Virus record (IMG/VR): IMGVR_UViG_3300044846_001842
Location: 1 to 64,000 of that record
Source of the DNA: a virus
DNA: 64,000 nt
Reading direction: 5' to 3' (one strand)
Of this stretch, positions 1 through 64,000 are shown one piece after another (within the stretch, counting starts at the first letter, position 1; each line of letters starts with the position of its first letter). A program made the translations under genes and the position numbers. The notes under the pieces are model-generated. The model did not search any database. It saw only the letters and a program-made list of their open reading frames with translations, and was not told the DNA's origin.

Positions 1-1
1 G

Positions 2-172
2 ATGACTAGTGTAGAATTACAACTTACTCTATTACAATTTAAAACTTTAGTAGAAGAAGTTCAAGAAAATGCTTTTGTTAATAAGATGGTTAATTTGGAG
101 AAGTTTGATGTAACTAAACCAATTACTTTTTTAATACCTAATGGAAGAAAATTAATTATCAATATTAAATAA
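2..172 (+). CDS. Short hypothetical protein, possibly 5'-truncated by the window edge
   Basis: An open frame of 56 codons begins with ATG at position 2 and ends with TAA at 170-172, six bases before the next start. The product begins MTSVELQLTLLQFK, is predicted mostly helical at first, and ends with a short beta-like stretch (ITFLIPNGRKLIINIK). I do not recognise the family. The ATG sits at the window edge, so it may be internal to a longer gene that begins outside. Same strand and tight spacing place it in the operon leading to the terminase. Confidence 0.5.
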   Translation: MTSVELQLTLLQFKTLVEEVQENAFVNKMVNLEKFDVTKPITFLIPNGRKLIINIK

Positions 173-178
173 AAACCA

Positions 179-754
179 ATGAGTTTATTATTTACAGTAG
201 AAAGTAAAGTAGTAGTTCCAAGTACAGAAACGCTATTAATATTTCCTTTTAAAGAAATATGGGAAAAAGATAATTCAAAAGATAAAAGATATGCTATAGA
301 AGATTTTTCTTATATAGAGTTTATGGCATCTATTCAAAAAAGTAATCCTTATTCAGGTTACCCTGAACACCAAAGAGCAGAAAAGATTATACAAGATATT
401 ATTACTAGGGCAGAATGGGATCAAAAAGACCCTCTTTTACTTGCTGGTATTGAGAAATTAAAAGAGTTTCAAGCAGAAGCTTCTGTTACTTATAACTACT
501 ATATGGCTGCTAAATCTGCAGCTGAAAAAATGCAACATTTTTTTATTAATTTTAATATGTCAGATGTTAATCTTAGAACTGGAGCACCAATCTTTAAACC
601 TAAAGATATTACTTCAGCTTTAAATGATACTTCTAGAGTACTTGAAAATCTTAATACTTTAAGAGAAAAAGTTGACAATGAGGTATTTGAAGAAATTAAA
701 AAGAAAGGCCAAAAAGTAGTAAGTCCATTTGCAGATCCAAATAGTTTAAAATAA
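179..754 (+). CDS. Hypothetical protein upstream of the terminase genes
   Basis: The product is 191 aa, acidic and soluble, and mostly alpha-helical (for example EIWEKDNSKDK and ENLNTLREKVDNEVFEEI). No membrane segment, signal peptide or catalytic motif is visible. It sits six bases after the preceding gene and two genes before the large terminase, a position that in crAss-like phages often holds conserved proteins of unknown role linked to virion assembly. The C-terminus (VVSPFADPNSLK) looks like an ordered tail. A packaging or structural accessory role is inference from position only. Confidence 0.75.
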   Translation: MSLLFTVESKVVVPSTETLLIFPFKEIWEKDNSKDKRYAIEDFSYIEFMASIQKSNPYSGYPEHQRAEKIIQDIITRAEWDQKDPLLLAGIEKLKEFQAEASVTYNYYMAAKSAAEKMQHFFINFNMSDVNLRTGAPIFKPKDITSALNDTSRVLENLNTLREKVDNEVFEEIKKKGQKVVSPFADPNSLK

Positions 755-799
755 ATGAATACCTTTACATTTTAATACTAATCTTAAAATTAACAAGTT

Positions 800-1234
800 A
801 TGGCAAATTTAGCTAGCATCTTAGAAAATGATGATAACGGAATGGAAGAAAAAAAATCTTCTATGACAAAAGGAAAACGTGAAACTATTGCAGCTATGCT
901 TATGAAAGCTAGAACAGATGCTCACCTTACACACTTAAAACAAAAAGACAGAACTCTTGCTACTCACAATGCTATGAGCATGTTTTATGAAGGTATAGAA
1001 GAATTAGTAGATACTTATGTAGAAACTTCTATGGGTATTGATGATACTTTTTGCTTAGATGAAGTACCTGAAAGTGAACCTATTGAGAATCCTTTAAAGT
1101 ATTTCAAAGATTTGTATAACTCTTTACAAGCTGAAAGAGTAAACATTAAAGAGTCTTTTATTCAAAATCAAATTGATGAGATGGGACAATTAATTGCTCA
1201 CACTTTATACAGAATTAAATTTATTACTACATAA
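800..1234 (+). CDS. DUF5856-like helical protein (ferritin/Dps-like fold suspected)
   Basis: This 144-aa, all-helical protein has a low-complexity charged N-terminus (residues 1-30). Its core (about 33-75) has the pattern KARTDAHLTHLKQK followed by LATHNAMSMFYEGIEELVD. This spacing of His, Tyr and Glu in a helical hairpin matches my memory of the DUF5856 family found beside terminase genes in crAss-like and other large phages, where a ferritin-like four-helix fold has been suspected. It ends three bases before the TerL start, so it is co-transcribed. It occupies the place where a small terminase subunit would be expected, but no helix-turn-helix is evident, so I do not call it TerS. Confidence 0.7.
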   Translation: MANLASILENDDNGMEEKKSSMTKGKRETIAAMLMKARTDAHLTHLKQKDRTLATHNAMSMFYEGIEELVDTYVETSMGIDDTFCLDEVPESEPIENPLKYFKDLYNSLQAERVNIKESFIQNQIDEMGQLIAHTLYRIKFITT

Positions 1235-1237
1235 CAT

Positions 1238-3385
1238 ATGAGTCAATTAAGATCAATTAGAAACCCTGATGGGATTTGGATTAATACAGAAGTATTCAGA
1301 GAAGAGGCTAGGAAGTTTCAAAAATATGGTACTTACTGTCTAGATCCTTGGGGTTCTCCTGATTGGTTTTCTTATTGGCAAGAACAAAGAAATAGAATTA
1401 TTAATGGTTACTCTGTAGGTGGAGTTAAAGTTACAGGTGACCATTATTTCTATTTAAACTTCTGTCCTATCCTTAAGGCTGAGGATATGAATGCTAAAAA
1501 GTCTGCTAAGATTACAGACTTTCCTGACTTTTGGGATGGAGATTATAATTACTTTTGGGTTAGAGAAATTGCTTTTAATGGTATAGTTGATGGACTAGGA
1601 TTACCTATTGAAGAATCAAATAGTCTTTCTGATTTGTACAGAGGTCTTAAACTTGAAGTTAAAATTCAAGAAGAATACTTAAATGGGGGGTATAATCTTA
1701 TTGTAGGAAAATCTAGACGTAAAGGATACTCCTATAAGAATGCAGCTATTGCAGTTAAGAATTATCTATGCTATCCTAAGACCCTTACTATCTTTGGGGC
1801 TTATGAAAAGAAGTTCCTTTACCCTAAAGGTATCTTTACAATGTCTTCTAACTACCTCAACTTTATCAATGCTAATACTGCTTGGGTATACCCTAAAGAT
1901 ACAGTAGATAAGATGGACCACGTTAAGGCTTCTACTATTGAATATAGAAATGGAGTTAAAGTAGAGACAGGATTTATGTCTGAAATTATGGCACTTACTT
2001 TTAAAGATAATGCAGATGCTGCAAGGGGTAAGGATGCCAGAGATGTAATCTTTGAAGAGTCTGGAGCTTTTGGTACACCTGGATTATTGAAAGATTCTTA
2101 TGTAGCAACTCAAGACTGTGTAATGGCAGGAGCTATTAAGACAGGAATGATTACTATATTTGGTACATCAGGAGATATGGAAGGAGGTACTGCAGATTAT
2201 TCTGAGATGCACTCTAATCCACTTAGGTTTGGTATGTTACCTTTTCAAAATATCTGGGATGAAGATTCTGAAGATATGAAATGTGGTTTCTTCCATCCTA
2301 TTACTTGGAATATGGAAGGTTACTATGATGAGCATGGTAACTCTGATAGAGAAGGAGCTAAGACTCTAGAACTTGCTCAAAGAAAGGTTTTATTAGATAA
2401 TGGTGCAACTTCTGCAGATATTCAGAAGAGAATGCAAGAGAAACCATTGGGACCTTTTGAGGCATTTGGAATGGTATCTACAAATAACTTTCCTGTACTA
2501 GAACTTAAAAGACAACTTGAGATTGTCAAAGCCAAGAACCTACACATGATTATGGGGACTCCTGTCAAACTCTTTTATGACTATGAGTCTAAAAAAGTTA
2601 AAGCAGAACCTATACTTGATGGTACAGCTAATGTAATCTATAGACAAAAACCTGATAACACTTCTCTAGAAGGATGCCCTGTGATTTATGAGTATCCTGC
2701 TGAGGTTCCTCAAAGGGGAGCTTATAAAATAGGGTATGACCCTTACAGACAAGCCCAAGGAAGTTCCTTAGCTGTTGTAATTGTATACAAATCAGTAATT
2801 GTAGGAGAAAGAACTAAAAGAATAATTGTAGCAGAATATGTAGGTAGACCAGGAGAAGCAGATGATGTAAATTACATTTGTAGATTATTTGCAGAGCTTT
2901 ATAATACTACTATTATGCATGAAAATGAAGTAACCCATGTTAAGGATTACTTTAGAAGAAGAAAACAATTACACTATTTAGCTTATCAACCTGATGAAGT
3001 TATAAAGAAGAATGTGAAGAATTCTAAAGTTAACAGACTTTATGGATGTCACATGATAGATCAACTTAAAGATGCAGGTGAAAAATACATTAAATCTTGG
3101 TTACTAGAAACACTTGATTATGATGATGAAGGGTTTCCAATTAGAGCTTTAGATCAAATATATTCTATAGGATTACTTGAAGAGTTAATTAGCTATAATA
3201 GAAAAGGTAACTTTGATAGGGTTATGGCTCTTATGCAAGTCATGTTTCAAGATCAAGAAGATTTACATGGTAAAGAGTATCAACCTAAGTTTAATGGAAA
3301 TAAAAAAGCAAAACAGCTATTAGATATGATGGGAAGTATGTATCAAAAAAATAATAACAAGAACTCGCTACAAAGATTAAATTAA
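1238..3385 (+). CDS. terL: Terminase large subunit (TerL)
   Basis: This 715-aa packaging motor drives ATP-dependent translocation of DNA through the portal and cuts the concatemer. The ATPase half has a Walker A-like element with the GKSRRKGYS signature (about 157-165), a Walker B (VIFEESG, 270-276, with the catalytic Glu pair) and a coupling motif (FGTSGD, 308-313). The C-terminal nuclease half starts around residue 495 with KIGYDPYR, whose Asp501 fits the first metal ligand of the RNase H-like fold. The length is typical of crAss-like TerL. The portal gene follows after 34 bases. A TACTTTTG box in that gap lacks a partner -33 element, so I do not call a promoter there. Confidence 0.95.
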   Translation: MSQLRSIRNPDGIWINTEVFREEARKFQKYGTYCLDPWGSPDWFSYWQEQRNRIINGYSVGGVKVTGDHYFYLNFCPILKAEDMNAKKSAKITDFPDFWDGDYNYFWVREIAFNGIVDGLGLPIEESNSLSDLYRGLKLEVKIQEEYLNGGYNLIVGKSRRKGYSYKNAAIAVKNYLCYPKTLTIFGAYEKKFLYPKGIFTMSSNYLNFINANTAWVYPKDTVDKMDHVKASTIEYRNGVKVETGFMSEIMALTFKDNADAARGKDARDVIFEESGAFGTPGLLKDSYVATQDCVMAGAIKTGMITIFGTSGDMEGGTADYSEMHSNPLRFGMLPFQNIWDEDSEDMKCGFFHPITWNMEGYYDEHGNSDREGAKTLELAQRKVLLDNGATSADIQKRMQEKPLGPFEAFGMVSTNNFPVLELKRQLEIVKAKNLHMIMGTPVKLFYDYESKKVKAEPILDGTANVIYRQKPDNTSLEGCPVIYEYPAEVPQRGAYKIGYDPYRQAQGSSLAVVIVYKSVIVGERTKRIIVAEYVGRPGEADDVNYICRLFAELYNTTIMHENEVTHVKDYFRRRKQLHYLAYQPDEVIKKNVKNSKVNRLYGCHMIDQLKDAGEKYIKSWLLETLDYDDEGFPIRALDQIYSIGLLEELISYNRKGNFDRVMALMQVMFQDQEDLHGKEYQPKFNGNKKAKQLLDMMGSMYQKNNNKNSLQRLN

Positions 3386-3419
3386 TTATTACTTTTGTAA
3401 CTACTTATATTTTAGAGAT

Positions 3420-5837
3420 ATGAATCAACCTGTTACTCAACCTAAATCTTATTCTACTGAAAGACTCAGTAGAACTGATAAAGAATCTCAAAACTTTCTT
3501 TGGTATAGAGAAAAGATTGACATGTATGATACTAAAGCTAATTTCTTATCTATAGGATATGGAGGAGTTAATGAATACAAAAGAATGAGGGTTAATTATG
3601 ACCTTTTTAATAACATTGTTGACCTTTCAGATTTTGCTTATGTAGCTACACCTTATGGAGCTGATCAAGGAGAAATGCCAGCTCAAATGGCAAACAGAGA
3701 TATTTGCTCTTATAGAGTAAAAGCTCTTATTGGCATGGAAATGAAAAGACCTTTTGGGTATAGAGTAATGGCTACCAACAGAGAAGCTTCTAATAGAAAA
3801 GTAGAAGAAGAAACTAATAGAATCAAACAGTATGTTGTAGAATCTATTATGGCTCCTATCAGACAAGAAGCAGAAGCTAAGTATCAAGCTGAAATGAAAG
3901 GTAGAGAACTTAGTGAACAAGAAATGCAAGAAATACAGCAACAAATTGAAGCTGAAATTGAGCAAAAAACTCCAGATAAAGTTAGAGCTTACATGAGAAG
4001 AGATCACAGAGATCCTGCTGAAGTTCAAGGGCAACAACTGTTAAATTATTTAATTAAGAAACTTGACGCAAGAAAAAAATTTAATAATGGCTGGAAACAT
4101 GGGTTGATTTCTGCTTATGAAGTTTATTGGTTAGGCATAATAAATGGAGAACCAGCAATGAAAGTTGTAAACCCTGTTAGATTTTCCTGTGATAAGGCTT
4201 CAGATTTAGATTACATTGAACAAGGAGAATGGGCAGCAGCAGAGTACAGAATGCATCCTTCACAAATTGTACAGACTTTTGATTTAGATGACAAAGAAAT
4301 AGATACTCTTTGGAGAAACTATAACCACCATATTACTCAAAGAGTACATGATAACTTATTTAACTTTGATGAGTATCTTACCTATGAGGATAAAAATTCA
4401 ATTAGAGTTTTACACTGTGTATTTAAAGGACTTAGAAAAGTAGGTTGGTTAGATTACATTGATGAAGATGGAATTCTTCAAACTAGGTTTATGGTTGATG
4501 AGTCTTATAAACTTAACAAAGCTATGGGGGATGTTAAAATTACCTGGGAATGGCTTCCTGAAGTTTATGAAGGTTATAAGATTGGAATGCACATTTACAA
4601 AGAGATGAGACCTGTGCCAGGACAATTTAAAGATCCAGATAATATTTACAAATGCACTTTACCTTATTATGGTGCTATCTATGATAATACTAACTCTCAG
4701 CCTACATCTGTAATGGATAGAATGAAAGTTTATCAGTACTACTACAACATAGTAATGTATAGACTTGAATTATTACTTGCTTCAGATAAAGGTAAAAAGA
4801 TATTAATGAACATTAATGCTATTCCTACTGATTCTGGAATAGACCTTAAAAAATGGCAATACTTCTTTGAAAGTACTCCTTTTATGTGGTATAATCCTGA
4901 TGAAGAAGGGATGAACCAAAGTGATGTGAATACTATTGCTAAAACCTTAGATCTTTCTTTAGCTTCTGATATTCAAAAATATATTCAACTTGCAGATTAC
5001 TTAGAGCAAAAATGTGGTAAATCTGTAGGTATTACAGACCCTGTATTAGGGCAAACTTCAGTATCTGAAAGAGTTGCTAATAATCAACAAAACTTAGTTC
5101 AGACTTCACACATGTTGGAACCTTACTTTGATTTACACAACTGTATTAAAAGAAATGTACTTCAAGGTTTACTTGATTTAGCTAAAGTTGCTTATGCTAC
5201 TTCTGATAAGAAACATATATCTTATATCTTAGATGACATGTCTATGGAAATGTTACAGATGGATATTAACCTTCTTGATGAAAGTACATTAGGTTTGTTT
5301 ATGGAAGACTCTTCTATGTCAGAAGAAATTAAACAGACTATTCAGCAACTTGCTCATGCTGCAATGCAAAATCAAAAAATTGAATTATCCGATGTCCTTA
5401 AAGTAATTAAACAAGATTCTATACAAGAAGCTGAAGAAGCATTACTTGTATCTGAAGAACTCAGAACTAAAAGAGAACAAGAAAATGCTCAAGCTCAATC
5501 TAAGGCTAAAGCAGAGTCTGAACAAAAACAAAGAGATTGGGAAAAAGAGAAGATGTCTATTGAACATGGTAATACTATGGAGGAAATAGAAGCTAAAGGA
5601 AATATTGACCTTCAAAAACAAGCTATGCTTTCTATGGGATTTGACCCTAATAAAGATGTAGATAATGATGGTATACCTGATGTATTAGAAGTAGCTAGAG
5701 ATGGAGTTAATGCTGAAATTCAAAGGTCAAAAGAAGCTAGAGAAAATAAAAAGTTAGACTTCCAAATTAAAGACGCTAAAGAAAAAAATAAATTAAAAGA
5801 AAAAGAATTAGTCCAAAAAGGAGCAAATTCAAAATAA
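3420..5837 (+). CDS. Portal protein
   Basis: This 805-aa protein directly follows TerL, the canonical portal position, and its length agrees with the large portals of crAss-like phages. The portal forms the dodecameric ring through which DNA enters and leaves the head. Visible parts are a highly charged helical segment (about 145-205), a long mixed core, and a C-terminal coiled coil (about 660-800) rich in Glu, Lys and Gln that would form the barrel. Within the tail, around residues 742-755, is DPNKDVDNDGIPDVLE, a calcium-binding-loop-like DxDxDG motif. A coding shadow on the opposite strand (3627-4037) is not a gene. Confidence 0.9.
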   Translation: MNQPVTQPKSYSTERLSRTDKESQNFLWYREKIDMYDTKANFLSIGYGGVNEYKRMRVNYDLFNNIVDLSDFAYVATPYGADQGEMPAQMANRDICSYRVKALIGMEMKRPFGYRVMATNREASNRKVEEETNRIKQYVVESIMAPIRQEAEAKYQAEMKGRELSEQEMQEIQQQIEAEIEQKTPDKVRAYMRRDHRDPAEVQGQQLLNYLIKKLDARKKFNNGWKHGLISAYEVYWLGIINGEPAMKVVNPVRFSCDKASDLDYIEQGEWAAAEYRMHPSQIVQTFDLDDKEIDTLWRNYNHHITQRVHDNLFNFDEYLTYEDKNSIRVLHCVFKGLRKVGWLDYIDEDGILQTRFMVDESYKLNKAMGDVKITWEWLPEVYEGYKIGMHIYKEMRPVPGQFKDPDNIYKCTLPYYGAIYDNTNSQPTSVMDRMKVYQYYYNIVMYRLELLLASDKGKKILMNINAIPTDSGIDLKKWQYFFESTPFMWYNPDEEGMNQSDVNTIAKTLDLSLASDIQKYIQLADYLEQKCGKSVGITDPVLGQTSVSERVANNQQNLVQTSHMLEPYFDLHNCIKRNVLQGLLDLAKVAYATSDKKHISYILDDMSMEMLQMDINLLDESTLGLFMEDSSMSEEIKQTIQQLAHAAMQNQKIELSDVLKVIKQDSIQEAEEALLVSEELRTKREQENAQAQSKAKAESEQKQRDWEKEKMSIEHGNTMEEIEAKGNIDLQKQAMLSMGFDPNKDVDNDGIPDVLEVARDGVNAEIQRSKEARENKKLDFQIKDAKEKNKLKEKELVQKGANSK

Positions 5838-5843
5838 AAGCTA

Positions 5844-5882
5844 TTACATTTTAAATAAGAAGAGTTCATTTTTAAAATGTAA
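5844..5882. repeat. 12-bp perfect inverted repeat in a leader region
   Basis: TTACATTTTAAA (5844-5855) and its exact complement (5871-5882) flank a 15-nt spacer in the 80-bp gap between the portal and the next gene. The stem is almost all A-T and no T-run follows, so it is a poor intrinsic terminator. It could be an mRNA processing or stability hairpin, or a protein-binding palindrome. Confidence 0.55.
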
Positions 5883-5917
5883 TTTATTAAACAATTAAAC
5901 TTAAATTTGTCACAGTT

Positions 5918-7093
5918 ATGAGTGGAACAGAGAAAACCATTGATCAATTTGGAGGTTGGGAAGATACTTCTCAACAACATGATTTCTTCGGAGAAACTAA
6001 TTTAGTAGAGGATGTAATTACATCAGTTGAGAAAGATGATGTAGTAGACCCTACTAAAACAGAAGAAGTTAAAGAAAAAATTGCCAAAGAAAAAGAAGAA
6101 CAAGAATTAGTAGACAAGCAATTTGAAACTTTTTTACCAACTTCAAAAGGAACAGGAAATGAATATGAAGATGAAAATGAAGGAACAGATCCTAGTAAAG
6201 AAAAACCTACATCAGTAGTAAGTCCAAAGACTACTTTAGCTTTTTTAAAAGAAAAAGGGTTAGTAGAATATGAAGAAGACCCTGAAAAACCTTTAACAGA
6301 TCAAGATGCTGATAACCTTTTAGAAGATTCATGGGAAGCAGCTTTAGAAAAAGAAGTTGAATCTACTATTAAAGATTTACCTGATGAATTAAAACAACTA
6401 ATTAAGTTTGCTTCTAAAGGTGGAGATGTAGGACAGTTATTAGGTAAGATGGTGCAACATGCAACATCAGGCATTAATAAAAATAGTGATATAGACAATG
6501 AAGATGTTCAAGTTCTTGCTGTCACTATGGATCTAAGAAATCAAGGTCATGACCAAGAGTATATAGATGCTCAGATTGAATTCTTAAAAGAAAAAGACAA
6601 ACTTGGAGGAATTGCTAAAAAATCTTTTGATAAGATTGTAGCAGAACAAGAAGCTGAGACTGCAGGCCAAGTTCAAAGACAAAAAGAAGTCTTAGAAAAT
6701 AAAAAGAAAGCAGCTAGAGAATATAAGAGTAATATCACTACTCATATCAATAGCTTAGAAGATGCAGGTGGATTGCCAATATCTAAACAAGATAAAACAA
6801 TTCTTCCTACTTATATTTCAGAGCCAACTGTAGAATTACAAGATGGCAGATTTGTAAGTGAAATGCAAGCTGACCTGTTTAAGGTTATGGCAGATAAAGA
6901 CAAGATTGTTCTTTTAGCTAAACTCTTAAAGTCAGATTTTGATTTTGGTGCTATTGAAAGAAAAAAACAAACAGCAGCAGCAAGAGGAATCAAAAATGAA
7001 ATCCAAAGAGCTGATAAAACACAAACTATAACAAATTCATCTAGTGGAGGTCACAAAACACAGAAGAAAGCAGTCTGGGAGATGCTAGACTAA
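5918..7093 (+). CDS. Acidic coiled-coil protein, probable capsid scaffold
   Basis: This 391-aa protein lies between portal and major capsid protein, where tailed phages usually encode scaffold or maturation functions. It is very acidic in its N-terminal 150 residues (runs such as EEVKEKIAKEKEEQEL), then largely helical with basic, coiled-coil-like segments (about 230-290) and a basic C-terminus (KTQKKAVWEML). High charge, low aromatic content and helical bias are typical of scaffolds, with the C-terminus contacting coat protein. No Ser-protease or HK97-type prohead protease motif is visible, so scaffold is preferred over protease. The assignment rests on position and composition. Confidence 0.7.
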   Translation: MSGTEKTIDQFGGWEDTSQQHDFFGETNLVEDVITSVEKDDVVDPTKTEEVKEKIAKEKEEQELVDKQFETFLPTSKGTGNEYEDENEGTDPSKEKPTSVVSPKTTLAFLKEKGLVEYEEDPEKPLTDQDADNLLEDSWEAALEKEVESTIKDLPDELKQLIKFASKGGDVGQLLGKMVQHATSGINKNSDIDNEDVQVLAVTMDLRNQGHDQEYIDAQIEFLKEKDKLGGIAKKSFDKIVAEQEAETAGQVQRQKEVLENKKKAAREYKSNITTHINSLEDAGGLPISKQDKTILPTYISEPTVELQDGRFVSEMQADLFKVMADKDKIVLLAKLLKSDFDFGAIERKKQTAAARGIKNEIQRADKTQTITNSSSGGHKTQKKAVWEMLD

Positions 7094-7130
7094 ATTTTAA
7101 ATTCAATTATTAACTTTAAACTAAATTAAA

Positions 7131-8588
7131 ATGGCTACATTAGGAAGTAGACTTCTCGTGAAAGAGATGGAATGGAATGCAAATATGACTGAGCAGTCTC
7201 ACTTAGGTGCTGCTTTGATTGCAAAACCACACCGTATCTTAGGAGAAATGGACAAACTTTTTTCTGCTCAGAACTATTACTCTGACAACCCAATGTCTTC
7301 ATTGTTGATGGGTAACTCCAAGACTGAAGAGACTATTGGTAACACAGAATGGGAATGGGAATTGAAAGGTGCCAACACTAGACCTCTAGTTGTTGTAGAA
7401 AATGTTGAAGCTCAGGGTAACAATACTCCGGGTAAATTCAAAAAAACATTTAAAATTAAACTTGATGAGAACTGGTATTTACCAGGGGATGTAATCATGC
7501 CGGGTACTTCTAACAAGAAATACCAAGTACGAATTCAAAATCAAGGTGTAAAACATGGAGATGGAACAGTCTATACTGTTAGAATGAACTCAGATGACCC
7601 ACAAGCATTTATGCCTGTTAAGTATTTGAATCCAGGACAACAATGGGGTAAACTATTCTCTCAATATGAAGAAGCTGCAGAACAATCAGGTTCTACTGTA
7701 TTCAGCTTACCTATTGCTTTCCGTAATAGAATGTCTAAATACCGTAAAGAATACAGAATTACTGACTATGCTTCTACTGAAGTATTAGCTGTAGCTATCC
7801 CGGATTCTAAAGGTGCTTATCATAATTCATGGATGCGTTATGCTGAAGTTGAATATTGGCAACAATGGTACAGAGAAGTAGAAAGAGGATATTGGTATTC
7901 AAGATCTGCTGATACTGTATTAGGTGCTAATGGTAGACCAGTAAGAATGGGGCCTGGTATTCAGGAGCAATTAGAAGACTCTCACCAACACAGATATTCT
8001 CATTTGACTGCTAAGTTAATTGAAGAATACTTGCAAGATATATTCTACTCAAGAGTTAAACCAGGTCAAGGAAGACAGGTTAAAGGTTTTACAGGTGAGT
8101 ATGGTATGTTACAGTTCCACAGAGCTATCCAAGATTGGCAAAATAAATCAGGTTTCATTAAGAATGTTGAGGTTTATACTAACAAAGTAAAATCTGATAT
8201 TCACACTAATGCACTTGAAGCAGGTTACCAATTTGTAAAATACAACATGGCAAATGGTGCATCTCTTGAGTTAATCCACAATCCTCTTTATGATGACAGA
8301 GAGATTAACTTTGAAATTGATGAGGTTACAGGATTCCCTATTGAGTCACAAAGAATTACATTCTTAGACTTCTCAGGAGAAGCTAAAAACTCTAACATCA
8401 AAATCATGAACAAGAAAGATGGTTTTGCCTTTACTTATGTTGAAGGTATGTATGGTCCTTATGGTCCTAAAAATGGAGGTAGCTCTGCTCACTCTGGTTC
8501 ATACTATGAAATGCATGTTGAGAAGTCTTGTGGTATCCATATCCATGACATCACTAAATGTGGAGAACTAATTTTATCTAGAAATTAA
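7131..8588 (+). CDS. Major capsid protein
   Basis: This 485-aa protein builds the icosahedral head, presumably with the HK97 fold. Support comes from its place after portal and putative scaffold, its length, and codon choice that differs from its neighbours: more C-ending codons such as AAC, TTC and CGT, as expected for the most highly expressed gene. The N-terminal part carries a segment like a capsid N-arm (LVKEMEWNANMTEQ). Tyr/Trp-rich stretches around 240-260 (MRYAEVEYWQQWYREVE) and a C-terminal Gly/Tyr-rich loop (YGPYGPKNGGSS) follow. I cannot confirm the fold by eye. A free-standing homing endonuclease gene follows directly. Confidence 0.85.
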   Translation: MATLGSRLLVKEMEWNANMTEQSHLGAALIAKPHRILGEMDKLFSAQNYYSDNPMSSLLMGNSKTEETIGNTEWEWELKGANTRPLVVVENVEAQGNNTPGKFKKTFKIKLDENWYLPGDVIMPGTSNKKYQVRIQNQGVKHGDGTVYTVRMNSDDPQAFMPVKYLNPGQQWGKLFSQYEEAAEQSGSTVFSLPIAFRNRMSKYRKEYRITDYASTEVLAVAIPDSKGAYHNSWMRYAEVEYWQQWYREVERGYWYSRSADTVLGANGRPVRMGPGIQEQLEDSHQHRYSHLTAKLIEEYLQDIFYSRVKPGQGRQVKGFTGEYGMLQFHRAIQDWQNKSGFIKNVEVYTNKVKSDIHTNALEAGYQFVKYNMANGASLELIHNPLYDDREINFEIDEVTGFPIESQRITFLDFSGEAKNSNIKIMNKKDGFAFTYVEGMYGPYGPKNGGSSAHSGSYYEMHVEKSCGIHIHDITKCGELILSRN

Positions 8589-8600
8589 TTTGACAAACAT

Positions 8601-8631
8601 TTTGTAACATCCTAAAGTTTTCCTATCTTTG
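8601..8631 (+). promoter_or_regulatory. Bacteroidetes-type promoter for the homing endonuclease gene
   Basis: TTTG at 8601-8604 (-33 element) is followed after exactly 19 nt by TATCTTTG at 8624-8631 (-7 element). This is a full match to the Bacteroidetes primary-sigma consensus TTTG-N19-21-TAnnTTTG. Transcription would start near 8637-8639, giving a leader of roughly 22-24 nt before the ATG at 8661. It is the only complete two-part match I found in an intergenic gap of the window. Confidence 0.75.
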
Positions 8632-8660
8632 TTGAAATTAATTCATTAAAAGATACAAAG

Positions 8661-9431
8661 ATGGGAAAAACTTTTTTACAAAAAGAAGCTCTACAAAGAG
8701 TTAATAAAGCAAAAAGATTAAGCACACAACAGTTCATTGACAAAGCAAAAGCTTTACACGGAGAAAAATTTGATTACTCTATTACAGAGTATGTCAATGC
8801 TACAACTAAAATAAAAATAGTTTGTAGAGAGCATGGGGAACAAGAAATGTTACCTCATCATCATACCCACAGTAAAAGTTATGGTTGTTCTGTGTGTGGA
8901 AAGCAAGCAATAAACAATAAAAAACAATTTACAACAGAAGAATTTATCAGTAAAATTTCAGATCTAAAAGGTTTAAATTTTGATAAAACTGTTTATAAAT
9001 CTAAAAGAGAAAAAGTAATTGTTACTTGTTTAATACATGGAGATTATGAAACAAAAGCAGAAATACTTTTAAAAGGGCATGGATGTAGAAAATGTTCTTC
9101 TGTAAACTCAAGAGGAGAAAAAGACATAGAAAGTTGGTTAGAAGAAAACAACATTTTATTTATCCCTCAAAAACAATTTAAAAATTGTATAGGAGAAAGG
9201 AAAAGAAGGTTAAGTTTTGATTTTTATATACCAGAAAAAAATCTTTGTATAGAATTTGATGGTAAACAACATTTTAAATCTATAGAATATTGGGGAGGAG
9301 AAGAAGGATTAAAAAGAAGACAACAGTCTGATAAAATAAAAACTGAATTTTGTCAAAAGAATAATATAAATTTACTGAGAGTCTCTTACTCAGAAAACAT
9401 AAGAGAAAAATTATTAAGTTCATTAATTTAA
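8661..9431 (+). CDS. Free-standing homing endonuclease (DUF723 repeats plus Vsr/PD-(D/E)XK-like domain)
   Basis: This 256-aa mobile endonuclease is inserted between the capsid gene and the next head gene. The N-terminal half holds two related units of about 60 aa (roughly 21-80 and 90-145). Each has the pattern T-x-FI-x-K, a hydrophobic C-x2-HG element and a closing GC-x2-C, as in DUF723 domains of phage homing endonucleases. The C-terminal half is nuclease-like: LSFDFYI (Asp187), CIEFDGKQHF (195-204, with Asp200, Lys202 and His204), then SDKIKTEFC (Asp224) and a final beta strand NLLRVSY. This matches Vsr-like/EDxHD enzymes. It has its own host-type promoter, whereas its neighbours appear to be read from the operon. 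Loss should not harm virion assembly. Confidence 0.85.
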   Translation: MGKTFLQKEALQRVNKAKRLSTQQFIDKAKALHGEKFDYSITEYVNATTKIKIVCREHGEQEMLPHHHTHSKSYGCSVCGKQAINNKKQFTTEEFISKISDLKGLNFDKTVYKSKREKVIVTCLIHGDYETKAEILLKGHGCRKCSSVNSRGEKDIESWLEENNILFIPQKQFKNCIGERKRRLSFDFYIPEKNLCIEFDGKQHFKSIEYWGGEEGLKRRQQSDKIKTEFCQKNNINLLRVSYSENIREKLLSSLI

Positions 9432-9443
9432 AGAGAAAAAATT

Positions 9444-10244
9444 ATGGGAGTTAAAGTTGAAGTAAGACCTATTGAATCAAAAAGATGGCACAATAAAACA
9501 GGTCAAGAGTCTTTTACAAGACCAAAAAAAATCCAAGCATTAGTAGATGGCAATACTATGAGGTATGCCACAGGGTTAACTGAGCAAGATATTAAAGAGT
9601 TAGCTAAAAAGGGAACTAAGTATGACTTATCAGACCAGTACAATTCAGATGCTCCACACCCATTTTGGGATTCTAACATGGCAGTAGTTAAGTTAGAAAA
9701 CAACACAATGTTTTTTGATACAGACAATGCCATTGACTTTATTAAGATTAGAATTATGAAAGCTAGTAAGTATGTTGCTAATTCTATGGCAGAGTATGAG
9801 CAAGGAGAATGGCCAGAAGCTACTCATGTTATCTATGATGAAGCAGAACAAGCTCAAGTATTAGCAAGTAAAGTAGAACAAAAGAATACTGCTATCATTG
9901 AAGCTTCTAAATTAAGCCTAGACAGAAAAGTTCAACTTATTTTGGTATTAGGTGGTAAGAATATGAAAAACCAATCTGCAGACTTTGTTGCTGTAGAATT
10001 AGATAAGATTATTCAAAAAGATGCTGGAGAATTTTTAAGATACTTGAATTTAGATAAAAAACAATTAGCCTCACATGCTCTTGTTTTAGAAGCTCTTCAA
10101 AAATCAGTATTGAGAAAAGAAGGACAAAGAATTTATCACATGGACTCTCCTTTAGGTATTGATGAAATTGAAGTAGCTGAATATCTTTCTAAAGAAGAAA
10201 ACCAAGATATTAAAATGCTGATATTATCTAAGATTAATAATTAA
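9444..10244 (+). CDS. Conserved structural/head-associated protein of unknown role
   Basis: The product is 266 aa and soluble. The N-terminal half is mixed alpha/beta (RPIESKRWHNKTGQESF, then MRYATGLTEQDIKELAKKG). The C-terminal half is helical and charged (about 150-266). No catalytic motif is visible. It follows the major capsid gene once the inserted endonuclease gene is discounted, and starts 12 bases after it. In crAss-like phages the gene after the capsid gene is usually a conserved virion or assembly protein. Structural role is inferred from position; I cannot name it more precisely. Confidence 0.75.
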   Translation: MGVKVEVRPIESKRWHNKTGQESFTRPKKIQALVDGNTMRYATGLTEQDIKELAKKGTKYDLSDQYNSDAPHPFWDSNMAVVKLENNTMFFDTDNAIDFIKIRIMKASKYVANSMAEYEQGEWPEATHVIYDEAEQAQVLASKVEQKNTAIIEASKLSLDRKVQLILVLGGKNMKNQSADFVAVELDKIIQKDAGEFLRYLNLDKKQLASHALVLEALQKSVLRKEGQRIYHMDSPLGIDEIEVAEYLSKEENQDIKMLILSKINN

Positions 10245-10249
10245 AAACT

Positions 10250-10951
10250 ATGACTACTAGGGAAATGCATTATGACTTCAAAAGGAAGTTTAATAAAATA
10301 GACAGTCAGAAAAACAGAAATTTATTAGTTCCTGAAATTGATTGGTTACTAAATGAAGCTTCAGAACTGTTTGTAAAGAAAATTGCACAACCTAAAACAG
10401 AAAATAGTCTTGGATTTGAATCTAGTCAAAGAATAATTGATGACATTAAAAGTATTGTTGTTCCTGGTGCTTGGTTACCTGTTACAAATAGTTTAATAAC
10501 CTTACCTGCAGATTACTTATATTTTGTAAGGTGTAGAGTAAGGTTATCAAAAAATAATTGCAAGTCTCAAGAAGCTGTACTTTATATTAGAGAACACAGA
10601 GATTTGTTTGAAGAAAGTACATTTTACAATGCTAACTTTGAATGGAGAGAAGTCAATGGAGTTTATAACTCTCAAGGTATTCAATCCTTTACAGATGGCA
10701 CATTTACAATAGATCAAGCTAAACTGACTTATATCAGAAAATGGCCTTATTTTCACAATGCTCAAGACTTCAATGGAGGTTCTTATGCAAACTTAGATGG
10801 GGTTGTCTTAACAGGTACAGTGCAATGTGACCTTCCTGCTCATGTACACAGAGAGATTGTTGATATTGCAGTTATGCTTGCAGCAAGTGAGGTACCAACC
10901 TCAGACTTACAAGTTAAAGCTAGTAAGTTAGGTTTTAATCAGATTGTTTAA
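10250..10951 (+). CDS. Head-tail connector / tail-stub protein (probable)
   Basis: This 233-aa protein starts five bases after the previous stop. It opens with a helical segment (MHYDFKRKFNKIDSQKNRN, VPEIDWLLNEASELFVKK), then a beta-rich middle (LPADYLYFVRCRVRL), and ends with a helix pair (VHREIVDIAVMLAASE). That layout is shared with two later proteins of the window (16933-17634 and 22163-23191), which suggests a family of ring or connector components at the portal vertex. The similarity is in architecture; I see no strong residue identity. A connector or ring role is inference from layout and module position. Confidence 0.65.
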   Translation: MTTREMHYDFKRKFNKIDSQKNRNLLVPEIDWLLNEASELFVKKIAQPKTENSLGFESSQRIIDDIKSIVVPGAWLPVTNSLITLPADYLYFVRCRVRLSKNNCKSQEAVLYIREHRDLFEESTFYNANFEWREVNGVYNSQGIQSFTDGTFTIDQAKLTYIRKWPYFHNAQDFNGGSYANLDGVVLTGTVQCDLPAHVHREIVDIAVMLAASEVPTSDLQVKASKLGFNQIV

Positions 10952-10968
10952 TTAAATAACTAAAAGTC

Positions 10969-12132
10969 ATGAGTAATCGTAACAATGATGTTTTTTCAGT
11001 ACTCGTAGAGTCTGAATGTGATGGTAATTTCTTTAGTAGTGGAAATACTATTGAAGAGTTAAGTAATGGACAAATTGGTGCATTTGATGCAGCTACCAAT
11101 TTATCTGTAGACGCTTTTACTAACCCTATGCCAAATGAAATTTTCTTTGCACAGGCTTATCAAAAAAACAATGGAAGTACTGACTTCAGATTTTCTGCAG
11201 GTCAAGTAATTCAAAGAAAAGGTGTAGTAGGATTTACAGAAGTAAGTTGTACTGAAGGTTCTCCTATGGAAGTTACTGTAGGTAACTTTAGAGCAGAGTG
11301 TGATACTGAGTATGGTATCCGTGTAGAATTCCGTAATGCAAAAATCAACAGAATCCAAGGTTATAACCAATTTAGCAAAGCTTATATGGTTAAAACTCCT
11401 TGCTGTGATGATTGTGCTGAAGGATGTGGTAGCTTAGATGCTAACGTATTAAGCCAATTAATGGTAGCTGCTATCAATTCTGATGAATCAGGGTTAGTTC
11501 AAGCAGTGTTTGTTGCAAGACAAAGTATTGATTCTGGAGATCATGGTACTTCTACTGATTACTCTACAGGAGATGTAGTTTCTGCTGCTGACGTTGCAGA
11601 ATTAATTGTATTTAATTCTACTGCTGTAGCTGCTGACCAAGTATTTGCTGATTTTAAATTGATTAGCCAACCTTTGTCTATTGGTTCTTTCTGCCAAGTA
11701 AACTTACACTACTACAAATTATTAGAAACTACTTTGATTGTTTCTTTGATTGAAGGTTTTGGATGTTCAGGTGCAACTACTATTAATCAATATCCTACTT
11801 TTGCACAAGGTACAGGAATCAATATCCAACAAAAAGAGTATCATGCTTCAGGTTGGGCTGGTTCAGGACCATACAAATTGTCTCAAGTAACTGGTACTGC
11901 TTATGGTAATATTACTTACTTAGCTGATAAGAACACTTCTTATAACCAAGTTATCTTGGAGTATAACCAAAGTTCTGAATCAGGATGGCAAGAATATAGT
12001 AATCCTTTGAGTACAGTATTTGCATTCCCATGTGATAATGAGGATTGTGAAGATACTCAAGGTGGACTTGTAAATTTCTTACAAGCTTGGACTACTAACA
12101 CTCCTTTAGAAGTATTAGCTCCAATAGTCTAA
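10969..12132 (+). CDS. Virion protein with Cys-rich insertion (head or tail decoration, probable)
   Basis: This 387-aa, beta-rich protein is dominated by Ser, Thr, Gly and Asn, typical of virion surface or tube proteins. A compact cysteine cluster (PCCDDCAEGC, about 143-152) separates an N-terminal beta domain from a second beta domain. Codon use (more AAC, TTC, CGT) resembles that of the capsid gene, hinting at high expression. It is the last gene before a strong terminator at 12155-12197, closing the head transcription unit. Candidates are an auxiliary capsid protein, head fibre or abundant tail component. I cannot separate these by sequence alone. Confidence 0.7.
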   Translation: MSNRNNDVFSVLVESECDGNFFSSGNTIEELSNGQIGAFDAATNLSVDAFTNPMPNEIFFAQAYQKNNGSTDFRFSAGQVIQRKGVVGFTEVSCTEGSPMEVTVGNFRAECDTEYGIRVEFRNAKINRIQGYNQFSKAYMVKTPCCDDCAEGCGSLDANVLSQLMVAAINSDESGLVQAVFVARQSIDSGDHGTSTDYSTGDVVSAADVAELIVFNSTAVAADQVFADFKLISQPLSIGSFCQVNLHYYKLLETTLIVSLIEGFGCSGATTINQYPTFAQGTGINIQQKEYHASGWAGSGPYKLSQVTGTAYGNITYLADKNTSYNQVILEYNQSSESGWQEYSNPLSTVFAFPCDNEDCEDTQGGLVNFLQAWTTNTPLEVLAPIV

Positions 12133-12154
12133 GGAATTTAAAATAAGCTATTAC

Positions 12155-12197
12155 AAAAAACATCTCTATACCCATAGAGATGTTTTTATTTTTTTTT
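12155..12197 (+). terminator. Intrinsic terminator after the head module
   Basis: A perfect 9-bp stem CATCTCTAT / ATAGAGATG (12161-12169 with 12174-12182) and a 4-nt loop are extended by five A-T pairs (12156-12160 with 12183-12187). A further T-rich run follows to 12197. It lies 23 bases after the stop of the preceding gene. Confidence 0.9.
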
Positions 12198-12198
12198 G

Positions 12199-12206
12199 TA
12201 TATTTG
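12199..12206 (+). promoter_or_regulatory. Possible -7 promoter element restarting transcription after the terminator
   Basis: TATATTTG matches the Bacteroidetes -7 consensus TAnnTTTG and sits just after the terminator and 20 bases before the ATG at 12227. No good TTTG is found 19-21 nt upstream (that stretch is the hairpin), so this is only a half-match. Position between terminator and start codon is the main support. Confidence 0.4.
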
Positions 12207-12226
12207 AACCTTATAAAATAGTTCTT

Positions 12227-12913
12227 ATGCCAGTAGCACACACATATACTAAATATAAAGATGTACATACTTTAACAAATGATACTAATAATTTAGTAAA
12301 TTATGTTATTATAAAAGTACTCTGTGATGAAACATCTATTATAAGTACAGGAGATTTACAACCTGATGCAAGTATTACTATTAATTTTCCTGTAGATGGA
12401 GAGTATGAAGTAAGTTTAGCAGAAAAGGAAGATAATGGTACAGCAATCATTACAATTAACACAGATTCTTTTACAATAGAGACTTTTAATAATCTTTTAG
12501 TTTCTTTTATTGCAGATGCTGAAAAACTATTATGTGGTTGTTCTAAGTGTGATGATTGTGAAGAATGTAATGAATGCCAAGATTATTTAGGTGCTCTTAC
12601 AAAAGCAATATCTTTTACTGTTTTAAATCCTGTTTACAATACTCTTGTAAATACAGGATTAAATAGTATCTCTTGTTCTTTAGGAGATGAAATGATTTGT
12701 TCTATATTGAATGAAAAAGTATTTGGTTCTTCTTCTGTGAAAGAACCTTTACTAAAAATACTTGCTAGTTATTTCTTAGGTTTTTATTATTATGACTTAG
12801 GAGAAGCTGAAGATTCTGAAGAAGAACAATATATAAAAGATAAATATAAATCTGTCAAAATGCTTAAGTGCATAACTAAACTAGGTTTTGACTTAACCGT
12901 GTTTCAAGATTAA
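12227..12913 (+). CDS. Hypothetical virion-associated protein with Cys knot-like cluster
   Basis: The product is 228 aa. Residues 1-100 look like a single beta-sandwich domain (NLVNYVIIKVLCDE, FPVDGEYEVSLAEKED). Then comes a dense cysteine cluster (CGCSKCDDCEECNECQ, about 105-120) and a helical C-terminal half (KEPLLKILASYFLGFYYYDLG). The CxxC spacing could bind metal, or form disulfides only outside the cell. It is the first gene after the terminator and precedes the fibre genes, so it may join fibres to the particle. I do not recognise the family. Confidence 0.65.
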   Translation: MPVAHTYTKYKDVHTLTNDTNNLVNYVIIKVLCDETSIISTGDLQPDASITINFPVDGEYEVSLAEKEDNGTAIITINTDSFTIETFNNLLVSFIADAEKLLCGCSKCDDCEECNECQDYLGALTKAISFTVLNPVYNTLVNTGLNSISCSLGDEMICSILNEKVFGSSSVKEPLLKILASYFLGFYYYDLGEAEDSEEEQYIKDKYKSVKMLKCITKLGFDLTVFQD

Positions 12914-12924
12914 AACTAAACACT

Positions 12925-13854
12925 ATGGCAGGTATAGAAGAAAGATTAACAAGATTAGAAAAGATACTTAATAAAGTACTTTGCTGTGAGACCAATGATT
13001 TTACAGGTCCTCAAGGTCCTGTAGGAGCACCTGGGGAAGATGGTGCACCTGGTTCTCAAGGTCCTCAAGGTGTCCCTGGTCCTGTTGGACCTGCAGGATT
13101 AAACTGGATGGGTACTTTTGTTCCTTGTGTAGTCTACAGTCAAAATGATGCTGTAAGTTTTGAAGGAGCTTCTTACTTTGTTACTTGTGAAGACACTTCA
13201 GGTGGAGAATGTGAATCTCCTTATGATAATACTACTTGTTGGGCATTACTTGCTAGTCAAGGAGCTACAGGGCCTATGGGGCCTCAAGGACCAGCAGGAA
13301 CTTCTGCTACTATTCCACCTCTTACTCAAGCAAGTTTAGTTGCAGATACTACTTCTCCTCCTACTATTACAGAAGACATTAACTTTGTAACTTGTAATGC
13401 GAGTACAGACTCAATTACTTTACCTTCTCCTAGTTTCTTAGGACAAGAAATATTAGTACTTGCTCAGAATAATTTATACAACTTTTTTGTAAAATCTGCT
13501 TCTTTTATAATTGAAGACCATGGTACTCAATTTCCTGTAAACAGTCTTACTGTACAACCTAATAATACTTATAGATTTACTTGGAATGGTAAAGCTTGGA
13601 CTGCAGAAGCTATTAATGGTAGAGCATACAAGTTTAATAATTATGATTTAGTAAGAACTCTTTTTAATATAAAAGAAACTGAAGTTAACAGTGTGACTTC
13701 AGGAGCAGGAATTACTTTAGCTTATTTAAATTCTACTTATACTTCAGCTCAATATCCTATAGGGTTTAAAGTTTATTTTACTATACCTAAAACAGTTGCT
13801 ATTAAAATTAGCAATACAGATTGGGTTAGCATTAGTTTTGGAACTATTACTTAA
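12925..13854 (+). CDS. Collagen-like fibre protein
   Basis: This 309-aa fibre starts with a short coiled-coil adaptor (GIEERLTRLEKILNKVLCC, 3-21). Two collagen-type Gly-X-Y runs follow: about 29-60 (GPQGPVGAPGEDGAPG and on) and about 115-128 (GATGPMGPQGPAG). Between them is a small beta domain of carbohydrate-binding type (VVYSQNDAVSFEGASYFVT). The C-terminal 180 residues are beta-rich. Gly-X-Y segments in phage proteins form triple-helical shafts, so a trimeric fibre is likely. The adaptor resembles the N-termini of the proteins at 13866 and 18110, suggesting attachment to a common virion site. Confidence 0.8.
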   Translation: MAGIEERLTRLEKILNKVLCCETNDFTGPQGPVGAPGEDGAPGSQGPQGVPGPVGPAGLNWMGTFVPCVVYSQNDAVSFEGASYFVTCEDTSGGECESPYDNTTCWALLASQGATGPMGPQGPAGTSATIPPLTQASLVADTTSPPTITEDINFVTCNASTDSITLPSPSFLGQEILVLAQNNLYNFFVKSASFIIEDHGTQFPVNSLTVQPNNTYRFTWNGKAWTAEAINGRAYKFNNYDLVRTLFNIKETEVNSVTSGAGITLAYLNSTYTSAQYPIGFKVYFTIPKTVAIKISNTDWVSISFGTIT

Positions 13855-13865
13855 TATACAGTATC

Positions 13866-15098
13866 ATGGCATTACTAGAAATAGAGAGAATTAAAAAAGA
13901 TATTCAATGGCTTTATTATAATATGAGATGCTTACTTAATAAATCTGCCTTAGAGTCTCCTATAACTGCTACAGAATGGTCTAGTAATCATAGTGCATCT
14001 ACATACAATCAATATCAAATAGGAACTTTTGTTTGGTATCAAGGTAATATATATGAATGTATTGCAACTAATGATGGTTTACCTGTATCTTCTACTTTAT
14101 ATTGGAAACTTATTGGTCCAGGTCATTTACTACAAGAAGAACAAACTGATTGGAATTCTACAGGAGGAAGAAATCAGTTAAAAAATAAACCTACTTCTAC
14201 ATCTGAATTTATTAATGATGGAGAAGATGGTAGTAGTCCTTTTGCTACTATGAATGATTTACCAATGCTTCAAGATTTAGATTCAGTTCTAGGTGCTGGA
14301 GATACTGCAGAAGATAAAGATGCTAATATTAAAGAACTAGGGTTATATGATGATTACCAATCTAATGTTGTAACTCCTGGATTTGCAAAAGTGTTTGCAG
14401 AAAATTTTAAACTTTGGTTTAAAGATAAAACAGGAATTAACTTATTTTACATAGGTTATGGAGTAATTAGATTTTTTAAAGGTGTATATACTTTTAATAT
14501 TTCTACTTCTAATCTTACAGGTAATAGAACTGCTACTTTTCAAGATAAATCAGGAGTAGTTGCATATACTTCTGATATTGCTGCAACAACAAACTATGGT
14601 CTATATAGTCAAACTGATGAAATAGCTCCTGTAACAGGACTTACAGAGGGAACTTTAATAGGACCAGGCTTAGGTACTCTTTCTGTTCCTGCTAATGCTT
14701 TTCAAGTAGGAGATTGTTTTACTTTAAAAATGTCTGGTAAAATTTCTAATGCTAACAATGCTCAACTAATTATTTCATTAAAGTCTGATGGACTTATTAT
14801 AGGAACTACAGGTACTTTAACTTTACCGGCTACTACAAATAAAAATTGGGAGTTAAGTGCAACTTTTGTTATAAGAATAGCAGGTGTTGCAACAACTGCA
14901 GAATTACAAACTAATGGTAGTTTTATTTATAATAAAAATTCAAGTAATGCTTTTGAAGGGCAAATTTTTGATTATAATGAGTCTTTAAATTTTGACACTA
15001 CTATTACTAATACTTTAGAGATTACAGCTACTTGGTTAACTTCTAGTGCTACTAATTCTATTCATTCACATCAATTAAATTTAAATAAAATTTACTAA
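13866..15098 (+). CDS. Tail or head fibre protein
   Basis: This 410-aa protein has an N-terminal helical adaptor (LEIERIKKDIQWLYYNMRCLL, 4-24). A carbohydrate-binding-like motif follows (YQIGTFVWYQGNIYEC), then a linker with the tail-fibre signature DWNSTGGRNQLKNKP, and a long beta-rich Ser/Thr/Asn region to the end. The motif order (adaptor, sugar-binding-like domain, NKP linker, beta-rich shaft) is typical of receptor-binding fibres. Its TAA shares its last base with the start of the next small gene. Which sugar or receptor is bound cannot be read from the sequence. Confidence 0.75.
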   Translation: MALLEIERIKKDIQWLYYNMRCLLNKSALESPITATEWSSNHSASTYNQYQIGTFVWYQGNIYECIATNDGLPVSSTLYWKLIGPGHLLQEEQTDWNSTGGRNQLKNKPTSTSEFINDGEDGSSPFATMNDLPMLQDLDSVLGAGDTAEDKDANIKELGLYDDYQSNVVTPGFAKVFAENFKLWFKDKTGINLFYIGYGVIRFFKGVYTFNISTSNLTGNRTATFQDKSGVVAYTSDIAATTNYGLYSQTDEIAPVTGLTEGTLIGPGLGTLSVPANAFQVGDCFTLKMSGKISNANNAQLIISLKSDGLIIGTTGTLTLPATTNKNWELSATFVIRIAGVATTAELQTNGSFIYNKNSSNAFEGQIFDYNESLNFDTTITNTLEITATWLTSSATNSIHSHQLNLNKIY

Positions 15099-15235
15099 TG
15101 GCAGTTAAAGCAAACTCAACAACATTCACTCCAAGACCCAAAGTAAGTAGACCTGGAGTACATGCTAAAAGCAAAACATCTTCTATGAAGAACTCTAAGA
15201 GTTATAAAAAAGCTTATAGAGGTCAAGGGAAGTAA
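15098..15235 (+). CDS. Small basic conserved protein (45 aa)
   Basis: This 45-residue, strongly basic protein starts at an ATG whose A is the last base of the previous stop codon. It contains RPGVHAKSKTSSMKNSKSYK and ends KKAYRGQGK. I recall short proteins with this RPGVHAK-S-K...YK-x-Y-RGQG pattern in the late modules of many crAss-like phages, where they have no assigned function. The charge suggests contact with nucleic acid or with acidic virion proteins. It has no acidic residues at all. The TAATG overlap points to translational coupling with the fibre gene. Confidence 0.75.
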   Translation: MAVKANSTTFTPRPKVSRPGVHAKSKTSSMKNSKSYKKAYRGQGK

Positions 15236-15255
15236 TTTGTTTAAATCTTAGGATT

Positions 15256-15846
15256 ATGAAACAGCTTATATATATCTACCTTTTATTAAAACAATGCACC
15301 ATGGAATGGCTATCTCTTTATTCTAAGTACTTTATTAAACTAGGAATTAGTTTAAAAACAATGACCTCAAGTCCTATAACTGCTGTAGCAGGAGGAACTG
15401 TTGTAACAGTATCTGTATTTTCTTCAGTACAGAAGGCTATATTGCTTCTGTTTTTATTTTTTATACTTGACTTCATTACAGGAATTTTAGCTTCTTGGAG
15501 AGAAAAGAAACAGGCAGAAAAAGAGAATCCAAAACTAAAAGAAACATCCTTAATATCTTCTGACAAATTAAAGTTATCTGCTATAAAAGCTTTTACTTAT
15601 GCTAGTGCTATCTTAAGTATTTATGGTATAGAAAAAGTATTTTTTATTAAGACTTTTAAGATAGATACTATTAGTGATGAAAACATGACTATCACATTAA
15701 TCTTTGTAGGTTTCTGTTGTGCTATAGAGTTTTACTCTATTGTATTTGAAAACTTTAAAAGAATGGGGTATGACATAGTAAAGAAATTTACAAACACAGT
15801 AACAGGAGTTAAAACATTAATTTCCAGATTACAAAAACCAGTTTAA
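15256..15846 (+). CDS. Holin-like membrane protein (phage holin 4 / TcdE-type family)
   Basis: This 196-aa membrane protein has hydrophobic segments at about 40-58, 60-80 (ILLLFLFFILDFITGILAS), 110-127 and 144-165. The DFITGILASWREKK element is the signature of the toxin-secretion/phage-lysis holin family. Holins form membrane lesions that time lysis. The start is uncertain: a second Met at residue 16 (codon at 15301) would give a 181-aa protein. A recognisable endolysin is not adjacent, but a spanin-like pair lies about 5 kb downstream. Confidence 0.75.
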   Translation: MKQLIYIYLLLKQCTMEWLSLYSKYFIKLGISLKTMTSSPITAVAGGTVVTVSVFSSVQKAILLLFLFFILDFITGILASWREKKQAEKENPKLKETSLISSDKLKLSAIKAFTYASAILSIYGIEKVFFIKTFKIDTISDENMTITLIFVGFCCAIEFYSIVFENFKRMGYDIVKKFTNTVTGVKTLISRLQKPV

Positions 15847-15870
15847 TAAATAATTCCATACATTTGTAGT

Positions 15871-16560
15871 ATGGAATTACTAGATAAAATTAAACAGCCA
15901 TTTAGTACTTTAAGTTTTGAAGAGAAAGAACATAAGTACTTTGTAGAAGAGGAACCAATAGAGATTTCAGTATCAGGATTGATTTCTAACTACTATGAAA
16001 AATTCAATGCACATGAAGTAAGTGCAAGGGTATCTCAGAGAACAGGAGTACCTCAAACTATGATACTTCAAGATTGGGTTGATATAAATAAAGAAGCTAT
16101 TGAAAGAGGACACAGAGTACACTCTTTTGGAGAACTTTATCAATTTGATAGAACCCTTACACCTTCTTGTCCTCAAGAAGAAGCTATTGTGAAGTTCTGG
16201 AAAGAGTTACCAGAACATATTATACCAGTAGCTGCAGAACTTAGGATGTACCACTTTAAAGAGTTATATGCAGGTACAGCAGATATAATCTTATTTGATA
16301 CAAAAACACAGACCTATATAATAGCTGACTACAAGACAAATAAAGACTTGTATAAGAACTTTAAAGGTAAAACAATGACAGGTATATTTAGTCACCTATT
16401 AGATTGTCCTTTAAATCATTATGTAATTCAGCTTTCTTATTACCAAATACTTCTAGAACAAGTAGGAGTTAAAGTAGGTAGAAGAGTTATTATATGGTTA
16501 GGATTAGATGGTAACTATACACTAATAGATACAGACAACGTAACTAATTTATTATTATGA
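15871..16560 (+). CDS. RecB/Cas4-like PD-(D/E)XK nuclease
   Basis: This 229-aa protein has the full set of RecB-family nuclease motifs: GHRVHS (80-85), AAEL (Glu123), AGTADI (Asp138), IADYKT (Asp153 and Lys155) and QLSYYQ (187-192). These form the metal site and the following helix of a PD-(D/E)XK fold, as in Cas4-like exonucleases. There is no four-cysteine FeS cluster, unlike Cas4. Roles could be DNA-end processing during recombination or packaging, since it sits among structural genes. A TACATTTG box lies just upstream (15859-15866) without a -33 element. Its stop overlaps the next ATG (ATGA). Confidence 0.8.
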   Translation: MELLDKIKQPFSTLSFEEKEHKYFVEEEPIEISVSGLISNYYEKFNAHEVSARVSQRTGVPQTMILQDWVDINKEAIERGHRVHSFGELYQFDRTLTPSCPQEEAIVKFWKELPEHIIPVAAELRMYHFKELYAGTADIILFDTKTQTYIIADYKTNKDLYKNFKGKTMTGIFSHLLDCPLNHYVIQLSYYQILLEQVGVKVGRRVIIWLGLDGNYTLIDTDNVTNLLL

Positions 16561-16931
16561 AACACATTGAATTACACAGATTTAAAAAAGCTTTAGGAGT
16601 TGCCTTTGGTATTTTCTTTCCTTCTGATGCTAAAAAATTAGAGCAAAAGCAGGGTATTGGAAAACAACTTGATTTAGTTTTAGTTACTCCAAGTAGACAG
16701 ACTGCTACTGTAACTCATCTTAGAAAACTTACAGGTTGGACTGTTAAACAAGCCACTGCTTTTTTTAAAGAAGGAGACTATCCTAAAGTAGTTATTTATA
16801 ATGTAAATCCTAAAGGAAAACTAAATCCAGATGAATCAAAAGAAAAAAAAGCAATAGAAAAATATATGGATATAGAATTTTACATAGAAAATGTAGCTAC
16901 AAAAGATAATGTAATTTTCAAAATCTACTAA
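16557..16931 (+). CDS. Small protein resembling the C-terminal domain of ribosomal protein L7/L12
   Basis: The product is 124 aa. Around residues 48-80 the sequence HLRKLTGWTVKQATAFF, followed by YPKVVI, has the spacing of the L7/L12 C-terminal domain (V-x4-RELTGLGLKEAK). That domain presents a helix-turn-helix surface to translation factors. This is pattern resemblance by eye, not a proven homology, and the rest of the protein (a basic N-terminus, KNKxxIEKY-like tail) is not diagnostic. It overlaps the nuclease gene by ATGA and ends one base before the connector gene, so all three are probably translated together. Role unknown. Confidence 0.6.
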   Translation: MKHIELHRFKKALGVAFGIFFPSDAKKLEQKQGIGKQLDLVLVTPSRQTATVTHLRKLTGWTVKQATAFFKEGDYPKVVIYNVNPKGKLNPDESKEKKAIEKYMDIEFYIENVATKDNVIFKIY

Positions 16932-16932
16932 G

Positions 16933-17634
16933 ATGTTTATAAGAGAAGTCATAGAAAGAATTCAATCTTTATACTCTAAAGGAGTATCCAGTGATGAGTC
17001 TAGGTTATCTGACAGACATGTCTATAACAAAGTCTTAACAGTTAGGATGCAACTTCTTGCACAACAACTTAAAAAGAAACAAAGAATTAGTGATTGGAAC
17101 TATTCAATCCTGCCTTGTGTAGAATTAATTAAAGTTCCTAATCATGAGTGTTCTTGCTTAGGAGATTTAGGTTGTGATGTGTACAGAACTAAATATGAGA
17201 TACCTAGAGTAATGACAGACTCTAATAGACACTATATTGACTTTGTAATGTCTGTTGAAAATGGAATGAGAATTGAGGAAACTACAAGACAAGGTGTACT
17301 TTATTTAAAAGGTAATAAATACACAGGAGTTAAACCTAAATTTTTATTTGAGAATGGATATTTGTACTTTCCATTAAAAAAGAATCCAGGAGTAGTAAAG
17401 ATTAAATTACTTGCTGAAGATCCTTTAATAGCTAAACACTACCCTTCTTTATGTGATTCTTGTCAAGATTGTACAGACTGTATTCCAGCTTATGATCATG
17501 AATTTGCTATTGATGGGGATTTAATTGAACCATTAATTGATATATGTGTACAAGAAATTATAGGTATATTTGGGCAGAGAAAAGAAGACCTCTCTAATAA
17601 CTCAAGAGATATACAAAGACCTGAAGGTAGATAA
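16933..17634 (+). CDS. Ring/connector protein at the portal-tail junction (probable)
   Basis: This 233-aa protein starts with a long helix (FIREVIERIQSLYSKG) and a coiled segment (VRMQLLAQQLKKKQRISDW), then a beta-rich domain. It carries two cysteine groups, CSCLGDLGC (about 75-83) and CDSCQDCTDC (about 176-185), and a C-terminal helix. The helix-beta-helix layout matches tail-stub and connector proteins in crAss-like phages, next to the IHF-like gene. The start of the next gene shares the last base of its TAA. The two Cys clusters probably stabilise the particle by metal or disulfide bonds; that is inference. Confidence 0.65.
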   Translation: MFIREVIERIQSLYSKGVSSDESRLSDRHVYNKVLTVRMQLLAQQLKKKQRISDWNYSILPCVELIKVPNHECSCLGDLGCDVYRTKYEIPRVMTDSNRHYIDFVMSVENGMRIEETTRQGVLYLKGNKYTGVKPKFLFENGYLYFPLKKNPGVVKIKLLAEDPLIAKHYPSLCDSCQDCTDCIPAYDHEFAIDGDLIEPLIDICVQEIIGIFGQRKEDLSNNSRDIQRPEGR

Positions 17635-18107
17635 TGCAAAAAACAGATTTAAACATTAGAAGTTCTTACAAGAGATACTCCAAAGAAGTTGAGAATCCTG
17701 TAGAAATAAAAGAGTTCATTTCAATAGCCAATGGGTATATGGAATTTCTCATGAATAAAGTAGTTGAAGGTGAAGAGGTAACACTACCTGCAAGATTAGG
17801 AACTATCTTTATACAAGGTACAAAGAAGAAACTAAAATTCAATAAAGATGGTGTTCCTATGTTGCCTCCTAATTGGTCAGAAACTAAAAAACTTTGGGAT
17901 AGAAATCCTGAAGCTAAGGCAACAAAAAAGATTGTTTACTGTCTTAATGAAGAAACTGATGGGGTAGTATATAAATTACATTGGTCTAAGAATAGAGTGC
18001 CTATAGAAAATAAACTGTTCTATAATTTTATTTTAACTAGAGGTAATAAAAGAGCAATACATAATTCTATTAAACAAGGAAAAGAATATATAATTAAAAC
18101 TGAATAA
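17634..18107 (+). CDS. IHF-like structural protein of crAss-like phages
   Basis: This 157-aa basic protein shows the crAss-phage 'IHF' pattern: an N-terminal helical region (YKRYSKEVENPVEIKEF), the HU/IHF-like strand EEVTLPARLGTIFI (47-60), then LWDRNPEAKATKKIVYCLNE and KLHWSKNR. In this order these phages encode it in the structural module near connector and ring genes. The family name comes from similarity to integration host factor, but the protein is thought to be part of the virion, where an HU-like fold could contact DNA or the portal-tail ring. The start overlaps the previous stop by one base. Confidence 0.75.
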   Translation: MQKTDLNIRSSYKRYSKEVENPVEIKEFISIANGYMEFLMNKVVEGEEVTLPARLGTIFIQGTKKKLKFNKDGVPMLPPNWSETKKLWDRNPEAKATKKIVYCLNEETDGVVYKLHWSKNRVPIENKLFYNFILTRGNKRAIHNSIKQGKEYIIKTE

Positions 18108-18109
18108 CC

Positions 18110-18724
18110 ATGTCAAAATCATTACAAGAAAGACTTAATAGTCTTGAAAGAAAATACAGAAGTCTTTGTTGTAAGGCAAATTCAGAAACACCTTCTGCAC
18201 CTGCATATAAAGTGTTTACAGCTCTTCTTGCACAGAGTGGAAATAGAGGTGATAGAGATACTATATGTGATGGTGAACTAATAGTAGGAGTAACATATTA
18301 CATAAATAATAATGTTAACGGAGATTTTACAAATGTAGGAGCACCTAATAATACTAATGGTACATATTTTATAGCAACAGGAACAACTCCAAATAGTTGG
18401 GGTCTAAGTGCTTTATGTGACACACTTACTTTTGTTCCAGATGCTCCAGTAGTAACAGTATTAGAGAATACTATTGGGAATGTTTGGTTTACTTATGAGG
18501 TAACTGGAAGTTATGGGATTAACTCTAATGGATTATTTATTCCAAATAAAACATACGCAGATTTTAAAGTTGTATTTGGATCACAATGGGATAGAAATAT
18601 ATGGGAAAATTATGAAGAATCTAATTTTCCAAATACTCTTTTAATAAAAAATTATAGTTTAGATACTGGTGCTCCAATAGATGGTATTGATGGAGCAAGA
18701 ATAGAAATCAGAGTATACAATTAA
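18110..18724 (+). CDS. Virion fibre/decoration protein with shared N-terminal adaptor
   Basis: The product is 204 aa. The N-terminus (KSLQERLNSLERKYRSLCC, 3-21) is a short coiled coil ending in a Cys pair, very like that of the collagen-like fibre encoded at 12925. The rest is beta-rich with many Asn, Thr, Gly and aromatic residues (VTYYINNNVNGDFTNVG), typical of phage receptor-binding or capping domains. It lies two bases after the IHF-like gene and before the large spike gene. The adaptor suggests that it docks at the same virion site as the fibres. Confidence 0.65.
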   Translation: MSKSLQERLNSLERKYRSLCCKANSETPSAPAYKVFTALLAQSGNRGDRDTICDGELIVGVTYYINNNVNGDFTNVGAPNNTNGTYFIATGTTPNSWGLSALCDTLTFVPDAPVVTVLENTIGNVWFTYEVTGSYGINSNGLFIPNKTYADFKVVFGSQWDRNIWENYEESNFPNTLLIKNYSLDTGAPIDGIDGARIEIRVYN

Positions 18725-18747
18725 TATGAACCTTAATATAAGAAATA

Positions 18748-20538
18748 ATGGATAAGCAAATACTTGATAGAATCAAGAAATCAGAACAAAGAGTCGTAGA
18801 CTTGTATGCTAAAGTCAAAGACTTAAATACTACCGTATATGGTGGTGGAGGCACTCAAGGTCTTAAAGAACAGTATACTATTCTTCAGATAGATCCTGAT
18901 AATGATACAGATGCAAATAGAGGTAAAGCTTTAAAAGATTTGTATCAAAAAATAAAAGATAGAAATGAAAATAGTAGTTCTTGGATACATACTATTTTAG
19001 TTCCTCCTGGAGATTATTATTTCCAAGATGGAGAACCTCTTGTATTAGATTATGAAGGTATTAATGTAGTGTCTTTAACAGGAGAACCTGATGTATTTAT
19101 ATCAGTTAGATATGATAGTCAACCTTTTGCTATTAATGAACTTATTTACAGTGGAGCTGAAACTGCTGAAGAATTTCTTGATACTTTTAATTTTTCTGAA
19201 ACTGTTGGAAATAATGTATATGGAAGTAACTATGGAGTAGATTCTCAAGGTGTATTTTTTAATGATGTAGATCAAGGAGATGAAGATGGAGAATCTTATC
19301 CTATAAGATTTGGACTTGTAAATACTAATGTTAATGATTATCTTAATTATAATATTTCTTTTATACAAGAAGATAATTGTTCTGATTTAGGTTTTGCTAT
19401 ATGGCAAGAAGGAAGTACTCCTCAATGGAATTGGGGAGAAGATCATTTTGGTACTTTATTTAAAGTTCAAATAAATTGTGAAGATACTATAGAAATTGTA
19501 GGATTTAGTAGTTACGATGAATTAACTATTCCTGGAGGTTTAACTATAGGTCATACTTATATGCTTATAATTAATATGGAACCTAGTTCTGGATTTCTTT
19601 TTGTAGGTTTATATGATCAAACTACAGGTTCTTGGGTAGTAAGTGACAATTATAGTCCAAGGTATGCTATTCCTACAGGATATAATATTATTGCAGGAAT
19701 AGCTGCTGATTCTGATGAGGGAAGTACTATTCATATAACTTATCTAAATGGACCAAATGATGTATATACAACATATACTCCTTGTCTTTCTGTAGAGACT
19801 AGTAATGTAACAGTAAGAGGTATAGTAGGAAAAAGAGACTCTTCTAGTAATTGGGGTAGTTGGTCTGAACTTGATTATGATTATAATCTTCCAATTTTTG
19901 TAGATGAAGGTTTGGCTAATGTAGTTATTGAGAATTGTATTGGAGGTCCTTTCTCTTTTGGAGCAGACCCTGAATTTAATGGAAATGGACAATATAATAG
20001 TACCTACACATTTAAAAACTGTAGAGCACCTCAAGGATATTCTTTTGGTTATGGAGTAGAAGATTATGAAGTTACTGCTATAGGTTGTAATAGTCTCAAT
20101 TATTATGGAAGCTATTCTCCTCGTTGTTTTGATGTAGATGATGAATTATATGTTACTGTTATTGATTGTCATTTTGGAGATTACTCTTTTAGAGGTTATG
20201 AAATAGATATAACTGTAAAAGACACTGAAGTTGGATCTAGTTGTTTTGGAGCAGATGGTTATTTTGAAGGAAATTTTGAAAATGTTACAACTGGAGAAGA
20301 TTGTTTTAATAATGGGAATGGTAGTATTTATGGAATTTATAGAAACTGTAAAGTAGGTACTTATTGTTTTAGTTCTTATGATAGTATTTATGCTGACTTT
20401 TATAATTGTTATTTTATAGATGCAAGTAATTTAGATCAATCTAATGCTACTTGTCACTTTTGTATAAATGACGATTATTTAGAAAATGGAACAGCTACAG
20501 TTGGCTATGCTAGTTACAATGTAAACATAAATGATTAA
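18748..20538 (+). CDS. Tail spike with right-handed beta-helix
   Basis: This 596-aa protein starts with a helical anchor (QILDRIKKSEQRVVDLYAKVKD, about 4-25). Pectate-lyase-like beginnings follow (ILVPPGDYYFQDGEPLVL, about 88-105), then a jelly-roll-like domain (about 130-330). From about 345 on there is a series of short repeats, each ending in Asn-Cys or Cys-Phe (for example NCIGGPFSFGA, CFGADGYFEGNF, EDCFNNGNGSIYG, NCKVGTYCFSSY). These look like coils of a beta-helix stacked on Cys, Asn and Phe ladders. Such spikes bind or cut surface polysaccharide. No catalytic residues can be assigned by eye. It is likely the main host-range determinant with the fibres. Confidence 0.75.
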   Translation: MDKQILDRIKKSEQRVVDLYAKVKDLNTTVYGGGGTQGLKEQYTILQIDPDNDTDANRGKALKDLYQKIKDRNENSSSWIHTILVPPGDYYFQDGEPLVLDYEGINVVSLTGEPDVFISVRYDSQPFAINELIYSGAETAEEFLDTFNFSETVGNNVYGSNYGVDSQGVFFNDVDQGDEDGESYPIRFGLVNTNVNDYLNYNISFIQEDNCSDLGFAIWQEGSTPQWNWGEDHFGTLFKVQINCEDTIEIVGFSSYDELTIPGGLTIGHTYMLIINMEPSSGFLFVGLYDQTTGSWVVSDNYSPRYAIPTGYNIIAGIAADSDEGSTIHITYLNGPNDVYTTYTPCLSVETSNVTVRGIVGKRDSSSNWGSWSELDYDYNLPIFVDEGLANVVIENCIGGPFSFGADPEFNGNGQYNSTYTFKNCRAPQGYSFGYGVEDYEVTAIGCNSLNYYGSYSPRCFDVDDELYVTVIDCHFGDYSFRGYEIDITVKDTEVGSSCFGADGYFEGNFENVTTGEDCFNNGNGSIYGIYRNCKVGTYCFSSYDSIYADFYNCYFIDASNLDQSNATCHFCINDDYLENGTATVGYASYNVNIND

Positions 20539-20561
20539 TTTAATTTTAAAAATAAATAAAA

Positions 20562-20909
20562 ATGAAACTATTTAACTTAAACTCAGAAGGTAATTGGATG
20601 GCACAAGTTGCTTATAGTGACTTAGGTTTTACTACTGAACAAAAAGAATTATTAAGATCTGAAAAAGAAGAGGATGCTACAGCAAAAGCTGAACTAGTAG
20701 CTTATTGGAGAACTATTAAAGAAGTTGCAGCTACTGCAGAAGAGGTAACTCTTTTATCTACTTTCTTAGATACTAAAAAACCTACTTTAAAACCTGAAGA
20801 AACTCTTACTATAGTAAATGCTATTGTATTTGTTAAAGATGGAGTTCCTAACAAAGGTCAAATTTCTTTTAAAATTAATGAAGGAAAAATAAAACACACT
20901 AGATTTTAG
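20562..20909 (+). CDS. Hypothetical protein closing the spike operon
   Basis: This soluble protein is 115 aa. The N-terminus (NSEGNWMAQVAYSDLGFTTEQKELL) is followed by helical, Glu-rich segments and a C-terminal beta part (ISFKINEGKIKHTRF). No family is recognised. Its last codons and TAG stop form the left arm and loop of the terminator at 20891-20924, so this gene defines the end of the transcription unit. Placement directly after the spike suggests a spike chaperone or accessory, but nothing in the sequence proves it. Confidence 0.65.
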   Translation: MKLFNLNSEGNWMAQVAYSDLGFTTEQKELLRSEKEEDATAKAELVAYWRTIKEVAATAEEVTLLSTFLDTKKPTLKPEETLTIVNAIVFVKDGVPNKGQISFKINEGKIKHTRF

Positions 20910-20924
20910 TCTAGTGTGTTTTTT
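20891..20924 (+). terminator. Intrinsic terminator with a stop codon in its loop
   Basis: A perfect 13-bp stem pairs 20891-20903 with 20910-20922. The 6-nt loop TTTTAG (20904-20909) contains the TAG stop of the preceding gene. A run of six T (20919-20924) closes the structure. A ribosome terminating here would cover the hairpin. Confidence 0.92.
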
Positions 20925-20944
20925 CCTTTAGTAAACAGATAGAT

Positions 20945-21286
20945 ATGTCTATATACCTTGTAGTGAATTTCTTAAAGAAACAATGGCTTGGTTCTATATT
21001 AATCATTATTTTTGTATTGGTATTACTTTATGGTAATATCAAGAAAGAAGAAATGCTAAAAGAAAAACAACGTCTTGAAGCAGAGATTAAAGTCTTAGAA
21101 CAAAAAGAAAAGTTTCATTGGAGTAAACTTGATAGTTTAAAAATCAGTGAAACTACCATTAATAATAAAGAAAAAATACTAATACAAATACAACATGATA
21201 CAGTTAAGGTTATTGATTCTATGTCTATTAGTGAGCTTCAAGGGTATTTCTCAAACAGATACCATAAAGAAGATAGTCTTAGATGA
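20945..21286 (+). CDS. Inner-membrane spanin-like protein (Rz-type)
   Basis: This 113-aa protein has one N-terminal transmembrane segment (LGSILIIIFVLVLLYGNI, about 15-32). A charged coiled coil follows (MLKEKQRLEAEIKVLEQKEK, about 37-56), then a soluble tail. That is the layout of Rz-type i-spanins, which link the inner membrane to an outer-membrane partner in the last step of lysis. The next gene, which has a signal peptide, starts inside this gene in another frame, like the Rz/Rz1 overlap. There is no sequence identity with lambda Rz; the call is based on topology and overlap. Confidence 0.55.
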   Translation: MSIYLVVNFLKKQWLGSILIIIFVLVLLYGNIKKEEMLKEKQRLEAEIKVLEQKEKFHWSKLDSLKISETTINNKEKILIQIQHDTVKVIDSMSISELQGYFSNRYHKEDSLR

Positions 21287-21662
21287 GAAAGTAGCTAGAG
21301 AAGTTGTTAAAGACCTTGTCAAAGGGGATATATGTAAACAACTACTTTCTGTTAAAGATGAAAGAATCCTTAATCTTAAAAGTCAAATATCTGAGTTGAG
21401 AAGTCTTTTATCTATAAAAGATAGTATCATAGTAAACAAGGATAGGATAATTGAAATACAAGATGATGTTATAGGGTGGTGGAAGAAACCTGAGTTACAT
21501 GGTTACATGGGAATGCAGTCTATTCAGTTTACAGCTACAAACCCTATTATCTATGGTAGAGTATTTCTAGAATATCCAAAGGTTAAAGTTGGTGTACAAG
21601 GATTTGTACAACCTAATAATCCTGCAGGATACAATGTTATTGTAGAATATAAATTGTTTTAA
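21195..21662 (+). CDS. Secreted coiled-coil protein, possible outer-membrane spanin partner
   Basis: This 155-aa protein has an N-terminal signal peptide (RLLILCLLVSFKGISQ, about 5-20). A coiled coil follows (about 45-95, RILNLKSQISELRSLLSIKD) and then a beta-rich C-terminal domain (GYMGMQSIQFTATNPIIYGR). The first 92 bases overlap the spanin-like gene in a different frame. A lipobox typical of Rz1 is not clear, because the only cysteine near the signal peptide lies within its hydrophobic part. It may therefore be a secreted or beta-type partner. The two coiled coils could pair across the periplasm. Confidence 0.55.
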   Translation: MIQLRLLILCLLVSFKGISQTDTIKKIVLDEKVAREVVKDLVKGDICKQLLSVKDERILNLKSQISELRSLLSIKDSIIVNKDRIIEIQDDVIGWWKKPELHGYMGMQSIQFTATNPIIYGRVFLEYPKVKVGVQGFVQPNNPAGYNVIVEYKLF

Positions 21663-21663
21663 T

Positions 21664-21930
21664 ATGTCAGAAATTATGAATGCAAGAGTAGAAGGTAAAA
21701 AGGAATTTACCCTACCAGAAGGAGCTACAATTATAAAAAAGAGTACAAATATTACTGTTAGAGAGATTGAAAATGGATTTGTAATTTGTAAAAATTATGA
21801 TATTCAATGGTCTCCTAAAGGAAGTGATGATACTAAGTATGATTATATTTGTAAAGAGTGGTTCCAAAAAGAAAATCCAGTAAAAATTAATATGCCTAAA
21901 GAAAAATCTTTAGCAGATAAATTAGACTAA
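21664..21930 (+). CDS. Hypothetical small protein
   Basis: This soluble protein is 88 aa. It has an N-terminal acidic-beta part (EGKKEFTLPEGATIIKKS) and a central stretch with aromatic residues (CKNYDIQWSPKGSDD), and ends in a Lys-rich tail (MPKEKSLADKLD). No motif or family is recognised. It is packed between the spanin-like pair and a small membrane protein with spacings of one to three bases, so it belongs to the same operon and may be lysis- or envelope-related. Confidence 0.6.
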   Translation: MSEIMNARVEGKKEFTLPEGATIIKKSTNITVREIENGFVICKNYDIQWSPKGSDDTKYDYICKEWFQKENPVKINMPKEKSLADKLD

Positions 21931-21933
21931 TTT

Positions 21934-22161
21934 ATGAAATTACCTTTGATTCCTTTAGACAAAGCAAATCATATCATATATGGAATTGCAATATACATTT
22001 TAGCTAACCTACTATTAATAGAGATGTTAGCTTTTCTTGTTGTTATGTTATTTGGAATAGCAAAAGAATTATATGACTTTAAGAGTTATGGCAAGTTTGA
22101 CATACTTGATTTGCTAGCTACAATTAGTGGAGCAGCAATACTAACAATAATATACAGATAA
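21934..22161 (+). CDS. Small membrane protein (VanZ/YfiM-like)
   Basis: This 75-aa protein has two or three hydrophobic helices (GIAIYILANLLLIEMLAFLVVMLFGIA, about 17-43, and LLATISGAAILTIIY, about 60-74). Conserved polar positions, namely DKANHIIYG at the start, AKELYD in the middle and DILDLLATISG near the end, resemble the VanZ/YfiM-type small membrane proteins that are common in phages. Function unknown; the position beside the spanin-like genes makes a lysis or superinfection role possible. Confidence 0.65.
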   Translation: MKLPLIPLDKANHIIYGIAIYILANLLLIEMLAFLVVMLFGIAKELYDFKSYGKFDILDLLATISGAAILTIIYR

Positions 22162-22162
22162 A

Positions 22163-23191
22163 ATGAATCAGAGATTTCAATATGTAACAGTAGATACAAT
22201 CCTATCTAAGTATCTAAGAGACTTCAGAGGTAATGAACTTAATGAAGATGATGCTATTGAATGGATAGGAGAAGCATTAGGACACATGAAGATGGCTACT
22301 GTAACAGAGGAAGCCATTGCTTTTTTAGAGGTAAAAAACTATCAAGCAACTTTGCCTAATGGATTACAATATATAATTCAGGTAGCAAAGAATAATGCTT
22401 GGACTCCTACAGAAGTTAAAGTCTGTACTCCTGAAGCTATTATTACAGAGTTAACTTCTGAAACTCCAGAATCAAATTGTGGCTGTAGTGCTTGTTGTAG
22501 CACTCCTGCAAATGATATGGTACTTCTTGATTGTCAAGGAGAGTTGATAGCTGAACCTGAAGTTGGTTATTACAGACCTTACTTTGACCTTCAATATGAA
22601 TACTTAGGTTGGGTTCATTCTAAATCTTTTAGAACTAAATTTACTCCAGTTAGACTAGCTAACCACACTTTCTTTAATACTTTAGTATGTCAGAATACTG
22701 CTGGAGATGGACTATATAATAATAGTAACTATTTAGCTGATGAATACACTATTATTGAAGACCAACTTAGATTTAGTTTCAAAGAAGGTCTTGTAGCTGT
22801 AGCATATCTTAGAACTAAAGTAGACACTGCTACAGGTTATCCTATGGTTCCTGATGATGAGTCAGCTAAAGCAGCTATTACTTACTACTTAGGTTGGAAA
22901 GTAAAAGAAAGAGAAGCTTGGAACCACAGAGAAGGTTCTATGCAGATTGCTCAAGTAGCAGAAGCAAGATGGTTAAAATACATCAAACAGTTTAAGAACA
23001 AAGCTAAGATGCCTTGGGGAACTGATGACTATGAAGACCTCATGGAACAATCAAATTACTTATTACCAAGAAACAAAAGATACTATGGCTTCTTTGGTAA
23101 ATTAGGAAAAGCTGAAGATAGAATCTTTAATGATCCTAACTTTACAAACAAATACAGATACACATCAGGTAACTCAGCTTATATGAGATAA
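22163..23191 (+). CDS. Tail ring / tail-tube protein upstream of the muzzle gene
   Basis: This 342-aa protein has an N-terminal helix pair (TILSKYLRDFRGNELNEDDAIEWIGEALGHM, about 7-37) and a beta-rich core. It carries a Cys group (NCGCSACCS, about 109-117) and a long C-terminal helical region (WKVKEREAWNHREGSM and on). Crassvirales have a ring-forming protein of this size immediately before the giant tail protein, as is the case here. It would form part of the stacked rings of the short tail. The two-base gap to the next gene implies co-expression in fixed ratio. Confidence 0.75.
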   Translation: MNQRFQYVTVDTILSKYLRDFRGNELNEDDAIEWIGEALGHMKMATVTEEAIAFLEVKNYQATLPNGLQYIIQVAKNNAWTPTEVKVCTPEAIITELTSETPESNCGCSACCSTPANDMVLLDCQGELIAEPEVGYYRPYFDLQYEYLGWVHSKSFRTKFTPVRLANHTFFNTLVCQNTAGDGLYNNSNYLADEYTIIEDQLRFSFKEGLVAVAYLRTKVDTATGYPMVPDDESAKAAITYYLGWKVKEREAWNHREGSMQIAQVAEARWLKYIKQFKNKAKMPWGTDDYEDLMEQSNYLLPRNKRYYGFFGKLGKAEDRIFNDPNFTNKYRYTSGNSAYMR

Positions 23192-23193
23192 TT

Positions 23194-26100
23194 ATGGCTC
23201 AAGATCAAGAACAAAGACAAGAACAGAATTCTGTTAATACTTTAGGAGGATTGAATACAGACTCCTCTTTAGTTAATCAACCTCAAGGTACTACAAGATT
23301 TGTAATGACTGGAGTAGATGAAACTAAAGAAGGAGATTTAGGTTTTATATCTAATGAGGAATCCAACTTAGAATGTTATGAGCTCCCTATAGGTTATATT
23401 CCCATAGGTCAAGTTTATATAGGGGATGAAACTAACTTATTATTTTTAGTAAATAGAGCAGGAGATTCACTCTTAGCTACTATAGATAAAGAGTGTAATT
23501 TAACTGTTGTACTTTCTGATGCAGACCAAACAGAGAAATTTGGTTTCACAGTAGATAATCAAATTGATGCTACTTTTAGATTAAGAAGAGGTTGTGAAAG
23601 AACTGTGTATTGGGTAGACCCAAAACCTAGATTATTTGTTATTGATAAACCTGAAGAGTTTCAAGATACTGTTACAGGAGATTGGGACATTGCTAAGTTT
23701 AATCTTTTTAGAACTTATAAATCAATTCCTGTAGTAACTGATATTGAAGTTGTAGATGGAGGAGGACAACTTGCTCCTGGTAGTTATAACTTTTCTATTA
23801 GATATTTAGACCAAGATTTTAATCCTACAGAATTTATTACAAGTACTGAAACTATAATGATTTATAATACTTCTGTAATTCAAAATTATAGAGATATTAG
23901 AGGGGCTACTAAAGAAGTTAATCAGTCTTATTTAAATTTTACAGATAGTAATAAGTCTATTAAAATTAGTATAGACCCTGCTTCTTTAGATACTAGTTTT
24001 CCTTTTTATCAGTTTGCTATTACAGAAGCTAATACTGGAAATGGATTAATAAGTGATACAAAATACACACAAGAGATTTCTACAAGAGATAGTATCTTTT
24101 ATTATACAGGAATTAATTTTGAGACTCAAGGTTCTCAAGAAGAGATTACTGCTTACAATCAAATTATAGAAAAAGCTCAGAGTATTGAGCAAATTGAAAA
24201 TAGATTAATACTTGGTGATGTTGAAGGAAAACAAGTTAATTTTTGTAGACTTCAAAAATATGCAAGTCAAATTTCTGCTGACCTTGTAACTAAAGAAATG
24301 TTCTTGAGTAATATTCCTTTAGATGAAGGTAATCCTAAAGACCCTGCTGCACACTTTAATGGCATAGGTTACATGCCAGGAGAAATTTATTCTTTTGGTA
24401 TTGTATATATTTTTGAAGACAATAGTCTTTCTCCTGTATTTCATATCCCAGGTAAAGGGCCTACAGTATCTCCTTCTTCAATTTATGTTACAGGTGTACC
24501 TAATGTGTATGGAATGGAAAGAGGACTAGGAAATGAAAGTAACTCTTCTTTAGATAATTCATACATAGATAATAATACTTGTGGTTCAGATTCATATTGG
24601 GGTTATGATTGTGAAGGATTGCCTTTAAAAGATCAGCCTGTAAGACATCATAGATTTCCTGTGAGAAATAAATATGGACTAAGATTTGTAGAAGAGCTTA
24701 CAGGAGATGATATAGAAAATGAATTAAAAAGTTTATCTGTAACAATTACAGGAACAGATATTACTGTACCTTCATACTGTGCTCCTGAAGGGGAGCAATA
24801 CTATAGTTCAACTTGTATACCTACTTTTGTAGATTCTATTAGTTTTGATATTACTTATACTGATGGTCAAACTCAACACTATATAGAAGCAGTAGACTTA
24901 GATAACTTTGCAACAGTTGAAGGCAGTGGGCCTAATGAATCTAATGTATATTTTTCTTACAATTCTTCTCCTATTACTTCTAGTGTTTTTGAATTGATAA
25001 GTATTAAAGAAACAGTAGGAAACACTGAAAATACTTTGACATTTTCAGTTTCTCTTTCTTTAGGTATGAATGTTTATACAGCAGTCTCACCTCACTCAGG
25101 TTTAACTTATCAAGTTAGAGTTAATGTAAGTTCTTTTGTTACAACTGAAAAACAATATGTAACAGATTTATATGGTATTAAGTTTTCTAACATTAAGAAA
25201 CCAAGTTTATCAGATACTAATGGTCAAAGTATAATTGGATACTACATTGTAAGAAATGAAAGAACAGAACAAGAAAGAACTATTTTAGATAGTGCTTTAT
25301 TGGCTCCTACTGTAAAACATAAGAACTATGTTTCTCAAGGTTTTATTTATCCTGAATTTACAGCTTTACCTAGTGGAGCTCCTGATCCAAAACAAGGTAC
25401 TTTTAAAAGAGATATCTATGGTCTTATTTATCCTGAGCATAAGTTTAATAATAAAGTTTATTCTAACTTTACTACTCTACTTCAACAAGGAGAATTTGAA
25501 ACTATAAACACAATTAAAAGTTTTTCTAAAATAAATGATGTTGCAGATGGAACAAGTTACATAGGTAACAGACATAAGAGTAATGAAAGAGATAATGATG
25601 GTTGGACACTAGATATTAAAACTAGAGATAGTCATACTAAATACAATGAAAAAGATGATATTAACATTGACTATACTCAAGATGTAAATGATGTTTTTTA
25701 TTTAAATGCTTTAGCAGATAAAGCAATACAAGATAGTGCAGGAGTATTTCAAAATGTTTTTAATCTTGCTGCAGATAATAAAGTAGGAATAATAACTCTT
25801 AAAGAAAACTTGACTGTTGCTCCTAATAAAATTCCTTATGTTTATATCTATAAAGAAAATCTAAATCCTTATTCTAACTTTAGGTTAGACCCTTATTACA
25901 AAGAAAGTAAAAATCCTCATTATTTTACTTCAGGCATATTACCTGAGACTTGTGATATATTTAATGGAGATTCTTATATTAATCCTATTAGATATACTAA
26001 TAGTTTGTTCTATATGAACAGACTTAGAAAGAGAGCAGGACAAACTAATGCTTGGAATTATATTGCAGCTGCAGCTTTAGTTATTGTTGCTGCAGCATTA

Positions 26101-28689
26101 ATATTTATTCCTGGGGTAGGTATAGCAGGTTCTATAGCTTTAGGTACTTTAGCTGCAAGTCTTGTAGGAGTAGCTACTGCTTTAGTTCTTTCTGGTATTG
26201 AACAAAATGCTTGGGCTAAGGCTTATGGTAGATTGTACAATGAAGGCTTAAGAGAAACTGTTACAGACAGTTTCATACTGTATGACAAAGATACAGTTTC
26301 AGGGCATGAAAGAGGATTCTATAAAAATCCTGAAGATGATGATTTACAATGGTTAGGAGAATGTGGTAACTTTTGGTTTGAGTCTTCGGTAAATATGGGA
26401 TTAAGACATGGAGCATCAGATAATACTCCTGATTTTTTAAATGCTCCTGGAGCTGGAGAACCTGGTACTAGTCTAGTAGAATGGGAATGGGAGAATTATG
26501 GAATTAGATCTGTAGGTTCAGGAACAAAAGATGTATTACCTACAAATACTTTAGATACACACATGGTTGAAAAACTTTCTAGCTTTGACATAGAGAGAGA
26601 AAGTTTGAGAAGTTATTTAGGTATACCTGCTGCAGAAATGTATCTTTTAAATCCTGATTACACTAGAAGAAACAAACAAAAGTCTTTTTTCCATTTAGGA
26701 TTAGAATATGATTGTTGTACAGATTGTGTTGAAAGTTTTCCTCATAGATTTCACTGGTCAGAACAAGCTTTTCAAGAAGAGCTTACTGATAACTTTAGAA
26801 TGTTTTTACCTAATAACTACAAAGACCTTGAAGGAGAAACAGGAAGAATCACAGACATATTTAGAATTCAGAATGCTCTTTATGTACACACTGAAGAAGG
26901 TTTGTGGCAATGCCCTCAAACTTTTCAAGAAAGGGTAACTTCTGATATTATTTCCTTTATAGGTACAGGAGAATATTTCTCTGTTCCTCCTAGAAAGATT
27001 GTAGATGATAATAACTCTTCTGCAGGTAATAAACATAAATGGGCTAGACTTAAAACTAAGTATGGAATTTTATTTCCTTCTTACAAAGAAAAGAAATGGT
27101 ATTTATTTGATGGTCAGCAGTTAAATCCTATTTCTGATAGAGGAAACTATTCTTGGTTTTTACAAAATATGGATTTTAAAATCTTAGATCAATACTATAG
27201 TGCTAACCTTAAAGAGTATCCTTTTAATAACAATCCTTCTAATCACATAGGTATAGGTTATTTATCTACTTATGATACTGCTAAAGAAAGATTAATTATT
27301 ACTAAAAAAGATTTTGAGATAACTAATCTTCCTACTTCAGATTTTGAAATTTGTAGTGATGGGAGTACTGTTACTATCTTTAATGATATTAGTCAAACTA
27401 TAGCTGACAGAGTAGATGATGGTTGGACTTATGTGGGAATAGAAGATTGTAGACTTAAGTTTATTAAACCTACTTCTTCTATCCAAGAAGTTGAAAGAGA
27501 AGTAGTTGTTTATGTTGAACCAACAGTTACTACAAGTTACTTAGATTCTGAATGTGATAATGTAATTTCTATAACTATTCCTTTTTCAGTAGAGTTTCCT
27601 TTACTTTATCCAGTTGTTTCTGCTGGTGTACAAATAACAAATTGTAGAAATGAAATAGAATTTACATCTCAATACTTTTTTGTAACTCCAGAGTCTAATT
27701 CATTTGTTTTAACTCTTTATGTAAATGATTGTGTTAATTTAGGAGAAGATAATGCTAATGTAATAAGTGGTCTTAGTTATAGTACAGGAGTTACACAGGA
27801 TGGTCCCATAGTAATTACTTACTATGATGTAACTTGTGATCTTATCCCAGTTCTTACTAATGTTCCTGGGTATTACACTTTGTCTACTATAACAGTAGAG
27901 GTTGAAGTATTTGAAGACCTTGTAGAATATGAAGAAGGAGAAGAGTTTTCTTTTAACTCTGAAAATGTAATTGACCACAGTTGGACTATGTCTTATTCTC
28001 TTAAAAGACAAGAATGGAGAAGTTGGCATCCTTACCTTCCTCATTTTTACTTACAAGTACAAAACAGATTCTATTCTTGGAAAAATGGATTGACTCATTT
28101 ATATAAACATAACATTGAAGGTAGTTATCAAACTTTTTATAATATTCGTTATCCTTTTATTGTAGAGTTTGTAGATAATCCTAATCCTTTACTTAATAAA
28201 GTATGGAATAGTGTATTGTTCCAAAGTGAGGCTAAAAGATTTGACAGTTCAGAACAAGAATATTTTGATGTTAAAGATGTTACTTTTAATAAAGCCATTC
28301 TTTATAATACCCATCAAACTACAGGAATGATAGACTTAACTCTTAAAGCAAACTCAAGTGTAAACTATTTAATGGATCAGACTAAGAACAGTGTTACAGG
28401 TTCTGTACCTTTAGATAGAAATGAAAGAGATTGGACTTTTAATGCTTTCAGAGATTTAAGAGATAACTATAATGTACCTATGTTTATTAAAGATCCTACT
28501 CAATTACAGAGTAATTATTACATAGATAAGATTGTAAATCCTGCTGCCATAGACCTTAATAAAGACTGGGCTGAACAAGAGAGTTTCAGAGATAAGTTTT
28601 TGGTTGTAAGGTTAATATTTGATACATTTGCTGATAAAAAACTTACTTTTAATTTTTCAGCTCTTGATAAAAACATATCTGAAAGATAA
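23194..28689 (+). CDS. Giant tail 'muzzle' protein
   Basis: This 1831-aa protein starts with NSVNTLGGLNTDSSLVNQPQG, the start pattern of the muzzle/tail-nozzle proteins of crAss-like phages (P22 gp10-like role). It is built of beta-rich repeats (propeller-like, many G-D/N turns). About 953-1003 is a hydrophobic Ala/Ile/Gly segment (WNYIAAAALVIVAAALIFIP and on) that could insert into the host membrane or line the channel. A Cys motif (YDCCTDC, about 1170-1176) is also present. The protein would close the tail channel and open on contact. Its length is in the range expected for this group. Confidence 0.8.
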   Translation: MAQDQEQRQEQNSVNTLGGLNTDSSLVNQPQGTTRFVMTGVDETKEGDLGFISNEESNLECYELPIGYIPIGQVYIGDETNLLFLVNRAGDSLLATIDKECNLTVVLSDADQTEKFGFTVDNQIDATFRLRRGCERTVYWVDPKPRLFVIDKPEEFQDTVTGDWDIAKFNLFRTYKSIPVVTDIEVVDGGGQLAPGSYNFSIRYLDQDFNPTEFITSTETIMIYNTSVIQNYRDIRGATKEVNQSYLNFTDSNKSIKISIDPASLDTSFPFYQFAITEANTGNGLISDTKYTQEISTRDSIFYYTGINFETQGSQEEITAYNQIIEKAQSIEQIENRLILGDVEGKQVNFCRLQKYASQISADLVTKEMFLSNIPLDEGNPKDPAAHFNGIGYMPGEIYSFGIVYIFEDNSLSPVFHIPGKGPTVSPSSIYVTGVPNVYGMERGLGNESNSSLDNSYIDNNTCGSDSYWGYDCEGLPLKDQPVRHHRFPVRNKYGLRFVEELTGDDIENELKSLSVTITGTDITVPSYCAPEGEQYYSSTCIPTFVDSISFDITYTDGQTQHYIEAVDLDNFATVEGSGPNESNVYFSYNSSPITSSVFELISIKETVGNTENTLTFSVSLSLGMNVYTAVSPHSGLTYQVRVNVSSFVTTEKQYVTDLYGIKFSNIKKPSLSDTNGQSIIGYYIVRNERTEQERTILDSALLAPTVKHKNYVSQGFIYPEFTALPSGAPDPKQGTFKRDIYGLIYPEHKFNNKVYSNFTTLLQQGEFETINTIKSFSKINDVADGTSYIGNRHKSNERDNDGWTLDIKTRDSHTKYNEKDDINIDYTQDVNDVFYLNALADKAIQDSAGVFQNVFNLAADNKVGIITLKENLTVAPNKIPYVYIYKENLNPYSNFRLDPYYKESKNPHYFTSGILPETCDIFNGDSYINPIRYTNSLFYMNRLRKRAGQTNAWNYIAAAALVIVAAALIFIPGVGIAGSIALGTLAASLVGVATALVLSGIEQNAWAKAYGRLYNEGLRETVTDSFILYDKDTVSGHERGFYKNPEDDDLQWLGECGNFWFESSVNMGLRHGASDNTPDFLNAPGAGEPGTSLVEWEWENYGIRSVGSGTKDVLPTNTLDTHMVEKLSSFDIERESLRSYLGIPAAEMYLLNPDYTRRNKQKSFFHLGLEYDCCTDCVESFPHRFHWSEQAFQEELTDNFRMFLPNNYKDLEGETGRITDIFRIQNALYVHTEEGLWQCPQTFQERVTSDIISFIGTGEYFSVPPRKIVDDNNSSAGNKHKWARLKTKYGILFPSYKEKKWYLFDGQQLNPISDRGNYSWFLQNMDFKILDQYYSANLKEYPFNNNPSNHIGIGYLSTYDTAKERLIITKKDFEITNLPTSDFEICSDGSTVTIFNDISQTIADRVDDGWTYVGIEDCRLKFIKPTSSIQEVEREVVVYVEPTVTTSYLDSECDNVISITIPFSVEFPLLYPVVSAGVQITNCRNEIEFTSQYFFVTPESNSFVLTLYVNDCVNLGEDNANVISGLSYSTGVTQDGPIVITYYDVTCDLIPVLTNVPGYYTLSTITVEVEVFEDLVEYEEGEEFSFNSENVIDHSWTMSYSLKRQEWRSWHPYLPHFYLQVQNRFYSWKNGLTHLYKHNIEGSYQTFYNIRYPFIVEFVDNPNPLLNKVWNSVLFQSEAKRFDSSEQEYFDVKDVTFNKAILYNTHQTTGMIDLTLKANSSVNYLMDQTKNSVTGSVPLDRNERDWTFNAFRDLRDNYNVPMFIKDPTQLQSNYYIDKIVNPAAIDLNKDWAEQESFRDKFLVVRLIFDTFADKKLTFNFSALDKNISER

Positions 28690-28751
28690 AGCTTAACCTT
28701 TAATAAACTAAAGTAAGACATTAAAATCTAAAAATTAATACAAAAGGAACT

Positions 28752-30677
28752 ATGAAATCAAAAATGAATTTCAGAAAAAAATATGCTGCTGGTACTAATT
28801 TAGGTGGTATGGGAACTCCTGGTCAAATAACTTCTCCTAATGAGACTTTAAATGATTACAACATTATGTTAGCTAAAGCTAGTTCTGAAGCTATGAGTAA
28901 TCCTTGGTTACCTGTAGTATCTCTTATTGGAGGTCTTGCTCAACAAACTGTAGGAGGTCTTGCAGGTAAATTAGGTAAAAAATCTAATAGTAATACTCCT
29001 AATAGTACTAATACTAATGATATTAATGCTTCTTTAGGGGTAGGTGTTCAAGCTGCTATGGGTATGAATAATGTTCAACAAAATGTAGAAGTTGAAGGGG
29101 GAGAAATGTATGAAACACCACAAGGACAAGTAGGAGAATTTCAAGGGCCTACCCATGAAGAAGGAGGTATTCCATTAGAAGTAGGACAAGATGTAGAAGA
29201 AGGAACTAAAGTGTATTCTGATAGACTTAAAATAGGGAAGAAAACTCTTGCTGAAAGAAAAGCTACAAGAGAAAGACAAAAAGCTAATCTTGAAAAACAA
29301 GCTACTCAACCTAATATAGACCAAGCTCTTAAGAATGCACTTCAAAGAAAGATGGCAGCTCTTCAACAAGAAGAAGACATGGATTTACAATTCCAAGGTC
29401 AGGTTGATGAAATGCAACAAATGGCAGATATGGCAGTACAAGCTTTTGCTTATGGTACAAGCATGGAAGGTATTCAAGATAACTCTATAGAAGAGTCTAT
29501 GAGATATGGTTATGGTACAAATGCAGAAGGAATTAAAAAATATAGCACTGGAACTACTATTAATGGTATTCAGTATGATAAAAATGGTAATCCTATTATA
29601 GGTTTTGTAGATGGTTTTGGGATGAATGTAGATCAAACAGAACAAAATTTGCAACCTCTACAAGCAGGCTCTAATTTTAAATTTGAGACTGTAGATATGC
29701 CTACTTTAGATTTAAAAGTGCCTAATGTTGCAAAAGATGCTTTAAACTCTTCAAAATTTAAAGACTCTTTTGCTTTAAAAAGTGCAGGAGATGCTTGGGC
29801 AAATAAAAAAGAAAATCAATTACCTACAGGAGTCATAGACCCTTCTGTACCTGACAGTATAGATTATCAATCAGAAAATTTCCCTAATTTTAACAAAGGG
29901 GTCACTAGCCAAGAAGAACAAAGACCTAGTAAATTTAATACAATCTTATCAAAGTTAGGAGAGAGCACTCCTGGTATAGGGGACTTGACCAAACTTGCAG
30001 GTAACTATATGGGAATGACTGCAGGAACAAAAACTGCTTATGAGCAAAGAGCTTCTGATGTTACTCAGAAAAATACTTTTGCTAATGCAGGTAAAAAAGC
30101 TCAAGAATTGTATGACCAAGCTTTAAAAAATCTTGAAGGACAAAAAGCCCAAGCTTTACTTAAAAGTACTACTCAACAAAGAACTGCTCAAAGATCAGGT
30201 AGAAATAGTGCTAGAGGTATTAATCAAGTGAGAGCTATTGATTGGTTATATAATAGTGCTGCAACTACTGCAGCTAATGATATTGTAAATAATACTCAAG
30301 GACAGATTGCTCAGATATTCCAAGCAAAAGCAGGGGCTTCTATGAATGCAGATCAAATGGTAGGTACTGGAGAATACCAAGCTAATATGGCTAACATGGC
30401 TAGTAAAGATGCCTTCTATACTGCATTAGGTCAAGGAAGGAAAGATTTTGCTACAGGTCTGCAACAGACAGGTAAAGATCTTAATGATATGAAAGAGAAT
30501 AAGATTATACAAAATCTTATGAAAAACTATGGTAAATGGGTTGGTGCAAGTAATACTGGGGAATTAATGAACAAAGCTGGTATTACTCAAGACTCTAAGA
30601 CAAAACAATATAAAGATGCTAGTGGTAAAATACTAACTGAAGAAGAAGTACAAGCTGTATTATTAAAAGTAAAATAA
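28752..30677 (+). CDS. Virion cargo protein (probable)
   Basis: This 641-aa protein is rich in Gln, Asn, Gly and Ala with a basic N-terminus (MKSKMNFRKKYAAGTNLGG). It has a central element EVEGGEMYETPQ, then GPTHEEGGIPLEVGQDVEEG (about 115-160). That VEGGE ... HE-x-GGI ... EGTKVYSD pattern occurs in large phage virion proteins. A charged helical stretch and a long low-complexity C-terminal half follow. No transmembrane segment is seen. It directly follows the muzzle gene, where crAss-like phages encode proteins packed in the tail or head for ejection. The leader has an unusual purine-rich AAAGGA close to the ATG. Confidence 0.65.
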   Translation: MKSKMNFRKKYAAGTNLGGMGTPGQITSPNETLNDYNIMLAKASSEAMSNPWLPVVSLIGGLAQQTVGGLAGKLGKKSNSNTPNSTNTNDINASLGVGVQAAMGMNNVQQNVEVEGGEMYETPQGQVGEFQGPTHEEGGIPLEVGQDVEEGTKVYSDRLKIGKKTLAERKATRERQKANLEKQATQPNIDQALKNALQRKMAALQQEEDMDLQFQGQVDEMQQMADMAVQAFAYGTSMEGIQDNSIEESMRYGYGTNAEGIKKYSTGTTINGIQYDKNGNPIIGFVDGFGMNVDQTEQNLQPLQAGSNFKFETVDMPTLDLKVPNVAKDALNSSKFKDSFALKSAGDAWANKKENQLPTGVIDPSVPDSIDYQSENFPNFNKGVTSQEEQRPSKFNTILSKLGESTPGIGDLTKLAGNYMGMTAGTKTAYEQRASDVTQKNTFANAGKKAQELYDQALKNLEGQKAQALLKSTTQQRTAQRSGRNSARGINQVRAIDWLYNSAATTAANDIVNNTQGQIAQIFQAKAGASMNADQMVGTGEYQANMANMASKDAFYTALGQGRKDFATGLQQTGKDLNDMKENKIIQNLMKNYGKWVGASNTGELMNKAGITQDSKTKQYKDASGKILTEEEVQAVLLKVK

Positions 30678-30683
30678 TAAATC

Positions 30684-32831
30684 ATGGGACAATTTTATAA
30701 AGGAACAGAAGCTACATTTATTGATGATGCAATGTTTAAACTTCCTTATGAATTAATGGGAGTTGTCATTGACAAAAAAGATAAAGCTATAGATGATACT
30801 ATTGGGCAATACCAAGGGTATTTAGATAAGCTAAAAGCTGATGTTTTAGAACAAGACTCTCCTGAATTAAGAGCCACTATAAAACAGTATCAAGATAAAA
30901 TTGATACTGCTGTGCAAGGCATTATGGCAAACCCTATGGACTATCAAAAGTTTACTCCAGGTATAACTACTCTTGCAAGAGATATATCAAACACTTGGAG
31001 TTCTACAGGTAAAGTAGGAACTATGGAAGCTAATAAGAAAAAGGTTCTAGCTGAGTATGAAGCTATTGATAAACTCCATGAAAAAGATCCTAAAGCTTAT
31101 GATGCTAATTATGTGACCTTAGAAAAACAAAAAATACTTTCTAAGTACAAAGGAGTTCAGTGGAATGAAGAAAAACAGAAAGCTGAAGGCACTCCTGATA
31201 TAGCATCTTCTTACTATGGTTTAGAGGTAGATGAGAAATGGTTAGCACACATGAAAGCTACAGGAGTAGAGACAGTACAAGATACACCAGGAGGACCATG
31301 GGTATATAGACACAAAGATTCTAGAAAAACTTTAACTCCTTCAGAAATCCAAAATGCTTATATTACTTATGCTCAAACAGATACAGCAGCTCAAGCTGCT
31401 TTAGAAAGAAGAAAATCATTAGGAGATCCTGACTTTCAAGATGTAGGATTGAATTCTATTTATATGAAAGTTCCACAACTTGATGCACAAGGTAAGGGAG
31501 TTTATGAAAATGGGGAATTAAAAACTAAAACAGTTCTAAACCCTAATAACTTTTGGGCTAAAAGAATGTCTTTAGCATCTCAAGTTTACAAACAAAATGA
31601 TACTAGTGTTGAAGATACTCTTTCTAATAATGAAGGGTACTGGAAACAATGGCAAAGAGGAAATGAATTAGAAGATAAAGCTAAAGAAAACATAACTGCA
31701 GAGACTGTAGATAGCACTCTTATTACTGCTAGAGATGCAACTGTTAAAGCTTTAGGAAGTAGTTGGACTGCTTCTACTCAAAAGGTAAATTCTACTGTAA
31801 CTAATGCTTTAGAGATTGCAAAACAGTTAAAAATAACTGGGCCAGAATCTTTGAAACAAATAAAAAATGGTAACTTTACTGCTTTAAGAAAAGCTGGAGC
31901 TAATAAAGACGGAATGTCTGCAACTATAGATCAATTAGAGAAATCCTATAAAAGAGCAAATGCAGAAAAGCAACTTACTAATGCAAGTATTCAGGCTTTT
32001 AAAGCAACTCTACCTGCTAACTTACAAAAGGTAATGGATAAACCAGGTTGGGATAATGATAAAGCTCTTTCAGATGCTTATTCACTTTACACTGAAAAAG
32101 CAAAAGCTGAAGGAAGATTTAATCAAAACAATGAAGAACTTCAGGTTACAAGTATGAATGGTATGGACATGGATAAAAATACTAAAGAATCTTTTAAAAA
32201 GGTTATAGTAGATGACATGGACAAGTTCCAATTCAAATTAGATGAAAGTAAAATTTATGAATCTGCTAGTGGAACTAAATTAGTATTTAGTAAAGACCCA
32301 TCTAAGATAGGGAAAACAGGAACATATCAAGGACAAAATGTTACTTTTGTAAAGAATACAGGAATACACTCTTTATCAGAGTTGCAACAATTAGGGATTG
32401 TTTCTAAAGCAGTTGCTACAGTAAAAAGTGGAACAACAGCTAAACCTGTAGTTAAATACAGTTTCTTTGAAAATGGAAAAGAAGTAGGAATGGATGTAGC
32501 TGAAGATACTTTTGGAGTAGTTAAAAACTTAGATAATAGTGGACAAGCTAATATGGGAGTTCATATTCAAATGGGTAAGAATACTTTAAGAGCAACTTTA
32601 GGAGTTAATCAAATAACAAGTCCTCAAGTACAAAATTGGTTTGCAGCTAATGATGATAATCTTTATTTAGAAAATCAAAGAACTAAAACTAACTGGGGAG
32701 TTATTGATATGACTAAAAAGGATGGTGGACAAGTTTACAGAGCTAACAAAGGAAAGTATTCTATTAATGGAGTAGAAAGAACAGATGCTGCAAGTATTAA
32801 AATAATTCAGCAAGCTGTAATGGGATTATAA
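30684..32831 (+). CDS. Virion cargo protein, helical (probable)
   Basis: This 715-aa protein is almost entirely alpha-helical and charged, with no membrane segment. The N-terminus (FYKGTEATFIDDAMFKLPYE) is compact, and the remainder shows heptad-like patterns (about 40-130 and 270-400). It starts six bases after the previous gene. It lies between a putative cargo gene and the giant polymerase gene, which in Crassvirales is the block of ejected proteins. A role as an ejection protein or RNA-polymerase partner is inference from position. Confidence 0.65.
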   Translation: MGQFYKGTEATFIDDAMFKLPYELMGVVIDKKDKAIDDTIGQYQGYLDKLKADVLEQDSPELRATIKQYQDKIDTAVQGIMANPMDYQKFTPGITTLARDISNTWSSTGKVGTMEANKKKVLAEYEAIDKLHEKDPKAYDANYVTLEKQKILSKYKGVQWNEEKQKAEGTPDIASSYYGLEVDEKWLAHMKATGVETVQDTPGGPWVYRHKDSRKTLTPSEIQNAYITYAQTDTAAQAALERRKSLGDPDFQDVGLNSIYMKVPQLDAQGKGVYENGELKTKTVLNPNNFWAKRMSLASQVYKQNDTSVEDTLSNNEGYWKQWQRGNELEDKAKENITAETVDSTLITARDATVKALGSSWTASTQKVNSTVTNALEIAKQLKITGPESLKQIKNGNFTALRKAGANKDGMSATIDQLEKSYKRANAEKQLTNASIQAFKATLPANLQKVMDKPGWDNDKALSDAYSLYTEKAKAEGRFNQNNEELQVTSMNGMDMDKNTKESFKKVIVDDMDKFQFKLDESKIYESASGTKLVFSKDPSKIGKTGTYQGQNVTFVKNTGIHSLSELQQLGIVSKAVATVKSGTTAKPVVKYSFFENGKEVGMDVAEDTFGVVKNLDNSGQANMGVHIQMGKNTLRATLGVNQITSPQVQNWFAANDDNLYLENQRTKTNWGVIDMTKKDGGQVYRANKGKYSINGVERTDAASIKIIQQAVMGL

Positions 32832-32852
32832 TAAAACTAAAAAGAAAGTAAA

Positions 32853-35800
32853 ATGACATTTCCATCAAGAAAAATTTTAACTAGATTTCAACAAATCCAA
32901 CAGGAGGAAGCTAACAAAGATAAAGGTATCTCTTCTGCTACAGGTCAAGGACTAAGTTTTGATGAAATCAGATCTGTAGATACTTCTTTAAATAATAAAG
33001 ATATTAGTACTATTTCTAAGTTTGTAGATAAAGGAGAAAGAGACTTAAGGGAATTCAATGCTTCTGAAGCAAGAAAAGAAATGGAGAAGCATGCTAAACA
33101 GCAAGCTATTGAAGGAGATAAACTTTACTCTACTTATGCCCAGCAAACTTCTTCTGAAGAAGCTATGTCTTTAATGGATGATAATAATAAGATAAAAAAT
33201 CTTGAAGAAAAAAGTTGGGCTACTGCTTATAGTAGAAATGCTAAATTTTATGATGACAGTAAACCTTGGTATGAAAGTGTCAATGTAGCTGCACCTATTA
33301 TAAAAGCAGCAGGTTTTCTTAGTGAAATTGCTAATGATTTATTTTCTGATAAAAAGATAGGTCTTTCTAAAAAAGAAACTCAAGAGTTAGCTAAGTTAAA
33401 AGAGCAGACTAGAGTAAAACTACAACCTACTTTAGACATTCTTAAAACACAGTATGACACTGAAAAGAAAAGACTTCAAGATTTAAAACTTAAAGCTCAT
33501 ATAGAATTAGGTAAAAAAACAGGAGGGGGTGCTTATACAGGCAATATTACTACTGATGAAATAGATGACTTAACTACAGCTATTGCTAAATATGACAAAT
33601 TAGGTACTCAGTTAACTGATTATCAATCTGGTAAAGCTGGATTTTGGGATGGACTTGGTACACAAAAAGAAGATCTACTTACACTAGGTCTTTATTCATT
33701 AGGAGAAAATTTACATGTTGCTAGAATAAAAGATAAATCAGATAGAATTGAAAAAGATAAAGTAGCAAATTCTAAAAATCCTAGTTATGTACCTAAAGAA
33801 AAACTGACTCCTTCTGAGTATGCTGTCTTAGAATCTGAAGGGTATACACAAGAGTTAGAAAGCAAAAATTTATTTGAAGGTAAGTTAGGATATACTTGGG
33901 GAGCTGGAGTTGGACAGTCTTTAGTTATGCTAGAGCAAACTGCAGCTACAGGAGGTTTTGGTGCTGCTGTTGAAAAAACTGTTGCTGAAAGTATTCTTTC
34001 AGGAAGTATGAACACTACTTTAAGAGAAGCTTGGCAACAAGGTGGTACTAAACTTATGTTATCTACTTTAGGAGCTAAAAGTGCTGGAGGTATAGCTAAT
34101 GTTGCAGGTACTTCTGCTATAAGTCCTGGTGCTGCTAGTATGGCAGCTAAACATCATATTGGTAATATTGAATTTGTCACTGATGAAAAAGGTAAAAAGA
34201 AACTATTAGTTGGGGAAGAAAGATACAACTATTACAAAAAAGACTTTGACAAAAGGGTAGACTTAGTAGGGTATGAAATTGAAAACCTTGAGAAAAAACA
34301 AAAAAGAACTGAAGCAGAAGAGCAAAAACTTCAAGGTTTAAAAGATGGATTAGAAAATTTAAAAGAAGAATTTGATACTTTATACAAACCTGAAAGCTGG
34401 GCTGAGTCAGGATGGTATGGTTTTACTGAAACTGCAAAAGAAAACTTTTCTGAAAAGTATGTTGGTGATGCTTTGCCAGGGGTGGCTAATAATATGCTTA
34501 CTAGAAGAATTGCTAAAACTCAAGTAGGAGGAAAAATTGCAAAAGGAGCTACAGAGTTAGGAGAGAAGTTTTCTCAGTCTACAGCAGGAAAAGTTATTAC
34601 AGCTCCTCTTAAAGGATATAATGCTGCAAGAAATGTAGTAAACAACTTGGCTTTAGGTAAGTTATCTAATGAAGCTATTGCTCATACAGGACAAGCTAGT
34701 CTTATTAGCAGTTTACCTGGAGAAATAGCTGAAGAGGTATGGAATCAATTTATGCCAACTTATAAACAAGATTATGCTGAGCAATTAGAAGAACTAAAGA
34801 ATGCTTCTTTCTATAGAGATGTAGTTGCTCAAACTCTTATTATGGGTGGAGGTTTTGCTGGAGTAGGTATGGCTATGAGAGGCAGAAATTATCTTAGTGA
34901 TAAAGCTAGATTGAAAGAAATGTATAAGAGTTTAGATGCTTCAATAACTGATGATGATGTAGCACAAAGCATTCTTATGAATACAGGAGGTACTTTGTAC
35001 AGTCCTTTAGATTATGACCACAAAATAATGCAGTTAAGAAAACAAAATACTGCAGAGTCTCATAACCAAGCTAATAAAATGGAGCAAAACAAGTTTACAA
35101 ACTTGGCTGCTATGGCTATTAGAACAGGTACAGTTGACAACTTTAAAAAGAGTTTAGAAGGAATTCTAAGTAAGAAAGATGTTAGTGATCAAACTAAACA
35201 GAATGTTGCTTTAGCTCAAGGTAGAATTGATAGTCTTATGGAAGTTTATGACAAACATTCTGAGAAAGATAACTTTGCAACTATCTTTGACCTATCTGAA
35301 AGAAAACTTGCTAATGAGCAAACAGTAGGTTTAATTAATGAAAACCTAGCTAAACAAAAAGAAGGGGCTAAAGAAGAAGTTGATGCTTTTTTATTAAGAA
35401 ATAACATGTCTGTAGACTATGATATAGATCATTTACTAGATGCTGATTATAATGACCAAGGAAATAATCCAGAGTATGTTAGTTTTATTGAAGCTCTTAA
35501 CAAAGAAAACTTAACTAGAGTTCAAACTTATGGGGCATTGCTTGTTGAAAAAGCTGGTTTTCAAATGGATAATGTAAATTTATTGAAAGAAATAAATGAT
35601 CAAACTAGTCCATTGTATGAAGAAAGAGTTAAAATAAAACAAGGTATTAACCAAGTTTATGAAAAGACTTTAGAGAAATATCAAAAATCTATTTTGACTT
35701 CTGACAAAGCTGAATTCAATTACAACAATGAGTTGCAAGAGTCTCCAGAATTAGCTGAAGAAGTTATGGCTAAAGTCAAAGAGCAATACAAAGGAAGAGT

Positions 35801-38800
35801 TGATGCAGAGTTTTTTGATGAGGTATTACAAAAAAGAAAAGATGTTCTTGAGATTAAAGAATTAAGAAAACAACAACAACTTCAACAAGATAACTTAAAA
35901 AAATTACTTGCTGGTAGAGAGGCTAAAACTCAACCTTTTAATCCGGAGACAGGAGAAGAAAATATACCTGCTATAATTCCTCCTGGCACTACGGTTACTG
36001 TGGTAGATGATATTGCTGAAAATGAACATCAAAACTTTGTTGAAGAGTCTGTTAATGCTTTGACAGATGTTTTTCCAGTAGATGCTAATACTCCTATTGT
36101 GGCTCCAAATGCTATAGAGACTCCTGATGCAATTATTATAGATGACTCAGAATTTGATTTGTCTTTGACTAATTATACTCCAGAGCAAAGTGCTGCAGCT
36201 AAAGCTTTTACTCAAGATGCTATAGAAAGAATTGAAACTAGGTTAGGAAGAAAACCTACCTTTAGAGAATTTATTGAGCAAACTTATAAGTATGCTTCTA
36301 ACAAAGAAGCTATTAAATCTTTATTCCCTCACATGATTAAAGGGTGGGAAGATAATGGTTATGCCAAAGAGAATTATTGGGATGTGTACAATGACTTATT
36401 CAATCCTTTTGAAAATGCTGTTACTGAATACTTAAAAGGTATGCAGAATATTTTTGAGATAGAAATGCCTGTAGAAGAAAAAGACATTTATTCTGAATTT
36501 GAAGAAAAACAAGCAGAAGTTGAAAAGCAAGTAGTGGCTAAAACTACTTCTGTTGTGACTTATGATGAAGAGAATATGGCAGTAGTAACTGTAGCTCAAA
36601 CTGAACAAGAGATAAGAAACAACTTAGCAATTACTCCTAAGATGGGATATACTGCTTTAGGGTCTATAACCTCTGTAGATGAAGCTGGCAACATTACTAA
36701 AAGACCTGCAGGTACTGAATTGACTTATCAAGAAGGAGATGTAGTAGACTCTAGAGATTTACTAGACCCAAATAAATTTCCAACAGGAACTAAAGTCTCT
36801 GTAGAAATTGGGGATGAATCTTTATGGAACAAAGTCATTGCCACTAATGGTAGAAATGAAAAAGGAGAATTACAGTTTACTACTTTTGATAAGTGGGTAA
36901 AAGAAAGACAAGACAAAGATCCTAACTTTAGAAATACTCAGGAGTTCATAGATAAAGTTCCTATGTTTTATGTTGATAAGACAGGAAAAAGAATAGCTTA
37001 TGTACAAGAAGTAGATAAGTTTGATGCTTACTCTGTGCCTAATCCAAAGGGAAGCTCTAAGAATCCACAGAAAGCTGCTCAAGATCTTGCATGGTCTAAC
37101 CAAATACAAAGAGCCAAAGACAATGCCAGAGATTTGAGAAATAACATTAATGCAGGTTTAAAAGAAGTGTCTATCACTAAGAGTGAAGATGGCCCTTTTA
37201 ATAAGTTGCCTTTGACTATGACTAAAATTTCTGTAAAAGAAGCTAACCCTCAAGCTGTATTAGTAGTACAAAGAGGTACAGATTTGCACATAGGTTTTAG
37301 TAAAAAATTCCCAGGCAAAGTAATTGATAGACAATTATTTAATGCTGGAGAAGGAGGCACTAATGGTAACACTTGGGCAATGTGTCAAATAGGTACTATT
37401 AGAAATGATAAAGGAGAAGTAGTACCACAATACAGAGCATATCCTCTTTTAAGAGAAGTACCTGATGTTCAAGTTGAAACTGCTAGATGGGCTCTAGCTG
37501 CTCACATGACTTTATCAGGAATGACTGATAAGATAAAAGACACAGAGTTTGACATGACAAGAGAGGATGCAGAAAGAATCCAAGCACAAATAAATAAACA
37601 CATGGGATTCAATATTGAATCTCACTTAGAAGCTGTTTCTTTTATCAAAACTTTCTTTCAGACTTATTCTCAAGGGGATAAGATTAGTTCTTATGTAGAT
37701 ACTTTATTTAATAGAGAAGAAGCACCTAACTTAAGACAGCACACTAATCTTAAATTATTAGATACTTCTCATAAAATTGTAGAGATCCAAAATGGTAAAG
37801 TGACTTCTACAGATAAGACTTATAAAGAGTACTTAATGGAAAACTTAACTACTAACATTAAATCTTTAAATGTTGGTACTGAAGAAAAACCTATATATGC
37901 TACTAACATTCATCCTACTATTACTATTGACTATGTACCTTTAGTAGAAAATCCTGGTACTCAACAAGTTCAAGAAAAGCAAGCAGAAACTACACAGTTA
38001 GCAGAAACTATAAAACAAGAAACTACTATAGACATTGCTCAGCATGAGAAATTTTTAGAGGGGTTGAATATTAGTTTAGATGATTTTGAAGTAAGTGATG
38101 ATATGATTGCCGGGACTGATAAGTTGGCTAACTTATTTAAAACAACTGGTAACTTAAACATTCTTCAAGAAAAAGCTATAAGACAATTTATTGTTCACAG
38201 CATTGGGGAAAAAGTAAGTATGGAGTACAAGTCTAATGTTTTAAAAGCAGTACTTAAAGATGCTGTTAAAAAAGAACTAGGAGAAGTGCTAGTCAACTTA
38301 AATAGTCAAATAAAGGATTTACTTGCTCAAGTGAATAATACTTCTTCTACAGACCCTAAAGTGGCTTTGTTGAAAGAAGCTTACACTACTACTTTACAAA
38401 ACATTAAAGACATCAATTCTAATTTTACTGATTTGTTTGACAAGTCTTTTGCTGATATTCAAAAGCAAACTCAACTTGTAGAAAAAGAAAAAGAAGTTGA
38501 GAATGAAAATGACAGTGAAGAAACTTTAAGTGTAAAAGATTATAATAAAGAATCTATTGAAGAGTCTGGGAAATCTAAAGCTTCTTATAGACTTAGAAGA
38601 TTTTTACATAAAATCAATAAGTATAATACTAAAGGAGTAGCTCAAACTACTTATTTAGGGTTGCCTTCTTATATGACATTCAATGATGTGTATAATGAAT
38701 TAAGCAAAGTTTTAAGTATGGGTTCTGAATTAGAGTCTGACTATAGTAAACTTATTGAAAAATTAAAACAAAGTGAGGCTCCTTTTGTCAAAGAAATTGT

Positions 38801-41800
38801 TGCTAAATTAGAGAATGCAGATCAACAAATTAAAAATGAGTTTGTTTACAATTTTGTAAGACACACTCTTTCTTCTAAGTTTGGTATGTATGAGAATGTT
38901 AATGGAGAAACCACTCTTAAGATGTACAATACTAATGCCAATGAAGCAAATAGAATTGTAACTAACAAGTGGAAAAATGACAATATGGTTTCAGGTCTTT
39001 ACAATAAGAATGGAACTGTAAATGTTACTTTTGCAGAAAAATTGATAACAGAGTTTGAGTCTTGGGATAAAGATTATACAAAAGTTGACCAAAAAGATTT
39101 GAGAGGTTGGTTAGGTAAGTTAGGTATAACTTTTCAAGATGCTGCTTGGAATCAAATTTATGAAAAAGGTATTTACAATTCTCAAAGAGAGACTCCTTTC
39201 AAAGATTTGTATACTGTAGAAGGGGGTGGGTTATTCATTCCTATAGTTAAGTTTTTAACTCAAGCTAAAAACAATCCAGAGAAAATGAAGTTTGATATTA
39301 ACTCAAACATTTTCTCTGACTTAGGTGGAGTTACTAAAGCTTTAACTTTAGTTGAAACTAAGTATAACCCTAATCTTATTGCTTTATCTTTTAGAGATAC
39401 AGGGAAAAACATTTCTACTCTTGTACCTACAAAGTACATAACAGATATGGTTGAGAACTTAAAAAGAGCTGTAGGAGATGATTCTAATACATTGATTCAA
39501 GACTTAAAAGCTTTGTCTTTCTCTGAAGACTCTGTTATATTAGATTTACTTGAAAATGTACCTGCATTCAAAAGTTTATTTAAAGTTCATCATGTAGGAT
39601 TGACTTCTATTAAAGAAAGAGGAGAGAACCCTAACAAAGCAGGTATTACAGACTTAAGTGATATTGATTTTGACATGAATGCTTTGGCAGGATTTCAAGA
39701 TAGAAAAGTAGATAAACTTCCTCCAGGAACTAAGATTGAAGGCATCAATATGAGAATGGCACACATGCTATCTCCAACTATGTCTGATAAGAGTACTGGT
39801 CTTTATATAGAAACTGCTGTCTTTGATTTTATGAAAGACAAATCTCTTTTATTCAATGTAGAAGAGGATGGTTCTGTAACTGGATTTAAGATTGCTCTTA
39901 AAGAATTGTTGTTTGAAAAACTAGTACTTCCTGAGTTAAAAAGAATTGTAAAATTCCATAGAACTGTAGGAGGAACTAACATTAAGAATTATGATAATGG
40001 AGCACAATTATTTCATTTGTTGCCTGTTATGAATACTTTAAAAGCTGAAGATGGGACTAGGATTCTAGAAAAATTAGCTGACCCTGTGTTAAATTATAGC
40101 ATAGAAGAAGCTATGGAAGAATTTGGACCTATCTTTCAAAATGCTATTGAAGATGTAGTTAATCAAGAAGTTGCTCACAAAAAACAATCTTGGGCCCCAT
40201 ATACAGAAACTGTAAATGGTAAGACTACATCTAAACTTTTTGATAAAACTTATTTTACTGAGGGGGATATTAAAAGAGATCCTAGTGTAGACCATGACTT
40301 AGCAATCATTGACTTTGTTTTAAATAACATGCTTTTCAATGCTGAGATGTTTAAAGTATTTGCAGGAGATGTTGCTAACTACAGTCAAGACAAAGTATAT
40401 ACTGAAGAAAGAGAAAACAGAGAAACTGGCAAAAAAGAAAATCAAAGAGTTGCTCCTTGGGAAATCAAGAGTGATGAAGCCTACATTTCAATCAATAAAC
40501 AAATTGGAACTAATCTTGGTAAGAGGTTAGCTTTACTTATTGCTCCGGGTAACAAAGTGGCTAACTCAAGAAATGAAAGTTACAATCAAATCTTTTTAGA
40601 GGATTCTGTAGACATTACAGAAAATGCTAGCTATTTGATTAAAAACTATTATGGAGAAGAAGCTTTAACAAAAGCTACACCTACTCTTGACAAATACAAT
40701 GAAGCAGCTAGGTTATTAGATAAACACCAACAAGGTGCTATCACTTTGGCTCCAGAGGTTTACACTGAAGTTGTAAATACTATGAAAGAAGCAAGAGACA
40801 AACTGTCAAAAGACTTTGCTGACTTGTCTGCATACTTTGATATTGAGTCTACTGATGCACAAGAGTATTCAACTGCTGCAGAACATATTTCTTTATTACA
40901 CAGAATGGGAAGACTTACTGATAAAGAAAAAGCTACTATTAGTGCTAAATTAGACAAAGGAGAAATCCTAACTAAAGAAGAGTTAAATGTAGTTTTCCAA
41001 CCTATTAAACCTGTTCACACAGGGACTTATATCAATAAAGATATGGATGTGAACAGAGTAGTTTACATTAAATCTTCAGCTTTTCCTCTGTTACCTCAGC
41101 TTACTGCAGGTACTAAATTAGAAGGACTGAGAAATAAGATGGAAGAACTAGAAAAATCTACAGGTAGATTCACTAGAGCTTCTTTTCAAACTGCTAACAA
41201 GGTAGGTGCTACTAAGAAGACAATCAATCCTTTTGATGTAAATTCTCTTTTAGATATAAGAGAGTATTCAGAGACTGATGTAAACAGTAGTGTTCTAACT
41301 CTTAAAAGAGATAACTTTAGAATACAACAAGATGTACCTTTCAAATCTGATAAAGCTCAAGATGACAAAGTATCTATGGGAACTCAGTTTTTCAAACTTC
41401 TTTTTGGAGATGGAGTAATTGAAGAATATAAAGAAGAAGAAAGAGATAAATATGCTACTTTTTCTTTAGATGGAAAAATGGTTACTGGTAAAGAATTGTA
41501 TCAACACTACAATAAAGCTTTTAAGGATATAGTTGACAGTAAAAAGAAAACTTTATTTAATGAGTTAGGTTTAGATAATAATGGAAATGTAGTAGATCAA
41601 AATCAGTTTATGGTTAAGCTACAAGACCTTTTAATCAAAGAAGCTACTAGTAGAGGTTACAGTCTTAAGTCTTTAGCAGGACTAAAGATAGAGCAGTTAC
41701 AAGCTAAAGCTGGTATTTACTATGAATTTAAAACTCCATTGTGGTTGTCTTCTGATAGTAACAGATATGAATCATTATTGAATGCTATCATTACTAACAG

Positions 41801-44800
41801 AATAATGAAACACAAAATGCCTGGTAACAGCTTTGTAGCTGGTTCTGAATCAGGGTTTAAATTCAAAGAAAGTTTAGAAGGTATTGAACAATCAAGAATT
41901 ATTTTTTTTGATAATTGGAATGGTAAAGAATTACAAGGAACTCACACCACTGAAGTAAATGGCAAGACTGTTTTAAACAAAGCTCAAGTTTTTGTCCCTT
42001 CTAAATTTAAAGGTCCGGATAAGAAGTTAATTGATTTGTTTGAAGGGTTTAATGGTAAAGAGGGTAAATATATTACTAGAAGAGAAAATGGTACTTTAGG
42101 TTTAAAGCCAGGTATGATAGATCCTACTTTATTCAATAGTTTTACTTTTAGAACTCCTACTTCTTCCCATGTATCTGGGTCTAGTGTAGAAATTGCAGGT
42201 ATTTTGCCTCCTGAATCTGGAGATTTAATGATAGTACCTAAAAACTTTACTAAGCAAAAAGGTCTTGATTATGATATTGATAAAGAATCCGCTTACCAAT
42301 TAAATCATATTGTAGATGCTGATGGTAAAATTAAACCTCTTACTAAAGAGTATGCTGAAGCTAAGATACAAGAGTTAAAAGATAAAATTGAAAAGGCTAA
42401 TTTTAATAATCTTACAGCTTCAGCAAAAAGTAATTTTGCTCAAGAGTTATTTAAAAGCTTTGTTCAAGGAACAGGAAGTCTATTAGATGAAGAGTCTTTA
42501 GAAACTTTACTGCTTCCTCAAATTAGTCTTGTAGAAAAACTGACTAAAGTAGAAGCAGAGTTATCAAGAAAAATAGCTGAAAATGAGTTCATTAAGTGTC
42601 ACTTAGCTGTGTTTAACAATCCTGATACTGCTATTCAAAGTAAAATTAACAAGGTACTTTCCATAAAATTTGCTGGAAAACAAGCTGATTTGATTGAAGA
42701 ATTAACTGCTGCAGGAGAAAAAAACCAAGCTGTAGAAAAGATTAAAGCAGAGAATCCAGGTATGTCTTCTACAGAAGCAAACAAAAGATATGCTAAGACT
42801 GTCTTAAACTTTACTATGTTGACTAATACTTACCAAAAATCTAAAATGAATTTAGGTTCTATTGGTAAGACTGCTATTGGAGTGTATGCAAACTACACTA
42901 CTTTTAATGGATTATTACAACAAAATATTTCAGGTAAAGAAGTGTACATAATGGATGAGAATGGAGATCCAAAAACTATAACTATTGGAGGCTTTGTTTC
43001 TAATGGTACATTAGGAGTTGGAAAAACTCTCTCTCCAACAAGTAATGCTAACACTTGGGCAACTAAACACCAAAGAACTACTGCTGAGGTATTTGCTGAA
43101 AAAGAAAATACTGCAACAGATAATGAAAAAGAGCAAATCTTAGGTAGAGTTGGTGTTAATGAAGACACTATCAATGTAGATGCTTATTTGTCTTTGTTAG
43201 GTTTTGATAGAGATGAACTAGGAAATTCTATTTCTTACATGCTTCTTTCTCAGCCTGCAATTAGAGAGTTAGTTTCTATAAGAAAGACTAGTAAAGGTAT
43301 CTTAAAAGACTTCACTAAAAAAGAAGAGTTGCTTAGAAATCTAATTGAAAAAGTTTCTGAAGGCAATGTTACTTATAAAGAAGTAAAACCAGGCAAGTTT
43401 GAATTTGTGAGTAAAGAAACTGGAGAAATTGTGATTCCAGAAGGAAGCTTATTGACAGGTCAAAACTTAATGGAAGGTATTAAATATGGAGGGTCAGATC
43501 CAAAAGTTCAAGCTCATGCTTTAATTTCTTATATACAATTAGAAAAAGAAGCTAGAACTTTATCTACTCTTCAAAAAACTATCAATGCAAATAACTTAGG
43601 TAAGTCAATGATTGAGTCTCAGTTAAAACTAGAGGCTTTGAAAAGCTTACCTGATAATGGTGTAGTTAAAAATGTAGAGTCTTTAATTGGAGAGTTTAAT
43701 ACTGAAGCAGGAACAGGTGGTTTTTGGATGGGTAAATATTATGTTACTCCAACTACTCCTCAAGGGCAAATTGTAATTAATGGTCTTCAGTTAGGTAACA
43801 CTCTTTACAAAGACTTCTTCCCTTATCAAGAAAAAGCTATTGTAGAAGTAGTAAAAGAGATTCTTGCAATACAAGGTAAAGAAGAAGTTTCAGACAGTGT
43901 GATCATTGAAAACTTTGAAGATATAGTAGAAAGCATTAAAAGATACATCTACTCAAGACAAGGAAACAATGTGTTTGAAATGGACCCAAGATTCAAAAGG
44001 TTTGAGTTATTCAAAGACACTGAAACAAACACCTCATTATCTACTTATCTTAAGAGTTTGGCTGACAGTAAAGATGTAGCATTTGGTAAAGGTTTAAGAG
44101 TTGTTTCTCAAAATGCTTTACTAAGAAGCTTTACTTATGAAAGTGCTTTGAGTGAAGAGGATTACTCTGTGATTAAGTATAACAATGCTGCTACAGATAA
44201 CTTGGATGAAGAAGAATTGTACAACTCTATCCCAGAACTTATCCTTATGGATAAACCTCTGCCACCTAAAAATGGACAACCTTATTCTACTAAGCAATTA
44301 GCAGAAGATTTAGTAGCATACTCTTTCTTACAAGGAGGAGTTCAAAAAGCTACTGAGTTTGTGAAGTATGTTCCTGTAGAATACTTAGAAACAGTAGGAG
44401 CTTATGAGACAGTTAAGTCTTTTGAGAATGGAGAGTTAGTTGAGAAAAGTGTTTTTGTACCTGCAAATAGAAAACTACAAGGTTTCAATTCTAAGAAAAA
44501 CTCTAGCATTGATATCTTTGGAGTAGCTTTAGGTGTTGAGTCTTCTCAAGTAGGAAAGGGTCCTAGTATGTTTACTAGACAGTATTTCCAACACAACCCA
44601 AGTAAAGCTCCTAAAATGTCTTCTAAAGGTAAAAAATCAGAAGAGAATGGCTTACTCTCTTATGTGAGTGAGACTGGCAAAAGTCCTGCTTTTATTTCAG
44701 TTAAGAATAAAAAAGGAGAAGGCCAAAGATATTCTCTCTATGAAAATGTAGGAAATGGAGTGTACCAAAAAATAGACACTTTAGGTAATAAAGGAGTTAA

Positions 44801-45875
44801 TGAATATGAGTATAGAAATGCTAATGTGATTTCTATGAATTCAACTACAATACCTACTACTCCTAAAGTTGAAAATAAGGTTGAGACTGCAGATTCAGGA
44901 TTGCCATTTAATATCTTAGAAGGTAAAACTACTGTAAAAGAGGTTGCTACAGCTATTTCAGAAGCTTTGTTATCTCCGGAGTATGCTCATTTAGCTACTG
45001 CTGCTAAGTGGTTATTACCTGTAATCAAGAATGGTGGTCAAAAAGTAATCTTAGATAAAAACTTACCTGCTGCAGGTAGAGCAGGCAGAGAGTCTTTAGC
45101 TATAACTCTTAACCCTAAATACACAACAGAGACTTCTGCTGACACTACTGCCTTAGTGTTTATCCACGAGTTAATTCACACTGTTAGTGCTAAAGAAGTT
45201 ACAGCTTACTATGAAGCTGATGGGGTTAGTTTAAAATCAAACATTGATATACCTCCTCATGTTCAAAAGTTACACAAGGTTTTTGAAAGTTTCAGAGAAT
45301 TGTATAAAGATGAAATTGAAACTTTAAAGAATAAGAGAGACAATAAAGATGCTTCTTTAGACACTACTTATAGTGAAAGAGAAAGAGAAATAATCTATGC
45401 TGGTGTAAATATCAGAGAGTTTATGACTGTGGCTTTAACTTCTCCTGTATTCCAAAAAGAATTAAGTCAGGTGCCTTCTAAAACTCATGCTAATTTATGG
45501 GAAGAAATTAAGGATATTTTTATGAATATCATTAATGAAATCTACCCAGGGTTAAAAGATAACACAATGGCAAAAGATGCTATAGTGGCCTCTATGAATT
45601 TTATTAATGAAGAATCTAAAGTTAGAAGAGAAAAACAAGAGCAAGAAGTTTTACCTGCTGACATTGAAACTGAAATGGCAAAAGAAAATAGTACTAAACC
45701 TAAGTATGGTGTGCCTCAATCCTCTGAAGTAAAACCTTTTAATGAACCTAATACAGACCCTTCAAATAACATCAGAGATGAGAATAGTGGAGACTTAAGT
45801 ATTACAGATACAGAAAATATTGATACCTTTGCTAAAGAAGAAAAATCAGCCTGTGAAGGAGGTTTAGCAATTTAA
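32853..45875 (+). CDS. Giant virion RNA polymerase polyprotein with C-terminal zincin domain
   Basis: The product is 4340 aa and one of the largest genes in the window. Around residues 3090-3150 it has RTPTSSHVSG, then a LPPESGD element and KGLDYDIDKESA. The DYDID motif (Asp3139, 3141, 3143) matches the metal-binding DxDxD of the double-psi barrel in the crAss-like virion RNA polymerase, which is injected to transcribe early genes. Near the C-terminus IHELIHTVS (HELIH at 4105-4109), followed by REFMTVAL, has the HExxH zincin layout. The first 2500 residues are mostly helical with coiled coils and may package or thread the protein. The size suggests several usually separate proteins in one chain. 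Self-cleavage by the zincin is possible, but unproven. Confidence 0.85.
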   Translation: MTFPSRKILTRFQQIQQEEANKDKGISSATGQGLSFDEIRSVDTSLNNKDISTISKFVDKGERDLREFNASEARKEMEKHAKQQAIEGDKLYSTYAQQTSSEEAMSLMDDNNKIKNLEEKSWATAYSRNAKFYDDSKPWYESVNVAAPIIKAAGFLSEIANDLFSDKKIGLSKKETQELAKLKEQTRVKLQPTLDILKTQYDTEKKRLQDLKLKAHIELGKKTGGGAYTGNITTDEIDDLTTAIAKYDKLGTQLTDYQSGKAGFWDGLGTQKEDLLTLGLYSLGENLHVARIKDKSDRIEKDKVANSKNPSYVPKEKLTPSEYAVLESEGYTQELESKNLFEGKLGYTWGAGVGQSLVMLEQTAATGGFGAAVEKTVAESILSGSMNTTLREAWQQGGTKLMLSTLGAKSAGGIANVAGTSAISPGAASMAAKHHIGNIEFVTDEKGKKKLLVGEERYNYYKKDFDKRVDLVGYEIENLEKKQKRTEAEEQKLQGLKDGLENLKEEFDTLYKPESWAESGWYGFTETAKENFSEKYVGDALPGVANNMLTRRIAKTQVGGKIAKGATELGEKFSQSTAGKVITAPLKGYNAARNVVNNLALGKLSNEAIAHTGQASLISSLPGEIAEEVWNQFMPTYKQDYAEQLEELKNASFYRDVVAQTLIMGGGFAGVGMAMRGRNYLSDKARLKEMYKSLDASITDDDVAQSILMNTGGTLYSPLDYDHKIMQLRKQNTAESHNQANKMEQNKFTNLAAMAIRTGTVDNFKKSLEGILSKKDVSDQTKQNVALAQGRIDSLMEVYDKHSEKDNFATIFDLSERKLANEQTVGLINENLAKQKEGAKEEVDAFLLRNNMSVDYDIDHLLDADYNDQGNNPEYVSFIEALNKENLTRVQTYGALLVEKAGFQMDNVNLLKEINDQTSPLYEERVKIKQGINQVYEKTLEKYQKSILTSDKAEFNYNNELQESPELAEEVMAKVKEQYKGRVDAEFFDEVLQKRKDVLEIKELRKQQQLQQDNLKKLLAGREAKTQPFNPETGEENIPAIIPPGTTVTVVDDIAENEHQNFVEESVNALTDVFPVDANTPIVAPNAIETPDAIIIDDSEFDLSLTNYTPEQSAAAKAFTQDAIERIETRLGRKPTFREFIEQTYKYASNKEAIKSLFPHMIKGWEDNGYAKENYWDVYNDLFNPFENAVTEYLKGMQNIFEIEMPVEEKDIYSEFEEKQAEVEKQVVAKTTSVVTYDEENMAVVTVAQTEQEIRNNLAITPKMGYTALGSITSVDEAGNITKRPAGTELTYQEGDVVDSRDLLDPNKFPTGTKVSVEIGDESLWNKVIATNGRNEKGELQFTTFDKWVKERQDKDPNFRNTQEFIDKVPMFYVDKTGKRIAYVQEVDKFDAYSVPNPKGSSKNPQKAAQDLAWSNQIQRAKDNARDLRNNINAGLKEVSITKSEDGPFNKLPLTMTKISVKEANPQAVLVVQRGTDLHIGFSKKFPGKVIDRQLFNAGEGGTNGNTWAMCQIGTIRNDKGEVVPQYRAYPLLREVPDVQVETARWALAAHMTLSGMTDKIKDTEFDMTREDAERIQAQINKHMGFNIESHLEAVSFIKTFFQTYSQGDKISSYVDTLFNREEAPNLRQHTNLKLLDTSHKIVEIQNGKVTSTDKTYKEYLMENLTTNIKSLNVGTEEKPIYATNIHPTITIDYVPLVENPGTQQVQEKQAETTQLAETIKQETTIDIAQHEKFLEGLNISLDDFEVSDDMIAGTDKLANLFKTTGNLNILQEKAIRQFIVHSIGEKVSMEYKSNVLKAVLKDAVKKELGEVLVNLNSQIKDLLAQVNNTSSTDPKVALLKEAYTTTLQNIKDINSNFTDLFDKSFADIQKQTQLVEKEKEVENENDSEETLSVKDYNKESIEESGKSKASYRLRRFLHKINKYNTKGVAQTTYLGLPSYMTFNDVYNELSKVLSMGSELESDYSKLIEKLKQSEAPFVKEIVAKLENADQQIKNEFVYNFVRHTLSSKFGMYENVNGETTLKMYNTNANEANRIVTNKWKNDNMVSGLYNKNGTVNVTFAEKLITEFESWDKDYTKVDQKDLRGWLGKLGITFQDAAWNQIYEKGIYNSQRETPFKDLYTVEGGGLFIPIVKFLTQAKNNPEKMKFDINSNIFSDLGGVTKALTLVETKYNPNLIALSFRDTGKNISTLVPTKYITDMVENLKRAVGDDSNTLIQDLKALSFSEDSVILDLLENVPAFKSLFKVHHVGLTSIKERGENPNKAGITDLSDIDFDMNALAGFQDRKVDKLPPGTKIEGINMRMAHMLSPTMSDKSTGLYIETAVFDFMKDKSLLFNVEEDGSVTGFKIALKELLFEKLVLPELKRIVKFHRTVGGTNIKNYDNGAQLFHLLPVMNTLKAEDGTRILEKLADPVLNYSIEEAMEEFGPIFQNAIEDVVNQEVAHKKQSWAPYTETVNGKTTSKLFDKTYFTEGDIKRDPSVDHDLAIIDFVLNNMLFNAEMFKVFAGDVANYSQDKVYTEERENRETGKKENQRVAPWEIKSDEAYISINKQIGTNLGKRLALLIAPGNKVANSRNESYNQIFLEDSVDITENASYLIKNYYGEEALTKATPTLDKYNEAARLLDKHQQGAITLAPEVYTEVVNTMKEARDKLSKDFADLSAYFDIESTDAQEYSTAAEHISLLHRMGRLTDKEKATISAKLDKGEILTKEELNVVFQPIKPVHTGTYINKDMDVNRVVYIKSSAFPLLPQLTAGTKLEGLRNKMEELEKSTGRFTRASFQTANKVGATKKTINPFDVNSLLDIREYSETDVNSSVLTLKRDNFRIQQDVPFKSDKAQDDKVSMGTQFFKLLFGDGVIEEYKEEERDKYATFSLDGKMVTGKELYQHYNKAFKDIVDSKKKTLFNELGLDNNGNVVDQNQFMVKLQDLLIKEATSRGYSLKSLAGLKIEQLQAKAGIYYEFKTPLWLSSDSNRYESLLNAIITNRIMKHKMPGNSFVAGSESGFKFKESLEGIEQSRIIFFDNWNGKELQGTHTTEVNGKTVLNKAQVFVPSKFKGPDKKLIDLFEGFNGKEGKYITRRENGTLGLKPGMIDPTLFNSFTFRTPTSSHVSGSSVEIAGILPPESGDLMIVPKNFTKQKGLDYDIDKESAYQLNHIVDADGKIKPLTKEYAEAKIQELKDKIEKANFNNLTASAKSNFAQELFKSFVQGTGSLLDEESLETLLLPQISLVEKLTKVEAELSRKIAENEFIKCHLAVFNNPDTAIQSKINKVLSIKFAGKQADLIEELTAAGEKNQAVEKIKAENPGMSSTEANKRYAKTVLNFTMLTNTYQKSKMNLGSIGKTAIGVYANYTTFNGLLQQNISGKEVYIMDENGDPKTITIGGFVSNGTLGVGKTLSPTSNANTWATKHQRTTAEVFAEKENTATDNEKEQILGRVGVNEDTINVDAYLSLLGFDRDELGNSISYMLLSQPAIRELVSIRKTSKGILKDFTKKEELLRNLIEKVSEGNVTYKEVKPGKFEFVSKETGEIVIPEGSLLTGQNLMEGIKYGGSDPKVQAHALISYIQLEKEARTLSTLQKTINANNLGKSMIESQLKLEALKSLPDNGVVKNVESLIGEFNTEAGTGGFWMGKYYVTPTTPQGQIVINGLQLGNTLYKDFFPYQEKAIVEVVKEILAIQGKEEVSDSVIIENFEDIVESIKRYIYSRQGNNVFEMDPRFKRFELFKDTETNTSLSTYLKSLADSKDVAFGKGLRVVSQNALLRSFTYESALSEEDYSVIKYNNAATDNLDEEELYNSIPELILMDKPLPPKNGQPYSTKQLAEDLVAYSFLQGGVQKATEFVKYVPVEYLETVGAYETVKSFENGELVEKSVFVPANRKLQGFNSKKNSSIDIFGVALGVESSQVGKGPSMFTRQYFQHNPSKAPKMSSKGKKSEENGLLSYVSETGKSPAFISVKNKKGEGQRYSLYENVGNGVYQKIDTLGNKGVNEYEYRNANVISMNSTTIPTTPKVENKVETADSGLPFNILEGKTTVKEVATAISEALLSPEYAHLATAAKWLLPVIKNGGQKVILDKNLPAAGRAGRESLAITLNPKYTTETSADTTALVFIHELIHTVSAKEVTAYYEADGVSLKSNIDIPPHVQKLHKVFESFRELYKDEIETLKNKRDNKDASLDTTYSEREREIIYAGVNIREFMTVALTSPVFQKELSQVPSKTHANLWEEIKDIFMNIINEIYPGLKDNTMAKDAIVASMNFINEESKVRREKQEQEVLPADIETEMAKENSTKPKYGVPQSSEVKPFNEPNTDPSNNIRDENSGDLSITDTENIDTFAKEEKSACEGGLAI

Positions 45876-45886
45876 AAGACAAAACT

Positions 45887-48800
45887 ATGGGATGTTTACC
45901 ACACAAAGAATCAATCTCTAATGCTACTAAAGATTTAAAAGAAAAAGGATTTTTAGGGGCTAAAAGAGATGTACCTTTAGATAAAGTAGATGAGGTAAAA
46001 GAATATCACAATTCTTTATTAAAAACTATTAATGATAATTATGGTTTACAACTTACTTCTTTATTTGAAGTAGAAATTAAAGTTACAAATTCTGAATCAG
46101 ATTCTAAGTTTTCAAGAGATACTGTTGCTAGGTTAACTTTTACAGAGAGTGCTTTTACTCAAATAGATGCCAAAAGAAAAGAGTTAGGCATTTATGAAGA
46201 TAAAGTTTCTATTGGAGAGTATAATGATTTTATGACTATTGAAAAAGAGACTAAAGTAGAAGAAGAAATAAAAAGACTGGCTGAGATTAGAGAAGTTAAT
46301 GCTCAGTCAGGTTTTATCAATGAAGCTGGAGATATTTTTGCTACAGCAGAAGAAGCTATGCTCTCTCAAGAAGAGGATTTATTTCTAGAAGAAAGTGATG
46401 ATAACTTGATTATCTCTAGGAGTACAAGTGCTTCTTTAAATGATCCTTCTTATGACAGTTACTTAAAACAAAAAGAAAATATCTTAAGAAAAGTAGAAAT
46501 TAATATTGAAAGACTTTATAATGAAAAGAGAGTAAGTCCTCAGTCTGATACAACTGCTAAAATTTCTAGGTTAACTAGAATACAGGAGAGTTTAAAAAGA
46601 GAAATAGATGACTTTAATACTCAAGCTAATAAGGTAGATTTAATAAATGACTATTTTCAAAGAGATTTTGATTTAATTCAAGAGCTTTTAGATAATCCTA
46701 CATTAGACAATCTTTTCTTAGCCAAAGAAGTTTTTAAATACATTGAAACTTCAGCTAACACAAGTATTGAGAACAGAAATAACTCTTTATTTACCCCTAA
46801 AAGCAACACTTATTTTGCTCCTGAAGTTAAAACTCTTATAGATGAAATAGCTTCTAAAGTAAATGATGTAAGAGCTGACATTGATACTTCTCTAGACAAC
46901 ATTTTTCTAAACCTTTTAGAAAAGCATGCTCCTAATTTAGCTACTCTTTATCCTCAGTATGTGACTACTGATTCTGCTGGAAATCAAGATGTAGATATTG
47001 AAGCTATAAAAGAAGAGTTGCTACAACAACTTCAAGACATTACTTGGGGAGAATCTATGTTTTTTGGGCTAGGACAAAATGTGTCAAGTCCTAATAACAT
47101 CTTAGATGATTTGATGGTTTTAGAGTATGAGAAGGCTTCTATTAGAGAATCTGCTAAAGCTCAGAGAATTATTGCTGACATTGATTCAGCTATAGAAGAT
47201 GCTGAAAAAGAACTGGAAAAATTAGGTAAAAAAATCACAGCCAGAGTAGGTAAAATTGTTTATTCCGGATATGATTATAGTATTTTTTATCAAAAAGACA
47301 GTAATAAAAATGTAAAACCTAATCTAGTAGGTAAGTATTCTAAAAAATGGGGAGATACTATTGGGTCTATATTTTCTGACTCTAATAAAAAAGTATTTCA
47401 AGCAAGACAAAACAAAGACTGGTCAGAAGTAGAAAGACTCTTATCTGAAAAATACAGAGAGATGAATGATGTTTCTGATTTTGTAGATTTCACCTTGCTT
47501 CATGATGTTGTGTCAGGCCCAGCTTATGCTAAATTTAAAAACCCTGATACTGCTGCAGCTCAGCAATATAAGCAAGATCTTGTTGATAAGATTGGAGAAG
47601 AAGAATATCAAAATCTAGTAGAACAACAAAAAAACTTCCTAGATAATTTTATGGAAGAAATGAAAGTTCTTACTGATTTTAAAAAAGCAGAAGAAAATGT
47701 CACTAAATATAGATATTTATCTGATGCTGCTAAAACTAGTTTAGAAATTACTGAAAAAAGATTGAGTCCTTTAGAGTTTTTAAAGGCACATCAATCTAAT
47801 CAACAAAATATGATTACCTACACTATAGGTACTCAAACTAATCAAAAACCTTCTTTTTTAAAATACAACACTGTAATACCTAAAGTGCAAACTTCTAATG
47901 GAGTTGATACAGATTTTTATGATAAGGATTTTGATATGATAGACACTAATCCTGCCCTAAAGAAACTATGGACAGCAATGAGAGCTAGCTCTAAAACTAT
48001 TGCAGAGAACCTTGTAGATTCTGATTTAAGAGTAAGTACAGACTCAGTCTTGTTTATGGAGAAACAGAATGCAGAACAGCTTATGGATAAGAGCTTTCTT
48101 GATTTAGTGAAAAGAGGATTAGGTAAATTATTTAATGTAAAAGGGTTTTTAAAAGGTATTGTTAGTGCTAAAAGACCTAATTACAACCATCAAAATAATG
48201 AAGTAGTTTTAGCTGGAGAACTAAAAACAGTTCAAGGCCAAGTTAAAAAAGACTATGATTTAACTAAGACTGAAGTTTCTAATATTTTAGATAAACAAAT
48301 ATTAGATAACACAGATATAACACTGTCTAGTCTTAGCCCTCAGCAAGTAAAAGCTCTTTTAGATACTTTAGGAGTATCTTCTATCCAAGAGTTTCAAACT
48401 GATATTCCTAGTGATGTTTTTAAAGTTTCAGAATTAAAAGTGTTTTCTGAAAGAAGAGTCATGCAGTCTCAAACTTTAAACTTGCCAGTTTTAATGAAAG
48501 CTCTACTAGAAATCTCTGCAGAGCACAAAGCTAGAACTGAAGCAAAGAATGAAATGGCTGTTTACATCACTAAAAGTAACACTATAAAAAACCAAAAAGA
48601 TACTGTCTTTAATAAAAAAGGAGGAGATAGAAAAAGTGAGAGAGAAAGACAAGAGTTTTGGAATGAAAGAGTAGTTCTTAATAAGAATCAAAAAGACTTA
48701 GGGGGTAGTATAAGCCAAAGTTTAATCAGTGCTTTTGGAAAAGCTGATTTTAATGTAGCTTTACTAGGTCAGCATTTCTATAAAAATTTCTCAAAAGAAG

Positions 48801-50836
48801 AAAAATTAATCTACAACTCCGCTATAAAAAGGTTGGGTAAAATTGAAACTGAAATTGCTAATGCAACTTCTGATAAAAAGATTAAAGAATTACAATCTGA
48901 AAAACAAGATTTAGAACAAAGAATTAGACTCTTAGGTAAAGACTATATGTTTGCTGCTTTATTTGATAAGGTAGTAAATGAACTTACAGTTAAAGTAGGA
49001 TTAGGTTATAATGTAGTGGCTAATGTTAGAAACAGATTTCAAGCTTTCTTTACTTTACTTGCTAGAGATGGAGAATTTTGGAGTAATGGAAATATCTATC
49101 CTGTAAACCATTTTATAGGATTAAATAAACTAAGATTTACTAATAAAAATTATGCTACCCAATGGGATATAAGTGAACTTTTTGTAAAACAATTAGGTAG
49201 AATCCAAGATGGTACTAATGAGTTACAAAAAGCTGAAAGTAAATTACAAAAAAGAGCTAGGTGGTTTTCTCCTATGTATGGAACTCAAGTAGTTGAGTAC
49301 TATAACCAAAAGTCAGGTATACTAGCTATGGCTATGGATGTCATGGTTAAAGATGTCAATGGAAAAGAAGAACCTTTATTTGATGGAGGAGCTTTTAATG
49401 TGTATAAAGACCCAAAAGAAACAGGAGGAAAGCTAGTATTAAAAGATGAGTTTAGAACTCCAGAGAATATAGCTCAGTTTGAATCTATGGACTCTGAAGA
49501 TATGACTACCTGGAAAACTGATATAGATAATATGACTAAAAGTATTGCTGGAGATTACAGCAAGACTGGTATCACTAGAATCAAAGGTAGTATCTACACT
49601 AAACCTTTTATGGTTTTTAAAACCTGGCTTCCTAGATTTATTTCTTCAAGATATAGATATGAGCAAAAAAATATCAGAACAGGTCAGACTGAAACAGGGT
49701 ATTTATTGTCTACTTTCTTAAATAAAAAAACTTCTGTGGCAGGAGGATTAATGCTTGGAGTTACTAGTCTTATAGGTATAGCTGCATCTTCTCCAATTCT
49801 TGTGGGAGGTTTTGTAACAGCAGGTTCTATAGCAGCAGCTATGGCTATATACAAGAAAAGTAAAGGGCAAGGGCCTATTGTTGATCCTACTGAGTTAATT
49901 AGTATTAAAGAGCAAGCTTTATTTGTTCTGAAGAGTGTAGCTTACACTCCTTTAGAATGGGGTAATATTGTTTCCGGAAAACAGCTAATAAAACAACCTA
50001 CTTTTAGTGAGGATGCTAAACTAACTAAACAAGAAAAAAGAGATGTTAGGTTAATGGCAAGAAACATGCAGACTACTATTGCCTTTATAATGATAAAACT
50101 TGCAATACAAGCTTTGTTTCAAGACAATGAAGAAGATGAACCAAAACCTGAAGACCCAGATGAAATCTTAGCTTGGGAACAAAGAAAAAAGGATAAGGAA
50201 GAAGATAAAAAATGGTACAACTTTGTAGAAAATCAAGTTACAGGAATGTACCAAGAGATTTCTTTAGCTATGGATCCTTATGCTATGGCAAGTACTTTAG
50301 GTAGTAAAAATGGTCTTCAAAATAGTATGGATAAAATAGTTAAAATCTGTACTAGTCTTATTAATTATGCAAAAGGAGAGGATGAAATATCTAGAGGAGA
50401 AAGACAAGGTCAATCTAAATTAGGTAATTCTATTAGAAAACAGTTTCTTCCTGCTCTAGTTAGAGATATTGGCCATGATACTTGGAGAGGAGGTCTTGAA
50501 GCTTCTATGGAGACTGAGTGGGACAAAGATGAGTGGATGGATGGAATATTTGATTCTGATTATAAAGAGGATAAGACTGCTGCAGAGAAAAAAAGAAAAG
50601 AAGTGAGGCTTCAAATTATTGAGGATTATGACAATTCTTTAAACCCTGATCTTAGAAATATGACAGAAGATGAAAAGAAAAGTTCAGCTAAAGCAGAAGC
50701 TCTAGATTTGTTTCCTAATCCGGAAAGAGAAAATTACACTGAAGAACAAGAAAGAAATCCAGGAGTAGAAGAATTTACAGGAGAACCTGTAAAACCTGCA
50801 CCAGAAGAAACAGATCCTAATCAAGGACAATATTAA
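45887..50836 (+). CDS. Large virion cargo protein with a hydrophobic segment
   Basis: This 1649-aa protein starts 11 bases after the polymerase gene. Most of it is helical and highly charged, with heptad-like regions (about 100-300). One strongly hydrophobic stretch (LMLGVTSLIGIAASSPILVG, about 1287-1306, continuing to 1320) could span a membrane, so a role in moving cargo or DNA across the inner membrane is plausible. The C-terminus is acidic (EEFTGEPVKPAPEETDP). In ejection modules the last large genes often encode such membrane-active proteins. No enzyme motif is visible. Its stop precedes the bidirectional terminator. Confidence 0.7.
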   Translation: MGCLPHKESISNATKDLKEKGFLGAKRDVPLDKVDEVKEYHNSLLKTINDNYGLQLTSLFEVEIKVTNSESDSKFSRDTVARLTFTESAFTQIDAKRKELGIYEDKVSIGEYNDFMTIEKETKVEEEIKRLAEIREVNAQSGFINEAGDIFATAEEAMLSQEEDLFLEESDDNLIISRSTSASLNDPSYDSYLKQKENILRKVEINIERLYNEKRVSPQSDTTAKISRLTRIQESLKREIDDFNTQANKVDLINDYFQRDFDLIQELLDNPTLDNLFLAKEVFKYIETSANTSIENRNNSLFTPKSNTYFAPEVKTLIDEIASKVNDVRADIDTSLDNIFLNLLEKHAPNLATLYPQYVTTDSAGNQDVDIEAIKEELLQQLQDITWGESMFFGLGQNVSSPNNILDDLMVLEYEKASIRESAKAQRIIADIDSAIEDAEKELEKLGKKITARVGKIVYSGYDYSIFYQKDSNKNVKPNLVGKYSKKWGDTIGSIFSDSNKKVFQARQNKDWSEVERLLSEKYREMNDVSDFVDFTLLHDVVSGPAYAKFKNPDTAAAQQYKQDLVDKIGEEEYQNLVEQQKNFLDNFMEEMKVLTDFKKAEENVTKYRYLSDAAKTSLEITEKRLSPLEFLKAHQSNQQNMITYTIGTQTNQKPSFLKYNTVIPKVQTSNGVDTDFYDKDFDMIDTNPALKKLWTAMRASSKTIAENLVDSDLRVSTDSVLFMEKQNAEQLMDKSFLDLVKRGLGKLFNVKGFLKGIVSAKRPNYNHQNNEVVLAGELKTVQGQVKKDYDLTKTEVSNILDKQILDNTDITLSSLSPQQVKALLDTLGVSSIQEFQTDIPSDVFKVSELKVFSERRVMQSQTLNLPVLMKALLEISAEHKARTEAKNEMAVYITKSNTIKNQKDTVFNKKGGDRKSERERQEFWNERVVLNKNQKDLGGSISQSLISAFGKADFNVALLGQHFYKNFSKEEKLIYNSAIKRLGKIETEIANATSDKKIKELQSEKQDLEQRIRLLGKDYMFAALFDKVVNELTVKVGLGYNVVANVRNRFQAFFTLLARDGEFWSNGNIYPVNHFIGLNKLRFTNKNYATQWDISELFVKQLGRIQDGTNELQKAESKLQKRARWFSPMYGTQVVEYYNQKSGILAMAMDVMVKDVNGKEEPLFDGGAFNVYKDPKETGGKLVLKDEFRTPENIAQFESMDSEDMTTWKTDIDNMTKSIAGDYSKTGITRIKGSIYTKPFMVFKTWLPRFISSRYRYEQKNIRTGQTETGYLLSTFLNKKTSVAGGLMLGVTSLIGIAASSPILVGGFVTAGSIAAAMAIYKKSKGQGPIVDPTELISIKEQALFVLKSVAYTPLEWGNIVSGKQLIKQPTFSEDAKLTKQEKRDVRLMARNMQTTIAFIMIKLAIQALFQDNEEDEPKPEDPDEILAWEQRKKDKEEDKKWYNFVENQVTGMYQEISLAMDPYAMASTLGSKNGLQNSMDKIVKICTSLINYAKGEDEISRGERQGQSKLGNSIRKQFLPALVRDIGHDTWRGGLEASMETEWDKDEWMDGIFDSDYKEDKTAAEKKRKEVRLQIIEDYDNSLNPDLRNMTEDEKKSSAKAEALDLFPNPERENYTEEQERNPGVEEFTGEPVKPAPEETDPNQGQY

Positions 50837-50845
50837 AAAAAAAAT

Positions 50846-50874
50846 AAAGTAAGGCTTTTTAAAAGCCTTACTTT
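50846..50874. terminator. Bidirectional terminator between convergent modules
   Basis: Left arm AAAGTAAGGCTT (50846-50857) pairs with AAGCCTTACTTT (50863-50874) around a 5-nt loop. On the minus strand it is followed by a long T-rich run (complement of 50835-50845), a strong terminator. On the plus strand the T-run is shorter. The last two bases of the minus-strand TAA of the 110-aa gene lie in or at the stem. Confidence 0.9.
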
Positions 50875-51205
50875 AGGTATAATTAAAATGTAATTTCTGT
50901 AAAAAGTCATCTTCTCTCTTGTCTAGAGCTGCTACTAAGGGTAGTGGAGTAGTGTCAAAGGTATCTGTATTAAAATACTTGGCTAACCTGAAGCACTCCT
51001 TAAGGTGAGCTTTTATCACCAGTGCTTTTTCTGACTTAGTCCTTGCTACATAACAACTCTCAATAGGAAAAAGATAGACTTTTAAAGTTTCCTCACTGTC
51101 CTTGTGAATATGAATGGCACTTCTAAAGACATAAATGTTATCTTCTGTACTTTCTGTTTCATAATCAGGAAAGATTGGAAGATCTTCAATGTCCTCTTGT
51201 CTCAT
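50873..51205 (-). CDS. Hypothetical protein
   Basis: This 110-aa acidic protein has an N-terminal segment rich in Asp and Glu (MRQEDIEDLPIFPDYETESTE). A beta part (VYLFPIESCYVART) and a helix (VIKAHLKECFRLAKYF) follow. No family is recognised. It is the last minus-strand gene and ends at the shared terminator. Its start overlaps the end of the upstream 71-aa gene by 20 bases, a sign of coupled translation. Confidence 0.6.
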   Translation of the reverse strand: MRQEDIEDLPIFPDYETESTEDNIYVFRSAIHIHKDSEETLKVYLFPIESCYVARTKSEKALVIKAHLKECFRLAKYFNTDTFDTTPLPLVAALDKREDDFLQKLHFNYT

Positions 51206-51401
51206 CTATAATTGGTTCTTGTATGGGATTTTCAGTTCTTTCTTGCCAACCTGTTAACTTTTTCCATTGTGCTAAAAGACTGTTAGCTTTATGGACTAAA
51301 AAAGTAGGAATGTACTCTCTATTAAAAATAGACCTAAGATTCTCTTCTACATTTTTTATTTCTTCTAACTCATGTTTTGTGAAAGTTTTTCTTGATTTCA
51401 T
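51186..51401 (-). CDS. Small helical protein, function unknown
   Basis: This 71-aa protein is highly charged at the start (MKSRKTFTKHELEEIKNVEENL), followed by FNREYIPTFLVHKANSLLAQW. It is predicted to be all helix. No known motif. Its gene lies downstream of a 56-base gap that holds four phased TGCA elements, and overlaps the 110-aa gene by 20 bases. A regulatory role is possible, but there is no helix-turn-helix that I can defend. Confidence 0.5.
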   Translation of the reverse strand: MKSRKTFTKHELEEIKNVEENLRSIFNREYIPTFLVHKANSLLAQWKKLTGWQERTENPIQEPIIDETRGH

Positions 51402-51416
51402 TTTAAATTTTCAAAA

Positions 51417-51450
51417 CTGCAAAAGTTGCAGGTTTTGCAACTCTTGCAAG
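51417..51450. repeat. Four TGCA palindromes spaced exactly 9 nt apart
   Basis: TGCA starts at 51418, 51427, 51436 and 51445, so the spacing is 9, 9 and 9 nt. The second and third copies form a 7-bp hairpin (AGTTGCA at 51424-51430 with 51436-51442). The array fills most of the 56-base gap between the MazG-like gene and the 71-aa gene on the minus strand. A regulatory-protein or replication-protein binding array is possible. Confidence 0.55.
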
Positions 51451-51457
51451 TTATTAA

Positions 51458-52147
51458 TTATTTTTCTAGTTCAGCTCTTTCAGCTTCTAAGTCTCTGTTT
51501 TGAGCAGCTTCATTAGTAAATTTTTCCGGGTATCTTACTTTCAACTTATCAATGTTATTAGTAAGTAATTGGAAAAAGTCTAACTCATAAAACTGAGCAA
51601 TATTTGCTAAGACAGCTAGTTGTACAATAGGAGCATTAAACATGTTGTTAGTTGGACCACAATAAGTCATCAAAATAACAGTTAATAATGCTTCAGATTT
51701 TAATTCTAAAGGAAGTTCAGCTTCAGTAAACATACCTTCTTTAATTATTGTACTTATCTCTGCAACAACTGTATCAAAGTTATCATCAAGAGGTACTTCA
51801 TGAAATCTACATTTGTTTACAATGTACCAAGCTGTGTCAGCAAGTTCTTCTCCTAAGTTGACAATGTCAATAGGTTTTTGATAGGCTAAGAATTTCTTGA
51901 AGATATCAAGAGTCTCTCCAATTTCAGTCACAACACCTAAATTCATGTGTCTTTCATTTAGGTCTGGAGTTCCTAAATCTGGGCAGGTTCTGGCTGCAAG
52001 TCCTTGATATTCAAGGATAGTTTCAATTTTACTCATTCTTTTTGTTTTGGTTAAAAATTCTGTCATTTTCATTCCTGAAATAAAAGGCTTGTCAAAGATA
52101 GGAATAAAATTCTTCTTAAACAGAGCCTTTTCCCATTCCGGATTCAT
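51458..52147 (-). CDS. MazG-like nucleoside triphosphate pyrophosphatase
   Basis: This 229-aa protein has the all-alpha NTP-pyrophosphatase signature: EIGET (Glu75 and Glu78) and, about 22 residues on, NLGEELADTAWY (Glu100/101 and Asp104). These are the ExxE and ExxD metal sites. The C-terminal NIDKLKVRYPEKFTNE, then AAQNRDLEAERAEL, is typical of phage members. They hydrolyse dNTPs or NTPs to monophosphates and pyrophosphate, balancing pools or removing odd or signalling nucleotides. Its ATG shares one base with the stop of the ligase gene upstream (52147), so the pair is coupled. Confidence 0.85.
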   Translation of the reverse strand: MNPEWEKALFKKNFIPIFDKPFISGMKMTEFLTKTKRMSKIETILEYQGLAARTCPDLGTPDLNERHMNLGVVTEIGETLDIFKKFLAYQKPIDIVNLGEELADTAWYIVNKCRFHEVPLDDNFDTVVAEISTIIKEGMFTEAELPLELKSEALLTVILMTYCGPTNNMFNAPIVQLAVLANIAQFYELDFFQLLTNNIDKLKVRYPEKFTNEAAQNRDLEAERAELEK

Positions 52148-53241
52148 TATTTATCAAGTCTAAAACCTACACATACAGGAAATCTTGGGATGCCACCATC
52201 TGTGTACTCAAAGAATCTAACCTCTGCCATCTTACCAATGTAATTCTGCTTGTTAGCTAAGATCTCTTCTCTTTCAGCATGACTAAATTTCATACCACAG
52301 TTAAAGTTTTGGACCCAAACATTGTCTCCTGCTTGTTCCATTTTCTTAGAACAAACTACAACACCTTGTTCAGGTCTACTTTCAGAAGGAACTACATCAA
52401 CTACTTGATAAACTTCATCTAAGAAATCTTTGTATTTTAGTAATTGAGAACTTCTCTTGTTTACAGCATACCCTTCTTCAGAGTGTCTCACCATAGTGCC
52501 TTCATATCCTTGAGCAATAAATCTCTGATGAAAGTCTATGATTTCTTCCTGGGAATTTACAATCCAAGTAGGTACAATCTCAATGTTAGGATTATCTAGA
52601 TTTCTAAGTAAGTTATATAATATAGCATGTCTTTCTTCAAAAGGAGCATCCATAACTATATCATAGACATGATATTTAACCTGCTCTGTAAGATGAGGTC
52701 TGTATTTCTTGATTAGTTTCATATTCTCTTGGAAAGAGATGCCATGGGCATATAACTCTCCATCTAAAACCACATCTTCAAGATCTGCCAACACTATATG
52801 ACCAAGAGTATCTATAGCCTTTCCTGTTCTTGACATAAACCCATCATCTTCAGAACCTAAAGATCTCATACCATCTAGCTTAGGTTGTACATAACAAGGA
52901 AATGTAACTTTCTTCACTTCCTTCTTAAAATCCTTAGCTAGCATTGGTAATAAGAAATCCTTACCTCCTTTTTCTTGAGCTTCTTCTATACTATTGAAGT
53001 AACCTAATCTCATCTTTTCAGTAAGTTTAGCTTGAGCTTCAATTAAGGCTTGTGATTCAGGTGTAGTAGCATTGCTTTTACCTACATTCTTTGCTTCACA
53101 AGCACTTCTGTTAATCACTGGGTTATTGGTACCAACTACCCCTGATTCTTGCACTACAAAGTGCCCTTCATTACTTATCTCTAAGTATCTGATTTTTCCT
53201 GATGAATCTTTCTTGTAGATTCTTTTACAAAGTATTGCCAT
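52147..53241 (-). CDS. ATP-dependent DNA ligase
   Basis: This 364-aa protein seals nicks using ATP. The nucleotidyltransferase motifs are in order: motif I KLDGMR (Lys121 is the adenylated residue), motif III FMSRTGK (135-141), LDGELY (159-164), motif IV EGTMVRH (247-253) and motif V LLKYKDF (267-273). An OB-fold-like C-terminus ends in FPVCVGFRLDK. The N-terminal 90 residues (ESGVVGTN, AKNVGKSNATT) look like a WGR-type domain, an unusual addition seen in some crAss-like ligases. Consistent with repair or replication-end joining beside MazG-like proteins. Confidence 0.9.
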   Translation of the reverse strand: MAILCKRIYKKDSSGKIRYLEISNEGHFVVQESGVVGTNNPVINRSACEAKNVGKSNATTPESQALIEAQAKLTEKMRLGYFNSIEEAQEKGGKDFLLPMLAKDFKKEVKKVTFPCYVQPKLDGMRSLGSEDDGFMSRTGKAIDTLGHIVLADLEDVVLDGELYAHGISFQENMKLIKKYRPHLTEQVKYHVYDIVMDAPFEERHAILYNLLRNLDNPNIEIVPTWIVNSQEEIIDFHQRFIAQGYEGTMVRHSEEGYAVNKRSSQLLKYKDFLDEVYQVVDVVPSESRPEQGVVVCSKKMEQAGDNVWVQNFNCGMKFSHAEREEILANKQNYIGKMAEVRFFEYTDGGIPRFPVCVGFRLDK

Positions 53242-53449
53242 ATTGATGAATATAAAGAGGAAGTCTTTCCTCTGTTTTGTGAAGATCTACTATCATCCAT
53301 TGGCATTGACTTTCTTTAAAAGTTTGACCATGTTCTGAATAGTGTTCAGTTAAAAAATGCTCACCACTTTCCCAAATATTAGGGTCATAGGAAAAAATAT
53401 GGACTTCCTGTGTAGAGAAGTCCATAATAATTATCTTCTGATTAACCAT
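53225..53449 (-). CDS. Small hypothetical protein overlapping the ligase gene
   Basis: This 74-aa protein is predicted to be beta-rich (KIIIMDFSTQEVHIFSYD), with a C-terminal part containing MIVDLHKTEERLP. It overlaps the ligase start by 17 bases and shares one base with the stop of the GroES-like gene, so it is squeezed into the operon and very likely translated. No family is recognised. A phage-specific small regulator or inhibitor is possible from size and context, but that is a guess. Confidence 0.6.
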   Translation of the reverse strand: MVNQKIIIMDFSTQEVHIFSYDPNIWESGEHFLTEHYSEHGQTFKESQCQWMIVDLHKTEERLPLYIHQYGNTL

Positions 53450-53736
53450 TACTCTAACCCAATAATATCAAGATAGTGTACAATAGTCAAAGCAGTAACT
53501 GGGTCTTTTTGGTCTTTAGGAGAAGTTACATTCATCCCATTAAAAGTTACATGATTTTGAAAGATAGGTGCTTTACCCACTTCTATTCCATGTGCTTCAG
53601 GAACCATAGGCCCAATTTCTTTGATTTCAAAAGTGGTTGTGTAACCATCTTTTTCATTCTTGCCTGGCAAGATTACAAAACTTTTCTTTTTAGTGTCTGT
53701 TTGTTGCACTAATACATATTCCCCTGTTACTTTCAT
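53449..53736 (-). CDS. GroES-like co-chaperonin (tentative)
   Basis: This 95-aa protein has GroES-like features: a first strand EYVLVQQTDTKKKSFVILPG (the VLPG element before the mobile loop), an internal Gly-Pro (KEIGPMVPE) and a closing LTIVHYLDIIGLE, similar to GroES's final strand. The hydrophobic mobile loop typical of GroES is hard to place. Phages carry such proteins to fold their capsid, for example T4 gp31. The start is one base from the adjacent gene's stop (TAATG-type overlap). Alternative: a small beta-barrel virion or assembly factor. Confidence 0.5.
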   Translation of the reverse strand: MKVTGEYVLVQQTDTKKKSFVILPGKNEKDGYTTTFEIKEIGPMVPEAHGIEVGKAPIFQNHVTFNGMNVTSPKDQKDPVTALTIVHYLDIIGLE

Positions 53737-54050
53737 TACTTTAATTGTTTACCTTCAACATTTCTTTTAATTCTGTCTGCAGTTCTTTTATTTAACCATA
53801 AAAGAGCTTCATCAAGCTTTGTAATAGCAATGGCATTTTCTCTACAAGGAAATTTAGATTGCAAAAAGTTTAATCTATTTAATAAAACTTCTAAAAGTTC
53901 TTCATTAGTAGTACCATCAACAATAGTTTCTAATTCAGTAGAACCTTCTTCTTTTGGCTCTTTATGAATAAATTGTAAAAGCTGACCTGGATTTTCTTTG
54001 TTTTCAAAATTGGACAATTCATATTGATGCCCTGGAACATTTACTTTCAT
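53736..54050 (-). CDS. acb2: Acb2-like anti-CBASS cyclic-nucleotide sponge
   Basis: This 104-aa protein has the family pattern GHQYELSNFEN (7-17), LLQFIHKEP, DGTTNEELLEVLLNRL (45-60), CRENAIAITKLDEALLWL (69-86) and RTADRIKRNVEG (89-100). This matches my memory of the Acb2/Tad1-hairpin family (T4 Vs.4 and relatives). These small hexamers bind cyclic oligonucleotides made by CBASS, and some also bind Thoeris signals, so they block defence signalling. The helical hairpin with REN...ITKLDEAL is the ligand-binding part. It sits in an operon with nucleotide-handling enzymes. No structure-based check was possible. Confidence 0.72.
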   Translation of the reverse strand: MKVNVPGHQYELSNFENKENPGQLLQFIHKEPKEEGSTELETIVDGTTNEELLEVLLNRLNFLQSKFPCRENAIAITKLDEALLWLNKRTADRIKRNVEGKQLK

Positions 54051-54097
54051 AGGATTTTAAATTTATTTGTTTACAAATATAAAGAAAAATATTTACA

Positions 54098-54949
54098 CTA
54101 AAAAATGTATCTAATTGTTTCTAAGGGAAAATACTTAGAATATAGTTCTTTAAATTGTTGAATTAAACTGTTTTTGAATTGCCATTGGTATCTAATATTA
54201 TCAGCAGCATACTGAGAGTTTTTAGACTCTTGAATTGTAGGTTGCCAAAGGTAATAGTTAACATCAGCTTTATTCCTTGAAAATTGATTTACATTATAAG
54301 TCATAAATATACATTCTGACTTAAAATCAATGCCTTGTAGTTGTTTAAATAATTCCTCATAGTCTTCTAACCAAGTAGGATAGTAAACTATAGGACTGAA
54401 ATTTATATGCACTTCCATTTTTGTTTGAAGTATAGGTATCATAGCAATTCTATCAGCTATGCTGTCAGTATTGGGTTCTAAGATACTTGATATAAATTGG
54501 GGCATAAGACTTACTCTTATTCTATGCTTACCCGGAGTCAAGTTATACTTTTGTAGCTTAAACTTTGTTGGGTATTTGGTGGCAAAAGTTGTTTTCAGTT
54601 TGTATTGTGTATTGAAGAAATCAAATACCTGTTGCCAATTATAGTGTTTACTATGTAAAGGCACATCAGTACTACATCCTATATCAACACAATAATAAGT
54701 GTCATCTACTTGATTAGGTTCTTTGGGCCAAGGCTTAGTGTCTACCCAGTCATAAATAGATCTTAGAATTTGCTCTGTGTTTTCATTGATATAAACCTTG
54801 TCATGATTATACCTACCTACATAGCAATTATGAGTAAGAATGTTATTAGCAAAGTAATTTTCATTATCTTTTACAGCAAAGTTATAAAAAATTTTGCTAT
54901 TTTTGTTGTCTAAAATCTTACTGATTCTCGTAATTTTTAATTTTCTCAT
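54098..54949 (-). CDS. C-terminal half of split spore-photoproduct-lyase-like radical SAM enzyme (carries intein C-part)
   Basis: This 283-aa protein has residues 1-41 as the C-part of an intein, ending YFANNILTHN with Asn41 before Cys42 (HN|C, the splice site). Block-F-like FAVKDNENYFANN is clear. The C-extein (42-283) starts CYVGRYN and continues DTYYCVDIGC, FATKYPTK, RIRVSLMPQ, EPNTDSIADRIA and MEVHINFSPIVYYP, the order of strands in spore photoproduct lyase. The N-part (55525-55923) supplies the remaining FeS cysteines. Splicing would give 39 + 242 = 281 aa. The start codon lies two bases from the opposite-strand HNH gene start. Confidence 0.85.
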   Translation of the reverse strand: MRKLKITRISKILDNKNSKIFYNFAVKDNENYFANNILTHNCYVGRYNHDKVYINENTEQILRSIYDWVDTKPWPKEPNQVDDTYYCVDIGCSTDVPLHSKHYNWQQVFDFFNTQYKLKTTFATKYPTKFKLQKYNLTPGKHRIRVSLMPQFISSILEPNTDSIADRIAMIPILQTKMEVHINFSPIVYYPTWLEDYEELFKQLQGIDFKSECIFMTYNVNQFSRNKADVNYYLWQPTIQESKNSQYAADNIRYQWQFKNSLIQQFKELYSKYFPLETIRYIF

Positions 54950-55806
54950 TATGTTAATTTTTTACTCTCACATTGAAGCAGGAAAACATTTTAAATGTGA
55001 TCCAAGGACTGCAAAAAACAATCTACTCAATACCCAATACGTTATTGACAAATCTTCAGAGTATAACCCTAATACTTTATTTAGAACCTGTAAAAAATGT
55101 GAAAATAAATACACTTCTTCTAAAGGTAGGGCAGGATACTGTCCTAGTTGTAAAAATAAAATTTCTAAAAAAATATTAAATAGAGTTTGTAAAATCTGTA
55201 GTATTACTGCAACTAATATCAACCCTGTGTCTTTAAAATCTTGTATTTGTAAAAAATGTTCTCAGACAGGGATAGGAAGAAAGCTTCAAGCAATTTTTAT
55301 TTCAAATTTACAAACAGGTGTAAACAACTCTAATTTTGTACATGGTAATTCTACAATAAAAATATGGCAAAACAGTAGATGGGTAAAACTAAGAAAGAAT
55401 TACCCAAATAAAGTTTGTTTAAAATGTGGTAAAACAACTAATATACATTTACATCACATAATTCCTCAATGTTTATTACCTCATGAAGAAAAGTTTAACT
55501 TAGATAATATAATACCTTTATGTTCTAATCATCACAAAGAACTTCATCATCTTCAGTTAGATATTGTGCTTCTACCCAGCCTTTACCTACAATATAAAAA
55601 GGATGCTCAGCAGTTACAACAATTTTTTTACCTTCAACCTCAATTTCAATCCATGAGTTTGACTCCCTTGAAAAAATATGATGACATTTCTTTGGTTCAA
55701 CTAACTCCAAAGAATTATTATAAGATAATACAAAAGTGTCATCCTGAATTTTTTCAACAGGAATTTGCCCATTTGGTGTAGAAATTAGTGTGCCTTTTTC
55801 TACACA
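54827..55806 (-). mobile_element. Naturally split intein with an internal opposite-strand homing endonuclease
   Basis: Intein N-part: codons 40-132 of the gene at 55525-55923 (55806 down to 55528), 93 aa. It begins CVEKGTLISTPNG (block A) and has VTAEHPFYI (block B, with the T-x2-H) and WVEAQYLTEDDEVL. Intein C-part: the first 41 codons of the gene at 54098-54949 (54949 down to 54827). Together they are 134 aa, the size of a mini-intein (Hint fold), split where inteins usually carry an endonuclease domain. The HNH gene lies exactly there, reversed. Cys1, His-Asn and Cys+1 are all present, so splicing competence is likely. Confidence 0.85.
54951..55781 (+). CDS. HNH endonuclease on the opposite strand inside the split intein
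   Basis: This 276-aa protein is read from ATG 54951. An upstream in-frame ATG at 54894 would overlap the C-part gene and I reject it. Two zinc-ribbon-like parts come first (TCKKCENKYT, YCPSCKNK; VCKICSITAT, CICKKCSQ). The HNH core follows: CLKCGKTTNIHLHHIIPQC and DNIIPLCSNHHKELHH, with the conserved His, Asn and His. The residues after about 197 lie antisense to the intein N-part and look like readthrough rather than a folded domain. As the homing partner it would cut intein-free alleles. Its strand is opposite to the genes it interrupts, and the gap at its start is one base. Confidence 0.85.
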   Translation: MLIFYSHIEAGKHFKCDPRTAKNNLLNTQYVIDKSSEYNPNTLFRTCKKCENKYTSSKGRAGYCPSCKNKISKKILNRVCKICSITATNINPVSLKSCICKKCSQTGIGRKLQAIFISNLQTGVNNSNFVHGNSTIKIWQNSRWVKLRKNYPNKVCLKCGKTTNIHLHHIIPQCLLPHEEKFNLDNIIPLCSNHHKELHHLQLDIVLLPSLYLQYKKDAQQLQQFFYLQPQFQSMSLTPLKKYDDISLVQLTPKNYYKIIQKCHPEFFQQEFAHLV

Positions 55807-55923
55807 ATATGATTTCATACACCCTCCTAAACAGCCATAAATAAAATTAGGAGAAATAGCATCACTGCTTCTCCCATTATCTCTAGTTACTAGGGTTTTA
55901 GTCTTTTGTTTCTTGATTTCCAT
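55525..55923 (-). CDS. N-terminal half of split radical SAM enzyme (N-extein plus intein N-part)
   Basis: The product is 132 aa. N-extein residues 1-39 end with YGCLGGCMKSY (Cys31 and Cys35). Intein residues 40-132 start CVEKGTLISTP and end with VLCDD and a TAG. After trans-splicing the FeS motif reads Cys31-x3-Cys35-x4-Cys40, where Cys40 is the C-extein's first residue. This spacing is unusual (canonical CX3CX2C), so an additional feature or a variant cluster is possible. The 3' 257 bases are antisense to the tail of the HNH gene. Its start overlaps the upstream gene by 26 bases. Confidence 0.85.
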   Translation of the reverse strand: MEIKKQKTKTLVTRDNGRSSDAISPNFIYGCLGGCMKSYCVEKGTLISTPNGQIPVEKIQDDTFVLSYNNSLELVEPKKCHHIFSRESNSWIEIEVEGKKIVVTAEHPFYIVGKGWVEAQYLTEDDEVLCDD

Positions 55924-56143
55924 TAGGTAAATAAATTGCTATAATTTGTTTATAAGCTTTATCATAATCAAAAGGTAAAAGACTAGTCCATGTTTCAAAG
56001 TCTACTGTAATATTAGGTTGAATACTATTTCCAGACTCTACTACAGTTAAAGTAAAAGAATAATCTAGATTGTTATGATTATAAATTCCTTTATAAAAAA
56101 TGTGTTTTGCAAAAGGTTGTCTTTCAAGATTTACTTGTGTCAT
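55898..56143 (-). CDS. Hypothetical protein overlapping the radical SAM N-part
   Basis: This 81-aa protein has an aromatic N-terminus (QPFAKHIFYKGIYNHNN), then beta strands (YSFTLTVVESGNS) and an acidic segment (DFETWTSLLPFDYDKAYK). It overlaps the next gene by 26 bases in a different frame. No family or catalytic motif is visible. It may act with the SPL-like enzyme by position only. It is preceded by a gap of 18 bases to the 61-aa gene. Confidence 0.55.
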   Translation of the reverse strand: MTQVNLERQPFAKHIFYKGIYNHNNLDYSFTLTVVESGNSIQPNITVDFETWTSLLPFDYDKAYKQIIAIYLPNGNQETKD

Positions 56144-56161
56144 CTTTAATTTGTTTTAAGG

Positions 56162-56347
56162 TTATTCATCTATTCCTACTAAATCACAAATATCATTGTA
56201 AGCTAACTGAACTTCATGAGCTTCTGAGCCACCTTCTTCTACCTCATCTTGACAAAGAGAGATAAAAGACCAAATTTCATCTTTGTGTTTGGGGTGTTCT
56301 TTTGCAACATTCCTTGCCCACTGCACTAATTGCTCTAAATTAGTCAT
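56162..56347 (-). CDS. Small helical protein, function unknown
   Basis: This 61-aa acidic, all-helical protein begins MTNLEQLVQWARNVAKEHPK and has SFISLCQDEVEEGGSEAHEV in its middle. It overlaps the upstream gene's end by 8 bases, so the two are probably coupled. No family is known to me. The high Glu content and short helices fit a small binding partner rather than an enzyme. Confidence 0.55.
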   Translation of the reverse strand: MTNLEQLVQWARNVAKEHPKHKDEIWSFISLCQDEVEEGGSEAHEVQLAYNDICDLVGIDE

Positions 56348-56576
56348 CTTCTTGAGCTGAGTCTATAACATTAAACATGCCTGTAACAATTTTGTCCTTA
56401 TCTTCAAATTTGTAAAACTCTCCAAAGTCAGTGTCATCTAACCCTCTATCAATAGCTGCTCTATCTCTAGAACTAACCTCAGGGCAAGGAATTTGTTTCT
56501 GAGTCTTAGTTGTTTTATCATATTCATTCATAATACACTCTATAGTAAGGCTTTTAATTTTAATTTTTTGATTCAT
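56340..56576 (-). CDS. Small hypothetical protein
   Basis: This 78-aa protein has a basic start (MNQKIKIKSLTIECIMNEYD), then an acidic half with SSRDRAAIDRGLDDTDFGEF. No motif is recognised. A second Met at residue 16 (MNEYDK) could be an alternative start. It lies two bases from the stop of the pyrophosphatase-like gene and overlaps the next gene by 8 bases. Confidence 0.55.
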   Translation of the reverse strand: MNQKIKIKSLTIECIMNEYDKTTKTQKQIPCPEVSSRDRAAIDRGLDDTDFGEFYKFEDKDKIVTGMFNVIDSAQEDD

Positions 56577-56578
56577 TT

Positions 56579-56962
56579 TTAGTAATTATTAATTTTTTCT
56601 TTAATACTTGCCTCACATAAGATTAGATAGTTTATCAAATCTCCTATTTTTTCATCTACTACTTCTTGTTCAGGAAGCTTCCCTTGTTCTATATCATTCA
56701 GTATATCTAAGAATGATACATAGTGCTTAACTGCAAAACCCCAAAGAGCTTTCTCTTCAGTAGTGTTTTGCACTTTAGCAGCTATCCTAAAATTGTGTAG
56801 AGGGTCATTGTCTCTTCTGTACTCTTTCCCTTTTTCTACAAGAGTCCTCTTGATTATCATACATCTTGTATCTACAAGAGTGTCAAATTGAGTTTCACTT
56901 AGCTTATTATAAATTACTGATTTAGGCTTTTCTTCCATACCAAATATTTTGAAGTTTAACAA
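56579..56962 (-). CDS. DUF1599-like all-alpha NTP pyrophosphatase
   Basis: The product is 127 aa. Key parts are LVEKGKEYRRDNDPLHNFRI (about 41-60), then LWGFAVKHYVSFLDIL and VDEKIGDLINYLILCEAS. These match the helices of the MazG-like DUF1599/nucleotide pyrophosphohydrolase group, where the ExxD-like EKIGD closes the metal site. It is likely to remove or balance dNTPs with the second MazG-like enzyme at 51458. The start is uncertain. The Met at residue 9 (MEEKPK, codon ending at 56938) gives a smaller overlap (17 rather than 41 bases) with the upstream gene. Confidence 0.75.
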   Translation of the reverse strand: MLNFKIFGMEEKPKSVIYNKLSETQFDTLVDTRCMIIKRTLVEKGKEYRRDNDPLHNFRIAAKVQNTTEEKALWGFAVKHYVSFLDILNDIEQGKLPEQEVVDEKIGDLINYLILCEASIKEKINNY

Positions 56963-57233
56963 TTAACTTTTGCCACCATTTGAGAGCTATTCTCCCAAGA
57001 GCTTTGTAAGAAGGTTTTTGAAGTTCTTCTGGGGTAAATGCTACACAAAGAGCTTCTCTAACCCATTTAGGCTTAAATTGCTCACTTGCATAGTTTTCCC
57101 ATCTAAGTAAAAGATAGATGTTTTTACCTCTTTTTTCAACAGCCATAACCCTAGCAGGGTTAGAGTTGTTTTTGTAGAGAACATAGACTTTTTCTTCACT
57201 AAGGCTGTTTTTTTCTTTTTTAAAATTCCACAT
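56922..57233 (-). CDS. Small basic hypothetical protein
   Basis: This 103-aa basic protein has VYVLYKNNSNPARVMAVEKRG and LLLRWENYASEQFKPKWVRE, then a C-terminal helix with KWWQKLIVKLQNIWY. It is amphipathic at the end and could be a membrane-associated or nucleic-acid contact protein. No family recognised. It overlaps the upstream gene by 14 bases and the downstream gene by 41 bases (17 with the later start), so it is part of one tightly coupled unit. Confidence 0.55.
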   Translation of the reverse strand: MWNFKKEKNSLSEEKVYVLYKNNSNPARVMAVEKRGKNIYLLLRWENYASEQFKPKWVREALCVAFTPEELQKPSYKALGRIALKWWQKLIVKLQNIWYGRKA

Positions 57234-57441
57234 ATTCTACATTTTGAGATTGCAACTCTGCAATTAATATAGAATCTTCTACTGAAATAGCTGGTGTCTC
57301 ATCTAGAATAGTTTCTAAATTGTAACTACATTCTTCATCATTAGGATTTACCATAGAAGGAGAAATATTTTTCTTTATCCAAGCTTTAAAAGAAGGAGTA
57401 AAGTCAGGCTGAAAAGCTGTAATAATTAATGTGTGTGCCAT
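57220..57441 (-). CDS. Small hypothetical protein
   Basis: This 73-aa protein starts MAHTLIITAFQPDFTPSFKA and has an acidic second half. No motif is recognised and no GG terminus is present, so it is not an obvious ubiquitin-like modifier (it ends YVEF). It follows the 215-aa gene across a gap containing a GC-rich hairpin with that gene's stop in its loop. Confidence 0.5.
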   Translation of the reverse strand: MAHTLIITAFQPDFTPSFKAWIKKNISPSMVNPNDEECSYNLETILDETPAISVEDSILIAELQSQNVEYVEF

Positions 57442-57465
57442 CTGATTAAAATTAATGAAAGCTAA

Positions 57466-57481
57466 GGGGGATCACTCCCCC
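57466..57481 (-). terminator. Short GC-rich hairpin with a stop codon in the loop, terminator or attenuator
   Basis: GGGGGA (57466-57471) pairs with TCCCCC (57476-57481) around loop TCAC, whose complement contains the TGA stop of the 215-aa gene (57472-57474). The stem is strong for this AT-rich genome. The downstream T content is modest, so partial attenuation is as likely as full termination. Confidence 0.6.
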
Positions 57482-58119
57482 AAAGGCTTCCAAGTGTTAA
57501 AAAATTCTTCTTCTTTATTAGGAGGAAGATCATATTCCCAAGAACCTTGTAAAAAATCTTGTTCTTCTAACTGAACATTAAATACTTCTTTAACTAAAAG
57601 TTTAAACTGCTCTTTAGCAAATAGTGTTTTAAACAATACATGTCTAGCAGTAGCTTTATTTTCATCTCCAAAAAAAAGATTAATTTCATTCTTGGTGTAC
57701 ATTAAACTATACTTACCCAATAAAAATTTATCATAGACATCAGCTAATTCAGGTGGAAAGGCTAATACTATCATTTGTTTTCTACTGTTGTGCTCAAGAA
57801 TTGAGTCATAAGCATAATCTGTGACATAATATTCTTGATGTTTTACCCAATCCATAAAGTTTTGGAATAAATCAGGTCTTACAAGTTTGTCTACAAGAAT
57901 AAAAATATTCTTTTGACCTTCTAAATGAGTACCTTCTAACAAAGAATCATGTATGCCAAAGGCTAACTTAAAGACCAAGTTTAACTTGGTCTTCAAAGTA
58001 GGCCCATAGAAATTAAGAGCAGGAACTAAGTACTTAACGGTTCTGTTTACATACAATTTTCCTAACTCAATTTCTATACCTGTTTTTACAATTTTAGACA
58101 ATACCATCCCATGATACAA
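57472..58119 (-). CDS. Hypothetical protein between nuclease genes
   Basis: The product is 215 aa, with mixed alpha/beta content and aromatic residues (LVPALNFYGPTLKTKLNLVF, WVKHQEYYVTDYAYDS). Around residues 60-80 TLEGQKNIFILVDKLVRP-like strands suggest a nucleotide-binding or structural domain, but no P-loop is present. I do not recognise the family. It overlaps the upstream PD-(D/E)XK gene by 26 bases and ends inside a hairpin, so it belongs to the DNA-processing group. Confidence 0.6.
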   Translation of the reverse strand: MYHGMVLSKIVKTGIEIELGKLYVNRTVKYLVPALNFYGPTLKTKLNLVFKLAFGIHDSLLEGTHLEGQKNIFILVDKLVRPDLFQNFMDWVKHQEYYVTDYAYDSILEHNSRKQMIVLAFPPELADVYDKFLLGKYSLMYTKNEINLFFGDENKATARHVLFKTLFAKEQFKLLVKEVFNVQLEEQDFLQGSWEYDLPPNKEEEFFNTWKPLGE

Positions 58120-59263
58120 CTAATGGGGTTAAACCTGCTTCTTGAATTTCTCTTTCTTCATTAAAACCATTCTCACTATGGTAAATATAAAGGTCTAAGA
58201 GTTGTTCAAAGCCCTTAACTTCATGTTGAATAATAGCAGTTGCCATAGCATCTTCATCAAACAGATTAGTGTCTATTAAAGATATAGCTTTTCTGCCATA
58301 TCTCCCCATATTTAGGAGAGATTTATCTACTATAAAGTTTAAAGGTTTTCCTTGAAATGAAGTAGATTCTACTACAAATTGGAAAGGTTTAATCACATCA
58401 CTTCCTTCAGGAACTGCAAAGTGTGAATGTAATGCTAGGGTGTACCAAGCAGCTTGAATATCATATCTTCTGGCTTTGATACTACTAGGGAAATAATAAG
58501 TATTTCCATTCATAGTTTTCAAATCAATTCCTGTGATAGAAAGAATTTTTCCTTCAATATCTCTTTCTACAATAACCATGTCTAACAATCCTTTACATTG
58601 TACTCCTCTGTACTCAAAGTAAATAGGAAACTGATAATAAATTGTTATGTGTGGTAATGCTTCAAAAGAAGCCCTATCAAAGAATGCTGAGGTTCTAGGA
58701 TTATTGCATAAAGATATTACAATACTTGCAATAGTTTCTGCTTGTGTTTTGCTGATAACCCTTTTCCCAAAGGCTTTGCATAAATCCATGAAATACTCAG
58801 TTCCAGGTTCAATAATATTCTTTAACTTGGCATCTGCTCCCCATCTAGGTTGCCATTCTGCTCTATCACAGGCATCTAGAATATAAGTAGAGTGATCTTT
58901 CAAATCACCTACAAATTCTACAAAAGAAGTTACAGGTAAAGGCTCTTCCTGTCCCTGTATTACTTCTAAATGCTCTGCATAGTCCTGCAATAAATCTTGA
59001 TGAACTGCTTGCAAAATTCCTATTACAGTTTCAGAAGGAAGTTTCTCCACTCCTGAAATGTAATACTCTGCCTCAAAGGCTTCTTTTGAGTTAGTTAATA
59101 TACAATCTACTGCAGAACCTATAACAAAATGCTCAGCTGAGGAGTCTTCTACTTTATGAAAGGACCCTAAGTCCCCCAGTAATCTTTTTAATTTTGATTG
59201 ACCTAATGCACTAGACTCATAATATTCTAGTACTTCTTCCTTTGTGGCTACTATTACTGACAT
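58094..59263 (-). CDS. RecE/DUF3799-like PD-(D/E)XK exonuclease
   Basis: This 389-aa protein has ALGQSKLKRLLGDLGSFHK and FVIGSAVDCIL near the start, where RecE/YqaJ-type nucleases show 'S-x-L...G-x-A-x-H/D'. Further on are the core motifs CKGLLDMVIVE (Asp in the 'GxxD' strand), ITGIDLKTM (Asp-Leu-Lys, the D-x-K catalytic pair) and DIQAAWYTLAL (the QxxxY helix). This fits the PD-(D/E)XK nuclease used for phage recombination or DNA end resection. A second PD-(D/E)XK protein is encoded immediately upstream. The ends of the two genes overlap by 10 bases. Confidence 0.82.
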   Translation of the reverse strand: MSVIVATKEEVLEYYESSALGQSKLKRLLGDLGSFHKVEDSSAEHFVIGSAVDCILTNSKEAFEAEYYISGVEKLPSETVIGILQAVHQDLLQDYAEHLEVIQGQEEPLPVTSFVEFVGDLKDHSTYILDACDRAEWQPRWGADAKLKNIIEPGTEYFMDLCKAFGKRVISKTQAETIASIVISLCNNPRTSAFFDRASFEALPHITIYYQFPIYFEYRGVQCKGLLDMVIVERDIEGKILSITGIDLKTMNGNTYYFPSSIKARRYDIQAAWYTLALHSHFAVPEGSDVIKPFQFVVESTSFQGKPLNFIVDKSLLNMGRYGRKAISLIDTNLFDEDAMATAIIQHEVKGFEQLLDLYIYHSENGFNEEREIQEAGLTPLVVSWDGIV

Positions 59264-59766
59264 GCTACATACTGTTTAATGATTACTTGTTCTTTAAAAT
59301 GGTCAAGTGTCATGCCTACAACAGTTTTAAACTCAGAGTTCAAGTCAAACTTGAAGTCCTTCATCATAGAATACTCTAAATCAGGACTTTTACTTCTAAA
59401 TACATCAAACTGTGTTGAGGACATATACACCATTTCCATGTCCGGAGTTCTTTTAACTCCAGGCTTACCTTGCTTGTAATGAAACAATACACAAGGTCTT
59501 TTTGTAACTTCATCTTCAGGGGGAAACATAGCAGTAATGGATGTTGCCATCATAAATAACTCCTTTCCAGGATTCATATTTTTTTGGACACCAGCCTTAA
59601 TCTGCACATTGAAAGGAATGTACAACAAGTCAATCTTTGCATTGTCATGTTTTTTACTTCCAAATCTAGCAGTTTCACAGAATGTAAAGCCTAGTTCTCT
59701 AAAGAATTTGGCGTAATATCTTTCTGCAGAACTGCCCTTTCTTTTGTTTGTGGCTCCTAATCCCAT
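59254..59766 (-). CDS. PD-(D/E)XK protein, Holliday-junction-resolvase-like
   Basis: The product is 170 aa. N-terminal KGSSAERYYAKFFRELGFTF is the G-x3-E-x-n-GF start of archaeal-Hjc-like resolvases. ETARFGSKKHDNAKIDLLYI, then FNVQIKAG, supplies Asp and the (E/Q)-x-K pair; Gln replaces Glu, a tolerated change. The C-terminal half is specific to these phages. A branched-DNA cutting role fits with its exonuclease neighbour, as in phage recombination and packaging. It starts 47 bases after the 309-aa gene with no clear promoter in the gap. Confidence 0.75.
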   Translation of the reverse strand: MGLGATNKRKGSSAERYYAKFFRELGFTFCETARFGSKKHDNAKIDLLYIPFNVQIKAGVQKNMNPGKELFMMATSITAMFPPEDEVTKRPCVLFHYKQGKPGVKRTPDMEMVYMSSTQFDVFRSKSPDLEYSMMKDFKFDLNSEFKTVVGMTLDHFKEQVIIKQYVACQ

Positions 59767-59813
59767 ATAAGATTTTTAAAATTATAACTAAAAAACTTAC
59801 ATACCTTTTGGAA

Positions 59814-60743
59814 TTATCCTTCATCATCAATTAGTTCTATTGGTCTAGTGTCAGTCCTTAGTCTTGAGCCTGTTTCAAAACTTCCTCTTGTAGTATACAC
59901 TTCCACAGGTAACGTAGGAAAATCTTCTGAAGAAACAGTCAAGTTAACATATCCAGACTCTGTATGGGCAGAGTCTAAAATATTGGATTCTGTTAAAAAT
60001 AAATCAGGAATTTCTTCAATAGGATTGACAGATTCAAATAATAGAGCTTCTTCTTCAATAGGTAATTCCTCATTTTGAGTTTGTACTTCTAGTTCATTAA
60101 ATACATAAGAGTCCTCTTCTTCTGTATATAAGAATGTTGGTAGTACTTTACTCATGTACTCTTCTAACTGGCTAACAGAGTTAGCTTTAGGGATTTCAAA
60201 TACGTCTGCAAAGGTATTTCTTTCAATTTCTTGAGAGGTAATCACTCTGACCTCTATACCTTTTTCATAGCAAGACATTAATATTTCTTTTTGAAATCTT
60301 CTGTTAAGTGAAGCAAGATCTGGATTAGTAAAAAAAGATGTGGAGTAAAACAAAACAAAATCTTTATAGTCAACAGAGTTGACTTCTTCCCGATACCTTA
60401 TTTCAGAGAATTTTTTAGTATCTGGGTTTAAGTATTTTTCTCTAGGCATTGCAAAAACTATCATAGGTATCCCTGTTTCAGTAAACATGACACCTTTAAC
60501 AAAAAAGTATATTCTTTTCCCTATAGTTATTTTTGTTGGAGAAATAGCTAGTTCTAAAGCATCTTTAATATTCTTAAGCGTATTTGCTTTTTTTAAATTG
60601 CCTGATTCTAAACAAGGTTTATGATAATACCCTTCCTTTGAAGTTTTAAAGGCAAAAATAGGAATATATTTATTTGCTGTTATAGGAGTTTTAAAAAATT
60701 TATCTTCTATGTGATAGCCTACACTTTTTGGATTTGCTATCAT
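59814..60743 (-). CDS. Unknown protein coupled to the E1-like gene
   Basis: The product is 309 aa. The N-terminal 190 residues are a mixed alpha/beta domain (KYIPIFAFKTSKEGYYHK, KRIYFFVKGVMFTETGIPMI, YKDFVLFYSTSFFT). The last 110 residues are acidic and low in structure (EEDSYVFNELEVQTQNEE). The ATG overlaps the stop of the E1-like gene by 4 bases. It is therefore the third member of a JAMM-E1-X unit, an order that recalls the protein B slot in PRTRC cassettes, though I cannot see a convincing family match. It could be a target or partner of the conjugation-like pathway. Confidence 0.6.
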   Translation of the reverse strand: MIANPKSVGYHIEDKFFKTPITANKYIPIFAFKTSKEGYYHKPCLESGNLKKANTLKNIKDALELAISPTKITIGKRIYFFVKGVMFTETGIPMIVFAMPREKYLNPDTKKFSEIRYREEVNSVDYKDFVLFYSTSFFTNPDLASLNRRFQKEILMSCYEKGIEVRVITSQEIERNTFADVFEIPKANSVSQLEEYMSKVLPTFLYTEEEDSYVFNELEVQTQNEELPIEEEALLFESVNPIEEIPDLFLTESNILDSAHTESGYVNLTVSSEDFPTLPVEVYTTRGSFETGSRLRTDTRPIELIDDEG

Positions 60744-61336
60744 AATTCTGAAGCAGAATAATTCATAGGAACTACAAATTCATAGTAGAAAGGAACTTCT
60801 CTGATAGTTTCTCCACTATAAATGTTAGCAATATGATTAGTAAAATAGGAAGTCATAAGAGTTCCTATCATAGCTGCTGTATGAGAACTTTGCTTCATAG
60901 TACAAGGGGCTTCCTCCACTATTGAATCATGAAACAAATGGTCTTTTTCATACCTGTCAGCATTTTCCGGAGTAACACAGAATATCTGTAATTGCTCTAT
61001 CTCTAGTCTACCATCTATGAAGATTGGAGTCACCCCTGGTGGAGCTATACTCCAGGACTTCTTCCAGACATGAAACAATGCATTTCTTGCCTCCATGTTA
61101 TCAAAAGCAGAAAACATAAAGTAATGTGTCATTGTATTCATATCAATTCTCTCATTGAATGTAGATATAGGAGTATTACAAAAAGAGTTTACAACTCTTG
61201 CTACTGCTGTTACTTTAGCTTGACCTAAGTCAGTCTGCATAAATAATTGACCACCTAGATTATGGTCTTCTACAGTATCAAAGTCATAGAGGTTAACTCT
61301 AAAACCTATCTTAGTTAAGAAATAACATAACCAACT
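60740..61336 (-). CDS. E1-like ThiF-family adenylating protein, exon 2 (198 codons plus stop)
   Basis: After splicing, this exon continues the protein from residue 35 (SWLCYFLTKIGF). Motifs: LYDFDTVEDHNLGGQLF, where Asp52, Asp54, Asn60 and Gln64 bind nucleotide and the usual Arg before Gln is Gly; a QAKV lysine (Lys75); SAFDNMEAR (Asp113 and Arg118, metal/ATP site); and FIDGR (Asp142). A ThiF fold activates the C-terminus of a ubiquitin-like or sulfur-carrier protein as acyl-adenylate. I see no E1 catalytic Cys. Without splicing only a truncated reading from Met at 61240 (166 aa) is possible, which lacks the nucleotide loop. Confidence 0.82.
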   Translation of the reverse strand, partial: SWLCYFLTKIGFRVNLYDFDTVEDHNLGGQLFMQTDLGQAKVTAVARVVNSFCNTPISTFNERIDMNTMTHYFMFSAFDNMEARNALFHVWKKSWSIAPPGVTPIFIDGRLEIEQLQIFCVTPENADRYEKDHLFHDSIVEEAPCTMKQSSHTAAMIGTLMTSYFTNHIANIYSGETIREVPFYYEFVVPMNYSASEL

Positions 61337-62417
61337 CGACGTATCTACATATTTCTATATAGGTCGGACTATATCTTCACCCTTATAGGGTGGGGGACAC
61401 TTTTTCATTAAGGGACTAACCTTAATTACTTCCTGTTATTAAGCCACATTGCTGTGGCTCAGGTAGTCTCTGAACCTTCCATCTCTGATGGCTTGGCTGC
61501 TGATTAACAACTTAGTATAAGCTTTTTTCTCACTTATATACCTTAGTGGCTTTAGTCTTCCAGCAATTCATCCCCTCCACCAATAGTATTACTACTATTG
61601 GGGGCAGTTATAACTTGGCTCATTTTATTACAACTTTTACATTTTATCCTTGTTTTCCCATTTCTAAATCCATTATAAGAAGTAGACAGAGATAAACATT
61701 TAGGACATTGTATCCTTTCTTTTTGTTCATATTCTGCAATTACATTTAATTTTTCATATTTTCTTTGTAGAAAAATTGAAGCTTCCTTGTAAATATATTC
61801 TCCAAATAATTTAGAGACAGAGTAAGAACTTGTGTATAATTTATAATAATCCAAAGTTCTTAAACCTATTCCTTTAAAAGAACAAGTCAAATTTACTGGA
61901 ATTCTGTTATCATACAATTGTTTAATTATTTCTGTTATAAGAGTAAAAGATGTTCCTCCTATTTCAATTTTTAAATTAAAAAGTTTTTGAGAATACACAC
62001 TCCCATCTCCATCAAAATAACCTCTTATGAAATGGTTCATAAATTGTAAAGGAATATGATTAAGAGAAAGTAATTCCCTATTAACAGAAGATTTTAAACA
62101 AAAAACTCCCTTTTCTAAAAGATCTTTTTTAAGTTTTTTAGAAGTGCAATCTAGCTTATATGCTTTTGCATGAGATTTTCTTATTGTAAAAAAAGGAAAA
62201 ATTTGAACAAGTTTTTGTAAAAGCATTAAATCTTGTTCATGTAAAGTGATACCACAATTATTATTAGCAGAACAAACATACCCATCTGCGTAAAAAAGTC
62301 CTAACAAATATGCTTTTTCTTGTGTATCAAGTTGTTGTAATTCATTTGCATATTTCATATTTTCTAAGTTTTAGAATACAAAAATACAAACTATAAATGA
62401 GATATACAAATATATCT
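61337..62417 (-). ncRNA. Group I intron (probably subgroup IA) carrying a homing endonuclease
   Basis: The intron is 1081 nt. On the minus strand the catalytic core shows an R element GGTTCAGAGACTACCTG (61476-61460) and S element AAGATATAGTCC (61377-61366), which pair GACTA with TAGTC as P7. Between them are AGCCACA-GCAA-TGTGGCT (P7.1-like, GNRA loop), as in subgroup IA phage introns, and CACCCT-ATA-AGGGTG (P8-like, 61392-61378). CCATC-AGA-GATGG precedes R (P6-like). The 5' splice site follows T (62418) and the intron ends with G (61337), as expected. The P1 guide is not certain. GCCACTA just after the endonuclease stop could pair with TATTGGT (one mismatch), which would put the gene in the P1 loop. 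Confidence 0.85.
61552..62358 (-). CDS. LAGLIDADG homing endonuclease inside the group I intron
   Basis: This 268-aa protein has two LAGLIDADG motifs, AYLLGLFYADGYV (16-28) and HFIRGYFDGDGSV (109-121). These form the helix interface and give the two catalytic Asp residues, so it works as a monomer. A C-terminal zinc ribbon (Cys218-x2-Cys221, Cys240-x2-Cys243) is less usual and may aid DNA contact. The gene lies wholly inside the intron, starting about 60 nt from the 5' splice site, and its stop precedes the ribozyme core. It would cut intron-less E1 alleles and spread the element. Confidence 0.9.
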   Translation of the reverse strand: MKYANELQQLDTQEKAYLLGLFYADGYVCSANNNCGITLHEQDLMLLQKLVQIFPFFTIRKSHAKAYKLDCTSKKLKKDLLEKGVFCLKSSVNRELLSLNHIPLQFMNHFIRGYFDGDGSVYSQKLFNLKIEIGGTSFTLITEIIKQLYDNRIPVNLTCSFKGIGLRTLDYYKLYTSSYSVSKLFGEYIYKEASIFLQRKYEKLNVIAEYEQKERIQCPKCLSLSTSYNGFRNGKTRIKCKSCNKMSQVITAPNSSNTIGGGDELLED

Positions 62418-62519
62418 ACCAATACCACCTGCACCACCCACCATACACACTTCATTATTTCTAGGGAACCAAGGGGCATCTTTAAATCTAGACTGTTGGG
62501 TTGTGCTATTTTGTCTCAT
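62418..62519 (-). CDS. E1-like ThiF-family protein, exon 1 (34 codons)
   Basis: Exon 1 begins at ATG 62519, 14 bases before the end of the JAMM gene, and encodes MRQNSTTQQSRFKDAPWF, then NNEVCMVGGAGGIG. The last residues are the Gly-rich nucleotide loop. Joining base 62418 to 61336 gives codons GGT-ATT-GGT-AGT-TGG, i.e. GIGSW, a complete ThiF loop. Without splicing the frame stops after about eight more codons, so exon 1 alone makes only a 42-aa peptide. The combined protein is 232 aa. Confidence 0.8.
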
Positions 62520-63753
62520 TTTCTATAAATTTGTTTATCATTGCATTAATAGTTTTAATAGTCAGCCCTATCTCTGGATAAAGTTGTTTTACATCTTCTA
62601 GCAAATCTACAATTTCATGAGTGTACTGCACAAATTCAGCAGCATTAGCATTAGGAAAATGTTGAGCAAAGTTCTTAGCATAATCATTAATTACAGATTT
62701 TGCTATTTCTTGAGGCGTTAACTCATACTCAGCTACAATGTCAAGAACATCTTCAATAGTTTCTTCTTCCTCTAAGGGACTATTAGTGTAACTAAATAAA
62801 GACTTAGCAAAGTTGTAGATAGACATAGTTTTTAAATCTTCTTCTTCTAAATCATCAATAAGATTACCAGGAACCTCCCAATCTTCAAAAAGTTTTTTTT
62901 GATTATTTTTAAGATTTTGTGTAAAATTTTTGTTCCAGCTTTCCATTTCTCTTTCTTCTTGAGATTTAAATTGCTTAGAATTGTTTTTATTGGGGGGATT
63001 ACTAGAAGTTCTTTGCCATCCTTGTCCTATTTTAAGAAGGTCTGGAGTAGTAGGAAAGTTAGATGCTACTTTTTTTACAGGTTTAGGCTCCATGATTTTT
63101 GCTACTTGAGCTGAGAACTGATCTGTCACTAAGATTGTAGTCTTAGGAGCATCAATATCACAATCATAGATAAACAACTTCTTAGTGTTAACTTCAAAGT
63201 CTTGTTTTTCAATGATATAATCTTGGCCTTGTACATTTTTAGCTGTATAAGGAACCTGTTTAATATCCTTCTTAGCTTCTCCAATAAAAGCAACTTTGGC
63301 AATAAAGTCCATATAGTTGTTTACAATAAGAGAAAGATAGAAGTTATGTGCTGGAGCATTGTCATTAAGCTCTGCCATATCTGTACCTGAGAAGAAAACT
63401 GCCATGCTGTGATGACTGTGAACATGGCCTAGTTTCCAAGTACATCTTTCTTCAAAATCTTCTTCAATGAAGTCAATAAATCTATCATCAAGATGGTATT
63501 CAGTATAAGCTGAACTACCCATATCTAAAGGAAGTATTGTCTTTAAAGTAATTTTGAATGTGCCAGGTTTTTCAATACTACCTTCTGTAGTATAAAATAG
63601 AGCACCTGACCACTCTACTTTTGGTATGTTTTTACACAGATACTGAATCTGATGTAATACTTCTATTGGCATTACCAAGGGAATTGTGAATTTTAATTCC
63701 ACTCTGGATAACTGCTTTGCTATAGATTCTTGACTCAAGCTGGCTAAGGACAT
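62506..63753 (-). CDS. JAMM/JAB metalloprotease-domain protein
   Basis: This 415-aa protein has a JAMM zinc site with Glu47 (VEWSGALFY) and HSHHSMAVFFSGTD (112-125, His-x-His-x7-Ser-x2-Asp). JAMM enzymes cut isopeptide or peptide bonds after ubiquitin-like modules. Residues 160-415 form an acidic, mainly helical extension (LEEEDLKTMSIYNFAKSLF) not needed for catalysis, perhaps for substrate recognition. The next gene encodes an E1-like ThiF protein and starts 14 bases before this gene's end, so activating and removing functions are coupled. The upstream partial gene overlaps its start by 122 bases. I prefer ATG 63753 because residues 19-27 (ELKFTIPLV) look like conserved core. Confidence 0.88.
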   Translation of the reverse strand: MSLASLSQESIAKQLSRVELKFTIPLVMPIEVLHQIQYLCKNIPKVEWSGALFYTTEGSIEKPGTFKITLKTILPLDMGSSAYTEYHLDDRFIDFIEEDFEERCTWKLGHVHSHHSMAVFFSGTDMAELNDNAPAHNFYLSLIVNNYMDFIAKVAFIGEAKKDIKQVPYTAKNVQGQDYIIEKQDFEVNTKKLFIYDCDIDAPKTTILVTDQFSAQVAKIMEPKPVKKVASNFPTTPDLLKIGQGWQRTSSNPPNKNNSKQFKSQEEREMESWNKNFTQNLKNNQKKLFEDWEVPGNLIDDLEEEDLKTMSIYNFAKSLFSYTNSPLEEEETIEDVLDIVAEYELTPQEIAKSVINDYAKNFAQHFPNANAAEFVQYTHEIVDLLEDVKQLYPEIGLTIKTINAMINKFIENETK

Positions 63754-64000
63754 GTTTTAAAAATTTAGGATAAATAATAAGGTTTTCTAAAGAAACAATA
63801 GCTTCATTTCTTGTGTCTTCTTTAATTAATTTGGCAAACACTTTCTTGCCTCTAAAAATAGTGTATTCTCTAGGAAAAGTAAATTCAAAACTTCGCTTAG
63901 GTTGTTGCTCAGCTCTTCCTTGAAGAAATTCACTAAAAGTATTAGGTACTCTGGAAACTAAAATGTTTTTATATTGGTCAAAAGTAAAGTTTTGTAATAC
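63632..64000 (-). CDS. Partial hypothetical protein (5' end outside the window)
   Basis: An open frame runs in from the window edge and ends at 63632. Readable parts are NFTFDQYKNILVSRVPNTF, RSFEFTFPREYTIFRGKK and LIKEDTRNEAIVSLENLII. A GTG at 63841 is a possible internal start, but the frame is open and looks coding up to position 64000. The last 41 codons overlap the JAMM gene in another frame, a long overlap for this genome. It might therefore have gained its tail by a frameshift or a lost stop. Function unknown. Confidence 0.5.
   Translation of the reverse strand, partial: VLQNFTFDQYKNILVSRVPNTFSEFLQGRAEQQPKRSFEFTFPREYTIFRGKKVFAKLIKEDTRNEAIVSLENLIIYPKFLKHVLSQLESRIYSKAVIQSGIKIHNSLGNANRSITSDSVSV

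What the first reader, a model, noticed from the sequence alone, without database searches (positions are those of the whole stretch)
54098..55923. Fractured gene: naturally split intein with an opposite-strand HNH endonuclease in a radical SAM gene
Two genes together encode one enzyme: the first ends in an intein N-part (93 aa, blocks A and B), the second begins with an intein C-part (41 aa, ends HN|C). The break lies at the usual endonuclease position, and an HNH endonuclease gene, transcribed the opposite way, fills it. Known fractured genes with split inteins have a free-standing endonuclease between the halves. I recall the endonuclease being mostly Vsr-like; an antisense HNH inside the intein of a crAss-like phage seems to be a new form.
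Basis: partly seen in the sequence, partly recalled or inferred. Interest (0 to 1): 0.88.

Follow-up and report, generated by a model that had tools for sequence, protein, structure and literature searches.

The report
Split intein with antisense overlapping endonuclease
A small mobile element cuts a phage repair-type enzyme gene into two genes whose protein halves should splice back together, and the DNA-cutting enzyme thought to spread the element is written on the opposite strand of the same DNA that encodes half of the splicing domain; the same arrangement sits at the same spot in 40 other phage sequences.

Summary
An SPL-family radical SAM gene is split into two genes. The first ends in an intein N-part (93 aa); the second starts with an intein C-part (41 aa). 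An HNH gene lies between them on the opposite strand. Joining the exteins gives 281 aa, and intein-free relatives encode that product uninterrupted.

(1) It is a family: 40 more viral contigs carry the same architecture at the same codon, just before the third cluster Cys.

(2) It looks mobile. Elements are 84-98% identical while both exteins are 56-81% identical (one recombinant pair apart). A near-isogenic empty allele (95-96% flanks) shows exact insertion plus a replaced stretch of about 60 nt, as homing leaves behind.

(3) The HNH gene is not merely between the halves. Its last ~75 codons run antisense through almost the whole intein-N. All 28 unique intein-N sequences keep that frame open, and synonymous variation collapses exactly in the overlap (0.08, versus 0.43 just before it, 0.24 in intein-C, 0.45-0.54 in exteins).

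In 41 other fractured-gene loci the ORF between the halves was always on the same strand. Trans-splicing and cleavage are inferred, not shown. New variant of a known kind.

The parts
55807..55923 (-). N-extein of the SPL-family radical SAM protein (39 aa; holds cluster Cys 1 and 2, GCLGGC)
   Evidence: TIGR03886 positions 62-95; 85-100% identical to 36 intein-free viral alleles, 59% to the most distant one
55528..55806 (-). Intein N-part, 93 codons (Cys1; block B TAEHPFY..GWVEA); stop TAG at 55525-55527
   Evidence: TIGR01445 33.1 bits; PT-HINT E 4.7e-6; 36-48% identical to other members of the family
54951..55781 (+). HNH homing-type endonuclease gene, 276 aa: N-terminal HTH-like segment, Cys pairs, HNH core (HHIIP..N..HKELHH), antisense-coded C-terminal tail
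   Evidence: PHROG HNH families E 3-4e-8; 37-40% identical to homologues at the same place in relatives
55525..55781 (.). Antisense overlap of HNH (residues 192-276, including conserved H195, H199, H200) with the N half (its last 85 codons and the stop)
   Evidence: Open-frame, antisense-conservation and synonymous-constraint tests
54827..54949 (-). Intein C-part, 41 codons, ends ILTHN; its ATG is 1 nt from the divergent HNH ATG (the two overlap as CATG in nearly all relatives)
   Evidence: TIGR01443 over cut-off; PF14890 profile positions 120-155; start codons
54098..54826 (-). C-extein of the SPL-family protein (242 aa; begins with the third cluster Cys) and stop codon
   Evidence: TIGR03886 positions 92-346, E 1e-46
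54827..55806 (.). The whole inserted element (980 bp; 965 bp in 46 relatives, 968 in one)
   Evidence: Exact junction against intein-free alleles; lengths
54898..54905 (+). TATTTTTG, a match to the Bacteroidota -7 promoter box (TAnnTTTG; consensus from general knowledge); candidate promoter for HNH inside the intein-C coding sequence. Hypothesis only.
   Evidence: The same box lies 42 nt from the intein-C ATG in 24 of 27 unique intein-C sequences. Not tested further.

Best explanation
A mobile split-intein element (980 bp) sits in a phage SPL-family radical SAM gene, exactly before the third Cys of its iron-sulfur cluster motif. SHOWN from sequence: the host gene is broken into two genes with intein halves at the break; an HNH gene runs the other way, its start codon abutting that of the C half; its last ~75 codons are written antisense to intein-N, and both readings of that DNA are under purifying selection; the element has moved between diverged SPL alleles. 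INFERRED: the two halves are translated separately, associate and trans-splice into a 281-aa enzyme with a complete cluster motif; the HNH protein, expressed from its own antisense promoter, cuts or nicks intein-free SPL alleles near the insertion point; repair copies the whole element together with some upstream flank.
For: Profiles for both intein halves and both exteins. 37 intein-free alleles with an exact junction; 78 of 80 further SPL relatives empty and none with an unsplit intein. Same architecture in 40 other contigs. Homing signature: element 84-98% identical against exteins 56-81% (recombinant pair L056/L057 excepted: N-extein 75%, element and C-extein identical). L046 against empty allele L099: 96% and 95% flanks, but only 39 of 60 nt just upstream. 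Overlap: HNH frame open in all 28 unique intein-N sequences, other antisense frames average 4.2 and 5.1 stops; synonymous mismatch 0.43 before, 0.078 in the overlap, and in the HNH frame 0.27-0.34 over residues 31-195 falling to 0.05-0.19 over 196-270; third-position variable sites 8/83 in the overlap against 16/39 in intein-C (P 1e-4) and 104/183 in the HNH core (P 3e-14); window against L046 antisense similarity 5.5 SD above a synonymous-resampling null. gp41-1 intein-N without such an overlap shows the opposite ratio (synonymous 0.160 at aa divergence 0.079).
Against: No splicing, cleavage or expression data. The HNH tail has no confident predicted fold (pLDDT below 50) and no known relatives outside the family. 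HNH profile scores are modest, and the relative L046 has no Pfam or HNH-PHROG hit over 0.001-0.01. The resampling null ignores shared ancestry, so its z-scores are inflated; a second antisense frame also exceeds it mildly (z about 2.5 against 5.5).
Confidence: 0.86

Rival explanations
1. The synonymous constraint in intein-N reflects a nucleotide-level feature (RNA structure, regulatory or recombination site), not antisense protein coding; HNH ends functionally at its HNH motif and its tail is an unselected run-on.
For: Third-position constraint alone does not say what is constrained; a second antisense frame also exceeds the null mildly; the tail has no confident fold.
Against: Between lineages 36-50% identical in sense, antisense amino acids are best conserved in the HNH frame, the only antisense frame kept open. 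The constraint starts at the HNH stop codon. The tail is more conserved than the HNH core (aa divergence 0.138 against 0.207).
Confidence: 0.05
2. The element is inherited vertically and no longer mobile; it merely evolves more slowly than the exteins.
For: Overlapping genes evolve slowly; the window's own element is divergent (about 46% intein-N identity to most relatives), so no recent arrival is shown for the window itself.
Against: Synonymous divergence outside the overlap (HNH core 0.27, intein-C 0.24) is also about half that of exteins (0.45-0.54); near-isogenic empty allele and recombination borders within about 60-110 nt of the insertion; occupied and empty alleles occur at one site.
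Confidence: 0.05
3. The halves do not splice; the gene is either dead or works as two associating polypeptides (genes in pieces, as described for Aeromonas phage Aeh1 nrdA).
For: No splicing observed; precedent for split genes without splicing (PMC3653736).
Against: Splicing residues (Cys1, block B, C-terminal HN, Cys+1) are intact in window and relatives; the break lies inside the cluster motif, so unspliced halves could not carry all three Cys in one chain; exteins stay conserved and in frame.
Confidence: 0.04

Closest known systems
Fractured genes with split inteins and a free-standing endonuclease (Dassa et al. 2009, NAR, doi 10.1093/nar/gkp095; paper not held, description from memory; examples gp41-1, RNA-ligase and DnaE types read here)
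   Same: Host gene broken into two genes, intein halves at the break, endonuclease ORF between them.
   Different: In 41 of 41 comparison loci the longest ORF between the halves is on the same strand and not inside intein-N. Here HNH is antisense and shares ~250 bp with intein-N; host gene (SPL) and site also differ.
Antisense homing endonuclease genes in nuclear group I introns (I-DsqI, Didymium squamulosum L2066; PMC9548176)
   Same: Endonuclease gene on the strand opposite to the host gene, inside a self-splicing element.
   Different: RNA splicing of an rRNA gene, His-Cys family. Here the splicing element is itself protein-coding, on the other strand of the endonuclease gene.
Intein-containing Rv2578c-family radical SAM protein (NCBIfam NF038136)
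   Same: Intein at a corresponding place of a radical SAM protein: the L046 N half matches the model across extein and intein.
   Different: One 574-aa protein model; not split, no antisense gene known from the model.
Introns and inteins of crAss-like phages (Yutin et al. 2021, PMC7886860)
   Same: Mobile splicing elements are frequent in phages of Bacteroidota.
   Different: The passages found describe co-directed, contiguous inteins (e.g. TerL); SPL is not mentioned and no antisense endonuclease in a fractured gene was found in them.

Membership tests
Naturally split intein | N-terminal and C-terminal splicing motifs on two separate genes | tested here: met
   TIGR01445 and TIGR01443 both over cut-off on separate ORFs
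Naturally split intein | Exteins together form one protein, known without intein | tested here: met
   37 intein-free alleles, exact junction
Naturally split intein | Trans-splicing activity | not testable with these tools
   Needs co-expression and mass spectrometry
Fractured gene (Dassa et al. 2009, recalled) | Host gene in two parts, intein halves at the break, endonuclease gene between the parts | tested here: met
Fractured gene (Dassa et al. 2009, recalled) | Endonuclease ORF on the same strand and separate from intein coding sequence (true of all comparison loci here; whether it is part of the definition could not be read) | tested here: not met
   Opposite strand, 257-bp overlap; comparison 41 of 41 same strand
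HNH endonuclease | HNH motif recognised by family profiles | tested here: met
   PHROG HNH families E 3-4e-8; H163 H164 / N183 / H192 / H196 invariant in 25 homologues; PF01844 below its cut-off
Homing element | Occupied and empty alleles at one site, element more similar than flanks, co-conversion footprint | tested here: met
   (in relatives; not for the window's own copy)
Homing element | Endonuclease cleaves the empty site | not testable with these tools
   Needs an in vitro cleavage assay
Overlapping genes | Both frames under purifying selection in the shared stretch | tested here: met
   Synonymous collapse in both frames confined to the overlap; antisense conservation strongest in the HNH frame
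SPL-family radical SAM (host gene) | Match to an SPL model over cut-off | tested here: met
   PF20903 38 bits, cut-off 27; TIGR03886 159.6 bits for the C half alone is below its equivalog cut-off 437.55

The most novel reading that the evidence does not exclude
The antisense overlap is adaptive: because the host needs the intein to splice, the C-terminal part of the endonuclease cannot decay without harming splicing, so the element is protected from the loss of its endonuclease that the homing-cycle model predicts. The HNH tail would then be a protein domain born by overprinting the antisense strand of an intein. In line with this, no element with a broken HNH frame or without HNH was seen (0 of 27 unique 965-bp elements).
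Probability: 0.35. Interest if true: 0.88.

Novelty: new variant of a known kind. Interest (0 to 1): 0.82.

Why it matters
Inteins normally carry the endonuclease inside the same reading frame, or lose it. Here the two functions are coded on opposite strands of the same DNA, in one lineage of mobile elements, with selection visible in both frames. That gives a natural test of how selfish endonucleases avoid decay, an example of antisense overlapping genes in which both products have a recognised family, and a new set of natural split inteins (Cys1 / Cys+1) for protein ligation.

Tried and rejected
Single-protein scan with the window HNH found nothing: its patterns were too strict; the alignment scan found 37. 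INPHARED phages hold no relative of the SPL C half, the HNH, the L046 C-extein or the L046 HNH. GTDB genomes: no HNH relative. AlphaFold2 for HNH, two alignments: tail below pLDDT 50, so no fold search was run. L010 looked like another intein near SPL; it is a separate, classical fractured RNA-ligase gene next door. L016-L018 seemed to match intein-C but are intein-free. Scripts that failed or were wrong and not used: time limit; pattern error; off by one, corrected. L230 counted the C half itself as gap ORF and is left out (41, not 42). Dassa 2009 not held; searches for SPL + intein and for split intein + HNH + phage genome + trans-splicing gave no paper. Assembly artefact and frameshifted ordinary intein rejected: the layout recurs in 40 contigs.

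Full report
Observation. The N half (55525-55923) carries 39 aa of extein and a 93-aa intein-N; the C half (54098-54949) carries a 41-aa intein-C and 242 aa of extein. TIGR01445 and TIGR01443 pass their cut-offs, and both exteins fall on adjoining stretches of TIGR03886, the SPL family of radical SAM proteins. The insertion is between the Tyr and the third Cys of GCLGGCMKSY|CYVG, so neither half alone holds the whole cluster motif.

Empty sites. A scan with the C half gave 37 viral contigs; all encode N- and C-extein in adjoining codons without any intein. The nearest (L002, L003) are 90% identical over 281 aa. A second scan with the C-extein of a relative gave 80 loci: 78 empty, two with the split element, none with an unsplit intein.

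A family of elements. Scanning with intein-N alone gave 13 SPL loci with the same layout. An HNH alignment gave 37 contigs, these 13 among them, all with the layout in the SPL gene. A last scan with an intein-N alignment added L235, L265 and L270. That makes 40 contigs besides the window, a few of them cut by contig ends. Element length is 965 bp in 46 fetched loci (some contigs fetched twice), 968 bp in one and 980 bp in the window. The other inteins returned sit in other genes; apart from L302-L304, which have long antisense open frames but contiguous host frames, none has a long antisense frame over intein-N.

Mobility. Between SPL alleles whose exteins are only 56-81% identical at nucleotide level, the element is 84-98% identical; the pair L056/L057 is the exception that shows a border, with element and C-extein identical and N-extein 75%. 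L099 is a near-isogenic empty allele of L046: 96.0% over 1540 bp upstream, 95.2% over 793 bp downstream, no element. But the 60 nt just before the insertion are only 39/60 identical, as expected when repair copies donor flank with the element. L056 and L057 are 99.2% identical over 3572 bp beginning about 108 nt before the insertion, and 74-85% further upstream. These footprints are in relatives; the window's own copy is divergent and shows no recent event.

Antisense overlap. In the window, HNH codons 192-276 lie antisense to the N half; invariant His residues (H195, H199, H200) lie within the overlap. (a) The frame is open through intein-N in all 28 unique sequences (no stop between nt 28 and 273), while the other two antisense frames average 4.2 and 5.1 stops; synonymous resampling gives an open frame with P 0.005-0.056 for single elements. 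These are not independent. (b) Third positions: among nine closely related elements, 6 of 8 vary before the overlap, 8 of 83 in it, 16 of 39 in intein-C, 104 of 183 in the HNH core. Across 27 elements, synonymous mismatch is 0.43 (intein codons 1-8), 0.078 (10-85), 0.24 (intein-C), 0.45 and 0.54 (exteins) at similar amino-acid divergence. Read in the HNH frame, it is 0.27-0.34 in residues 31-195 and 0.05-0.19 in 196-270. (c) Between lineages 36-50% identical in intein-N, the antisense amino acids in the HNH frame exceed a synonymous-resampling null by 2.9-5.5 SD; the second antisense frame by 1.7-2.8 SD; the third not at all. Shared ancestry inflates all of these, so frame contrast and the sharp borders weigh more than the z values. 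(d) The gp41-1 intein-N, without such overlap, shows more synonymous than amino-acid change (0.160 against 0.079), the reverse of this family (0.079 against 0.176).

Other compaction. The start codons of HNH and C half overlap as CATG in 26 of 27 HNH sequences and are 1 nt apart in the window. The first 15 HNH codons are also synonymously constrained (0.053), probably by start signals of the C half on the other strand. A TAnnTTTG box lies antisense inside intein-C at a fixed place in 24 of 27; this may partly follow from conserved amino acids and is only a promoter candidate.

Comparison. Of the gp41-1 type loci, 38 have an ORF between the halves, mostly GIY-YIG-like, and the longest is on the same strand in all; so too in three RNA-ligase loci. 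L058 (DnaE type) has a same-strand nuclease-like ORF. Antisense endonuclease genes are known in nuclear group I introns (PMC9548176), where the other strand does not code for protein. The library holds no paper with SPL and intein together, but Dassa et al. 2009 could not be read, so priority of the antisense form rests on this survey and on memory.

Mechanism. Shown: architecture, exact insertion, family, horizontal movement in relatives, dual-frame selection. Inferred: trans-splicing, target cleavage, antisense transcription, function of the HNH tail.

Phage. The record is 80,106 bp; its capsid protein is 82% identical to Flavobacterium Fipvunavirus phages. Some records with the element have capsid proteins only 24-31% identical to it, so the element occurs in quite different phages.

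Noticed in passing
L010:4748-7272 (362-kb contig): Right beside an intein-free SPL gene lies a classical fractured gene: RNA-ligase halves (KLDG|C), split intein, same-strand Vsr/PDDEXK-like endonuclease. Three more inteins in the same record (L041-L043).
   Followed up: partly
L276:2743-4498: A different radical SAM gene carries a split intein at the same cluster motif (CLGNCSF|C..) with a short same-strand ORF between the halves; the third cluster Cys looks like a repeated intein target.
   Followed up: partly
L178-L226: gp41-1 type loci carry a GIY-YIG-like ORF plus variable extra ORFs (one resembling a DNA methyltransferase in L202, L203, L212); several have an almost empty 235-bp gap.
   Followed up: no
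L048:5757-6344; L051:2108-2737: A second free-standing HNH/AP2-like ORF directly follows the C-extein in some relatives.
   Followed up: no
element nt ~785-845 in the family (upstream of the C-half ATG): Strongly conserved stretch ctTTTTTGTAATTTTACCACAAT upstream of the C-half start, antisense to the first HNH codons; probably a start or promoter signal, not identified.
   Followed up: no
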